A DNA stretch of 64,000 nucleotides from Echinostoma caproni (lineage: Eukaryota; Platyhelminthes; Trematoda; Plagiorchiida; Echinostomatidae), in contig UZAN01039526.1 of the NCBI GenBank assembly GCA_900618425.1, positions 79,683-143,682 of the forward strand, written 5' to 3'. Of this stretch, positions 1 through 64,000 are shown piece by piece (positions within the stretch are counted from its first letter, which is position 1; each line of letters begins with the position of its first letter). The notes under the pieces were generated by a model, which had not been told where the DNA came from, did no database searches, and worked only from the letters and a program-made list of their open reading frames with translations. Both the position numbers and the translations under genes were made by a program.

Positions 1-2327
1 GAGCGCAAATCAGGATGGAAGGATGTTTTAGAAACAAAGTGGGGTCTTTGCTAGAATTCACATTTTTTGGGCGGATTACCAGACGTTGGCTGTTGCTAGA
101 TTATTTGCAGTATCCTGTGTGCCGAAATGCTTACCATGCCGCCCAAAATATCCAGGTGATTAGGACTAACATCACAGGGCTCTTCGCTGGGAAACAAAAC
201 ATACAAATTAAAAGGTAGAAAGCAATATACAGCCATTTCAACCGACAATGTAAAACCACTGAACCTGAGACTTCACAGGTAGAATACCAGCACAGTGTCC
301 TTTACAAAACGGGCCACCTGGTCAAGCTGTTTCTTTCTATCCTTACACGAAATAGCACAAATCATCTTTGCATTATCCTTTGTGGTTCCTCAAAAGGTTC
401 GCGTAAATTATGGGAATTAATAAGATAGAAAAAGACGTTCAGTGATTCCTATCTTTGCCTTCCCCGTCTCCATTCCCGTGTTCACGTCGGCATTCAACGT
501 GTAAATCAGTTACATCCCACACTATATATTTATCAAACTAATGCGCATTTACGGGCACACGCACCTAATACTCGTTTACATGTATTCCTCAAGTAATGAC
601 CGTATTGCCAGTGTATATATATATATACGTGAGCAATGTGAGCACTGAATCGGAGTGGAAACATTGGTCGGCAAAGGGTAAATATAAGTTCAACAACTAA
701 AATCTCTTAGGAGAAGTGTGGTCAAAATACACTGTTCTGATGGTTGGCCATTTCCTACTCTGGAAACGAACTAAGAATTGGGGTGCGTTTTAGAAACTAA
801 AGGTTTTCCAAAAAGCTCTCTAAATGAGCAACAAGAACGACAGTCTGACTGATGTTGACCACGTACTGTAAACTTCCTGAAGCAAAGCGCTTTTTGCACT
901 CCTTGATAGATGTGCTCAATCTATTATGAATGTTTCGTTACATGGTTGTAACTATTTCGCTGTTAAAACACGCTCCTTGCAATGTTCAGCTAGGGAAAAA
1001 GGACCGTCATTATTCAAAAATTATGCTTGAAGGCAACAGTAATTGTTTTACTGCTTTGCAATTCCATAATAAAAAATTTAACTCCTTCGAGGGAGGTAAT
1101 TAAAAAAAAGCTGGATATGACCGATTCAATAATTTAATTTACTCATTAAATGGAATTATACATAGGGTAGAAAGCAGAAAAATGCTTTTTTAGTAAACCG
1201 AATAAATGTAAATCAGTGGTAAGAGAAGAAGAATTATCAAACAAACATAGCTTTAACATAATATAATGCATAAATAGAAATTGTTGATCAATGGAATAAG
1301 TCAATTTTGCATCATTGCACACGTTGCCATTCACATTTGTACACAGTCCAGCTACCGTTCCCGATTCGTTATCAGGAAATTCTTTCTTTTCCGTATTCAT
1401 TGTACCAGATGTTGTCGAAGGAGTATAAATGTACAAAAATGGTTGGGAGTTCGATTAATTTAGTTTGCGTATATTCAATGCTTGCAGTCAACGTGTATTT
1501 CTAGAAATCCTCGGCTAAGATTTCCATTTATCCAAAACTCAAGAGTAAATAAACGTACTCTTTTCGAAAACATGGTTTTTTTAATTTACACTAGGACCCT
1601 ATTATGAACGGCAACTGTTGCGGAAAATGTTGAAAACGGATTTTTCTGAGCCTCACTTGAACGTCTGCGGAACAGTTTTCCATCAAAATTGCCTTCTCAT
1701 TTCTCATTATGCGTGCATCATTCCTATATGCGAAATAAATCGTGTTACAGATGAAAGATTTTGTGAATCGAAAGCAAGCAGCGTTGCTTGGAGTGCCAGT
1801 CATCTGTCAATCATACAATCACTGTGGTTGCGGTGGTTGTATGATTGACAGATGACGTCAACCCACACAAGTGCCGCTTGGTAAACTGCTTTCGGTCGCA
1901 CTTCTCCAAGCAAACTGGCCGTACCTATAATTCTGAGTAACAATAGTCGTTCTCTGTTTGGCAAGTTATTGGATTTATCCTACCTGCGCAAACAAAAGGG
2001 TTTCATACTTCGTGTGTCTTCTGTCTTCAGGAGTCAGAAAACATGTGGATTATTCAATTTTTCAGCTGCACAGTTTAGTTTGCTTCAAATAGCGTGAACA
2101 ACAATGCAAGAGGAAACTGGGAGGTGCTGTGATTAAGTACATCAGCTTCAAAAGGTGTGGTAATTCCGAAGTTCTTTTTCAGGTTTCGTAAAATGGCACT
2201 GATTACTTCACTGTCATCCATTACTTAGATTTTCCCTCATCGTTTTGTCACCATCACCAATTTATACATCACTTACTACTGTAGGCTATCGGATACCGGC
2301 ACGTTTTATGATCATTTTCCAACGTTA
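1..2327. other. Non-coding stretch, no gene recognised
   Basis: AT-rich sequence with only short chance open frames in several phases. Apart from a short TA run near 614-627 and the hairpin at 1799-1856, I see no coding, RNA or transposon signature here. Confidence 0.6.
1799..1856. repeat. Perfect 20-bp inverted repeat (hairpin)
   Basis: The 20-base arm at 1799-1818 is the exact reverse complement of 1837-1856, around an 18-base G/T-rich loop. As RNA or extruded DNA it would form a stable hairpin. No coding frame or conserved RNA family is visible around it. It may be the relic of a small inverted-repeat transposon or a snap-back replication scar. Confidence 0.85.
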
Positions 2328-2329
2328 TT

Positions 2330-3150
2330 GTCTCATCACTTCTCTCACTTCTGTTGGTTTAAAACTGATGGAGAGGTCAGTTATACATCTTCTTCATTAA
2401 TCTGTCACCACTCTCGATCGCATTTGTCCATTTGTGTACAAGAAGAGCCGATATATACAGAGTGCTATTTCTCCATTGGTCCACTTCGTTTCTCACTATC
2501 TAAAAGACAAAGCCCAGAGTGTGTAATGTGCTTTTCTTGATTCTTCTCCGGCTTTTGATTGTACTCCCTCCTTCTTGTATGCTGTTGTTGTTTGTTAAAT
2601 TAAGAAGACAGTCAACGGCGTCACTCAACCGTTAGAATGTCCCTAAAGGTGCCATTCTATTAATCTATCTTCTGGAGGCTTGTATCAATGGCTTACATTT
2701 GATTCCCCCTCCCCATGTGGGACATTTTAACTATACTGATGATAGCCATTTATTTTAACATATCTAATCAATCTGTGCTGTCCGCGTACAACGCGAAACT
2801 TCCCTTACCCCGTTACTTATTCCACTTTGCCCGCTCTGAATCTTAATCCTGAAAAGTGCCTTGAGTTTCTTTTACATTGAACCGTTTCTCCTCTACCCAG
2901 ACAGGATACGAATTTAGTAAAACTCGATTAGCAGTGTTAGTTATGTGAAGTTCGTCGGTGTCACTTCGCTGGTCTATGCATATTCAAACTGTCGCTTTCA
3001 AGCTGAAAAGTTTCTCCTACCAGATAAAAAGATTACTGATGATACAGTAGTTATTTCACATATATATTTTACCAGCATTGCAATCAGGGTTTCTTTTTAT
3101 CTGAAATCATGTGTATATCTTTGTAAAGCTTCAACAAGCATACTATTCTG
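2330..3150 (+). mobile_element. Decayed CR1-like non-LTR reverse transcriptase fragment
   Basis: Broken reading frames contain a palm-domain order typical of CR1/Jockey-group reverse transcriptases. An open stretch near 2640-2758 reads GAILLIYLLEACINGL and leads into the catalytic-type motif YTDD at 2732-2743. It is followed by LNPEKCLEF (2841-2867) and, near 2944-2970, VKFVGVTS, corresponding to the LNPxKC and K(Y/F)LGV motifs seen in the better preserved copies at 10.4, 31.9 and 49.4 kb. Stops lie between the blocks and no endonuclease domain is seen, so this is a dead fragment. It keeps two Asp residues at YxDD, unlike the copies at 24-27 and 32-34 kb. Confidence 0.6.
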
Positions 3151-5100
3151 ATTGAACAAATCATGCCATTTGTTATCAACTGTAGTTTAGTTTTTCTTTA
3201 TCTGTGCAATTATGAAGTGCCATCTGTTCCAGACTGATCTTAACAATCCCAAAACGCATCAGTTAGCCGTTTGTGCATGGGTTACGAAATACTGTGACCA
3301 GGGCACCCAGGATACTTGATATTCTCAGCCAACGCCCACATTTATGGAATATTGGGGTTTGACGAAAGCAGATAGATATAGACGGATTATGGATTACTAG
3401 TGCCAAAATGCAAAGTTGGAAATGCAAAGCCGTACAACAACAGGGTTTTTATGTAATCAGAACAGAATTCGATCAATGAATACCACAGAGCGGAACATCA
3501 AAAACTCACAAAAGATCATTCGAAACATTCGATGAAAGAGGTATTGACCGAAAAATTCCTTCTATTAGATTCATTCTCCAAACCTATATGAATTACTTGC
3601 ATTTTGCTTTCATCACTGTAATTCGGAATTAATCGGAGCATACTATGTAATTTATTTAGGAAGGAATTTATCACATACGTTGTGTGAGGTACAGTTAATT
3701 CACCATGCAGCTTTACAATTTAAAATCGACTTCATACAGCGCTTTCTCTGGTCTTTCACTTTGAATCTGTGACATTCCAGTTTCATATCGCAGTTGCAAC
3801 GAAAGAAAACAGATAGTCTTATTTTTTACCCGCTCTACTAAGCTAATTCAACTGGATCAGTGAAATCAGGTACTGAAATCTCTGTTGCTCTTGAGTGACG
3901 GCGTGTACCATCAGCTCTCACCGACAATCCCATAGCGCGGAGTTTTCCGCAGGTATAATGCCACTCGTTCTTTTCACATGTGATGTAAACAGATCCATTG
4001 TTTTCACTAAAATGGATATAAACTATATCATGACTTCTATCGCAAATGGAGCAAATCTAACTGGTGTGTTAACATGTGCATTAAAAATCATCTTTATGAA
4101 CTAAAGTGACGTAAAAGTATACAGAAGCGTTGATTTGCGAAAACTGCTTCTGAAAACTCTAACCAGAGTAGTGATCTCTTGTGACCACACACGTTTGCAT
4201 ATATCTTTCGATTTGCATCTAAGTAAATGTCCTGAATGTAAGTTGAGCCTATAATCACTAAACGAAGTGTCATTACTGAATGTCAGCAAAAGAATATGGC
4301 ATAGCGTGTACCTAATTTGGGTTAGAATTCACAGATAAGAGTCACAAGGTCCAGCATGATGGGAGAATAGGAAATGTAGTCAGAAGTTGGCACCTAGGTT
4401 TGCGTTCTTCAAAGACCAGTTGTGACTTTTACCATCTTGGCATCCCATCTCGCTCCCAGTTGTGGATTCTCTCTGGATTTTCTCATAAGTGTCACAATGC
4501 ACAATGAACTTTAGAAGCTTAAAAGTCATGCAATTTGGAACAAATAAAACAATTAGGAGAAAAATTAGGTTTCTGAAAATGGTGGTTCACATTTACAATG
4601 GTTATTACTATGACAATTTTCACTTTTAACATACGGAATAACCGAACTTTTCAAGATCAAAGACACCATGTGTGCCTTTATTAGGTTGCGGGGCATTCAT
4701 TCAATCCCAAGAGTACTGCGTTTTGAGACTTAAGGACTTCCAAAAATATGGGTATCTCTTGTGATAGCTACTTCATCGAGTAAACACTCCACTAAATAAT
4801 ATCTATTGAAACGAATGTGTATTGTTTTAGAAAGAGAGTAATTTAAAATATTTTTATCTTCTTTGAGTCTAAGAGTTTTTTCAGGTATGATGATACAGTG
4901 GCTCATCCACCTCTACCCATTATATTCAACGAATATTTATGAAAAACCTTGAATACTAAACAACCAACCCCATAATTAAAACATCAATAATTTGATAGAT
5001 TCGAGTTGAGATGTTCGGAATGGAATTAGAAAGAACTTTGTGAAACACCCCATGAGTTATTAATATTATTATTATTCTACATATCAATATAATAATAATA
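3151..5100. other. Non-coding stretch, no gene recognised
   Basis: AT-rich, short spurious frames only. At about 5049-5092 short runs of ATT and AAT units face each other and could form an AT-rich hairpin. Nothing else is supported. Confidence 0.55.
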
Positions 5101-5109
5101 TCAGTATAG

Positions 5110-5835
5110 TACTAATAAATACGCAACTCACCGCAAAATCCCGCCGATTTGTCGCGACCAACGGAACAACCACATCGAGATTTTATACGAGAACATTACT
5201 CGCTGACCGGACGGATCAATTCAAAGAACATGTGATCTGGGCAGTGTTTGGTTTTTGCGGTCTTTTTCCGCATGCGATGTAGAGTTGGTTTCGTTCGCAC
5301 ACTGTTTCATCGATCGCGTGAATTTGCCCACTGAGGATCCCTTAAACGATGAAAAAGATCTACGAAAAAAGTACTTAACGCAAACAAATATCTAGCTTCA
5401 TTCAGCGCCAACACCAAAAGTAGAAAACCCAATAACTTCTTCTCTATATCAAAGCATTTTTTAAAGTTTTTGTACCTGGAAACTGGTCAATTGGGCGGTT
5501 GAACTCTGCCATCAAGCCCGTGCATTGCACAGATGTCTTCGGTACCACCTGGCGAGATCAATCTGCATTTACCAACTCAAGTGTGGTCGCTCTGGCATCT
5601 ATATGGGCACAATAGAGAGACAGTTATGTCGTCAAATGGCCAAACACATCACGGTATGGACGACAAGTTCGAAATCGTTCTGTCATTGACTGGGCAGTAA
5701 AGACTCAGATCTCCGATTACACAGCATCTATTTGGACGGAAACAATGTCGCTTCAGCTCACACAAGTTATGAGAAAACACTTGTGTCACTACTTCAACCT
5801 CTTCACTGGTGTTCCAGTGACAACCAGAAAAATTC
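5110..5835 (+). mobile_element. Penelope-like element, 3' fragment with GIY-YIG endonuclease domain
   Basis: The frame starting near 5543 reads ARSICIYQLKCGRSGIYMG, then TIERQLCRQMAKH, up to about 5650. This matches the pattern of the C-terminal GIY-YIG nuclease of Penelope-like retroelements (a Y-x-L-x-C-x3-G-I-Y-x-G core followed by T-x-R-x-L-x2-R-x3-H). Downstream, 5710-5830 reads SPITQHLFGRK and further C-terminal-like residues, broken by stop codons. Upstream, 5160-5450 contains degenerate text compatible with the end of the reverse transcriptase and linker, including DEKDLRKKYLTQTN. The nuclease normally nicks target DNA for target-primed reverse transcription. This copy is 5'-truncated and full of stops. 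Confidence 0.65.
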
Positions 5836-6339
5836 AGTTAGATATCAAACAAAGTTGGAATAGATGTAAATACATCTTGCACTGCACAAGAAAGTCAAAA
5901 AACAATGGTTTGCTATTAGACATGCCATACACTTTACAAAGAAATTTAAATCTAACCCTTGGGTCCCTGGTAAGAAAATGTATTGGGTTGTGGCAAATCT
6001 CACAAAATATTCGCAATAGATTTGAGGACAAGCTACCTAATGCTTACCAGTTCCTCCTCAGCGGAAAAAGCAGCTGCACCTGTGAATCGCGTGCAGCATC
6101 GTTGTCGGAGCATATTTTTGATAACATGTTCACCACTACACACGCCTGTTTAAATAAATTTTCTACACGCACACACGCCTCACATTCAACTTAAAGACCG
6201 TCTGACTTCCTGGAAATCGTAATGTCACATGAAGCTCACTTTTTTATTACACAACATCACTTATAGTCAAATGGATACTCCTCAAAGGGAGATTTGGGGA
6301 TCATTCATGTAAGATTCATCTCATTGGTTGTTTAGGAAG

Positions 6340-7265
6340 TGTGAAAAATTGTAAGTTGAGGGAAAATGCAGGAGTTGGGAGGGTGTTCCACAACTTAGTA
6401 GTTTGGAGAAAAAATAAGATTGAATTAGAGAAGGACACCATTTATTACCGAAATCCGATAAAATGACCAGATGTTGATGTACGGGATGAACGGGAAAAAT
6501 CGCAAGACAGTGAGTTGCCTAAGCAAGCTCCAAAGAACAAAAGAAAGCAAAGTAGTAACGGTAGATGAGGGGCAGTGAAGCAACCGCCCGGCGACGGGAT
6601 GATGACAGCAGATTACAATTTAGCGAAGCATCATCAGTCAGCCAGATGACCTTTCGCCTGCCACTATCAAGAATGAGAAGAGAATAAGATGAAGCTCCAC
6701 CCTACATATAAGTGCACTATTCACGAGCATAGTGCATTGAGCTTTGCATAGTGGGAGGAGATTGGCTGAAATAACTAAGTGTCTGACACGGAATAAAAGC
6801 CAACCTTACCAGCGGCACGAAAAGCTAGCTGAAATATAAAAGGTGCCAGTATAAGGAATAAGGAATAAGTTATAGGCAGTCTAAAAAAAGAAAAACAATC
6901 ATTGGGGCGCATCCGATTGGAATCCAAAGATGACGGGAAGAATAATTCATAGTATTTCAGAGAAATCGAATGAAGTGAAATTTAGGGAGCACTGAATGCA
7001 ACGTGCTTATGGCAACCCCCCAAAGGAGATGCGTTTGAAATCAGAGTTCAATCCAGTCCACTACACTTTGGGCATGGTGCGTAGTACAGTCGGAGAGGAA
7101 ACAGTGGATCCTGGCACCAACACCAAAATCATGGATGGAGTTGACACTTTTGTGAAAGAGATCGTCGACTGATAAAAGAAAGAGGGTGGACGCAAGTGCT
7201 GAACCTTGGGGAACGCCAGTATTCATAATAAGCGGCTGAGATAGAAACCAATTCTTTTAAATGTA
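6340..7265 (-). mobile_element. Non-LTR (Jockey/CR1-group) reverse transcriptase fragment
   Basis: On the minus strand, 7226 downward reads MNTGVPQGSALASTLFLLSV, the conserved G-V-P-Q-G-S-x-L-S-x-x-L-F block just before the catalytic YxDD region. The sequence that follows (HDFGVGARIHCF) has lost the Asp residues. About 700 bases further on (6405-6350) the minus strand reads KLWNTLPTPAFSLNLQFF, matching the W-N-x-L-P motif found near the C terminus of this group. Order and distance fit one element. A stop lies directly upstream of the preserved block, so the copy is dead. Confidence 0.65.
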
Positions 7266-9930
7266 AGTTTCATTCAACACAGTCTGTCATTAATGAACAA
7301 AGCGTAATATATTGTTTTTCCTTACCCCCAAAACCAATCAAAAACCGTATGAATTTTGCATGGATATCTCACAGTCCATTCCATGCTAGGACCCCGTTCT
7401 CCGGGAAGTTAACCGGTTTGTATAACCGAATGTACCGTTCATATTTGGTGTACCATTGTTGAAGATGTGCTCAATGTACACCAACATGGTAAAGGACAAA
7501 GAAATACGGTTACAAACAACAGTCATTAAATCTTTGAAACGCACGCACTGAATGACTCGTAGCAAGTTTTGATCGATTGGTCAAAATGAAAAGCTCTTCA
7601 AGAATAGTTCCGGGAAAATGCTCTGTGTCCTTACACTTTTATCAACAAAACAGATTATCTGGATAAACTGGTTTCAATTTATCGTTTTAATGAGCAACAT
7701 TCACCTGGAGACGACATGAAACATGGAATGTCCTCAAAGTCGCTGTTCTGAGCTTGTACAACACAACTAGTGAATAACTTAGAGGTCAACTTTTTTCAGC
7801 CTACCTCTGCATCAATCGCTAACTAGTGACGAGATACGTAATGCATCAGTCCCTTGAAATGCTTATCATTACTGGATTATTTTAAAATAAAATCCTGTTT
7901 TTCATAATTTTTATTGTCACCAAGCCTCAAACAATGTGATATCACACAGGTTAAAAATAACTGGCAGCATCACTAAACTAGCCTATTGCTAAGGTTTCCT
8001 TTCAATCGAAAATTCATTGATGATATTGGTACGTGATAGTCATTCCAATCCATGTGTGCTATTAAATTCTCCTAACTAAGTTAATAATCGAGAAAAAATC
8101 ATTTATTGTTCGTCACGCAAGCGATGAATGTTTGTCCTTAGTTTCGCAACATCGCCTGACTGTATGATGTTTTTTGAACACGTACTTCCAGCTGTTTGTT
8201 GATAAATATCGAATAAGGACTGGTTTACCATCCTCTATTCTAATCGATTAGTCATCAAACGACTGTCAGTGAAGATAGTGACCTACATTCTGTATGTTCC
8301 TTACTGCGCAATGGCTAAATCCAAATAGACTGTAATTTGGCAAACAATTTTGAAAGAGAATCAGAAGTGACTTCATCACAAACTTTACCGAATTTTTGGT
8401 TTTTAAAAGAAGAGTTTGACACAGGACAAAACTTTGCTTATAAAATGTATGTATGTACTTTGTTCAATAGTTCTATCATCTGATTAAACATTCAGTAAAC
8501 TGAAGTAGTTCATTTTCAGTACCACGTGCCAGACCTTCATAGACATTAATCATTATTTAACGAAGTTATAAACATTTAGTACCATGAGTAAACTTGAAAG
8601 TAAGAGCTGATAAATCGACAAAATTAGAAGCTTACGTACAAAAAATCTACGATGTGATACACGAAATGAAACCGACATCTTTTGAATAAATTAATTGATT
8701 TTCTCAGTTATTTAAGAGGTTTTTTTGTTGGTGTTATTTCAAAAGCCGCCATGTTCGATGGGACTGGGAACCCTTCATAAGCACCACTCATTCTGCTCTA
8801 CAGTGTTGAGCACATCACGTTTGGTCCTGAATCAATCTAAATGCTCTATTGCGAAGTGAAGTGATCGACAAGTCGAATTTTACCTAAAGAATTTTAGCAT
8901 CGGTTTTTGTGTTGATGACGACTTTTTGCTCACTCAATGTTTGCCAAGACCCTCATATTGAAGAATGTTTTATTCGCATATAGATAAGTGCATCAAAACC
9001 AGTAAACCTTGTAATCTAAAGGTATACGGTACACTGAACAACCTATCTGCACTCAACAATACTTGCTTAAATATTGAGGTTGTAAGTTGGGGCCTGTTTA
9101 ATCGGAAAGTTATTCAGTTTGGACGTTCGTGGGGGAAAAGAGTATTGAAAACGTGACAAACGACAACAGTCATCTGGATGGGGACTGATGAAGATAAGGA
9201 GCAACTGTCGAGCAAAGACAAATTAGTAGCCCTAAACTAGGGATAAAAAAGCCGATGTTCGTCAATCATTGGCTGCAAATCACATGCCAAGTAGGGTCGC
9301 CACTGAGGGAAAGGGCCTCACGTTGAACAAATTCAGCAATAGATGGAGAGGTAGACAAAGCTCAGCCTCACTCCTGACTGCGATAACCATGAGTAGAGCA
9401 AATGGAACACGATTAACCGTTTCTATGCTAGTATTCCCTTTTTCTGGATCTTTTTTATCATTATTCTCTTCTCCGCGTTTTACTTATATCCAAATGACTT
9501 TGGAACTGATTCAACAATCCAGTTTATTCTACCTCAATCCACGTAATTATGTAAATGTCCACATATGGTGTTCTTTTTATGACGTTCCGACCTACTTAAT
9601 ATGAGTAGACACTTGATTGAGGGCCGATTTCAATTACACTCATGTTCTGTTACTTCTTTTATCCAGATAGATCAAAGCGAAAGGATGTTTCCGATATCAC
9701 AGTTAAATCAGTACACATATCTGCCACACGCGGTAGAAAGGCTTGAATATGTCTAGTGGCATCACATGGTCTTCTCTGGGATTATCAAGTAGGGGGATAT
9801 ATAAGATTCATGAGGACACCAGATTTATACAAATACAATGTAAGATGAGAAGTATTGAACAGTTGAAGGTGCGCGGTTTACGCAGTAAGAAACGTTCGGT
9901 CTCGCACAAAAGAACCTTACATAGTAAGTG
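7266..9930. other. Non-coding stretch, no gene recognised
   Basis: AT-rich sequence without recognisable coding frames, repeats or RNA genes. Short open frames (for example near 8965 and 9269) show no family features. Confidence 0.55.
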
Positions 9931-9942
9931 AACTAAATTGAA

Positions 9943-10251
9943 ATTCTATAAAATACCCAGGGGTTCAGTTCAAGGCATGATCGAGTGTGCTTTGTGATTG
10001 AGTAGAGCAGAGCGGTAGAGACGTTTATAACCATGACTTCCGGCGATAAAACAATTTTTGTACATGTAAAGCAATACAACAACTTTTCGCAGTATATGTT
10101 GGATGGAAATCTAGATAGAAGAAAATTACAATGTGAATTTACGTCTCATAAAAATGGATTCATTCTTAAGTGTTCTAACAAATATTGTCTTCAAAAAGGT
10201 TCAACGATCTTGCTTTTGAAAAGCGAAACGATGCGTTTTGATCGGATTTGA
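9943..10251 (+). CDS. Short unrecognised ORF behind a TATA-like box
   Basis: A 72-residue ATG frame (10033-10251) is preceded by a TATA-like sequence (TATAAAA near 9948) and has ACC before the ATG. The product is basic and hydrophilic, with a C-x4-C pair (CSNKYC) near residue 50. It has no signal peptide, no membrane segment and no family I recognise. It could be a true first exon, the leader of a retroelement, or chance; the CR1-like copy A begins just downstream. Splice donors were not resolved. Treat it as a low-confidence candidate. Confidence 0.2.
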
Positions 10252-10449
10252 ACAGAGAACAACACAATAAGCAGATCTACAGTAAAATCGATAAGCTTCT
10301 ATTGCTGATAATGATTATTATAAAACGACCTTGATGAAATATTTCGAAATTTTCGGTACAATTTGTGAGGAACGGAACCCAGGTAATATAAAATAAATAC
10401 AGATTGTCAAGTATTAATTTTCATGCACTTGGCAACCTGTCATTCTGTA

Positions 10450-13000
10450 TGGGATTGAGTGGTGTTTGTATCTCACTGCTCTTCGATTGGTTGCGCTACG
10501 CTACTTCCCTCTCGGACGTATTTTATTTTTCGTGAATTCTACATAAGGGACCGATAGAAAGATCCATTCACTATCTTACTTAATGAGGTTGAAGCATGAT
10601 TTGCACAATACTGTCTTTTACGTCATCCTTGGCTCATTTTCGGATTCCTACTCCTATGAAGAAACGCAAGCGCGGCGGCTGGCATGCAGCACTTAGTCGC
10701 ACACCCCTATGGAAATTGACTGTGCTCTCATTGATCAGCATGAACATCAGGCCGCTTTGCGTAAAGATGGTGGATCTGAAGTGTACCCTCGATTCACGCA
10801 TTCACCACAACACGTGCCTTGTTTGTTTTCAAAAATCCTGACTTGACCAGTGTCGACGACTCATTAGTTAGAACCGATCGTTTCAAAAGCTTCCGTAAGA
10901 AGAGAAAGCACCGTAAGAGAAAAAACAAGAGGTGGAGTGATCACGTACACAAACTCAACTTGGAGCTGCAAGTCTGAAGTTCTTTTGATTATTCCGCCGA
11001 TGGCATCGACTGCTGAGCTATTCAATGTTCCCGGAAAGCACCAGTCGCACACATTGAATGAAAACGCAGTTGAGCGAACAAGCTTATATTCGGTGACTCA
11101 TCAACTGGCTAGGTTTATTTAATTGTAATCAAATGTTCCCCTAGCTTTTGCCATATACAAGGACAAGCGTTATCAATTTATACATAGATACCTTTCGTAC
11201 CCAGCCCCACATTTTTTGCTTCTTTGACACATTTATACTGTCGTCCGTTCCCTTGATAATCTCCACATTATTGTTCTTGAATTTAACCACGCATCCACTT
11301 AACTCATAACCTTCTTTAGCTTAACTGCAATGCTTATCCCCCACGAAAGGTGATTCATTTTTAGACAAGGTAATTACTAATCACTCTGAATATTTTGCCC
11401 CAAAACTCACAGCACCTGTTTCCACTAGTGATCACGCCTTCATTATCACAAGACCCGTAGTGCACTCCTGTTCAATTCCAAGTACACTCACAAGAACCAA
11501 CCAAACCACTATTCCTATACGTAATCTATACCCAAGAAACACTCTAATTTTTAAGCGTTCCATGGGTGTAAATTCTTCGTGGTCCTCTTCTTAGCCCACT
11601 ATACGCAATGCAATTAACGTGTTCACTGAAACATCGTACAAATCTGGAGACTTGGCGGCTGTTAAGCATTACACCAACTAGATCAAAGCTAAAGTAAGAC
11701 GCCTCGCTCTGTCGTACGCTTCCCAGCTTCTGCAATGTAACAACAGTAAGCGAATTCGCCAAGGTATCAAATTGCTGTGAGAGACCAAATCCAAAACTCC
11801 AGATTGTACAACGGATCTGGACAGTGTTAATGTAGCATTTATCACCCATCAAGCGATGAGATCACGCCATTTGTTCTGGACGATACCGTTCAAGTAAAGG
11901 CCGTCTCGAAAGAGGAAACTTTTGAACTCTTTTGTACCATGAAAACCACGTGCAGTGTTGGTCCCGATGGTCTTCCATCTTCGCTTCTGAGATATGGGAC
12001 CCAGTCTCCCACTTTTGAACAATTCCCTGAAAATCTGCTCCATACCAGACTGTTGGAAACAAATGTTTCCATTCCCAAATCCTGTACTCCAAACGTTCTA
12101 ACCAAACGCTTCCATCCTATCGTTTCAACTTATGTTGGACTCAAACTAACAGAACGTGTTGTTTTTACTCGCATCCAGTCCACATTTGATGTCTTGTATG
12201 ATCCTCTTTAGTTTGATTATAAACCAAACAGAGGCATGCTAGATGCAGTTTCCTCTCTTTTACATAAAATTACCAAATCCTTGAATGACTCTGCGAAATC
12301 TGTCCGTTGTGTGTTTCTGAACTACTCATCTACTTTTGATTCTAATTCCCGTTCTCTTCTTCTTTATAAATTGGAGACCTTTGGTTGCCTTAGTTAAAAG
12401 CTTGGCTTGCCGATTACTTCTCCGGAAGAACTCAGTGTACCAGGTTAGGTCGAAAGAAATCCAAATCATAGATGAACAATTCTGAGGTACTCCGAGGTGC
12501 AGTGATTTGTCTGCTAGCGACCCTGCTTTTCTCATCAAATGGGTTGACGATGTAGTTTTATGTCAGGCTATCTCCGATTCTTCTGATCTTTCAAACATTT
12601 CTGATAAATTGGAAAATTTTTAACAAATTTCCGCCACACGGGCTTCTCTCGCAATCGTTCCAAATGTTCCGGATATCCCCTACATTACCATGCTCTTTTT
12701 TCCCCTCTGAACCGGTATCGGCTGACTCTGAACCAGTATCTCGGGTGTGCTGTATTAAATACCTGGGGTTTTTATTGAAACTAATCTTCACTGGACCTCT
12801 CACGTTCAGCATATCGTCTGTAGGCTTCGACGACTTTCTTTGTATATCCGTAAATTCTGTCAGTGTCGGATTAACCAATCGATTATCTCCAAATTCGTGT
12901 ATCCGTGTGTTTCCCCCTTTACTTTATAGCTCACCTGTTATTTTCCCCAGTCTCTTCAAGAAAGGTTTCAACTGATAATACGTGGACTGTTGATAACGTG
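10450..13000 (+). mobile_element. CR1-like non-LTR retrotransposon, copy A (broken)
   Basis: Copy A shows the family's domains in order but in shifting frames. An AP-type endonuclease piece is at 10930-11050 (GGVITYTNSTWSCKSEV) and its end at 11412-11460 (PVSTSDHAFIITRP, with the S-D-H catalytic triplet). The reverse transcriptase begins at 11960 (GPDGLPSSLLRYG), continues through KRFHPIVSTYVGLK, then at 12212-12395 (YKPNRGMLDAVSSLLHK, RCVFLNYSSTFDS). The catalytic motif reads WVDD at 12540-12551, with Tyr replaced by Trp. A C-terminal thumb-like region is at 12640-12980 (LYSSPVIFPSLFKKGF). The 5' region near 10482 shares a short block with copy B at 31951. Stops and frameshifts make it non-functional. 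Confidence 0.8.
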
Positions 13001-16000
13001 CCGAGTCTCTGTCGTTGCATCGGGGTGCATAAGGTGCAGTAACGAGCCCAATAGCGCTTGTGTCAACTAACTTAAGTTCTCCTGTGGATAGGTTATCTGT
13101 ATTCCGTTCTGTCTGTCGAGTGCTTCCCCACCCCTTCACAGCGCTTCGGTTCCTCTACGAATAATTTCGGAGGCGATGACCATTCACTTATACACATCTG
13201 GTCTATATTTGCAGGCATTTTTTCTGGCACACTGTAAACGCCTCGGCATTAAACCGATCACTCGAACGGTATCTCTCGCCGAATAATCAATGTGATGTAA
13301 ATGACCTGGGCACAGTACTCGCAGTATCCACAACCATTTCTGCATTACCACTTTTGATTAGACACTTTTGAAATTTGACTACATGAAGGAGGAACCTCAG
13401 AACTTACTTAACCCCTTGTGACGTGTATACGCTTAAGAATATATCGTTGAAGACAATTGTTCACCTTCCCGACTATGTTCTCATAAAAGGTTTTACTTGT
13501 TGCATTTTGGTGCACCTGTTTTTGTGTGAATGAAATTAGCATTTATGCTGTTCTACCGCCTAATGGGATAAAAGATATGAATCACGAGTGACACCATGCG
13601 CCACATTGACCTGATAATTCAGGTCGTAAAAGCTTTATCTTAATAACACCAACGTTCACTTCAGTCATCACCGTTCCCATGCCCCAAGTGAACACAAACA
13701 AATTCCCTTTGAACCATCACATGATTTGTAGGACGCAGACCAGATAACGTTCGGGACTAAATCATCCTAATTCATTTGGTCGTGGGACAACATCATGCCT
13801 GATTCCACTTCACAAACAAACGCGTCCATATTCGCGCACACCGATGAGATAGCCATGACTATTCTCTACCTCATCAATCTTATCGGCATGATTGAAAACT
13901 TCGAAACATGCGAACGCCGTCACCAGTTTGCCCAATTTAAAATGCAGTGCTTTTTGAGTAATGAACGAACTGCCAGCATCCAGTGAGACCCACACTGAAA
14001 CAATGACTATATACAGACTCAGGTGTCTGGGAATTGCAGTAGATTATACAAGAATAATTGTTTAGCACAACGTAATCCATATGTGGTTTTGGACTGAATT
14101 GCAAAACACGATTGGATGGTTTCGATCGATCGCTGCACAATCTCTTTATTTTAACTTTAGCCCTGATATCATCATGGGAGTTTAAGCACAATAATCTGAT
14201 CTTACTCTAGGTGAGGTCGGTGGTTCACGAATTTTTACCCCTGCCAAAAATTTTCTAAACCCTGCCGACATTGGTATGAATCCAACTTGATACTCTAAAT
14301 TGGTATAAATTGTCTGAGATTCGCAGAAATCTGTCCCTTTAAAAACAATCGTCTAGTGTATTCCAGGAAGCATTAAATATGATAAATTTGATGGTGGTTG
14401 ACAATCTAACAAAGGTCGACTTCTAACAATGACCTTGCTTTCAACATAAAATTTCAAAATCTTGATTCAGGAACCGCTCTTCTTTGTTAAATGTTTGAGT
14501 AGAACTCAACTTACACGAAGTCTATGGGTTAACATTTTTCGAACCGTAACTTTTGACGAAATTTGATTGTTGTTATTACTACGAATAAAACTAAATCAAG
14601 GTATTGATGGCAAACTTCCAAGCCTCCAAGGGAGGAGCTTTCTCCAAGTTGCAGTCGAATATAAAATGTTTACAAGACTATAATGTGTTTGTGGTTAACT
14701 CATCAATAGTAGCGACTAAGAAAAGCTGAAGTCATGAACAAGACATCCAATTTTTCACGGAGAGATTCATTTCTTTTATGCATCTTCCAGTGGTTTACAT
14801 GGTACTATAATGCGACACGTGATGAAGAATTTGTTTGACTTAATCAGTACCAGGACAGGTTTTATTCAAACATCTATCAAATATTCTCATATTGATTAAA
14901 TTTTTGGTGATTTTAATCAACGAGCAACATTTCTACGCTCATTGAGCATCTATGGGAACGAAAATATTTAATACTGTATCATTGTTATCACGCGCTGTCG
15001 AGTCCAATTAACAGCTGCACAATTTAAACGTTTCCATTCTCTTTCTGCTTTCTACGGGGGAAAATCAAACAGAAAACATTATTAACATCATTTATCTTTT
15101 AAGATAACTATTGTGTTATTAGTAGACAGACAGATTTCTGTTTTATGCATCACATATTTCAATACTCATTCGATAAAGGTGAGTTGTTTCCAATGTATGG
15201 CAGAAATGTGATATTCTGATCAAATTCGTCTCAGATTTTGTGTTGAATGCAAAGTTTGGTCGTTCCTCCCTATTCTTTTCTTTTCTGAAGAACTCTAAAT
15301 TAAAAGCAATGATACAAGCTGTGGCAGGCGGTCATAATTACCATGATTCATTGGTAATAATTTGAATAGGTCTTAAATATTTGTGCGAAGATAAACTACA
15401 TTGGAGTTATAAAACTAAACGTATACTTTTTACTCTTTAATTTAACTCAATCATTTAATGTTTTTATTTCCCACAATAAAATTTTTTTGGTTTATCAGCG
15501 GGTTATTTTGTTAGTTATTAAAAAGCATGGATGTAAAGCCGGATTTTTATGTAACTTGGTAAGTTTGGAGCTGTCACAACGGCTAATCCGTTCACGGGTG
15601 TTCAGAGAGAACTGATTTACGGTGCTTTCCTGGCTCAGTTCATGCTAAAGCGCAACCGTTAACGTCGTTTGTGTTCACCTGATCCCTCTACCAAAATATG
15701 CAATTGTTCTCGTTCTCTCTATCCAAATCTTTACGAAAGTGTGCAAATTGTAGCCAAATAAGTAAAATCTGTGTACCGTGCACACCATATAAACTTGCTT
15801 TTCTCTCTAAATTTTGTTTCATGAAAAGCTGAAATCGCCTTTTTATTTCATCCGTGTTCACTAGTGAACTAGTGCTTCGAGGTATGTTGTTGAGTGCCCC
15901 AACTGGACCGCACCGGACAACGGAGCATCNCGATCATTCAAGCATAAAACCGCTGCCTTGAGGATAAGATTTACCAATGACTACAGAATAATGGTGTTTT

Positions 16001-16496
16001 ATAATCTTATTAAGTTCATTTTTCTTGAATAAAATAGTACTAAAAACTTCTCTCCACTTTTCATCACGTGATTCTCATGCAATTGCGTGACTGTAGCTTA
16101 TCAATGGGTTAATGAATTTCAATATGTTTTTTTAAGCTACCGGCAGTTCACGTGTTCCCTTTCACCTGGATTGTTCTCAGAAGCCACAGTAAATTAAATT
16201 CGCAAACATCTCCAAAAAGGCTAACAATTCAACTGATTGTAAACCGGTTTCTTACCCTTCCCACAAATTGACATGATCACTGATTCTCGTCAACTTACAC
16301 TTTCATGTGTATTATTTCTCATCCGTCCAATAACTGATTTCTCATATCGATAATTTCCACTTCTTTTGTAATTCACAATCGTACCATCAATACTTTTTAC
16401 TCTTTTTACTATCTTACCTCTTATCGGTAATCAAAAATCGCAAAATATCAACAGTAGAAGAAAATAGCAGTGGTGAAAAAGCTTCGTCATAGTGTT
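13001..16496. other. Non-coding stretch, no gene recognised
   Basis: No recognisable coding or RNA feature. A 16-base near-palindrome (CACTAGTGAACTAGTG) lies near 15860 and a single unresolved base at about 15930. Short frames at 13795-14191 lie opposite each other and look like chance. Confidence 0.55.
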
Positions 16497-16934
16497 TCAT
16501 CTGCAGACTAATGCATCACAATTCATGTCAGAATGTTTAATGGGATGAGAGAAACCATGATACGATGGGAAGAATAATAATCAACATTTCAGTTCCATGA
16601 CCGGATGTTGCTCACGTTTCGATCGTCACACATACATATTGGTCTGGGTTAACAGGGGCGAATGGATGGGGGAAACTGTCATGTGTGCTGTTGATCATGA
16701 AAAACTACTGGGATGACCATCCGATCCTCTATGGCCAACACCACACACGACACAGTCACCCCTCCCCTCTCTCCCACTCGCCCCTGATTACCTTAACCAA
16801 TGTGTGATGATCAAAATGCGAGCAATATCCGGTCATGGAAGCGAATGTTGATTATTATTCCCATTTTGTCGTGATTTCTCCCATCCCACTAAACATTTTT
16901 ATCTGAATTGTGATGCATAGATCTGTAAATGAAT
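16497..16934. mobile_element. Fold-back / MITE-like element with about 160-bp inverted arms
   Basis: The left arm begins CTAATGCATCACAATTCA near 16509. It is mirrored by the reverse complement ending at about 16920, and pairing continues inward through AATAATAATCAACATT, CCATGACCGGAT and CAGGGGCGA towards a centre near 16720. Almost the whole 437 bases can fold into one imperfect hairpin. There is no coding capacity. A related half-copy lies at 47561-47663. The layout suits a non-autonomous DNA transposon or fold-back element. I could not identify a clean target-site duplication or the parent family. Confidence 0.75.
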
Positions 16935-19900
16935 CATATCGATCGAGCATCTTGGATATTGTGTTTTTCGTACGATGCGTAATGTTGGTATCTTTAGACA
17001 ATTTGAAATATCAATCGAAATCATCTCAAATTGACATAAATTTACGTGAATTTGTCAAATCTGTTGCGATCATTCAGAATAAACTGTCCTACATACGGGA
17101 ATGCGCAGTCTCTGCTTAGTACTCTTCTGCCTGCCAGAACATTTTAACAGAACGAATCTCTGTATCCTAATCGAAGTAAACTTTAGAGATCATCAGAATC
17201 TGCACTAGCACGGTAAATCTGGTTAAGCCGCCGTTTAGTTGCCATACGATCACCACGGATTCCATGCAAAGTTTGTCATGAGTAAATCTTCATCTCATCC
17301 AATCACATAGGCTCCTTAGATAATCGGTCAGAGGAAAGTTGTACGAGAAGCATCATTAACGTATAATGTTTGTTCATGGGTGCCAGAAATACTGTTTTAT
17401 GGCTTGACTACATGGAGGATTCATTTTAAAAGAGTTTTCTATTGGACCGAGATTGCATTATTTCTACTCAACGACTTTCTCCAACGTGATAGATATCTAC
17501 TCTAAAATAACGACCAAATTGCATGTACCTTTCCCCAGTCATCCTTCGTAATCTCTTGATTTGTCATCTCTTCCCCTTTCTTACTGGACGTGAAATGCCT
17601 GAGTTGACCCAGTGGGTCTATCCACGGTCCCACTGTGTTCCCTCACCAATGACCCGTATCACCTTCGTCCTTATTTGCTCACACCCACCACTCCGCACTC
17701 CAATTACTCGTAACCCGTTCGGCATCCACCGATCCACCGATCGACACACACATGCACGCCCACACAAGATCACGTCATGTGATTTTGACTCCGTGCAATC
17801 AATTGGACCTTTGTGCACATGCGCTTGCCACCGAAGACATTCTGACCGTTGGCTTTTACTAAACTGCACTCACCCGTAGTCGTTAAGCTGAACGCTTTGA
17901 CAGCCTTTGTAGGCTCATTTCGGCGCTCTATCAAGTAGTTGTGCCTTGACAGTGCTTTGAACAACTACCCCCCAAGTTGCCTCACGATTCGAGGTTTATG
18001 CTTATTTTGCATTACCCCTTCGTTGCCTGTCTTCTATTGACTTCGGGATTTGCGCGTCACTCGATCATTAGAGTGGATTTTCAGTGTCCAATGCATATCA
18101 CGGAATCTTCTCCAGAGATTTTACATCAAGTTTAAATGAACTCTCAGATGCACATACTGTAGCAAAACAGAGAACCTGGCCACTTTGAAGGGTTACAAGC
18201 AAGGGATTCTTAATCTTTTGTTTTTCAGTCTTGCGTTTTACGCTGTAATTATCGAATTCGCTCAGCGGTAGTTGGTGGAGAGTTACATCAAATTAGAACA
18301 CTTTATGCTAATCAACAGAGAGTACTGAATAGTCGTTGGTTCCTTGTCAGGACTGGTCAGTAGCGAGTAATTTTCTAGCTCCAGGTGCGTGTAGGTTTTA
18401 TTTAAGACCCAAACATTGAACGCCACAAATATTATCTGGTGGTTTTAAAAATTTAATGCTCCAACCCAAATATAATACTCTAGAGTCATATCATAGATCC
18501 AAACAGACCGCTATCCGGCTGCACCGAATCCCGTGTGGGTAACTGGGCCTGAATGTTAGGACATAGTTTCTTCTCAAAGCTGCTGAGAGTATTTGAAATC
18601 ACTCCAGAAGTTGTAATTCACTAGTTCCGTACGAATATTCCCCTTGTTGAGAAACGCGAAGAACGCTTGGAACACTTTGTCGATCTTAACGAATCATCGT
18701 TACACCTCGTCCGAACGCATTTGAAAGCAAAGCAATGACAGAGAAATGCAAGTATTCCCTCATACAAAGATCACAAGGCTTTCATGTGATGACTCCCTTC
18801 CTGCTCCCCCTGCTCACCACATTAGTTTAAGAAAACAGAGGTGAAGATAAATGATGATACGTTCTTATTTCAAATTAGAACTCTGTAAATAAGATGTTTT
18901 GAGGAACATCAACAAACATTCTCTTTCACAAACACTAACTTGTAAAAAGTATATTTTTATTTTGCAACACATTTGGCTGATGCAAGATTTTTTATCGCAT
19001 CAAAAATGATCATGTACATAGTGAATAGTTCCCTGAAGGACAAGAGGTTTACTTCCATCGCATCTGAATTCTGACAGAACAAAAACTAAAAATGTTTAAA
19101 GTTGCATTTGCGAATGACATTATTTTGCAATGTGCGATGAATGTCACGCGAACAATGGGCTTTGATATCTTGCGCATAATATGCATTGAAGTCTCTAGAG
19201 CTAGTTTCTAATTTCCTAATTAATCCATATGGTTCTCCAACATTATGTGGTCTCGAAATTATTCCGGTTTGAATGACACGTGAACAAATGCCACAGCAGA
19301 GTTGTGGCACAGTAGACAAAAATCTAGAACAGTTTAATCAGCCTCCACGGTTCGAAACGTTTTATTTTCACTTGGTCCCTGAACTCGGCAGTTTCTTTAC
19401 CTATGTATCAGCAACAACAATGGGGGCATCGTCAGTGCCTGCTTGAGAGAATACCACAAATTTTTATTCCTGTCCGCTTTAAAACGATTTTTCTCATTGG
19501 TATCGTCATTCAAGATATAAGGGATAAAATCGTTTAGAAAGAACACAAAATACTAAAATAACTCGTGTGATGATAAATCCAAAAATATTTACTTGCATGC
19601 GGTTTACATATGATGTCTGAGTTAAAGCTTAACATGCATTCACTTTTTGTTTAAAAAACAAACTCAACGTTGGATAATTCTTAATATTTCAGAAAACCAA
19701 AAAGCAGAGTAATAACCCAAGCACCGTTCATCTCACTGCAAAACGTACGACATATGACTTTTTGACAAACACTTTAATAAGCATACGTTATTAATGATTG
19801 ATAAATTAACTGAACTGGTAGTGTGTCATCATCAGCTTGAGTACGGGAAGGAAACGTGGAGGTGAAGTGGTCAACCATAATTTGTCGCACAAAAAGCGAA

Positions 19901-22100
19901 TAGGGAAAGATTAATATTTTGTTTATGGACATATTGAGAAATTTCCAACAGTTGACTCTGATATGTTATTTTCCATCACTCAATTTGCGCGAAAGAGGAA
20001 TTCAGCGTTAAATAAGATTTTAAATTTGGTCCTTCTTGATTGACAACCGCTCTGGAAACACGCATGAACGAAACATAAGCATTCAGCCGCGACATGGTGC
20101 TTGCGACAGTTTAGAAGTGATTAGAACATAAACCTGATAGAATCCTGCCGAAATGTTACTATCTTTTTCATTTTAGTTCTCAACGGACGTATATCCGGCA
20201 TTTGTCGCTCTGGCAAAACAACAATTCACCACTTTCATTAAACTTGCAGATTTATGGCATTCTACTTTATGTAAGCATACACACCAAAGAAGCTGAGCAT
20301 TAAGAATCTGTAGTGTAATACGAATCCTCATCTACTCAGTTGTTATTGATAACACAGAGAGCCGAATTAATGACAGGCACAATTCCGTGGACATGGAAAG
20401 GAAGGTTCAAAGAGTGCACAGGTCTTCGAGAACCGGAAAACGACAAAATGACAGATGAATTCATTTCGCTGATCAGCAGGATTTTCTGGTAAATTCATCA
20501 GCACACATCATCGCGAAGGGAAATGAGACAAAGTGTTTTATCTCATTCGCTTCCTTTATCCTCCATCGATCGAAGTTTGCCATCAGCTGTTATAAGTTTA
20601 ATAATCCAGAATACTCAATTAAGTGCTGCGGATAAAATATCAAATAATGCAAAGTATGTTGTGAGATAATCAAATTCTCAGCCAATGTAACTGAACGTGC
20701 TGGTTTTCAATTTCTAAAAATGTACGTACCCCAAAATACATGTTGGATGATTGTGCAGAAAAACAGTTATGAATCAATGGAGGTATCAAGAAATTCCATT
20801 GATTTGACCATTTGAATCTGAATAATAACAGAGTAAATGTTTGGGGCATGACACTATTAAATCTCCCAAGGTCGCTATTCACAGTCTTATAGTTCATCAT
20901 CATAAGAACTATCTAAATACATTGGTTCTTGCCTTTTTACTTTCATCGATATACTCAAAGACAATTTTAAATATAATCAAAAATAAGCTGGTAAAGTTTG
21001 TTGGTTACAAAGTCGAAAAAAGTGTATTTATATAAAAATGAACTTTGAAGTAATGCTTCCAATTAGATATTGAAACTCTTTCACAAAAAGCACTGTGCTG
21101 ATCATAATCGGTGAGTGGTTTTATTCAATCTTGTTTGTGTATGTTCTCCGAAATCCTTTTTTGGACTTCTTGAACTTTGAACTTGCCTAGTAAGTAGAAA
21201 ATATAACCTTAGCCGTATTACAAAAGTTGGATATTTTTATGTGATTTTAGAAGAAAATATTGATCACTCACCTGGCCCGCTTTTTAGGCTGTATTCAATA
21301 TTTCTGCGTGAAGTTTGACAAAAGACCCATTTCAAATATTAATCACATAATCCTTATCGATCTGTCTCGTTGCTCTTTCAGCCTGCACAAGCACTATGAT
21401 TTTACATTGAAAAGAGATCATAGGTTTTCACTAATGTGGAAAATATTCAAATCAGATCGAGCCTAGTTTCTAAATTTAATATTTTTGGTGGAAGGTGCAC
21501 AATTTTCAAAATATTTCGATTTAATTTATTTGGAACTCGAAAATTTACAATTCAGTAGAGCACGCACGGAAGTCTAAATGGAAGTTAAACGTTGACAGTT
21601 AGGCAATAACATAATGAATGGTTGTCGATTAGCTCAGAAGGTTATGCCTAAAGTCCTGGTATGATTCTTTTAAAACCGATCGGTCAGGCGCATTGAAACT
21701 TAATTAGAAGAGTACACTTTCATCGTACCTGTAACTGTCGCTAAGTTCATCAGACGTATAGAGACAACAGACGCAGAATACAGTTAAATAATTGCTGTTC
21801 AAACCGAATCCAAAGAAACAAAATGATTTATTTTTCGATTTTCTTACAACCAAGTTGATTAGTGTATATTAGTTACTCGTATTTTAGTTTTTACTGTAAT
21901 TTGCATCAGGTACATGGCTTTTGTGTCAGGTTTTTGTTTAGGCTGCTAATGTAGGTGCGCTGAAGGAAAAGAGAACAGCATCACATCAGAACTGTGAGAT
22001 ACGCACAAACGGCTTGTAATAAACTATTGGTGTGTATCATCGGAAAACAACGATTAATAAACTAACCGTTAGCTGCAGGTGTGCAACAGGTAGCTTGTAT
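16935..22100. other. Long non-coding stretch, no gene recognised
   Basis: AT-rich with scattered short frames on both strands (for example 17523-17879 and 20670-21035) and no family signature. Near 21620 the bases TTAGCTCAGAAGG resemble a tRNA A box, but no properly spaced B box follows. Confidence 0.5.
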
Positions 22101-22640
22101 TTATATTTGTATAGACTTTTGCGAGAATAGAATGTTCGCATTTCAGTCAAAAATTACACATCTCATCAATAGAAGAAAAGATACAAGTAACGTATTTAGC
22201 CTTTAAGGTTACTGAGAAATTCTGGGAAGCGCGCTCTCGGTTTCCAAGGATTCTGGCAAGATAGGGAACTGGGGAATTTCTGTAGAGACTAAAGCGAGAG
22301 GGTAATAATCGATAAGAAGAACGTGTAGACGTATGAGAGCAGCATTTAGATAAATCGCCATGTAAAGGATGGTTGGGGTCAACGAGGATTTTTTGGGAAA
22401 ATGTTTTACATGCGGATAAGTGAAGTTCACACAATTTTTAGATAGCTCATCAACGGGTATAAAAGACACACGACTGGTGAATTCATTTTCTTTCAAAAGC
22501 ACATTTGTTTGGGCAACAGAAATCTCACTTGCCGCTCGGGATCTTGATTTGGGACAAATGAGCCTCGAAGTATCATTTTGATGGTTCGGCCTTGGTTGTT
22601 GTGGGTTAGATGCGTGTAACCTCAACCAGCTCGATTTCAA
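22100..22640 (-). mobile_element. CR1-like retrotransposon, 3' end fragment (minus strand)
   Basis: Minus-strand frames read CELHLSACKTFSQKILVD, then HPLHGDLSKCCSHTSTRSSYRLL and NSPVPYLARILGN. This is the C terminus of the same family as the copy at 24.3-27.4 kb (CEPDLSTCEKFEQKIF, STTRSAYRLL) and copy D at 51.0 kb (VVPYLVRFL). The 3' untranslated parts also match: 22107-22180 resembles 24345-24410. Only the 3' end is present, as expected of 5' truncation during target-primed reverse transcription. Confidence 0.75.
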
Positions 22641-24329
22641 CCTCGATTTTCAGTGTTTTTATGATGATTAGTATATGAAGTTAGATGCATTCAATTCATA
22701 ATAACTAACACAGAATCATCGCAATGGTTATTCAAAGCTTGTGTGTCTTCAATCAACTCCGCGGGCCGCGACTGAGATTTGCATTGATCTTATTAACATT
22801 GGAGTACAGGTTCAAGAATTACTAGTTAAAGGATTACCGGCTACGCATACCTAATGAGCAGCGTGGGCCGCAAAATTGGTCGTGTACTTCTGGGAAATTT
22901 CGTCCCGCACTACTTACTACACAGATTTATTTGTTTTAGCTGTTTAGAAGATAACTCACGACTGAGTTCTTTGGTTCCATCTACTGTTTGCACCATTCAT
23001 CCTGTCCCACGGGCTCAATGCCCATAGGTTCACGGATGCTTTTCCGCCACCGTCACCAGCTGAACAATCCAGGCTATGACATATGGATAAGGATACTGTC
23101 TGTGAACCCGTCCGGTTGATTAGCTGATTCACATCGCTCTACTTGCAAGTGAATAGAAAACAACGTACTATACATCACAAGGATTCATACACGGTGTATC
23201 AACGAACTCAACTCAGTCACGTGAATCGTGTTAAAGGTAGGATCAACAATCATTTTACTAACTAACTCCGATTTGTCGGTGGACAGACAGAATGACAGGT
23301 GAATGATGAGTACCGAATTCATTATTATTTGATCTTTCTTCGTATGCAACCGTTTAAATTCGGGTGACCGTCTGACCCTCTTCTCTCTCCTTTAATCCTG
23401 TCCCATGATGTATCGTGTGTTTTTGCTTCCGTCGTATAAACTGTGTTTAAAAATTTAGCACCGTTTCGGTGAGCCAATATTTAGATATTGCAAGCAAGTA
23501 TGACATGACATGGCTTTAATGCTAACTTCGGTCGGAATTCATTCCGATCAGAGTTAACTGGGGTAAGTTGAATGAGCAGTTATTACAGTGCTCACGCGCA
23601 CTGTTGATTTTATGGGTTTGGATTTAATTCTAAGATTCTGGATTCTCTTTATGCAGTTGAAAAGCCAGGCATAAGTTGCGACATGTGAGCATTTTATTTA
23701 TGCCCTTCGGTTACTACGTGAAAAAAGCCATTTTTTTGTATGAGGTAGAGGACAAAACCAATTATTTTAGGTTGCACTGACTGGGCAAAAACAGATGGGA
23801 TTGGTTTGTGAACGAGTGAAATAAATACATTTGAATCTAGTGCCACAATACGCAAACTTTTTGAGTTAGTTTATTTTGTCTAAAGCATCACGAACAGACT
23901 GTACTCCGACACTACTTGATGGTTTGTGCATATCTAGCACCACAAGAGATGCACATGATCATTTTTATCAAGCCAAAACTTTAATCATATCTAGAAGAAC
24001 AGAAGGTGAAGGTCAAACAAAATCCGATCTCCTGGTCATCCAGGATGGGACTTTGCCTCGAATTATTGTCGAATTCGGTAAAATACGGGAAGAATAATCG
24101 ATCGTACGGAATGGGCCTCCACTTCGCTTTACCCAGTGTGTTGCTGTAAGGTGCCTGTCAGAAATAAAGCCTGTGGACAAGAAACCCAGTCGTTCTCCTT
24201 CATCGTGTCTGGACATCACAGCAGTACCAACACATTGTAATGCACAAACAAACAATAAATAATTCAATACCACATGAGTCTTTGTGGAGGATTATCAGGA
24301 CCGCGTTGCCCATTGTATCGAGCGAAGTG
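22641..24329. other. Non-coding stretch, no gene recognised
   Basis: No supported feature. A minus-strand frame at 24013-24273 (RHLTATHWVKRSGGPF and onward) has a protein-like look and might be a fragment of an unidentified repeat, but I cannot assign it. Confidence 0.45.
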
Positions 24330-27300
24330 GGTATTTGAATTTGTGTAGACTTTTGCATAGACATATGTCGGCATTTCAGTCAAAGTTGTATGTCTAATTC
24401 AAAAAATAAATACAAGCAAAACATTTAACCTCCAAGGTTGCTGAGAAATTCAGAAGAAACTCGCTATCGGTTTACAAGGATCCTAGCGATAAAGGGAACA
24501 GGGGAATTTCTGCAGAGGTTAATGCGAGGTGGTTAATAATCGATATGCAGAACGCGTAGTTGAATGAGGGCAGCATTTGCATAGATCACAATCTAAAAAA
24601 TGATTGGCACCGGAGAAGATTTTCTGTTCAAATTTTTCACACGTGGACAAGTCAGGTTCGCACAATTTTTTAGATAAATCATCAAAAGCAACAAAAGACA
24701 CATGACTGATAATCGACAAACCTCGACGAAGAATTTTTAATTTTTTTGAGTTGCCCAGCAAAACCATTGAGGAACCATAAAGAAAAACGGGGGAAAAACA
24801 CTGATAAACAAAAAGCGAAATGATTTTTTGTTTGGTATTGAACTGCTCATGTCTTCGAAGTTGAAAAAATAATCCAAGAAGTTTCTTTACACAGTTGTAA
24901 CTATGGAATAACCACTTTAAGATTGTATCAATTATAACTCCTAAATACTTCACGGAATCTACTCTATTTAGGGGATGGTTTTATAACCGAGAGGTCACGA
25001 GGATGAATAGATCGCGAGGGGGAGAAAGTGCAAGAGGAGTACTTGGATAACTTAAGAGACAGTCCAGAAAGAAGGGGAAATTCATGATTATGCGATAGAT
25101 TGTTCAAGAAATTTAGAAGATCCTCAGGCACGGTATTGGCTTGGCAAAGGGCTACGTCGTTAGCATATTTGAATAATTCGGCTGGAGAACTCGCTGTCAG
25201 GTCACTGATGTAGATGGGAAACAAGAACGGAGATAGTATGACACCATGTAGCACTCCCGGATTGTTCACCAGCGATTTAAATGTCTTCCTACAGAGCCGA
25301 GTATACTGAGTTCTGATTGTGAATTAGTCAACGACCCACGCCAGTAGGTGCTTGGGACAGCCAAATGGTTCCATACTACGAAGGAGGAGAGAACGTGGAA
25401 CAGTATCAAACGTCTAGGAAAAATCTAAGAAAATATCATACAAACTTCGCTGATGCGTCTAAGGATTTGTTAACCTAATGAGAAAAGGAGGCGACAGCAT
25501 CCAAAGTAAACCCTTTTGATTAATACGTAAACTGCAGAGGGTCTTCCGGGAGTACTGAAAGAACTAAATCGGGTTCACTACGATCACATATTTGTTTGTC
25601 TACTCATCCGATCAACGAGATTACTCGAGGTACGGCATGTGGGTAGGTAGACCAGGGAAGCTTTAGCGCTTGCACGAATTGTTTTTGGGCACACAAGGTG
25701 TTTGTGCAGACGAATGCCCACCGCTTCCGCTGTAGCTGGCATCCGCCAGCAAACGTGCCCCGATTATCGCCCACAAACTCTATACAGAGGCCTAAATCCT
25801 TGGACACGTAGTGTGATTTGTTTCAGCTAGGTATGAAACCACAGCATTGGTGAGTGACTTAATCTTTCCGTTGTTTAACCAAGCATCCGTTCGGTAATAA
25901 CCCGATTGTGCGGTCTATATATCTTGTTCCACAGGAGCAAGTAAATGAGTACACACAGAATGATAGACAAGTGTTTGATAATGGCCTGTTCTGTCGGTTT
26001 ATGAGCGTATGATGTGAAAACAATGGGACGGAAACGTTTGGATAGCGTGCTGAATCTACACGGTTTTGGAATGGGAATGATCGTGACGGGTCTCCAGCAG
26101 TCATGGATAGAATACTTGCTAACTGATGTGTTGAGGATAGAAGTAAAAGCATCCGTTAGAAGGAATGATGAATGACCGTCGGGACAGATACCAATGGATG
26201 ATTTAGTTGTGTGAAGCAGTTTTAATACTTCTCTCATGAACGAGGTTATATTAGAAGCGTCCTCCGGAATCCATGAGAGAGGTGGATCACTACTCCGATG
26301 TATAAGTATACTCTCAACGTCCCCACATAGNCGATACACTTAGTTTCCTTTTTTATCAATATGGAAATGTATCTAACCATTGATGAGTTCCGGGATTTGC
26401 AGAAGTGTCCCTTGTGCCTCCTTAATGTTTTGAGTTTCGGAGAGGCAATACGATCATTGAAGAAAAATAGGGTTTCCAACGGACAACAGATATCAAAGAT
26501 GGAATTGATTGAATCGACAAAAAGATTATCATTGTTGTTCAATGAAGGCTCAAAGAAGAACTAGGAAGCTGCATGGGATAGGGATATTGAAAGGAGATGA
26601 ATACATTCACGTGATGTGTTTGGAAGACGGACCTTTATTTGGTTGCTTTGCTGAAACGAATATAAGGCAGATGGGGAATACATCTTAGGCCTTAGAAGAA
26701 GTAGACAATGGTCACTGGTTGATACGGTTGCACATATATCGAGGGCGAGGAATTCGGGGTAATTTATGATACTTTTTTAGAGTATCAAGCTTGGATAATA
26801 CTGTTTAAAACCGGTGAATCGCATAACTTGGTTAGACCAAAAGCAGTGACAGGCCAGGTTGAGGCATGGTTAAAATCATCCATAATAATATGCAGGTTAT
26901 CCTCCAATAGTAGCAAAGTAAAAGTAAAAAGGAGTTGAAGAATGTCAATATGGTGTTTTGTGTACAAAACGTAGCAATATATAGGTTTGTTATGAAGACA
27001 CTTCCATGTTGGGAGAATCAAAGGTAGAGAGAGATAAATAATCATTACCGTTACTTGAGTATGAGCAAATAACATCTGACTTGACACACCACTAAGTGTT
27101 GACATGGGTAGCCACACAATCACTGGTTTTCTTGCTGCATGAGACTCTATCCTGCCAATAGAGGTTGAATCTATTTATGAATGCCAGCGCGTCAGCAACA
27201 TGCGGGTTCGGCCAAGATTCTTGCATGCACATCAGAAAACTATAAACATGATTCCGGGAAAGGAGAACAAGTGGTAAAGCCGGAGTTTTGCGAAAAAGGA

Positions 27301-27411
27301 ATGCATGCTCGTACCCAGTAGTGATGAGACGGGTATTTTTGATGAAGGGGTGTACTTAAGAGCAACCTGTCACCGGTAGGGTTGTTTTTCGCTGGAATTC
27401 CTAAACTTCTG
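24330..27411 (-). mobile_element. CR1-like non-LTR retrotransposon, copy C (interrupted)
   Basis: Reading down the minus strand, the AP endonuclease starts near 27400. It has ESWPNPHVADALAFINRF near 27200, corresponding to ETWLNQNVEDALAQIDGF of copy B, and MDDFNHAS near 26890. The reverse transcriptase follows from 26339 (SKRFRPIVFTS). It is interrupted at about 25963, resumes at about 25560 (EDPLQFTY, TLDAVASF), then shows GVLHGVILSPFLFPIYISDL near 25260-25200 and the motif YAND at 25156-25167. The C terminus (KYLGVIIDTILKW, FLYGSSMVLLGNSKK, STTRSAYRLL) ends near 24519, followed by a 3' tail. Stops, frameshifts and the Asp-to-Asn change at the catalytic site make it dead. Confidence 0.85.
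25600..25963 (-). mobile_element. Penelope-like 3' fragment nested in CR1 copy C
   Basis: Between the two halves of the CR1 reverse transcriptase, the minus strand reads CVYSFTCSCGTRYIDRT. This is a Penelope-type GIY-YIG core (C-x-C-G-x2-Y-I-x-R-T). It is followed downstream in broken frames by NTLCAQKQFVQALKLPWST near 25660, resembling the conserved K-P-x-L-C-x-Q-K C-terminal block of these elements. The flanking CR1 text (ending around HLSIIL, resuming at EDPLQFTY) is contiguous in copy B (LQSLATIPHDPLQF), so this piece is an insertion of roughly 400 bases. It is 5'-truncated and contains stops. Confidence 0.7.
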
Positions 27412-27775
27412 TGGGGAAATTCGTCGTGTATATAGCACATGAAACGTGAACTAAAAAGCTAGGAAGTAAGGTCCATGGCCTGCAACAGGGTCACAAAGAT
27501 GGGCTATGCTATATCGTGTACTTGGAAAATGAAAACGTTTTGTTCCTTATCGGCCCATTTCATGCATAAAAACGGTTTGATCAGCTGCCCAGTGGCTGAG
27601 TGGATAGCATGCTTGCGTTCTGACTGTGAGGTCCTGTGTTCGATCCCCAGTTGGGTCGATGGATTCGCACAGCTGATGAGACCCAACCAGATCGAAACAG
27701 CTATCCAGTGCTTCCTAACTTTTCAGTTCACGCTTCATTTGCTACATATACGACGAATTTTCACTTTGAAATTGA
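27412..27775 (+). mobile_element. Hammerhead-SINE head-to-head composite, copy 1
   Basis: The unit has four parts. A left arm (27415-27467) is the reverse complement of the element's own tail. A linker (about 27475-27535) is shared with copy 2. A tRNA-like head carries an A box (TGGCTGAGTGGA, 27593-27604) and a B box (GTTCGATCC, 27638-27646). A hammerhead ribozyme (27661-27715) is followed by the tail (27711-27762). The A and B boxes suggest an internal RNA polymerase III promoter. The arms pair imperfectly over about 52 bases. Compared with copy 2, most of the inverted left SINE between tail and linker is deleted. It sits at the 5' edge of CR1 copy C. Confidence 0.8.
27661..27715 (+). ncRNA. 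Hammerhead ribozyme (type I), copy 1
   Basis: Catalytic core CTGATGA is at 27673-27679 and GAAA at 27694-27697. Stem II is GACC/GATC with loop CAACCA (one C-A mismatch). Stem III is ACAG/CTAT with no extra loop (one mismatch). Stem I is GCACAG (27667-27672) with CAGTGC (27706-27711), one mismatch, plus an outer GGA/TCC pairing. Cleavage is predicted after C27705. Both core strands are intact. The competing upstream GTTGGGTC (27650-27657) is complementary to GACCCAAC within stem II and could form an alternative, inactive fold. Hammerheads embedded in tRNA-related SINEs are known from schistosomes; assignment here rests on motif and covarying stems. Confidence 0.8.
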
Positions 27776-27849
27776 ATCCAATCCTTCATTACTTATGATT
27801 GCGAAATTCAAGAGAATTAAGTGTGGTCTAGTCAAATAGTGGGGTAAAC

Positions 27850-28847
27850 CCGCTACAGTGTTTTAGTAGACGTAATTCTCATCTTTTATATCGACGAACA
27901 AAGGCTATAATAATGAAGAAATGCATTCAATTTTGGTGAGGTGTGACGACCCAGATAGTGATGTGGGCTAAGGCTCAGACATCCCAAACTTTGTTTAACT
28001 CTGTATTCCACGACCAACGCTCTCTCTTTGCCCAAACTGTAACATTTCATGAGAACACTTGTTCGTCACCTACTAAAACTTGCCACTAAGCAGCGTGAGA
28101 ACTAATTTACCACCAAATATATACTCCGTCAAACACTTATTTTGGGGACATCCTACGTGAGAACTCTGGTGCAGGTGGGTAAACGGGTGTCTGGAGTGTA
28201 CAACGGACTCTTCAAGGATTGATGTTTGCTGCCTAGTGGAGAAGCAAATCCAGGATCTTAGTACCGGAAGCCACTTAAGTATGCCGGATTTGTCCTCTTC
28301 AGCTCTAAAGAGCATCAAGAAGGACCATTAAAACTGGTGGGTGGCAATTACTAGGGAAATCAAGGACTGATCAAAGACCGTTCCAACTGATACACCACAC
28401 CCAATGTCTCCGAACCACAGTTAGTGAAACAATCTGCGATTCAAGCTATTTAGAAAGGAGAACAAAGGCTTAAGCGTTAGGTGGAGTATTTCAGTGAGTA
28501 ATTTAGCAAGCCGTGCGCAAACCAGATGACTAAGGCTCCGTGGGCGGTGTCATGTGAACCTCCAACAGAAGCAGGAGTACGATATTCCTTTCTGGCTCTG
28601 GTGAAAAGAAAATGAGCAGGACCTGACGTTCTTTTTCCCAATCTTTTCAGGATGGGGAGGCGTGGTGAGCTTGTACAATCCATTACTGATTTTTTGCGTA
28701 ACACCTGATCACAAGAGCGGATTTCATCATCCTGAATTAAATCACTGATTGCTCCAATTGTTAAGAAGGTATCTCTCAAAGACTGGGCAAACCACCGTGG
28801 AATAATTTTGATCCCAATCGTCTTCTTTTTCAATCTTTTTATTTGAC
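27850..28847 (-). other. Unassigned region with two minus-strand open frames
   Basis: Two frames at 28073-28318 and 28477-28833 (minus) have protein-like composition: LKWLPVLRSWICFSTRQQ, and RSCDQVLRKKSVMDC with GKRTSGPAHFLFTRARK. Both lie upstream, in the same orientation, of the endonuclease of CR1 copy C. They could be a first-ORF or 5' portion of that or another retroelement. I recognise no domain, no zinc knuckle and no coiled coil. Confidence 0.25.
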
Positions 28848-29017
28848 TTCCTTTTATTTAGTATACAAAGATACGATTTTCAGGAAGTGGGAATCGGATA
28901 ATCAAAGGGCTGCCAGTCAACGCACAATGGGGAAAGTCAGGCGGTGTTGGTGGGATTCGAACACGTCCCCGGGGTGACAATTTGGTGACGTTACCACCGG
29001 GCCACCACCGCTCAAGA
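28848..29017 (-). mobile_element. tRNA-headed SINE, family 2, copy on minus strand
   Basis: On the minus strand from 29017 the sequence starts GCGGTGGTGGCCCGGTGGTAA (A-box region), followed by TTGTCACCCCGGGG and the B box GTTCGAATCCC. It then reads GCCTGACTTTCCCCATTGTG, and the tail CTGAAAATCGTATC leads into an A-rich end. It matches the copies at 40588 (plus) and 47870 (minus) along its whole length. It is distinct from the hammerhead SINE and contains no hammerhead core. Confidence 0.8.
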
Positions 29018-29068
29018 AATGTATGATCCGAAGATCTCCCCACTGTCAAAAACTACCACAAGTTATTA

Positions 29069-29660
29069 GCCTCCGTCAAACTTCGACGTCTGACACCGTT
29101 TAGGGAGAGAAGTATCCTTGACCAACAAGCGGAATTTCGACCAGGGCGCAGTTGTATCGCTCAAATCTTCCCGTTGCGCCAACTCCTCGAGCTACACGTA
29201 CACACCGTCGACCGACAGCTATTCGGTTCCTTGACAGTTTACCGATAAGCCATTTTGGGTTCGTTTCCTCGAAAAGGAATGCCTCAGAATTGTGTAAACC
29301 TACTGGGGTCATTCTACTCGCATACTTTGGTTGGATTAAAGGTCTACGGTGAGCTGGGTAGTACGTTAGTAACTATCAGTGTTGTTCGTTAAGGGTACCC
29401 TATTTCGCCATTCAATTTTTTCATTGACTACATACTGCACAACGCACTAAATGGTTTCCAAAATGTTGCTATTAAATAGACAGCTGCAGAAAAATCTGTG
29501 CGATCCAGCCTACGCTAACGAACTCGTTCGTCTGTTAGAATGTATGGAGGATACAAAAAGAGCGCTTGACAAACTGGCAAGTTTTGCTGCTCCGTTCAGC
29601 TTGCGTTTTGCACCTTCAAAGTACATATTGATGCTGCAAGACTGGGTGTCGTAGAGTCCC
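29069..29660 (+). mobile_element. RTE-like reverse transcriptase fragment
   Basis: An open frame from 29069 to 29248 reads LRRLTPFRERSILDQQAEF and RPGRSCIAQIFPLRQLLE, the fingers region of RTE-type reverse transcriptases (F-R-x-G-R-x-C-x-x-Q-I-F-x-L-R-Q). After a stop the frame continues with RKGMPQNCVNLLGSFYSHT, YGELGST and GYPISPFNFFIDYI. The catalytic region at 29505 onward reads DPAYANELVRLLECM, with YANE (29511-29522) in place of YADD, and ends in FAPSKYILMLQDW, the same block seen at 48210. At least two stops and loss of both catalytic Asp residues show it is dead. Confidence 0.8.
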
Positions 29661-30300
29661 GCTGTGAATCCAAATGGTCAGGAATTAGCTGAAGTTGACT
29701 GCTTTTCGTTTTGGATAGTTAATTGACCAACGACGGTGGCGCTTCAAAGGAAATAACCGCCTGTATTTCCAAGGCTGGAGCACGGGTGGAGAAAAATAAG
29801 AGCGGTCATCCTCATCCATGGTGTCTCGCAGTTGGACCATCCGGATGAATCTCAAATTTATCGGAACGACCGAAGAGAACGGCAATTGATTCAAAATCTT
29901 CTGACAATCTCAATCAGTCTTCTTCCCTGCTCATCATATTACCATGGCAACNAACGGTTCGAGGATAATGAAAGTTACCCTTGGCACTCCAGACATGGCC
30001 AAAACCGATTTGCAGTTATGGCGGGAACGAAGGAACAGAGGGCCACCGCAACTACGTGTGAGACTCATATTCAATCCCGGTCTCCAAACACCCATATCCC
30101 GAGAACCCTCCTAATACATCTGATCACTCAATGCAGGTACCAAATTCCGTCCCACAACCGTGGTCCAAAGTATCAGAGCTTCTCTGTCAAAAAACTAATG
30201 GTAGCCGGCCGCGCAGAGGCCCGCTGAGACACCACTTTTAATCCAAGCGGATTTCTACACCGACAATATTTAAACTGTTGCAATACCAATGCTTAAGGAC
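29661..30300. other. No gene recognised
   Basis: An open frame at 29832-30227 (plus) crosses an unresolved base near 29951 and has no recognisable family features. A shorter frame lies on the opposite strand at 29685-29894. Possibly more repeat debris. Confidence 0.4.
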
Positions 30301-30326
30301 TCCTCAGAAAATTTCCAGGGCTGAAT

Positions 30327-30542
30327 TTGCGTTTGATGTTAGATCCGACACATCTTAGAGGACATCCGTTCAAACTAGTGGTCTCAAAATGCCGACTGGA
30401 ATACCGGCGTCAGTCATTCGCAGTTAGAAAGTGTTCTATCCGAAACTCTCTCCCATTCCACGTCGTTTGGGCATCAAGCATTGAATCTTTCAAAGTGAGA
30501 CTCGATGAAATATTAGTACACCTTACATTCCAACATAAGTGA
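30327..30542 (+). mobile_element. C-terminal fragment of a non-LTR reverse transcriptase
   Basis: A 71-residue open frame contains LRGHPFKLV, RRQSFAVRKCSIRNSLPFHV and SSIESFKVRLDEIL. This is the pattern of the extreme C terminus of CR1/L2/Jockey-group polyproteins (R-G-D/H-x-x-K, F-x-x-R-x-x-x-x-W-N-x-L-P, S-x-x-x-F-K-x-x-L-D). The usual Trp before Asn is Arg here. No upstream domain of the same element is contiguous. Confidence 0.6.
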
Positions 30543-30730
30543 AGTTGCATGCAGCAGTGGAAGGATCCCGTATCATGTGACGTTTTACACAAGGAATTGT
30601 ATGTATCACTGTCTTTTACCCAAAAAAGGAACCTATGGGACGAGAAAAGCATGAACTTATGAGTTATTCCCATAATAAATCTTTGATATTTGATCTTTTG
30701 GCGTGCGCACCTGTAATGACGTTAGACGTT

Positions 30731-30892
30731 CAACTGAAGTTGAAAAATCGCGTATACTCCGTCCCACCTGGGACAGACTACGTGTACATCGATTGTTGAA
30801 AACCACTAGGTGCCACGTGAAAAATTCTCACAACCGTAAAGCAGAACTGATAACACAGTCGCTCGATATACGCGACTTTTCAACTTCAGTTG
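30731..30892. mobile_element. Small MITE-like element with 26-bp inverted ends
   Basis: The 26 bases at 30731-30756 (beginning CAACTGAAGTTG, ending CGCGTATA) are the reverse complement of 30867-30892 with a single mismatch. The 110-base interior has no open frame and contains a short GTCCCA/TGGGAC hairpin. Terminal inverted repeats around a non-coding centre suggest a non-autonomous DNA transposon. No target-site duplication is evident. Confidence 0.6.
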
Positions 30893-30913
30893 GGTTAATT
30901 ACCTTGAAGTAGG

Positions 30914-31190
30914 CCGTCAGGTGCTAAGGAATGCACCGAACACGAACTCGCTAGCGCGTCGAATTCATCTCAGTTGGCCCTGTTGGTTTCGACACATTTT
31001 GCGCATGTCTAAGGGTCACCTACCGCATCGTGTCTTATTCTCAGTGGCCGCTGTAGACTGGAGAAAGTCACAGGGACGACAACAGATGGCGTAGGGACAA
31101 GGCATGAAGAAGTGGAGAGAGCGATTAGGAAGAGTAGGTGTCTCCCGTTTTCCGGGTTTGGATCCAAAAGACTCCTCAACTGGCTGATTG
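30914..31190 (+). mobile_element. RTE-like element, C-terminal fragment
   Basis: The plus frame reads RRIHLSWPCWFRHILRMSKG and then HLPHRVLFSV. It corresponds to LHRLRWLGHVLRMSPNRLPR of the copy at 61.1 kb, and continues with WRKSQGRQQM, a stop, and GMKKWRERLGRVGVSRFPG. This is the conserved C-terminal region after the reverse transcriptase in RTE-type proteins. It is related to but divergent from the copies at 48.6 and 61.1 kb. Confidence 0.7.
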
Positions 31191-31934
31191 GAGATCCTGA
31201 AGCCCGTGGTAACAAACAGACAGCACTGTTCATCTTGCTGTCAATTGATATCGAACGAAAATGCTTGAAAACGTGTGTATGCGTAGTTGGACTGTGTACT
31301 CGTTGTGTCAATCATCAATGTTTGCTTTCTGAAGTTTGCCTTTCTTGTCAATGATCACCATGGACTCCTGTCTGCATTGTATCAGCTTTTGTTGCAAGTC
31401 TGGATTAAAAGCTTGTTTGCAAAAGTCAAATCGGGTTTTCGAAAATAAGTTCGGATTAAATCAATAGAAATCTGCTGATTATTTGCTTTATCAATTATAA
31501 AATATTCTACAATGCTACCTATTTTGTCTGTTTATCGAGTGATAGAATCGTGTGTTTAGGAAACAATATTGAAGGATTTGTTTGGAAGTTCGAAAACAGT
31601 CAGTTTAACTAAGAGCACAGTTTTAGGCTACGAATTATCTTTTCAATTCTACGTTTCACCAAATGTATCAAATCAATTCAGGTTTGAATGGGAGGTGTTT
31701 GGAATAAGAGCTCTCATCATATCACTGAATACAATCTATTGATGAGGTCAAACAAAGAGAAAATACTATTTCCTTTGCTTCCCGAGTACAGAATTGAGCG
31801 GATGGATTGAGCATTATTATTAGATAATCAGTCATGGTCGATACTAGATTTTGAAAAATAGACAAAAACAATGATGTAGCAACAGTGTTATTCGTCCGCA
31901 CTGCGTGACAATACTGGAAGAAATAGCATTCTTT

Positions 31935-34850
31935 CATTGACCCGGCTGCGCGCGCTCCTCGATTGGCTGCGCTACGTTTTATGTGCTCGTCGTCTCACTG
32001 GATTTTATGGTTATGTCGATGTTAAACATGTTCCGGACTCATACGTACTCTCGTCACGATATGCTCAGATTAAAATCTGTCAATTCTGTGCCTCTTACAA
32101 ACAATATGCTTGGAGAATATGGCAATCAGGCTTAGATCAAGAAGCGCAAACGTACTGGATGGCAGTGTGCGCTTAATAGCACCTCTCCTGCGAAGATGGC
32201 CGTGCCGCCATTGGTCAACGTTCACTCTCTCGTCACAAAGATCCCGGATTCAACTTCCTCATTGAACACACGCATCCTTTCCAACACGTGTCGTAGCATA
32301 CAAGAAACCTGGTTAAATCAAAACGTTGAGGATGCTCTCGCGCAGATAGATGGCTTCGACTGTTACCGGCAGGACAGACAACTGGAGGTGGTGTGGCAAC
32401 GTACACCAACACTTCTTGGTGTGACAAGTCTGAAGTGGGTTTTAGTTATTCAGAAAAATCCATTAACTGATTATCCGTTCGATGTTATCCCAGATTTTCC
32501 CGATATAAAAGTACGATTATTACTAATGTGTATATACCTCGTTCGTGCTCCCAATCAGATATATGTTCTTTTTTAGATCATACCATCCCGTTTTTGGTTC
32601 CAATATTAGATGAAAACCTTCATTTGGCTGTTGGTGACTTCAACCATGCAAGTATTTCCCCTACTTTCTTTTGATTTGTCTGAGTTGTCTCATTCTCCTA
32701 CCAGAGGCAGCTCTATACTTGACCGGGTAATCACAAACCACCTTACTTTGTTTTCTCTCAAACTAATGGCCCCAGTCACTACCAGTGATCATTGTATTCT
32801 CCTCTCAAGACCAAAGATATACCCCCGCTATGCGTATCCAACATTCATACGATCAAACCAGATAAGGTTTCATCTCTGCAACTTTACATCAACCCGCATT
32901 TTTCTTCTCTGTCGTTCCATAACGGTTGCCTAATCATCGTTCGCTTCTTGTTCATCACTTCTCAACTGTGTCAGTCTTTTCACCGAAAAGATTCAATCGA
33001 TTTTCGATTTTTGCTGTTCCATGGAAACGCTGTTTGTTTGCAACGGCAAAATTGTATCTCTTCGCTTAAACTCACTACGAAGGCAAAGGGAACGATCCTA
33101 TAAATCTTACCTTCCATCTGCTGTAAAGTACTATTGTAACTTAATTAAGGCTGAGATTACACGTTCAAACAAGACGTTCGCTGCTCAAATCCTGTAGACG
33201 AAGAACACAAGGCTTCTGTGGCAAGGAATTCGTCTTCTCTGCGGACAAACAGGAAAAAAGTGAACAATGATGTTACTGTAGATAGCCTTAACGTTGCATT
33301 TCTTTATCCGTCTAACGATAACTAGATACGCTCTTTCCCATGTAAGGTTTCCAATTCTGCTCTGTTCTCTTTTTCTAATGATGAAATTCTTAAGCTTCTA
33401 CGTCCCTTCAAACCATCGTCATCTGCGGGCCCTTATGGTCTTTCTCCATTTTTTCTCAAGTTTGGAGCAGCCCCTCTAACCAGTGTGATGACATACCGCA
33501 TCAACGAGTCTCTTTCTGCACAGATGATCCCCGATTCCTGGCTATCAGTGACCATAATACCTGTCCCAAAGACCTCATCCTCAACCGTTCTAGCAAAACG
33601 TTTTCGTCCCATCGCATTGACGTCTGTAGTTCTAAAGTTGATTGAGAAAGCCATCCTGAGTCGCTTGCAGTCACTTGCCACCATTCCCCATGATCCCCTT
33701 CAGTTCGCGTGTAAACCCAACAGATCCATTTTGGATGCTGTGTCCACTCTGTTCCATTTTATTAGTAAGTCATTGAACAGCGCTGCCAAATCTATTTGTT
33801 GCGTTTTTGTCGATTATTCGTCTACTTTTGATTCCGTATCCGGGTTATCCCTCCTTTTTGGACTTCAGTCTTTTGGTACCCCGAGATAGCTGTTTTCATG
33901 AATTTCTGATTATTTCACTGAAAGAACCCAGCGCACAAATCTGGGCAGGAATACCTCAAGTCCTCTAGTCAATAATTCTGGAGTGCTTCAAGGTGCTGTC
34001 CTCTCCCCGTATCTATTCTCTGCTTTCATTAGTGATCTTTCAGTTCCACACCCTGCTCATATCCCAAAGTATGCTAACGATGTCGTTTCATGTCAGACCG
34101 TTTCTTCTTCTTCAGAATTTTCTTCTTCCTTTACTGAAAATCTTTCCCGATTGTAACAGTTTTCAAACCAGTCTGGCTTTAATCTTAACACATTCAAGAG
34201 CTGGGAGTGCATTTTTAGTTCTTCTCGCTCTACATTCCCCAACAGACTCTGTAACCCTTAATTGTAATCTTTTGTCTGGAGTGACCTCAGCCAAATATCC
34301 GGGTGTTACTATCGATAATAATCTTCGCTGGTCGACACACATTCAGAACTGTATGGAAAAACTTCGGCACCTCTCCTTTCAGCTCCGAAAGCTCAGACAA
34401 TTTCGCACTCCCCAGCAAGTTTTGTTCTCTATTGTTAAATAATACGTTCTCCCTATTTTACTTTACTGCTCCCCTGTAGTGTTTCTCGGTCTATTGAAAC
34501 AAGATTTAGAACTGTCCATCGTGGATTACTGCTAACAAGTCATGCATCTTTAATTTCTGCCGAGTCATTAATCACAGAATTTATTAATGGCCATATGAAG
34601 TCAATACGATTCTAAACGATCCCTCCCATCCTTTGCATTTTGACTTATCTTCTTGTCGCTCCCACTCGATCAATCGTTGCTCTTATCGGTATCTACCCTC
34701 CCGAATAAACATTTATAAAAGCTCCACTGTGCCTTATGTGGCTGGCATCTTGAACAACAAGGAACGAGTTATAAATGAAATACATCAATCTTTAATTGAA
34801 TGAATCAAACTTTAGCGACATTCATTTTTTTGCACAGCACTCTATTGAAT
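31935..34850 (+). mobile_element. CR1-like non-LTR retrotransposon, copy B (near full length, broken)
   Basis: This is the longest copy of the family. An AP endonuclease occupies 32210-32815, with NVHSLVTKIP, IQETWLNQNVEDALAQIDGF (catalytic Glu), VGDFNHAS and TSDHCILLSRP (S-D-H). The reverse transcriptase spans about 33380-34200: AKRFRPIALTSVVLKLIEKA, PHDPLQFACKPNRSILDAVS, CVFVDYSSTFDS and GVLQGAVLSPYLFSAFISDL. The catalytic motif is YAND at 34070-34081. The C-terminal region runs to about 34790. A 79-residue open frame at 31937-32176 precedes the endonuclease. Several frameshifts and stops, plus Asp-to-Asn at the catalytic site, show it is inactive. Confidence 0.85.
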
Positions 34851-36795
34851 TTGCTTATACTCCTATATTTTCCCCGGTGTGACGACCAGTGTACAATTTT
34901 TAACTGAAATGTAAGCATATCTCAGCTTGCAAAAGTTATACAAGTACACATACAAATACCAATGGTTGATATTAACTGCCAAACCAAGTGATTCCCCGCA
35001 AAATATTGTATGTACATATAGACCGGCATTTTTTGCTTTGCTTAGGAACGAACCATTAAGAATATCCGTACCAACCACAATGCGAGTGGTAAAATAACTT
35101 CGGCAATTAACTTCATTGCGATTTCGGAACCCATCGCATACAGTCATTTAAGGATTGTGCAGTTCTCTGTTTTGTGTGAACACAGTCGTTTCAAGCTGCA
35201 TCCAGATTTACGACTCCGTAGAGCAGTTGAAACAAACACACAAGATGTGGACAGCTCCATTAATAGAGTAAATGCTTTCGCACGAACGGAATCTGAATCA
35301 ATACTCTGGACGTGTACTGCGACGTCCATGGGAGCTTTGATTACTCGCCCCTGTCAGTCTGTGACAGAGCCATTACATACTCTACTGCCTTTCAACTGTT
35401 TGCTAGTTGGAGTGAATTACACAACCGTAACTGAATTTCAATCAAAAGGAAGCACTAACATCCCAAAATTCAGTGCATCGCTTTAACACATGAAGCATGA
35501 TTCGTCTTTAATCCACGTTCTCTTTTAACGGCCATATTAAAATTCTAATTTCACAGAGGTTTCAGTTACCTAAGCTTAGTTTCGAAACGGAAATGTAAAA
35601 AAAACGATCGAAATATGTTATCTAAAGAGTGTCAAAGTAGGAAGTAGGAGTTTCACTGCTGAATAAATGTTTTTAGCCGGTTGTCGTAAGTTTATTCATG
35701 TTGATAAACAAACTGTTGCCGAAATTCTACCTCTTTACTCACTGATTTTACTGATAAATCAGAATTTTGTCCCATTCTCGAACAGTACAAATGAGATAGT
35801 TGGGAGAAAATTCGATTTCACTGGATCTACGTGGAGTACAAATACGACCTAAAACGTGAGCAGTCACCCGTGTTCCGATAGTCTCTCACTTTATTACTAT
35901 CGATCTTCTCCACAATTGTTCTCGTTCGTGAGCATCACTTTTTGTCAATAAAGTACACTCGCAAACAGGCCAGAGCAGTATCAACTGAATATGAGCGTAG
36001 AGATTGATTGCTCGCTTTTGACCTGATTCCCATTATCTAACGAAGAAAGTTCACACGTTCGCTCGCAGATTGTTCTCAAGTTACGCGATGGTGATTGCTG
36101 CACAATTTCCCTACATGAACAGATTGGGGCCGGTGTGAGGAGAATGGATCGCATCGAACGTGCACTGACAGAAATCAACGGATGTGAGTCGACACTGTAA
36201 AGACAAGCGATGTGAATCAGTGAGTCGAGCTCAAACTGCAAACGCACATTCGAATAATCATTTCGAACAAGGAAGCATGCGAGCTGAAATAAATTCAATT
36301 TTACAATTTATCATCAAATTTCACTTGCTAACTTAATCGTACTCTGTAAACAAATCAGATTACATAGCTCCCTTGTCCACTCCCCTGTACTAATAACTTA
36401 TTTCAACTCGTAGGTTTCTTTGGATGACATGATTGTACAAATGTGTACAAACAGCCGAAACTGATGGTAAATGTCTACCTTAGTCACATGAATCCTCTTC
36501 TGTTAAGGAAATGGACAAAGGGACAAGGATATGTCACAAAAATTGAATACCCAACGTGTTCTAAACTGTTTTTTTAAATTGAAATACAGATTGATTGGAG
36601 AATGGTAGGGCCTTCTAGAAGTTTGAGCTACAAGATAGAAGGTAAAATCTTGATCGGGTGGGGCGGACCTAAGAACTACTGTTCACGGACAAACCTAACA
36701 GAGTTGTAGGAAATCCCTGTTATGTCTTGTATTAAGACAATATGATCGATACGTGCTCCTCTTTGTCTAGGCCTCAACAACTGGAGAAAGAACAC
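34851..36795. other. Non-coding stretch, no gene recognised
   Basis: Short opposing frames at 34863-35486 and 35981-36298 have no recognisable features. No RNA gene or repeat is supported here. Confidence 0.5.
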
Positions 36796-37060
36796 TGTTG
36801 AGAAACGACAGTCAGTGTGTATTCTTGATCACAAAACAACCAGCAAATATGTGTGATCAATCGGGCGTACGCGAACAGACGTGGTGATACGCCAATCAGA
36901 TCGTGACCTTGGCACTCAGGTTGATCGATCGGATGACAGCTATTTGATTCACCTTATTCATCCTATCAGGAGTCGATTCGGCTTGGGCGTCACGAGCGCA
37001 CTTGTAGTGTGACGCACGTCGCTGCGTGGCAGGACGGATTTTGTGCGCTCCGTCCCAACA
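36796..37060 (-). repeat. Candidate 3' LTR of the Gypsy-like element
   Basis: On the minus strand a purine run AAAGGGGAGG (37070-37061), a typical polypurine tract, is followed directly by TGTTGGGACG at 37060, a plausible LTR start. A candidate end TCTCAACA falls at 36796, giving a 265-base LTR with short imperfect inverted ends. The element has no 5' LTR in this window, so the boundary cannot be confirmed by comparison. Confidence 0.45.
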
Positions 37061-37148
37061 CCTCCCCTTTTGAGATGTACGTTCGCAGTTTGGGGTTGAT
37101 TTGCAGTCTTGTGGTTTGCGTCCGTTTTCTGCTTGTACGTCGGCTTGG

Positions 37149-37737
37149 NNNNNNNNNNNNNNNNNNNNNNNNNNNNNNNNNNNNNNNNNNNNNNNNNNNN
37201 NNNNNNNNNNNNNNNNNNNNNNNNNNNNNNNNNNNNNNNNNNNNNNNNNNNNNNNNNNNNNNNNNNNNNNNNNNNNNNNNNNNNNNNNNNNNNNNNNNNN
37301 NNNNNNNNNNNNNNNNNNNNNNNNNNNNNNNNNNNNNNNNNNNNNNNNNNNNNNNNNNNNNNNNNNNNNNNNNNNNNNNNNNNNNNNNNNNNNNNNNNNN
37401 NNNNNNNNNNNNNNNNNNNNNNNNNNNNNNNNNNNNNNNNNNNNNNNNNNNNNNNNNNNNNNNNNNNNNNNNNNNNNNNNNNNNNNNNNNNNNNNNNNNN
37501 NNNNNNNNNNNNNNNNNNNNNNNNNNNNNNNNNNNNNNNNNNNNNNNNNNNNNNNNNNNNNNNNNNNNNNNNNNNNNNNNNNNNNNNNNNNNNNNNNNNN
37601 NNNNNNNNNNNNNNNNNNNNNNNNNNNNNNNNNNNNNNNNNNNNNNNNNNNNNNNNNNNNNNNNNNNNNNNNNNNNNNNNNNNNNNNNNNNNNNNNNNNN
37701 NNNNNNNNNNNNNNNNNNNNNNNNNNNNNNNNNNNNN
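37149..37737. other. Assembly gap (589 N)
   Basis: A run of 589 unresolved bases lies between the integrase C terminus and the polypurine tract of the Gypsy-like element. Any open frame crossing it is an artefact of reading N as sense. Confidence 1.
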
Positions 37738-40112
37738 TGTGAACTTTGAGTCCTTTCTTCGTGGCATTTCGTTGGCCTTAATTGATTTGCGTGACGCGAC
37801 CAAACTTTGGACTGTATTTGTACCTCATACAATACAGCTCCACGTCTTCTCAGAATTCTGCCAGTTTCCCAGGGAGAACCGTCTTTTCCATAGCATCGTG
37901 CTAACACTGCTTGACCTGGGGCAAAGGAACGTGTAAAGGCTCCGTGTCGACGATTGAACTGTTCTTCCATTTTTCGGTTCCTTTCAGTGTTGTAGGTGGT
38001 TGGGCGCAAAAGGTCAAACGGCATTCTTAACTTTCGGTTCATCAATGCCTCTTCTGGGAAAACTCCTTTTGGTGAGTTCGGATTTGGAGTGCATCGATAT
38101 AGGAACAGAAACCTTTCGATGACTTCTGCGGTTGCTCCCTCCCATTTTGATTTCTGGAGTGCCCGCTTGAAGGTATCCACAAATCTCTCCGTTTGGCCGT
38201 TTGATTGCGGATGATTAGGCGGGGAGAGTACGTGGGTAATGCCATTCCGCTTGCAGAATTCTTTGAGTTGTTGTGATGTGAACTGAGTGCCGTTGTCGCT
38301 AACTAGTGTTTCAAGGACATCAAAACGACTGAAAAGCTGCCGGAGGTGTTCGATTGTTGAGGATGACGTAGGGCTATCCGCAGGGAAAATCTCGGGCCAT
38401 TTGCTGAAGGCATCGATAGCGATAAGGTAAGAACGACCATTGATCGGCCCTGCAAAGTCAACGTGAATACGCGACCACGGTTTGTCAGGAATTGGCCAAC
38501 TGGAAAGCTTGGTTTTTACTGGCATCTTGGATGCAAAGGCGCATTGATGACAGTTTTGGACGATTTCTTCCAGATGTTGGTCGATGAACGGCGAATAGAC
38601 GTAACTACGAACGAGTGACTTCATACGGTTGATTCCCGGGTGTCCGGTGTGGAATTGTTGAAGCACTCTTTTCTGTAGCGTCTTTGGAATCACAACTCTT
38701 TCAGCGAATAGAATGCAACGGGTCACAATCGACAACGAATCTTTCCGTCGGAAGAACTGGCGCAATTCGGTAAAGTTGTACGATTTCGGCCAGAGAGTGT
38801 GAAGGAATTGTGTGACCTTCTTGAGCAGCGGGTCGTGTCGTATTTCCTCCCTAACTTCTTCAGCTGTTACTGGTGTATTGCGTGGAGCATCGGTAACGAG
38901 GAATTTGACGTCTGGTTCCACCGATATCGAAGCAACGACTCTTTCTTCGGGCTCTGGCCGTTGAGAGTTGATAAGCCTTGACAGGGCATCTGCTTGACCA
39001 AAGCAGGTAGTCGATTGATAGCGGATCTCAAAACCGTAGCTGAGGAGGATCAGTGCCCAACGTTGAAGGCGGTTAGCAGTATAGACTGGAATACCTTTTT
39101 TGGAGCCGAAAATTGCTATCAGCGGCTTATGGTCGGTGAGGAGTGTGAATTTTCGACCGTACAGCATTTTATGAAACTTCGTCACAGCAAAGATGATAGC
39201 TAGGGCTTCTTTTTCAATTTGACTGTAGTTTCGCTCCGTTGCAGTTAACGATCTAGCGGCATGTGAAACGGCCTTCTGTGATCCATCTGGTAGCTTGTGA
39301 GAGATGACTGCACCAACTCCTCTGTTTGAAACATCGGCTGCCACAATGATATCATGTGACGGGTCAAAGTGTGTCAGAAGCAGGTCTGAGCTGAGCATTG
39401 ACTTGACGCAATCGAAGGTATTCTGGCATTCTGTTGACCAATGCCATGGTTGCTCTTTGGCTAGAAGTTGGTGCATTGGAGCTCGGACGCGATGCAAATC
39501 AGGAACAAATGCACTGTAGTGACTTACGAGGCCCAAAAATGATCTGAGTGTAGTCAAATCCTTCGGTGGTGGCATATTTTGAATGGCTTTAATGTTCTCT
39601 GGATCTGGTCGACGGCCATCTTTGTCCAGAATGAAACCAAGATATTTGATGGAGGGCATGAATAAGTCACATTTGTCTTCTCGGACTCTGAAACCATAAT
39701 CTTGAATCCGTCTCAGCACTGTATTTAGTCGGTTAAACAGTTCTTCTTGTGTGCGACCCATAACGATTATATCATCCAACTATGCGGCAGTACCCGTGAT
39801 ACCACTCAACATCGTGTCCATCAGCTGCTGAAAAATTGCTGGTGCAGACTTGACACCGAAAGACAGACGATTGTACTGGAACAAACCGCGATGAGTGTTT
39901 ATCGTGAGTAGTTCCTTTGAGTCATCAGCAACGCTCACTTGGTGATATGCATCTGATAAGTCAAGTTTGGCGAAACAGATACCACCATTCAGTTTTGCGA
40001 AAATGTCTTCTGGTATTGGAAGTGGATATTGATGATCTTCTACTGAGGCGTTCAGACCCGTTGAGAAATCTGCACAAATGCGCACCTTGCCATTGGGTTT
40101 CTTGATGACCAC
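37738..40112 (-). pseudogene. Gypsy-like pol pseudogene (RT, RNase H, integrase)
   Basis: The reverse transcriptase part (40112-39783) has NGKVRICADFS, FAKLDLSDAYHQV and LSFGVKSAPAIFQQLMD. It ends at a TAG (39780-39782) exactly where the Tyr of the Y-L-D-D motif belongs; the frame continues as LDDIIVMGR. Counting from there, RNase H carries D149, E189, D216 and D264. The integrase has a zinc-binding region near residues 377-413 (HTGH, CHQC) and the catalytic triad D441, D495, E531, with 35 residues between the last two. A GPY/F-like C-terminal module (SPWETGRILRRRGAVLYEV) follows near 635-655. Apart from the single stop and missing 5' part, this frame is intact over about 680 residues, so the copy is fairly young. 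Confidence 0.9.
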
Positions 40113-40175
40113 AATCGGAGCTGCCCATGATGAATAATTGACCGGTTTGTTGACACCGTATCTACGGTCTAACGA

Positions 40176-40587
40176 ATTTCCTGTGCCTATGTGTGTGCGT
40201 GCACCTGATTGTGCATAGCTTCATCATTTCAGTCAATTTCCGACTGCTTTCATGAAAGTGAGAACGTTCTACTAATTCGACCAACAAGTGGCCCACGCTT
40301 ACTTGTCATTGATTTGACCTTGAGGGACGCAAAAATTAATCGCGGGAAACAAATCATGGTTTTGTATAAAATCAGCCAGAACAACAAAAGAAAACCTTGG
40401 AAAGATTTTACTTTTGAGACCTTATAACCAATCATGTGCATCCTCTTACATAAAGATTGGCTTGGACAAATTTCTCCCAGTTGTGCTAGCCACAATGATT
40501 TGACTATTAAGGTTTGGAGGGTAAAATTCACTAAGATATGTGCTGATTGAATGAGGAAAATAATCAGAAGCTGTTGTGTATCTACAC
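40176..40587. other. No gene recognised
   Basis: Short interval between the truncated Gypsy-like element and a SINE; only chance frames on both strands. Confidence 0.5.
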
Positions 40588-40776
40588 GGGCGGTGGTGGC
40601 CCGGTGGTAACGTCATCAAATTATCACCCCGTGGATGTGAGCTCGAATCCCACCACCACTGCCTGATTTTCCCCATTGTGTGTTGAATGACAGCTCTTTG
40701 ATTGGCCGCTTCCCTCTCCCTGAAAACTGTATCTTGGTATATTCAATAAGAGGAAATGAAATGAAAAAAAAACGAA
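40588..40776 (+). mobile_element. tRNA-headed SINE, family 2, plus-strand copy
   Basis: It starts GGGCGGTGGTGGCCCGGTGG (A-box region). A B-box-like CTCGAATCCCACC and the family body CTGATTTTCCCCATTGTGTG follow, and it ends with CTGAAAACTGTATC, AATAAG and an A-rich tail (about 40763-40773). It is the best-preserved copy of this family at its 3' end. Related copies are at 28848-29017 and 47870-48042. Confidence 0.8.
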
Positions 40777-41937
40777 AGAAAAGACCGTATAACTTTTCCC
40801 TTGATCGATCTGTTCCTCTAAAGATCCACCTGACAAGGGATGATGCTATGGTGATTTATCATTTCGAGATAGTGCAAATCAGGGAGTCGTCCGAAACTGC
40901 GTTCTGACCAGCAATGGAAAACAAACACATTGGGGTCGATCACGGTGCGATCAACACTACTATCTGCATACAACTTACCCTCTGATCGGGAAACGTAATG
41001 ATTGTTTTTGGATATTCCTAGTCATGCTCTTACACATCATGTAGTGGAAAAGTGGTTGCATAATGGTAGCTATTGGCGCAATTTAAGGTCAAGGAATATC
41101 CGAAAACAATTGTTCACTCACCGACTCGTTTTCTCCATGCTATCATGGGAATATTCAAACTTTTGAAATGTAATAATCTCTAATTGTTTGCGTTATTTAG
41201 TTGACTTATTTTTCCCCTCCCGATATTTCACGGTTCGATACACCACTAAATACGACTAACATACCGGTTACTGCAGTACGAACATGATCTGTATGCGTTG
41301 GTCAGGGGATTCACTACGAAGTGAAATGTGTTGTCCCCACTCGATTCAGTTCCCCTATCTCTCTTTTATTAACCGCTGTATCCTCAGTTGACTTGACTAC
41401 TGAGAGCGATCTCGATCACGTATTATGTTCATGCATAAGCGGTTTATTTCTCGTGAGAGAGTTTAAATCTACTATTCCATAGAAATTCGCTACTATTAGT
41501 CTGAATGAGAGGTGCGACAGCTCATTTGGTGAACATCCATTCACACGAATGTATTTCACAGTCAAACGAAAGACTCATACAAATATTCAACTATGGGTTT
41601 TGGCACACACCCACTGATCACCGACGAGAAAGTGAATGTTGTAGCTCATTTGGTGGGCGGAATCAGTTACATATAGTCATGAGCAATATTCTGCGATGAC
41701 ATTGAGATCAGATCAGTATTCTGTGAACAAAGCTCAGTCAGTATATGCAACCATATGATGACTTTTAACCGTCTAATCTCGGTAACGTGTGTGTGTGTGT
41801 GTTGCACAGCTTACTTCTGTCGCAATAGGAACAAGAAGTAATGATATGAGATGGAAGGCTGAACGAAATGGTGTGATGTGCGTTGTTGTTGGTGGTGGTG
41901 AACAAAGTTAAAGTTTCATGAGATTGATGGAGGATTT
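40777..41937. other. No gene; small inverted repeat and GT run
   Basis: Inverted arms of about 20 bases (ATTGTTTTTGGATATTCC near 40999 and GGAATATCCGAAAACAAT near 41092) flank about 75 bases and may be a decayed small transposon. A (GT)8 run lies at about 41787-41802. The remainder shows no coding feature. Confidence 0.5.
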
Positions 41938-42355
41938 GATTCAATTTCAAAAGGGAATTCGTCGTGTATAGGGGAAATGAAGCGTGAACTGAAAAGCTAG
42001 GAAGCACCGTACAGTACTGTACAACTGACTTATCAGGTTGTGAAAGTTTCCAACCGAGTCATAACCCCGGAGGCTAGTGCTGAGATGAGTGAGTTCCGTG
42101 GCCCGCAACAAGCTCGCAAAGATGGGTTGTGCTATATCGTGTAAATGGAAAATTAAAAAGAACTGTCTGATAAGCTGCTCCGTGGCCGGGTGGGTAGCAC
42201 GCTTGCGTTCTACCTGTGAGGTTCCGGGTTTGATCCCCAGTTGGGTCGATGGATTAGCACTACTGCTGAGACCCAACCAGGTCGAAACAGCTGTTCAGCG
42301 CTTCCTAGTTTTTCAGTTCAGGCTTCATTTGCTCTATACACAACTAATTCGCTCT
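41938..42355 (+). mobile_element. Hammerhead-SINE head-to-head composite, copy 2
   Basis: The left arm at 41938-42007 is the inverted tail and pairs with 42298-42355. Further in, the minus strand carries a decayed inverted SINE: a CTGATAA-like core at 42030-42036, an ACAG/CTGT stem inside the 14-base palindrome at 42009-42022, and a B-box-like region near 42050-42062. The linker (about 42100-42160) matches copy 1. The right, plus-strand SINE has an A box (TGGCCGGGTGGG, 42183-42194), a B box (GTTTGATCC, 42228-42236), a hammerhead (42251-42304) and a tail. The unit is thus two SINEs joined head to head. Confidence 0.8.
42251..42304 (+). ncRNA. Hammerhead ribozyme (type I), copy 2, core mutated
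   Basis: Stem II is perfect (GACC/GGTC, loop CAACCA; 42270-42283). GAAA is at 42284-42287, and stem III is perfect (ACAG/CTGT, 42287-42294). Stem I is GCACTA (42257-42262) with CAGCGC (42296-42301), two mismatches. The core reads CTGCTGA (42263-42269) instead of CTGATGA, which should abolish cleavage. Its defects are at different sites from copy 1, so the pair together define a complete hammerhead. The predicted cleavage position is after T42295. Confidence 0.7.
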
Positions 42356-42693
42356 TTGCGAGATAAAGTTGTGCAATTTGTACGTAGTGACGTATTTCTG
42401 GTGTGAGATGAATAAAAGCAAGCCTCCTGTTAGTCCTGTGATGCCAGTAGGTGCTAATTTCGTGGATTGTAATTTGCGGAACGTGATCCTCAGAAGGAGG
42501 ATAGCAGAACCATTTCGAATGACTGACTTCTCCCGAAACTTCCAGAAGATCGACGGGGTTTTTACTTTTCCACTAGATATCGTCACTACAGAGCCACTTC
42601 AAGTAAGCAAAGTTTCCATTTCTTTCGAGCCATCAAAATTATTTGACATATGTGGACGAGGGGGGGGGGGCGGGANGGGAAGTTGCTGGAAAG

Positions 42694-43660
42694 CCTCTAC
42701 ACCTTTTTCCATCAAGCCTTAGGTAAAACCCGCAATCCTTTAGCCTCGACCAGTAATCCTTTAGCTAAAATCCGAAATGCCTCAGCCAAAACCCGTAGTC
42801 CTTTTGCCTCAACGCACCAAATTTAACCACGCCGCCGTAGGTGAGTCAGATCAAAAAGTATCGGAATATTCTGAAGTCAACAAATGTTTAAAAATATATT
42901 TTCTATAAATTTTGATCCTGCAACACATGTGGATCGGAGAAGGTTTAAACGATATGCCCGTATCATCAAATCATTTGACACATCTCGTACAGCTTCAGTG
43001 TTTCTGTATAGAATGCGACACTCCTAGGAGTAAAAATCCTAAGTGTAACTCAAACGATACATTGCTTTGAATATGTGCTAAGGATAATAAAGCGTTCGTA
43101 AAAGTACACCCTCAAGCCATCAGTTTATTAACGGTGCAACGTATATCATAATTACCACGGTCGAGGTTTAATTATTACGGGTTTTTGTCTATAGCTTCTT
43201 GGGAAACGGTGTTCTATAGCGGTATGTGTCAGCAGTGTTTATTATCCTCGAACTTTTAATGTATCCGTATGTTGAAAAAGAGTTCACTTTAAGTGGATAT
43301 ACGAAACGGTAAGCACATAGCTTTTGATTTATTTCAGGGCTTCTAAATGCAAAACAGTAAATTGTTTGAGTTTCATTTGAGACTTTTACTCCTAGGAGTG
43401 TCGCATTCTATACAGAAACACTGAAGCTGTACGAGATGTGTCAAATGATTTGATGATACGGGCATATCGTTTAAACCTTCTCCGATCCACATGTGTTGCA
43501 GGATCAAAATTTATAGAAAATATATTTTTAAACATTTGTTGACTTCAGAATATTCCGATACTTTTTGATCTGACTCACCTACTGCGGCGTGGTTAAATTT
43601 GGTGCGTTGAGGCAAAAGGACTACGGGTTTTGGTTCAAGCTTGATGGGAAAAGGTGAGGC
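42694..43660. repeat. Near-perfect long inverted repeat (250-bp arms, 348-bp spacer)
   Basis: Positions 42786-43035 are the reverse complement of 43384-43633 with, by eye, a single mismatch in 250 bases. Outside this, weaker similarity continues to about 42694 and 43660 (CACCTTTTTCCATCAAGC against its mirror). The spacer 43036-43383 has no open frame or recognised RNA. The left arm alone is extended by extra 21-base repeat units. Possible explanations are a recent non-autonomous transposon with long terminal inverted repeats, a template-switch inverted duplication, or an assembly artefact; a poly-G run with an N lies just outside at 42661-42676. Confidence 0.9.
42717..42820 (+). repeat. 21-bp minisatellite, about five units
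   Basis: Degenerate units of 20-21 bases, each starting about CCTTTAGC or GCCTCAGCC, lie at 42717, 42737, 42758, 42779 and 42800. The mirrored right arm of the surrounding inverted repeat keeps only about two units, so repeat number changed after or during formation of the inverted repeat. Confidence 0.7.
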
Positions 43661-46600
43661 CATCCGTGACTTACGGTACAAATTCAAAATCGAAATGATC
43701 TAAAATGTATTTCCAATTCACAATCTCATAAATTGGTCTGAAGATGCATCAAAAGCCTTCCGACGCCTTCAGACATATCGCATCAGATTCCATTTTGCTA
43801 AATCATAGTCCGTATAACAGTTGGATATATAAAGATAATAACATATATGCGTACCAAATCCCATGACCCTACTTATAATTGTTCATAAAATGGAGGTGCA
43901 CTAAAAACAATTCGCATGCAAAAAAACTTTGCACGGAATGATAATGGAGGCTTTGGTCTCTGATGAGTAGTCTGTCAGTTGTTCCACCAACAACTCGATA
44001 ACATCTATCGAATGAATGCACGAAAACTTTGTTCTGAAAATTGACTGTATAGGGTGGCGACAATGGAAATGCGAAAACTAAACATAAGTAGGGGTTGCTA
44101 GAGAGGATATCAGATGATGACTACGTTGCTCGTAACAATTATTTGTCACTTTAAGCAAAAGTTCGTAACTCGGGGATAGGGGTTGTCCTACTCCATCTGC
44201 CACCAATACACACACAAAGAAACACACACCTGTGTACTTTTCATCTCCTTCGCTTATGATAACCGAATGGGTGAACCCTCAGTTGAACTTCTTAAAATAA
44301 TCATCGATTTGAAACCGGTCTATCTGTCGTGCATACTCCGGTGTCCAAAAATTAGTCAGTTTCGATTCGGATGTTAAAACAAGTTCAAAATTCAAGCGAA
44401 CAGGTTTGCTAAACCAACTGCTCAATTTAAACGCGTCACACAGAATGGTTGTTTTGTTTAACCGAGTACAAAGATTTCAGGCTTAAGCGAACTGCCACAA
44501 CAAGGCCTGTTGCTTGTTTCTGGTGTACTTTCTCCGTTCACCTACAGTCCCATTGTATCTCAAAAGTATTTCCATAGGTATGGAGTTCATATTAATACGC
44601 GGTCCATGAATCAGTAAACACAAAGCTTTGGTCTGGAGATATCATTTGTTCTATCGATTGAATTCTGTATCTGGTGCAGACAGTTGCAAACCTAAGCAGA
44701 TAATCTCATGTAATTAAGCGTTTATGCTTCTCCAAGTGCATAACTAATCAAATAGCAAGAACAAGTAACAAATTACACTTTTAGATGCAAACCTTTTGAG
44801 ATTTTCGAAACTCGTTTCCAAATCTCGAATCTCATGAATGATGCATATTTCTTACAGTAAAACCAAATCATAACTTCCTCATAAACCGCAGTTTTATTGG
44901 CGCCAGGGGGTAAGTTCAGTGGGAGATATTATAATTTCTCGTTTGTTCCACTACGAATGGGGAGGTCAACATACTTTATCAGATGAGATGCTGATTAACA
45001 AAATGATGATGTAAAACATCTGAAGAAGACCCGACGGATATGAAAAGGGTACATATGAACTCATAGTTACCCCTGAGTAGTAGTATGGGATGATTGTAAT
45101 GGACTTAGGCTGGCAACACGGACAGACAAGAGTAGAGTTCTTACTGTCATTTTTCAACAATCGGGATGTTTGGAAAAATGGTGTAATCCGACAGTTGGCC
45201 ATAATGGTGCTATTTGTTTTCCTCTCCCTCAATGAAGCCCAATTCCTATTAAACTAATACGTTCTTTCCCAATTAATATGTATTGTTAGCTTGATAAAGA
45301 TCAACGATGTTCGCTCCACGTATTTCGAAATAGGCTATCATTATTATTATTATTAATATCGTTGTTGTTCTTACTGAAGACGATGACGACGACGATGCGT
45401 TAGACGGTCTTTCATTCAGGTTTCACCTTCGCTCACAACCCTCACTCCCTCAAGCTTATCAAACACGTCGAAAACATTATAGACCCGAGTTTCACTCTCC
45501 TTCGAATGGTAATGAAATAACAACGACTCATTCCGGAAAGCGTCTAGAAGAACTGGCCTAGAATTATAATGTATGAATATATAAATATTATTTACAGCTT
45601 GATTTCTCATCGTTAATTGTAAATTTGAGGGGGAAGCCGACCAGGTAACGAATGGAAACTTCACATAAGATCTAATTTGAGAGGATTGTCAAAAGTGCAG
45701 TTGGGTTGCTGATTCAGGTTCATGCACCTCAGAAAAATCGGGGTCAGTGGTTTATCAAAGTCTATGCATTTTATTTATGTGCCGATGGTTGATGAAGCGA
45801 GAGAAACGTTCTCCGCATATTGCCGGTTAAAAATAGTCTCAGCTTCCCTCGCGTTCCATTTATCCTAAATAGAAACAAATCAACTGAGCATTCGCAGCCT
45901 CACTTGTACAGCCACAGCCAAATGTTTATATAGCTGCAATGGGCAGCTGGACGCTGATCAATATTCAATTCGTTGCATTCCACTCCTGTTTCTAGCTCAT
46001 GCCACTTGAGCGCGCTGTCAAAGATCCGCTCAAACAGTCACCGTGCTTTTATTCATGCATGTCCGACGACGATCCTATGCAATTTGACATAGTTTTTCGC
46101 TGATTGCATTTGAGTGCGCACATGTGGAGACATTGGGTCAATCGGTCCGTCAAAGCACTTTTGCAACCGGTAAGCTTGTTTATGACTGAAAATAATCGAT
46201 GGTCGCTCGGTTATTCTCCACTCGCCCGATACGGAAAATATTTAAATATAATAAAGGTCAGGTGTTCTTTCATTCGATCAGGTATTGACCTAAATCAACT
46301 TTCCGATTCATTTTGATGAATCCATTTCCACTTAGTCCCACTCCCTTGCAATAAGCATCACTGGTTTGCGCAGCCTTGTCCGTTTTATGGTAGTCCTTAA
46401 AATCCGTATTAACGTACTTGAGGTTGATCGATTCAGAAAATTTGCATTTTTTCGACTTTATGCGTAGGGCACTACTGAATTTGTTTAACCGTAGACAATG
46501 GTGATGTTCAATCCTCATTTTCCAAACTATTAAGTGTTAATCAAGTTTCACTGATGATTTATTAATCCACACAACTCCTTATCATTGTGAGTAATAATGA

Positions 46601-47560
46601 AATCTGCTCATTACTAGCCTACGGCGGCCCGTCTGTACTCTTTTATCGAACCAAGATTGCTTGCGATTGCCTTGACGTGTTCACATTGTAGTTGTATCAT
46701 TTCCGTTCCCGGTTGGAAAACACTGTCCCGGAAAAATCGCGACACTCTGGGATGAAATGATCCGATTCGAAAAATACCACTTCTTATTGCTGAGGGATTC
46801 CGCTTTGATCATAAATTGGGTTGTTTTATTTTGAGAATAGCGCTTGATTTGTCGACAGTGCCACTTTACGCTTCTGTTGTTCCTCTCTTTTCGCTAATCA
46901 AATGTGTAAATTTTCATTAGCATTCCGGTGTGATCGGATGCGATGGAAATATCTTGATCATGAAGTACAGAGTAACATGCGTGAGAGCCTGAGAGAAACT
47001 TTGCAGTCATCAATCGATGTCGACTGTTCGACCCCAAAATATCACCCTCCCGTTATTTTCTTACTTAAATGCAATGGCCTGAGAATGAACTCATCAAAAA
47101 CATATTTTTGTCTACCATCATTGCAAAAATTAGTTTAATTTATTATTTGGTATGAGTGGTTTTCACATTATTAGTCACGCTCTGACTGGGTTGCGCAAAT
47201 TCGAAATCCAAGTCATTGGGTTAGAATGAAAAACGATCACTGGCCTATTCAATCAAGTACTTCGGAAATAAACTCACTAAACTTTCTGGACAGGATTGTA
47301 GTTTTTCATGGTTGCCATCGGATAACATATCCTGAAATCGAACACAATTCGGGGGCATCAGGCTTTTGCCTAACCAGTCACAACTGTTCAGTTTCATCGA
47401 TCCAGGGAGAGGGGGTGTTGCGTTCAGACACATCAGACACAGACAGACTTGTTGGCAGTGACCAAGAGGCTTGCTCAGTTAAGTGTCTGGACCTGACACT
47501 CACATACATTGTGAGAAAACACAAAGTAGTGAACACGCTCGTTTGCGGTGATTCTTCTAC
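43661..47560. other. Non-coding stretch, no gene recognised
   Basis: It contains short microsatellites near 45339-45355 (ATT) and 45380-45398 (GAC/GAT type). Small frames such as 44966-45232 (minus) and 46902-47138 (plus) have no family signature. Confidence 0.5.
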
Positions 47561-47663
47561 AGGCTAATACATCACAATTTATATCAAACTGTTTGCAGGG
47601 GGAGGGAGAGATCAAGACAAGTTGGAAAAGAGATAACTAACATTCCAGTTCCATGACCGGAAC
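47561..47663 (+). mobile_element. Partial copy of the fold-back element arm
   Basis: It starts GGCTAATACATCACAATTT and ends CAGTTCCATGACCGGA, matching the left arm of the element at 16497-16934 with substitutions and small gaps. The mirrored right arm is not evident downstream, so this is a partial or rearranged copy. Confidence 0.5.
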
Positions 47664-47869
47664 TCACATACATTTCAAGGATTTCCTGACCCGTGAGAGA
47701 AAATCTGTTCTGCCAGGTGGTTACCATAATTTGTGCCACTGAGTTGCGGTCCTGTTGAGCCCATAACATGACGACGTCACAAATGCTTTATACCAGCTAA
47801 TAAACGGCAAACGCCACCTTCAATGGAGCCTAAACTTAGCAAATTCCTTTCTTTTGCCTTGTAATTCAA

Positions 47870-48042
47870 TTTATTATATATATGGTGTTATACAATTTTC
47901 AGGAAGGAGGAAGCGGCGAATCAGTGGGTTATCACACAACACAGAAAGGGGAAAGTCGAACGACAGTGGTAGGATTCGAACACACGTCCTCCGAGGTGAT
48001 AATTGGGTGACGTTACCACTCAGCCACCAACGCACAATTCCA
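47870..48042 (-). mobile_element. tRNA-headed SINE, family 2, minus-strand copy
   Basis: On the minus strand from about 48040 it reads GCGTTGGTGGCTGAGTGGTAA (A box), ACGTGTGTTCGAATCCTACC (B box), GACTTTCCCC and the tail CCTGAAAATTGTATAACACC, followed by an AT-rich end. It matches the copies at 28848 and 40588. Confidence 0.8.
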
Positions 48043-48204
48043 TCAGAAAAGTAGGAAACATTGGTCAACCTGTCCCATAAAAATGACTGGCAGGGGCTCC
48101 ATGCGTTACCGCACCGTTTGAAACACCATTCCTATGTGAACCACATTTGTCCACGAGCGTAAAGTGGGAAGCTTTCCCGGATAGTTTGAGTGCTAGTATG
48201 TCCA

Positions 48205-49095
48205 TGTTCGGTATGCGTTTTGCACCTTCAAACTGTAAAATGCTACCACAAGATTGGGTTGGCCCAGCACCCAGTCTCACCCCGACTTAGGAAGTAGTAG
48301 AAGAAGTAGACAAGTTTTGCTATCTGGGTAGTTATATCTCACCTGGCGGACGCATCACAGATGAAATGTCGGCGCGCATGTAAAACACTCGGTTAACATT
48401 TGCCAACTTGAGACATCTGTGGTGCGGTCGCGACGTGAGGCTGTCCGTGAAGGGTTGAGTGTATGCTGGGGCACTTCGGCCAGTCCTGCTGTACGGTGCA
48501 GCGACTTGGCCACTACGGGAACAGGATAAAACTAGACTGTCGGTGTTCGAACACCGCTGCCTACGTCGCATTGCAGGAGTCTGGTGTGGAAACCGGACGA
48601 GCAATGCTGAGGTTAGGCGCAGAGTTTTAGATAATTGTAGTCGTCCACTGGAGCAAGTAGTCGACCTTCATAGATTACGTTGGTTGGGGCACTTGTTACG
48701 CATGTCACCAGATAGGTTGCCACGGCGAGCGATGTTAACCGAGGCAGGTAGTGGGTGGAAGAAAGTCAAGGGTGGTCAAATGAAGACCTGGCATGAGGAT
48801 ATAAAAACACTAACCAGTAGTCTGGGTCACATAGGTCCCATTAGGCTCCTGAATGGGGACCTCGGAATGACGGTCACCGAAGGTTAGAGACACTGCGCGA
48901 TATGGTTGGGTGTCGTAAACAGTGGCGCTCGTGCATCCACTTATTATTCTCCTAATACCACTCTGTATATACTTCTCCATCTTCCGCTTGAATTTGTCTT
49001 CATCCTGCTCTTTTATCCAAACGGGACACCAAAAGACAGGAACCAAAACCGGCGCACGAAAGTGCATGGTTAATGGTTTTACAAACTGAAACTGT
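48205..49095 (+). mobile_element. RTE-like element, 3' half with tail
   Basis: Broken frames begin FAPSNCKMLPQDWVGPAP, then VDKFCYLGSYISPGG, LTFANLRHLWCGRDVRLS and ALRPVLLYGAATWPLREQ. The main 142-residue frame (48459-48887) contains VFEHRCLRRIAGVW, LHRLRWLGHLLRMSPDRLPR and GHIGPIRL. This is the thumb and C-terminal region of RTE-type proteins. The 3' tail at about 49040-49095 (CAAAACCGGCGCACGAAAG, then TGGTTAATGG) recurs at 61.5 and 55.5 kb. Stops interrupt the 5' portion. Confidence 0.8.
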
Positions 49096-49438
49096 AAAGG
49101 AAAGCGGAAAAATTCAGGATACCGTGGCCGATAGAATACATATGTGTGGTTTGGGATTGAATCGCAAAATAAAACCAGAGTATATATTTTTTTTAACATT
49201 ATTCTCAACTAAATTGCTGATTGAAGCAAATAATTTTGTTCCCATGGAACAATGCATCTGTAAATCCATCAAATGATTCCCCCAATCAAGCGAATTTCTC
49301 ATCCGATTTTTTTCGGTTAAGAACTTTTTTCAGTTAAATTATTCCGGAAGAAATAAGCTGTGGAATTGACGATCTACTGGTTTTACCGGCCCGTGAACCC
49401 CAAAGGATCAAATTATACCAGTTTCAGTCTTCAAACTT

Positions 49439-51190
49439 TTGAAGCAGTTACGTCAAAGCAAAGAAAGGGCATACAAAAGCAAAGATCTTCAAAGAGTTAA
49501 ACTCTTATCTTTTGCTATCAAAGGTGAGCTACATCAACTGAACGGCATTTATACTCGTACACTCCTGCACAACAAAACCTGCCGGGAAACCTGGGACACC
49601 ATCAGGCAACTGAGTGTTCAATCCTCACTCGTGTCTCGAACAGCAATAGACGTTGAGGAACCAAATAGAACATTCAACAAAAGTACCAACAACACGGGGA
49701 CGGGGCCAATTATCACCAGCGCAAACATCGACCCCAGCAATAAAGAACTCTTTACTATTCGACAACAGGATGTTCTGAATGAGTTGCTGACAATCAAACC
49801 CGATAAATCACCCGGTCCCGATAGGTTGGAGGCTACCAACCTTAAGGAGTGTGCTCACACACTTTTGTCAGTGCTAACAGCTCTGTTTAGCTTGTGTTCG
49901 GAAAACGGAATTATACCGGATTGTTGGAAAGCTGCCTCAATCACTCCAGTGCCTAAAAGAGGCACCTCCAAATTCCGTCCCATTGCATGTACGTCTGTTG
50001 TGTTGAGACTTTTCGAGAAGTTACTCCTTCAAGGAATGTCATCTCAGCTGAATGTGCAGGACCGAAACCAATTTGTTTACCGTCGCTCTCGTTCCACCCT
50101 AGATGCCCTAGCTTCGCTGGTTCACTACATTCTGTCAGCATTTGATGGAAACAAGAAAGCTATCAGAATTTGTTTCCTGGATTATAGTGACGCCTTTATT
50201 TGTGCTGACAAGTCTATGCTGTTAAATATTTTGTCTTCAAACGGAATATCGTAAACCAGTACTGCAGTACTCAGTAACTATTTCATAAATCGATCACAGT
50301 TCACGCGTTACCTTGATCGTTCCTCCTCTTCTTCAATTTCTACATTAGGCGTATTACAGGGTGCCATTCTATCCCCGTTTTTCTTTTTTACTTATATTTC
50401 ATCCACGCCTACTTTTAAAAATTCCCTGCTCAATAAATATGTTGTGGTCGGAATCGCCTATCCTGATGCATCTGTCACCTCCACCATCGAACTTGGTCTT
50501 ACTAATCCTGCTGAGTGGTCCACTGAGCATAACCTAACTCTCAATCCCTCTAAATGTGTAGACATGCTGTTCTCACTTCACAGGGGGAATCGTTATGCCA
50601 ATCTTCTGGAATCCTGTCCCACGTTAAACATATACGATGATACTATTGTCCAACCCCAAAATGTCAAGTATCTTGATGTGTTAATTAACCACAACGTATG
50701 CTGATCTGACCAAGTTGTTTCTGTATTTGGAAAGGTCAGGAAACTATCATTTTATGTCTTACGACTGAAAACACTATCCATCCCTCGCTTCTTGATTAAA
50801 CGTTTTCTTTTTGCCTGTGTTTTACCCCTATGGTTGTACGGGTCCCCAGTAATCTTTCCAGGGATGCTCAAAAAGGACTTTAAATTGCTTTCCAGATCAT
50901 TAACACATTTATCAAGAAGTAGCGGGATTTCTCGTAAAACTATCTATCACTTCATCATTTCCCAACATACAAAGTCGTGCTTCTCGTTATCAACAAAAAT
51001 CATAGATAACCCTTCAAATTCGTTACATCAATATTTTATTAAGTGTGTATCCTCCTCTTCCACCCGGCCCCGCTATGATTGTATATTCGCTCGTATGACC
51101 GCCTATCGGTCTTCTGTGGTGCCCTACCTTGTCCGTTTTCTTGTAAGCCCAAAACGCATCGCTTCTGAACTTAATTCACTCATACCGTAA
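49439..51190 (+). mobile_element. CR1-like retrotransposon, copy D, RT half
   Basis: The frame is open for 271 residues (49439-50254), then continues after stops. Motifs are KPDKSPGPDRLEATNLKEC, PDCWKAASITPVPKRG, KFRPIACTSVVLRLFEKLL, RSRSTLDALASLVHY and CFLDYSDAFICADKS. Next come GVLQGAILSPFFFFTYIS near 50351, the catalytic site replaced by YVVV (50438-50449), LTLNPSKCVDMLF and NVKYLDVLIN. The C terminus is LWLYGSPVIFPGMLKKDF, then VVPYLVRFLVS, ending at 51190. The endonuclease is missing (5' truncation). It is less decayed than copy A but has lost the catalytic Asp pair. Confidence 0.85.
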
Positions 51191-54100
51191 ATTGTTTTCT
51201 TTTTCATTGCTTACGATAATTCTGTTACAATTTTGTTCGATAATTGTTGATTGACTATGTGACTGCTGAATATCCACCTTTCGGGGGTGCATAAAGCAAA
51301 TACTTGATATGACCTGACTTTGTTCCCCAAATATTTATGTACAATGACGAATGCTGTTGCGACGAAAAGTCCTAATGTGTGCTTTTTTCTTTCCCAACAA
51401 TTTGTACGCCTACATTGTCTACGTAACTTTACACCAGTTGATTCTTTCGATGTGGCATTGCATAATTTCTGGCCACTTGTCTCGGAAGTCATTTCGAGAG
51501 GAGACAAAACTGATATTAGAATGTCATCACCAGGTGATCGGGGGATTTCATGAATGACCGGTGCAATGCAATTAGTACTACTAAAAATGAACTTTACCCT
51601 GTGAAAAATAGCCTGAGTAGTATCTAGATAGTTCATTATGAGCAAATTTGCTCAGAATTTCTTTGGAAGGAAATCACATTGTGTTATATCCGCCAGCGAT
51701 TTTTGGAAGCGGAACACAGGGGTAGGTGTTTGTCAATGGTCCAAGATAAAAATTTTGAAGTGCACCGAGCAGACCGTCTGAAGATGGTGAGACGATCCAA
51801 TAGCCGAAAGATTTAGGGCCAACATAGAGGAAAGTGAGAAGAAAACTGGAAGAGGAAACCAATGCGAATCATGTTATTCAGAAAAAGGAAATGCTTCCTC
51901 ACCCCAGTTATCATGTTATTTTATCATGAACATGTAGGATAAATATTCACGTAATTGCAAGCATTCAGCAGGAATCAAGAGGGACGACCAATCCAAAGCT
52001 ACCAAAGAAAATCAGAAAGAAGGCTGATTGATGATGGAGGTCTAACACACAACCTCCAACCTGGTGGGATGTTATATTATGCATAGTGATCACCGTTTTC
52101 CAGATGGATTGTTGTTTGACTGCTTATTGAAAAGGGATCTGTTAGTGTAAACCACTGTGAACAAGTTTGTGCCTCAGTGACGAAAAAATATTGTGAATGC
52201 CAGTGATAACTTGAATGATGATTACGAAATACTATCGCCCGTAAAAACCGAGTCACAAGTATCCAAACGGTGTTTTGGCGCTCAGGTTATCATCAAATCC
52301 CGAAAGTGTAGAACGGAAGCTACTCACGACGCTCAGCTTTTGCAATCAGTTAACACACTGAAGAAACCCTTATAGCGAGTCCTTTCTGTAGTGACGAGGG
52401 AGCGGACAACGTTTGGAGTAGTGTTAATGTGAAACCAACTGCCTTTTGGTCGGCTAACGTATGAGATGCTCCGATTGATACGTCTGGGCGTGAGTCATTA
52501 TTCGATCAATGGATATGTACTGCTCGTGTTTACCGACAAACGAAATGACGCATTAGCACAATGTCTGATAGGGATTTCAGAGATGTAACAAAATCACCTT
52601 TCATGGTGAAGTTCTAGTTCTATGTAACCATTAAATGTCCGCCACTTGAGTGATTTATTTCTGATTCTTATCAGAGAATAACGGAATTCGTCTATATTCA
52701 TCGGGACAAGGACCGGCTGATCATTATTCTATCATCGTCGTAGTCTGACGATATCCATCCGTCTGGAGATCATGTTTTTATTTTTCAGACCTGTTTTGGA
52801 TTGCACTGGAATAGTGAAACCGATATCATGCATCATGTGCGGAGTTACGGCAAACTGTGAGCATTCGAATCTTTCAATGATGGGGCCAAACATGATCGCA
52901 TTTCACTTCATGATTTGTATATTAACTGGTTGCTTCCTCTCGCTCACTTTCCAAAAAAGCACAGTGGTGATGATTTCTGACAGAGTGAACGATGATTGAC
53001 TGCACATAATGTTACCACCCCAAAAACATGTTGATTATATGGTCATCGGCATTCCACGTACAATTTTCGCCACCAAGAATCTGGCGTGCATTATGCCATC
53101 ACTATCACAACAGTATGTTTTTAACACATTGGAAACTGTAGACAGACTACCTCACCGTCTGAGGAAAAGTTTGGATTTCAGGCGGCCGTGGAGATATCAG
53201 CTGTGAACTTGAGAGTGTAATCAGAGGTGATTATAAAATATTCTGTCTATACCGTTCTGACTACAGATGAAACAATTTCAACTTGTGTCAATGTTGTAAT
53301 TTCAAGTTAGGTCACTGATCACGTTCTGTGTGGGGGGAGGAGGGGTTCCTAACGCGACTGGTGCTCTAGCCGTAATGCTTCACCGCTCGAACTGGGACTG
53401 TCGCAACAAAATTTAATAGAGTGGAGATTCGATCTTTCATACCCTGGGACCCTTATCGGTGTTCAGATGAGGTCAAACGAGTATGACCGAACACGGTGGT
53501 AATTGACCCCATTCAGTCCGGTAAATAACAGGTCACGATAAAATGGATCGATAGATCGACAGACAAGTAAGCAAGATCAGTTGGATGGGTAGAACAATGA
53601 TTTTGAACACAAAACGCAATGGGGACCGACTTTTCCACGAAATTCACTGCTTGTTTCGTAGTTAAAAGTTGTCCACATCTTTTGACTGATTGTGTAAACC
53701 AGTAATGTCCGATAATCCCCACCCTCTCCAAACTTGTATTTCTTGTTTCCTTTCCAAATCAGTGATCCGTAACAAATTCAAACAAGTGTATACCCGCACT
53801 ATGATCGCTCTAGTGCTCCTTATCTAGACAGACAAACAGAACAGCTGATTGATCATTAAAAACAAAATCTTCTTCGAATACCTTTACACGAATCCCCATG
53901 TTTTTATTCCCACTTTTTCACGGTTGCTCTTATACAAACAGTTCTGTTGAAGTTTGCCCAGTAAAACACTGAAAAATTGTCTGCCGGTTGGTAAAATAAG
54001 GTGTACTATCGACCCGTTCATTTTGTCCCATTTCACACGCATGTGACCTATGGTGCGTCATACCCTGTTGACCACACGACAGTCGGGATTTAGCTCAGTA

Positions 54101-55519
54101 AACCATTTGGTTCTTCTGGTTTCGCTTCACAAGCTTCCGTATAGGCATTCACGGTCTTTTGTTCACCTCGTTAGCCTACCGGCTCCAATCATTTCTTTAG
54201 CATGCAATGTGAATCTGTGTGAAATTCTGCGGTTATTTTCCAGTTATGGGATGCTACGCTGATGCCTACTCTGCCTGGCTGTCATCTCCGTTTCATCAGT
54301 CCGACATTGCATTTTTTGTCTCTGTTTGTTCTGCCGCTGTGACTGTTTCGATCAATGAAACTGAGCCCCGTTTGGATGATTTTTTCCGTTCCAATTCCAT
54401 GTCCAATATACACATCCTACAATGAATATTGATGCAATGTCTAATCAATCCCAGTGGTAAACAAGTTCGATTTCAGTGTTTCCTAATTACACAAATCCAA
54501 CACATATTGAACTAATTACAGAAAGGATCTCGTTGTGAAAAGAAATAATAACTTGAATGTTCGGATGTGAGGAGCCAATTAGCGCCTGTTCAGCACGGTA
54601 AACGTGTCGGCAATCTGTTTAAGAAGGGCCTATGTGCTTGTATGAATCGTTTTAGACCACCGAGAAGGAGGGGCGGATACTGATTACCTTTGGAGAGGCT
54701 AGAATACAAAAACCAGTGGTCAGAGGGTCTAAAGATCCGAACGCTTCAATCACCTCTTACGGCCTGATTAGCGTCAATGAAGTGCGAAACTTTCGCAGTT
54801 GTGATCAACTTAATTATTCCACTTCCCAGTCATGCAGGATAATGCTCACGGATTGTATTGTACTGTATCGAAGCTTTAGCGATTTATATACAAGCTTTCA
54901 GCCAAATAAGCTCGAATAATGCCCAGGAGTATCTTATTTACCTTGAAAATCTCTGATAGTTCACTTCAATTCGTGGAGAAAAGCGCCTATTCAACGAGAA
55001 AGCAGAATATTAAATCAACTGTCCATTCCTATTCCGTTAATGCTTCCGGATGCTCTCCTTGGCGATAAGAATTTCATTAACCGAAATGGCTTCTACTTTT
55101 CCCCGAATGATCTCACCTCCGTTCCTAAATTGCAATGTTTTTCTGCAATGCAAACACTCACTGTTTCTTTTAATCAAGCTCACCAAGATTACGCAAAAAA
55201 CAAGCTGGTGAGCAGCCATTGTAGCGGCTCCAGTTCCCTCTGGCTCACTCTATACATCCAACGCAAAGCGACACAAGCAGGCATCACATACACAGCGAAG
55301 TGGACTCTCCAGTCCTCCACGAAAGCTGTCTCCTAGTCTTTGACCTATATACTTCCTTAACGTCTAATGACGGAGTGAACTGATCGATGGAGCCTAAGTT
55401 TCTGGTCCCCGTTGTGCTATTGGACTCCTCGAACATCCACCAGAATGATACACCAAGCTCTATTATAGACAGGATACAAAAACTGAACCAGACGGGATTT
55501 TTCCCAGCTGTCGCTAAAA
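51191..55519. other. Long non-coding stretch, no gene recognised
   Basis: Many short frames on both strands, none with recognisable domains. A frame at 52772-52999 has a hydrophobic C-terminal segment (MIAFHFMICILTGCFLSLTF) and could be chance or an exon; there is no supporting context. Confidence 0.45.
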
Positions 55520-55600
55520 TAATTTGTTTCCAGTTTGTGCAACCATTAATCATGCACGTTCGTGCACCGGTTTTGGTTGCTGTCGTTGATAAAATAAGCC
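55520..55600 (-). mobile_element. RTE-like 3' tail fragment
   Basis: On the minus strand the sequence CAACCAAAACCGGTGCACG, then TGCATGATTAATGGTTGCACA, followed by AACTGGAAAC, matches the tails at 49040-49095 and 61500-61575. No coding part precedes it, so only the tail region is recognisable. The centre (55553-55566) is a 14-base palindrome-like hairpin. Confidence 0.55.
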
Positions 55601-57059
55601 AACTTCCGGAACTGATGCCACACTTGTATTTATCTCTTCACTCCAACCAATTGCACTGATCTGTAATAGTTACCATTCCCAATCGTTGAGCCCTCAAACC
55701 CTATTAATTATTACCATCACATTATTCACGCTAGAAGTCATAGATGTTCTCTATCACAGCGGATCGGTAGCACTCACGTCAGGGAATCGCATAGTTGAAT
55801 ATGCGGAGCTTGGGAAGACTTGGTGGAAGTACACAGATAGCGAAATATAAAGGCCGTTTGCTTTCCCCCACTGAATGCGTGTCCTGCATATCGAATACTC
55901 TCCATGAGAAAATTGGCACCTATAAACGTGCGGCAATTTCCCAACTTTCAATTTTATGCATTGTTTTACCGATGGTAACAACATCAAGTCCTACCCTTAT
56001 CCGTCTCACTTCACCTTTTTCAGCATCTGTGCAGACCCGTCGTCCATCAACGCCTTACCTCATTCGAACACAGAACTCAACTCTGACCGGGGTCTCATAA
56101 TCGTGTAACTTCTTAATACCTGAATACTCCGCTTTACGCCTAGTTCCCTTCAGCTGCTGTGGATTTTCTACTTCGGTTTTCTCCAACACCGAAGGAGTAA
56201 GCATTTAATTGGTATCATTTATAACATAACCACTTTGACGGTACCAAATACCAACTTATCGTCATGAGCCTCTCTTTGAAAAGTTATGTATGTCGAAAAA
56301 CTGTCTACCTTCCGTCCATCGTGATCGGATTCGACGAAAGGCTGTACGATTTGTGTTAACATACACCATTAACTTTACACAGCAAGCTGGACGGCCCGCA
56401 AAGTTGTGGAGACCAACAGCCCATGCGGTGGAACTCAACGTGGCCAATCACAAGGTCTCAGGACCTAGCTTGAAATATGCACATACTCTTTTTACAATAA
56501 ATCTTTATTATTTCTTATGAACCAGTAACTGAACTTAAGCAATGTTGCAAAATATTCCGAGTGACAATACGTTACTGGATAATACAATTTGAGTACCGTC
56601 AACGCGATCTCGTAATAACGATATGAATTGTGACTACTTCTTAGAACACGACGGTGCGTTGTGATTTGTAGAACGGATAAACCCTAAAGTCAGACAAATC
56701 TACCACCTGAACCGTTCGGGAAATAGGTGACCGTGGACTTGAAGTAGTATGGCCAAATAGGACAAGCGTAGTCATGAGCAGCACGAGAGCGAATTTTTTC
56801 TACCATCAACGTTGCAGGACGACGGCAGAGTTCGAAAGTTATTTTTAACTGGTTCACACTAATAAAAGCGATTTGAACCGTTTGATCACATAGACTAATT
56901 ACAGCTAATATTGCTATATTGCTCGTTCAGAATGGCTAAAGCTCAAAATATAATCTATCCGGAAACACTACAAACTACGAATGCCTTCTGGTTGACTCAC
57001 GTAAAATAAAATCCAACTATCGTTTCCAAAACGGACTCACGTCAAGCCAGGTTGGTATT
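55601..57059. other. Non-coding stretch, no gene recognised
   Basis: No supported gene. A short plus frame at 56290-56520 (RIRRKAVRFVLTYTINFT) is unassigned. Confidence 0.45.
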
Positions 57060-57335
57060 AGGACATTCATCTCGTTTTACTATTACACATTTTTTGTGAC
57101 GAACAACAGACGGGGATGAATTCTATGGTCGTGAAAACCTGCTGTTCAAAGAAGGATAGCCGTAGCCTAAGCCCGGGACTTAGAGTGGTAGACCACACAT
57201 TGTCTCGCTGGGTTAGGCGCCATATTGATCGAACGACAGCAACGCAGCCTACCACCACAATTGGGTGGCGGGATTCGAACTTCGGACCGTAGGATCCGAA
57301 GCACGCCGGTAAATCACTACACAACCACCATCACC
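57060..57335 (-). mobile_element. tRNA-headed SINE, family 3, minus-strand copy
   Basis: On the minus strand from about 57335 it reads GTTGGTGATGGTGGTTGTG, then GTAGTGATTTA, and later the B box AGTTCGAATCCCGCC and CCCAATTGTGGTGGTAGGC. It continues with a body (GGGCTTAGGCTA, GAACAGCAGGTTTTC, CTGTTGTTCGTCAC) and ends TGTGTAATAGTAAAACG. It matches the plus-strand copy at 63052-63310 over about 260 bases. A short separate hairpin (CGACCCAC/GTGGGTCG) lies at 57453-57478. Confidence 0.8.
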
Positions 57336-57921
57336 AACGTTCAGAGCGCTAAGAACCATCATGCGGTTTACCATCGTAAGTATCAAAAAGCGCGAAGTCC
57401 TGAGTAGTAAACTAATTATTCATACATTGTTGAACATCAAAATGAGGTCACCCGACCCACAACAAAAAAAGTGGGTCGAAATACAATATAGGCTAAAAGG
57501 GCGAAAAATGAGTTGAATAGGACGACCGGTTGTGACCGAAAAATGTGCGCGACGAAGTGCTTACTTCAAATAGAGGATAAAAGTTCTGACGAAAAGCACA
57601 CGGCGAGGGACAGCGTACGAACTGGTTTTTACAGGGGTTGAAAGATGGACTTCTGAAAGTTCAGTCTCGTTTCGGAAGTTGTCAAACGTTTAGTAGTGAA
57701 TGTATACCTTGTGGAGCGCTAGCACAAAAAAACCAGTGCTAACTGGCGTGAAATATGTATTATATTTTGCGATTAGTCGAGAACTCAAACGGCAAGGTGG
57801 TGAAGACAGCAAGATTGAAATCTACGGAGGATAAACATCAAAGCACAGCGAATCATGCGATTCGAGCAATCCAACCCTGCTGTTGCGTATTGCCCTCCAC
57901 TTTGCTATGAGTACACCAGTT
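57336..57921. other. Region downstream of DLST (putative 3' UTR and flank)
   Basis: No open gene. On the minus strand, downstream of the DLST stop, no canonical AATAAA is seen within about 500 bases. A weak AATATA variant occurs near 57763-57768. The 3' UTR end is not resolved. Confidence 0.4.
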
Positions 57922-59101
57922 TTAAATTTGAAGGAAGTAAGTCCGAGGATCTTCCACAAATTGCTTGACTTTCCGCAAGAATGTAACCGCCTCACGTCCA
58001 TCAATTAATCGATGGTCGTAGGTGAGTGCTACATACATCATCGGTCGTATAACAACCTGGCCTTTGTGTGCCACTGGTCGGTCGAAAACTCCGTAGAGAC
58101 CGAGTATTGCTGATTGTGGTGGATTAATTATTGGAGTCCCAAATAAGGACCCATATACACCACCGTTGCTGATTGTGAATGTTCCACCATCCATGTCTTC
58201 AACCGCCAACGTACCCTGCCGAGCTTTTTGACCAAGATCGTAAATCTCTTTCTCAATTTCGAAGTAGTTCATTTTATCCACATTTCTTACTACAGGTACC
58301 ACAAGTCCCTTTGGAGTAGCCACTGCTATACTGATGTCGATATAATCTCGATAAATAATATCTCCACCGTCAATTACAGCGTTTACCGCAGGTTGGTCTT
58401 GTAGAGCTACGGCTGAGGCTTTGGCAAACGTGGACATCATGCCCAATTTGACACCATGCTTCTTTTGAAAAACCTCCTTGTATGAATTTCGTAGCTCTAA
58501 TAAGTTGGAAAGGTCGATCTCATTGAATGTGGTCAACATAGCACATGTGTTCTGCGCATCCTTTAGCCTTTGTGATATACGTAGACGCATCCGCGACATC
58601 TTGACACGTTGTTCTCCTCGTTCTCCAGTAAATGATGCAGTGCTCAAACCAGGAGGAACCGCAAGTTGTTGTGCCTCCGCAGATTTTGGAGCCGGTTTAG
58701 GTTGTTCTTGCGCTGCACGGGGCTCTTTCGGTGCTTGTTCAGAGCTTTTGGGTGGTGATGGTGAACTCTTCGCAGTAGGTGCTTGGTCAGCCGCTTTTTC
58801 TTTGACAGCACCCTCTACGGCAGCAGCATCATCAACCTTGAAAATTTCTTGACCTGGAACAACTTTGCCTCCGTCCTCAACCAGGAGTTCAGTAACCACA
58901 CCGGCGAACGGAGCAGGCACCGGCACATTCGTCTTATCGGTTTCGATTTCTGCAACGACCTCGTCTACTCGTACTTGATCTCCAACCGCTTTCTTCCATA
59001 CAATATCACCTTCGCTGACGGATTCGGCGAAAGGTGGTACGGAGACAGACCGCACAGCCCCCATTGGGGTGGTCGTGTGAAGAAAACGGACCACGTGACA
59101 C
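57922..59101 (-). CDS. DLST: DLST, terminal exon (2-oxoglutarate dehydrogenase E2)
   Basis: Dihydrolipoyllysine succinyltransferase is the mitochondrial E2 core of the 2-oxoglutarate dehydrogenase complex; it passes the succinyl group from lipoamide to CoA in the TCA cycle. Counting from 59112, residues 22-95 form the lipoyl domain, with the lipoylated Lys at residue 60 in ETDKTNVPV. Residues 96-165 are a Pro/Ala/Lys-rich linker with no E1/E3-binding domain, as in animal DLST. Residues 168-396 are the catalytic domain, with active-site H367 and D371 in [25 protein letters not shown] and [15 protein letters not shown] are strongly conserved. The long open frame begins with TTG, not ATG. A pyrimidine-rich tract and CAG at 59104-59102 mark a splice acceptor, so the exon should start at 59101 inside the presequence (RFLHTTTP resembles a cleavage region). 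Upstream exon(s) were not found. Confidence 0.95.
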
Positions 59102-59130
59102 CTGAAATGCAACAGAAAATATAATAGACT
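59102..59130 (-). promoter_or_regulatory. Splice acceptor (3' end of DLST intron)
   Basis: On the minus strand the sequence ATATTTTCTGTTGCATTTCAG ends at 59102. The pyrimidine-rich tract followed by CAG is a strong 3' splice-site match. It explains why the DLST frame lacks an upstream ATG. Confidence 0.8.
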
Positions 59131-60239
59131 GCATGTTCATGTTTGTAATTAGATATAATATGCTACATTCGAATACGTTGCGGTGCAGTAAGCTGAATCT
59201 ACACATTTAACCATATTATCATCTTGGTGACATGGATAACAACGGTAAAGCCGGTCTCAGTAAAGGCTAGGGTGAAAATAAATACAATATAAATATGAGC
59301 AAGAATGGCTAGGAAAAAATAAATTGGGGATGTTGGGCATGTTTCGTTTATTCCTGTCAGTAACCGTGCTTGATGAACAAACACCAATATCCGTAAATGC
59401 AAAGGATTCAACGAAAAACCAGCAACCAATCCATTAAAATGGATTGCAGAACCTTGATTCGGCAAATTCAGAAGCATACTAATTCCCAAATAATCCGCAA
59501 ACGGCGACCATCAGGCTGATAACACGATAGGTAATCCGAATATCGGATTCCAAAGCATACATGCTGACGAATAATATCGGATTTCGGGTGGAATGAGTCG
59601 AATGTTTTCAACTCCGAAAGCCTCAGTATGGTCCAAGGTGGGGGACCCAGGTTGCGGCCAATCATCCTTTCCTCGCGCCTGTTAAGATGCTTGTGTACGG
59701 CCAAGCGTCTCAAATAGCCTCTGCTGAGGAAGCCCTACTTACTACCTTCTCGCCGCAGGTGTTTTCACATCAAAGTGAGAGGACAAAAAGCCAATATCTG
59801 GTAGTTTACCCAGGGGAGTAGACCAAAATCACAGATTCTCAACCAACCCAGAGGCGTACGAACCACACACACATGCACACTTTGCTGGTTATGACAGTGG
59901 TCACCGGTTCGATTGGTTATCGAAGTGTATTGCGTACCTTGGACGCTTAACCTTGTCCAAAAGGCGCACGATCCGACCAACTGGACACCGATCCCAATAG
60001 ACCGCGGTTTTCACAAACCGCCCTGCTGCCTTGCAGATTAGGATTTGGTTGCTCGTCATACAGAGAGCTGAGCATGATTCATTCGCCACAGCTGAGCAAT
60101 TGGCTTCTTGAGCCACTAATAACCGAACATTCTGGTCCCTCGCTAAAGCGGCTTCATGTAATTTTTGCCCTTCCAACTTTCCTTCTATTTGCAATTCCTC
60201 TGGTACTCATGTTTTTGAACCCACGAAAAAGCAGATTTT
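59131..60239. other. DLST intron side, no gene recognised
   Basis: Upstream of the DLST exon on the minus strand; presumably intronic at least in part. Minus frames at 59199-59489, 59468-59713 and 59901-60194 have no family I recognise, and I could not find the missing first exon. Confidence 0.45.
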
Positions 60240-60845
60240 CGCATCCTGGTTTGCCTCCAACTCCAACTTATCTACCGACTCCACAGTTCAGCTCTCCTCC
60301 CATACATCCAGCCACTCCTTGTTATCTATCATAACCAGAAAGGTCCACCAAACTCTTCGTGGTTTGGATGTTTGTACACAACCTAGTTCGGACAGTATTC
60401 CAACTATCATTCTAAAAATGTGCCCCAGAATTAGCCCGTTTTACGCCGCCTTTTCTGTTCTTCACTCGATTTCAACTCTTCCCCACTCCATGGAAAAATG
60501 TCATTATTTTCCCTATTCTGAAACATAGTGACCCTTTCGAAACCTACAACTATCCTTTCATTACTCTCGTGCCTGTAATTTCGTAAGTTTTTGAAACCAT
60601 TATATCCCACCACCTGCGTACGTCTTGCGAACGCGAAGGTTTGTTGAATGGTCGTCAATGTGGTGTTCGCCTTCGTCGATCTACGAGTGACTTACTGGTG
60701 CTTACATCGCATTCCTGTTCAACTGTATTTGATAACCACGGAGAAGCTTACATTGTCTCGTTAGACATTTCAATGGCCTTCAACCGCGTTTGCATGAAGG
60801 TCTACTATCGAAATTACCCACATTCGGAATCTACTCGTTCCTAGT
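60240..60845 (+). mobile_element. Non-LTR (Jockey/CR1-group) RT fragment, second family
   Basis: Broken plus-strand frames read RGLDVCTQPSSDSIPTIILK, then HSMEKCHYFPYSE or WKNVIIFPILKHSDPFETYN in the alternative frame, and FETIISHHLRTSCEREGLLN. An open segment with RSTSDLLVLTSHSCSTVF and AYIVSLDISMAFNRV follows. This is the fingers-to-palm region of a reverse transcriptase up to the D-I-S-K-A-F-D motif (here DISMAFNRV, with the catalytic-type Asp replaced by Asn). It ends before the YxDD motif. It differs from the main CR1-like family and may be the family seen at 6.3-7.26 kb. Confidence 0.7.
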
Positions 60846-61004
60846 GGCTCCAGTGTTTCCTCAGTAAGCAAAAATCATGGCACCTTTATTTATTTTTATA
60901 AAGATCATTGTACTGGTTTGTTTGGCGACCAGTCTAAACTCAGACGTGTGTGAAAGAAGAGTTGTTTACAAGATAACGTTTACCTACACTCTAAAATGCG
61001 ATGT

Positions 61005-61580
61005 AGACAGCGAACACCGCCGTCGCATTTCACGAGTCTGGTGGGGCAACCGAACCAGCGATGCCGAGGTTAGGCGTACAGTTTTAGGTAATCGCACGCG
61101 TCCACTGGAGCAGGTAGTCGGCCTCCATAGATTACGTTGGTTGGGACATGTGTTACGCATGTCACCAAATAGGTTGCCACGGCGAGCGATGTTTACCGAG
61201 GAAGGGCTTGGTTGGAAAAGATCAAGGGTGGTCAAACGAAGACCTGGCATGAGGGTATCAAAATCCTAACCAGGAGACTGGGTCACATAGGTCCCGTTAG
61301 GCTCCCTGGCTGGGGACCCCGAGATCATAGTCACCGATGGTTAGAGGCACTGAGCGATGTGGTTGGGTGTCGCAAACAGTGGTGCTCACGCATCTACTCA
61401 TTATTCTCTTAACACTAGTCCGTATGAATTCTCTATATACTGCTTCAATCGGCTTTCAACATTCCAATCTTCATCCTTCTATTTTATCCAAACGGGCGGC
61501 CAAAGGACAGCAACCCAAATTGGCGCACGAAAATGCATGGTTAATGGTTGTAAAAACTGAAACTGAAAACACTCAAATTC
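61005..61580 (+). mobile_element. RTE-like element, C-terminal part and tail
   Basis: It starts abruptly within the EHRRRISRVWWGNRTSDAE block. It continues with LEQVVGLHRLRWLGHVLRMS and PNRLPRRAMFTEEGLGW, and after a frameshift with TKTWHEGIKILTRRLGHIG, LPGWGPRDHSHRWLEAL and VGCRKQW. It matches 48.5-49.1 kb closely in protein and DNA, including the 3' tail (61500-61575; GGCGCACGAAAATGCATGG). This copy keeps the GWGPRDHSHRWLEAL block that is frame-shifted at 48.85 kb. Confidence 0.8.
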
Positions 61581-61811
61581 CTACTGTGACCACCATCATC
61601 AGTTAAAATGAACCTCGGTGACTGCTGTCAAATTCAAAATGCGTACGAGTTAAAAAAAAATGTGTAACATCGTTTCAATACTTTATATTTTCTCAAAATG
61701 AGTAGGGCCAAAAAATGAGCAGTTATTAACTATCGGATATATGAACGGATAGCTTCAACGATGGCGTTAGTCTCTTTCTCTACAGAGGAATGATGCCGTT
61801 CACTTCATCAA

Positions 61812-62392
61812 CATCGTACAGCGAAATACAGCGAAGCGAACTTCGCTGATCGCTGCCAAACTCGCAATGCATACAAGGTTAGTAGTAAAATTTAGAGGGG
61901 AAGGGATTGGATCTATTTTGAGGGAGGGAGAAGGTGAGCCCCTATGGTCAACACACAGTACGCAACGAACTCTGCATACATACCGATTCAAGCATTCTGA
62001 CCTGATAAGAGACGACAAGAACTAAGGAAGGATTATTCGGATCAACGGATGTTTCGAATGGTACCTGCCCAGGCAAGACAATCCGAGGTGAAGCACAAAC
62101 AAAAAGAAATGCAACTTTTCGTCCAAAGACGAGTTCAAACTGCTCGATGTCCGACTTGGTGGCCATCATCATCATCATCATCATCGAACAGCGAAATACA
62201 GTGAAGCAAACTGCACTGATCGCTGCCAAACCTGCAATGCATACAAAATTATTGGTAAAATTTAAGGTGCACAGGGATTGGACCTATTTTGAGGGAGGGA
62301 GAAGGTGAACCACTATGGTTAACACACAGTGCACTGCATACATACCGCTTCAAGCGGTCTGGCCTGATAAGAAACGACAAGAAAGCCACTGC
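61812..62392 (+). repeat. Direct duplication of about 210 bp, 370 bp apart
   Basis: Positions 61812-62023 (CATCGTACAGCGAAATACAG, GATCGCTGCCAAACTCGCAA, AGGGATTGGATCTATTTTGA and so on) match 62182-62392 at roughly 85-90 percent by eye. The second copy is immediately preceded by a (CAT)7 run (62164-62185) and the first by a decayed ATC/CAT stretch (61806-61814), so the duplicated unit seems to include the microsatellite. No protein-coding frame is convincing in either copy. Confidence 0.8.
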
Positions 62393-63051
62393 TGTCGGTT
62401 CGCTGTCATATCCTTCAATGTCTCCAACCAATCGGCTGTGGAGTCCTTCGGACCCCAACCTGGAAGGCAACTTGGTGGTGCTAATGCACGTCAGTATTCT
62501 TCATGTTGTTTATCTCCCTCCAATTAGTAGCCGGAGTGCGGCCCTTATTAGATGCAAGCAACTCAGTGGAACCATAAGTAAACGTTTGAAATTGTTCAGT
62601 AGGAAACTGGTGGGTTCTTCATTGAGAGGTGTTACCAAAACCAGAGACCCCAACATCCTTGTCAGTTAAGGAACCCGTCACAATATATTTGCCCTGTTCT
62701 ATAAACCATCTATCACGACAGTTCACGATGAAGAGACAGTACTTTGATTGGTGACGTGTAGTACAACTCTGACTAAGAGAAAATGGGGATAGGTGTCCTG
62801 GGTCATGATTGGTGACTCGTTACACCTCGCGAAATGCTCGTAGACTAATAACCTCCCCAATTCTCTGCATTCACGTGCTGGTGTCTCCCACCGAACTGAG
62901 GAATAAAGATCAACATCCTGGGATATATCTATTAGTGGTATGGTTTTTGACTGAATCAATCAAATCGTGACACAGATGTTCAAGAAAATGGAAACGAACG
63001 TAAGCGTGAGGGGGATAAAAATGAAGAAATAACTGTGGTGAATCACAGGTA
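62393..63051. other. No gene recognised
   Basis: Short frames only. Nothing with a recognisable family or RNA structure was found. Confidence 0.45.
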
Positions 63052-63310
63052 GGCGGTGATGGTGCAGTGATTTAATCACTGTCGCAGGCGTACTTTGGAC
63101 CTATGGTCAGAGGTTTAAGCCCCGCCACCGCCACCCAAATTTGGTGGTAGGCAGCTTTGCTGTCGTCCAGTTCAATACCATACCTAACCTGGCGGGGCCT
63201 TTGTGGTCCCGGGGCTTAGGCTATCGGTTACCATCAATGAACAGCAGGTCCTCGTAACTATGGGGTTTACCTCGTCTGCTGTTCATCGCACGGTGTGTAA
63301 TAAAAAAAGG
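63052..63310 (+). mobile_element. tRNA-headed SINE, family 3, plus-strand copy
   Basis: It starts TAGGCGGTGATGGTGCAGTG (A-box region), with B-box-like AGGTTTAAGCCCCGCCACC, then ACCCAAATTTGGTGGTAGGC. It has a GC-rich body and a conserved terminal hairpin, with arms ATGAACAGCAG at 63237-63247 and CTGCTGTTCAT at 63276-63286. It ends TGTGTAATAAAAAAAGG. It matches the copy at 57060-57335. It abuts an RTE-like fragment directly, which may mean a shared 3' end or an insertion. Confidence 0.8.
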
Positions 63311-63319
63311 CACTTCATC

Positions 63320-64000
63320 GGCAGCGATCACAATGAAATACGACGAGCAACGAGTCGAAACCTCAACGTAAGCCTACGCAGAGACCACGGGATCTGGTGG
63401 ACTCAAAGCGCGATAGAGATGGAACGTGCTGCCGCCATGGGAAACTACCGTAAGCTGTTCCATCTCATCCGGGTCACCGGTAGGAGAGCCTTGGGTGTGA
63501 GCGAAACTGTCTGCGAAGTTGACGGTTTGCCCATTCACAATCAACAGTGACGTCTTGCACGCTGGGCGAAGCCCTTCAAAGCAGTTTAGCTGGCCACCAG
63601 CGTCAGCTCCTCACAGCTATTCCGGCACACGTCCCATGGTCTATCACAACAGACTCACCTTCTGAGGCGGAAAACTGGTTCAAGACTGGCAGGAGCCTGT
63701 GTCTGCACTCACCTTCTGTGGTGATCAGCTAGAAGTAGTTGGGAGCCTCAAGTACCTCGGGAGCTTGATCGCAGCTGGTGATGGTGTTGGGGACGAGATC
63801 ACATCACGAATAGCGAAAGTTAGAGCAGCTTTCGCCAACCTAAGACACTTGTGGCGCCGCCATGACATCCGACTGTCCCTTAAGGGAAGAGTGTACAGCG
63901 CCGCAGTTCGTAGTGTTTTGCTTTACGGTTGCGAGACCTGGTCTCTCTGAGCGGAGGATGCTAATCGACTTTCTCTATTCCACCACCGATATATATATAT
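63320..64000 (+). mobile_element. RTE-like element, second subfamily, RT core deleted
   Basis: The first block (63330-63550) reads IRRATSRNLNVSLRRDHGIW, AAAMGNYRKLFHLIRVTGR and VCEVDGLPIHNQQ, which lies between endonuclease and reverse transcriptase in RTE-type proteins. After broken sequence the second block (63699-63950) reads ALTFCGDQLEVVGSLKYLGS, IAKVRAAFANLRHLWRRHD and AVRSVLLYGCETWSL, the thumb region. The catalytic palm that should separate them is missing, so the copy carries an internal deletion around 63600-63690. A TGA follows ETWSL. The element may extend past the window end, where a (TA)n run begins at about 63990. Confidence 0.8.

Follow-up and report, generated by a model that had tools for sequence, protein, structure and literature searches.

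The hammerhead-bearing repeat present twice in the window (the whole 64-kb stretch of DNA analyzed, on contig C583 of a 426.5-Mb assembly of 12,689 contigs) is probably a non-autonomous retroelement of ~300–360 nt, in which a 5′ region is followed by a tRNA-Gln-related part with A and B boxes, then by the type I hammerhead and finally by a tail. The inverted pairs in which its copies often lie, which the preliminary description of this DNA had not seen, are its most informative feature. Together with a one-sided extension and, at two loci, insertion as a single event, they match the structural features described in the literature for Penelope-like elements (PLEs), from which we infer that PLE enzymes probably mobilize this hammerhead SINE. 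The preliminary description had recognized a short tRNA-related retroelement that bears a genuine hammerhead and resembles schistosome Sm-alpha, and the Rfam match, the tRNA-related part and further copies all agree with it. It had also suspected a distinct family; the element is probably separate from Sm-alpha, and at least three families, differing in head and tail, were found. Our survey covered 364 kb, made up of the window and 300 kb of the same assembly (pieces L001–L030, to which L-numbers refer below).

Both window copies had been described as hammerheads, and a scan against the Rfam type I model had been proposed. Copy 1 (27667–27711, plus strand) matched RF00163 at 36.2 bits (E 2.1e-5), above the gathering score of 34, and copy 2 (42257–42301, plus strand) at 29.7 bits (E 0.003), below it; model R1, for which copy 1 is a training sequence, scored copy 1 at 68.8 bits. 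Cleavage of copy 1 is predicted between 27705 and 27706. The hammerhead architecture stood up to this comparison, and the pairing details did not: in the Rfam alignment, copy 1 carries a mismatch in each stem (A-A in stem I, where five of six positions pair; C-A in stem II, where three of four pair; C-A in stem III). The match in copy 2 lies within the 42251–42304 originally proposed, with its core altered to CTGCTGA and two stem I positions without a partner. Both copies are decayed and neither is intact. A majority sequence taken from ten natural copies pairs fully in stems I, II and III, as had been guessed from combining the two window copies. Judged from sequence, the type I hammerhead is real and self-cleavage is predicted.

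Four further hammerheads exceeded the Rfam gathering score in L001–L015, and permissive scans of L001–L019, L021 and L022 added one of 53.1 bits in L021 along with weaker ones. A covariance model built from the ten copies, with matches counted at E up to 1, found 32 matches in the 364 kb, 27 of them at E < 0.01 (the ten training sequences included), and a strict descriptor found four sites, three fully paired (L014, L021, L027), against one in reversed sequence. Over the 32 matches, 84.9% of stem cells were paired vs. 78.2% after shuffling, and double-changed cells numbered 31 vs. 12.5 (0/500), with slid versions giving 3–10 and each helix contributing. The compensatory changes that the preliminary description had proposed to look for among genomic copies were thus present in each stem. 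Among the 25 family-A-like rows, double changes (3, 3 and 1 in stems I, II and III) were not above shuffles; compensatory change mostly lies between families, across which the hammerhead is structurally conserved. On the basis of head (tRNA-related) and tail type, with the hammerhead kept throughout, the window copies belong to family A, copies in L008, L004, L017 and L009 to family B, and those in L021, L003 and L008 (5558–5602) to family C.

Copy number is high by direct count: a genome search returned 3492 first-look candidates (40 of them scored), and a 37-nt piece of the tail has 145 exact copies in the genome vs. none for the reversed control. Scaling from 27 matches per 364 kb, a non-random sample, would give ~30,000 matches per genome. 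Pattern scans gave no matches in viral contigs and none in genome contigs. Fragmentary copies include a lone piece of a family-B tail at 45400–45464 (minus strand) of the window, a family-B tail-only hairpin at L013 6118–6262, in which two inverted tails overlap by a few bases without tRNA-related part or hammerhead, and hammerhead pieces at L026 1275–1464, probably of family C, which lie head to head in both orientations ~120 bp apart.

Segment models divide family A into a 5′ region (147 positions; model AF), the tRNA-related part (AR), the hammerhead and a tail (88 positions; AT), and family B is built alike. Copy 1 begins with an inverted tail as its left arm (27414–27465, minus strand; short form, tail model 1–52; inverted repeat I1), followed on the plus strand by a partial 5′ region common to copy 2 (27465–27539; model 59–133, E 1e-17), the tRNA-Gln-related part with its A and B boxes (27576–27664), the hammerhead, and a long-form tail (27712–27796; model 1–84). 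ARAGORN reported a tRNA-Gln (ctg) at 27585–27659 as the sole tRNA in the window, copy 2 not being called. In copy 2, the left arm is a long-form inverted tail (41916–42003, minus strand; model 1–88) whose homology extends to 42014, into only the 3′ edge of the hammerhead. On the plus strand follow a 5′ region common to L016 and L019 (42031–42178; model 2–146, E 2e-45 as a training sequence), the tRNA-related part (42166–42254), the hammerhead and a short-form tail (42302–42360; model 1–58). The element had been called tRNA-headed. Instead, the tRNA-related part is internal, whereas in a tRNA-derived SINE it would head the retroposed unit: up to ~140 nt upstream of it are common to both window copies, L016, L019 and L023, and L002, L003, L021 and L022 share shorter stretches. 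Transcription of the RNA that was retroposed therefore started well before the tRNA part.

Inverted repeats flank both window copies, at 27404–27466/27711–27773 in copy 1 (63 nt, 81%) and at 41949–42014/42291–42356 in copy 2 (66 nt, 83%). A probable third, old inverted pair occupies 262–486, with a minus-strand part at 262–371 (blastn 371–262; AF 315–371) and a plus-strand part at 390–486 (core model). Among 49 core-model hits in the 364 kb, all ten neighbors less than 200 bp apart are head to head (nine pairs belong to family A and one to B), for which the chance under random orientation is near 1e-6. Within 2000 bp, 11 head-to-head, three tail-to-tail and four tandem pairs were counted. Elsewhere in the genome, a second match occurred in four of the 40 scored regions, head to head in every case, and the close pairs among 100 listed of the 145 tail copies (C1432 and C1717) were both head to head. 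The inverted repeat was absent from the three copies checked for it (L014, L016, L018). Fuller inverted arms than that of copy 2 occur at L002, L013, L022 and L027; a full inverted hammerhead upstream in the window copies was considered and rejected, its alignment being no better than shuffles.

In family A, one arm of a pair extends farther out than the other. Ends were taken as local-alignment limits, accurate to a few bases. Both outer ends could be mapped in seven family-A pairs, and all seven have one long end (model 84–88) and one short (48–62), a difference of ~30 nt; solo copies whose tail could be mapped number five, and all have short ends (51–65). Expressed in model positions past the hammerhead cut, family-A tails stop at either 54–71 nt (~60) or 90–94 nt (~92). 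Family B is less regular, its ends being unequal in two of four pairs and both long in the other two. Inner junctions vary from locus to locus.

We compared the outer ends of twelve pairs for target duplications. L022 has an exact duplication of 12 bp (nominal P 0.003), L013 one of 11 bp with one mismatch (nominal P 0.003), and copy 2 a probable one of 7 bp (TAAAGTT at 41909–41915 and 42364–42370; nominal P 0.043). The remaining nine of twelve pairs had no duplication at nominal P < 0.05, seven of these showing nothing or 6-bp matches (P 0.07–0.10), and five of the twelve, including L002, yielded no candidate in this automatic test. At L002 a 9-bp duplication with seven of nine positions identical, which the test had missed, was recognized by eye.

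Two of these sites could be reconstructed in their empty state. The flanks of the L022 pair, joined through one copy of its 12 bp, align unbroken at the junction to two window repeats (72% in alignments of 203 and 198 columns, each with a single gap); these repeats, at 48664–48865 and 61122–61318, are related copies of another repeat and are empty-site relatives for L022. The L002 pair interrupts a piece of PLE endonuclease. When its flanks are joined with one 9-bp copy, homology to L009 continues four residues past the junction (14–97), and the right-hand homology (103–150) resumes after 26 nt vs. 27 expected, a frame slip of 1 nt. Since a single target duplication suffices to restore each empty site, both arms most likely entered in one event at L022 and at L002.

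Descriptions of PLEs contain close counterparts of these features. Adjacent inverted pLTRs are reported there, head to head most commonly; target duplications measure 8, 9 or 10 bp, and one of the two arms bears a 31-bp tail, an arrangement that the authors read as the product of self-priming (PMC3846280). PLE insertion is described as the cutting and extension of both target strands, with internal initiation at two adjacent sites and a tail consisting of the sequence between them (PMC11167929). The spacing between hammerhead and ends is similar too: in that account the PLE cut is at +26 and initiation at +111–118 of the ORF, by subtraction a spacing of 85–92 nt, vs. the 90–94 nt from cut to long end here. 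Differences are that the present element encodes no protein, contains a tRNA-related part and is otherwise unrelated in its 5′ region, and that PLE hammerheads are described as minimal (PMC7761336) whereas this one is canonical in three stems.

Under the proposed PLE mechanism, a PLE complex would cut the target on both strands, and the resulting 3′ ends would each prime cDNA synthesis on an element RNA, one cDNA starting at the outer and the other at the inner of two start sites ~30 nt apart. Joining of the two 5′-truncated cDNAs head to head would then leave a target duplication of 7–12 bp. The hammerhead would probably be part of a PLE-type 3′ recognition module; the PLE hammerhead itself is reported as dispensable for insertion in vitro (PMC11167929). 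In the least supported step, a self-complementary 8-nt stem III would pair two RNAs, so that the ribozyme may act as a dimer. Two variants were tried and rejected: a PLE reading-frame start hidden in the tail (one 30-codon frame, best E 0.58 against 120 PLE-type proteins), and a template RNA cut by the ribozyme, since mapped inner arm starts do not cluster at the cut site.

Pieces of PLE-type reverse transcriptase (RT) and endonuclease both occur in the same DNA. The RT piece in L009 matched RVT_1 at E 2e-9 and is closest to Sparganum/Spirometra, followed by Trichobilharzia and schistosomes; one coral relative (P0180) also carries GIY-YIG. PLE-like pieces were found in L002, L003, L007, L017, L023 and L026, and at least five GIY-YIG matches at E up to 0.001 occur genome-wide among 150 scored of 188 candidates; that of the L009 PLE scores 14.3 bits, below the Pfam cut-off. 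Several points stand against PLE mobilization. LINE-type RT pieces are also present, only half of the mapped family-B pairs have unequal ends, and three-quarters of the pairs tested have no nominally significant duplication. Near the PLE pieces in the 300 kb, no PLE with the SINE tail or this hammerhead was found, and the L009 PLE has neither a hammerhead nor a terminal repeat in the stretch read. As a separate observation, a PLE-type hammerhead with a well-paired stem II lies at L002 3117–3188 (minus strand), where HH9 scores 26.7 bits, less than its gathering score; a PLE-like RT motif follows ~2.4 kb downstream on this strand.

The element could alternatively be an ordinary LINE-mobilized SINE of Sm-alpha type, whose inverted pairs arose when cDNA from one template primed itself by snapping back. 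LINE-type RVT_1 reading frames do occur in the window, duplications of 7–12 bp fit LINEs too, and partner arms in eight family-A pairs have 20 derived letters in common vs. 9.0 expected. Arm-arm identity in ten pairs ranges from 0.49 to 0.87 over all shared columns, and the two arms may derive from one template or from two. Self-priming is also how PMC3846280 reads head-to-head PLE copies, so snap-back and PLE mobilization are compatible. Snap-back gives no reason, however, why one arm should be ~30 nt short in seven of seven pairs while mapped solo tails are short as well, and comparison of the SINE tail with two LINE 3′ ends in the window gave no match. We consider this LINE-based origin unlikely. 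A long retrotransposon pol reading frame lies in the window at 36990–40220 (minus strand), with RVT_1 in 39783–40220 and an assembly gap (Ns) at 37149–37737.

Less likely again is that the element is a metazoan non-LTR retrozyme spread by circular RNA, with incidental inverted pairs. Such retrozymes are described as small non-coding elements of similar size whose type I hammerhead has a short helix III (PMC7229834), all of which holds here, and schistosome repeats are discussed beside that group (PMC4918200). They are, however, described as tandem repeats, whereas inverted pairs are frequent here and the 49 core-model hits include no tandem (or tail-to-tail) neighbors within 400 bp and only two tandem pairs within 1000 bp. 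Most copies, moreover, span the cut site, so their templates would have been uncut or religated.

The inverted ends of 63–66 nt on both window copies would also suit a MITE, that is, a DNA transposon that is bounded by terminal inverted repeats and has picked up a tRNA and a hammerhead, but arm lengths and inner junctions vary by locus, solo copies have no left arm, the two outer ends differ in extent, and the duplications vary in length (7, 9, 11 and 12 bp), making this origin highly improbable. Independent nesting of separate SINE copies, head to head by chance, draws on the abundance of the element and is just as improbable given the single orientation of all ten close pairs and the fact that the L022 and L002 pairs each fill one site.

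Among known elements, the closest kind is Sm-alpha/Sj-alpha, with which we compared the present element through published descriptions and the Rfam model. A tRNA-related part (tRNA-Gln in S. mansoni; PMC2770079, PMC4918200), a type I hammerhead and very high copy number are common to both; the Sm-alpha-like W36.2 is 335 bp, similar in length to the fluke element (PMC8490949), and the combination of tRNA-Gln and type I hammerhead was already known from schistosomes (PMC2770079, PMC4918200, PMC8490949). Unlike Sm-alpha/Sj-alpha as described there, the fluke element forms head-to-head pairs with a one-sided extension, occurs in several families with differing heads and tails, and belongs to a host probably outside Schistosomatidae. 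A DLST gene at 57922–59064 (minus strand) encodes a protein whose best named relatives are from flukes, with 74% identity to Paragonimus and 75% to Schistosoma intercalatum, and 83% to its closest record. In a tree of 18 proteins chosen from 120 listed, it pairs with that closest record (100/99), lies outside the schistosome group (100/99), and falls in a grouping (85/86, drawn open) that includes Dicrocoelium, Paragonimus, Calicophoron and opisthorchiids.

Mobilization of hammerhead repeats and retrozymes by PLEs has been proposed from their co-occurrence (PMC7761336), and searches of open-licence PMC text turned up no earlier account of a hammerhead SINE with PLE-type inverted pairs. The ~30-nt one-sided extension, the head-to-head arms and the empty sites are structural evidence, testable at scale, on which enzymes move hammerhead repeats. 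If PLE mobilization is true, it would widen the rule that SINEs borrow LINE enzymes, explain the place of the hammerhead in the element, and provide many natural insertions for the study of two-ended PLE integration.

The form of the ribozyme bears on the dimer step. Stem III is an 8-nt self-complement, ACAGCUGU in families A (majority) and C and ACUCGAGU in B, and co-folding of two molecules gave an exact double hammerhead for three of six sequences (the family-A majority, L021 of family C, and a B-type sequence) and not for copy 1, copy 2 or L027. The minimum fold of a single molecule was a hammerhead in none of the six, as expected for a helix III of 2 bp. Dimeric action is known from amphibian and PLE hammerheads (PMC7229834, PMC7761336), and this ribozyme may act in the same way. 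We put forward only tentatively the fuller reading that this is a PLE-dependent, not LINE-dependent, SINE-like element whose insertions record two-ended PLE integration, and whose stem III may hold two RNAs antiparallel, making the ribozyme a pairing device as much as a cutter.

An upstream segment had also been suggested to pair with stem II and switch the ribozyme off. The 8-nt complement (27650–27657/27680–27687) is present in both window copies, and the off-switch was rejected because its fold depends on context and its covariation does not exceed shuffles. Double changes in the 8-bp pairing numbered 0 vs. 1.7 shuffled in the 25 family-A-like rows, and 8 vs. 9.4 in all 49 rows. For the family-A majority, the predicted probability of the pairing was 1.00 with the tRNA part and fell to 0.02 once the tail was added. 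It was high for copy 1 with its tail (0.97), copy 2 (0.99) and L014 (0.94), and near 0 for L013, L016, L018 and L022.

Another family of near-perfect long hairpins, with ends TTGGCAATTTGTTTGCAAACGTTT, occurs at L022 5770–5899 and L014 7146–7269. These hairpins match microRNA precursors below threshold on both strands in Rfam and look like a foldback element.
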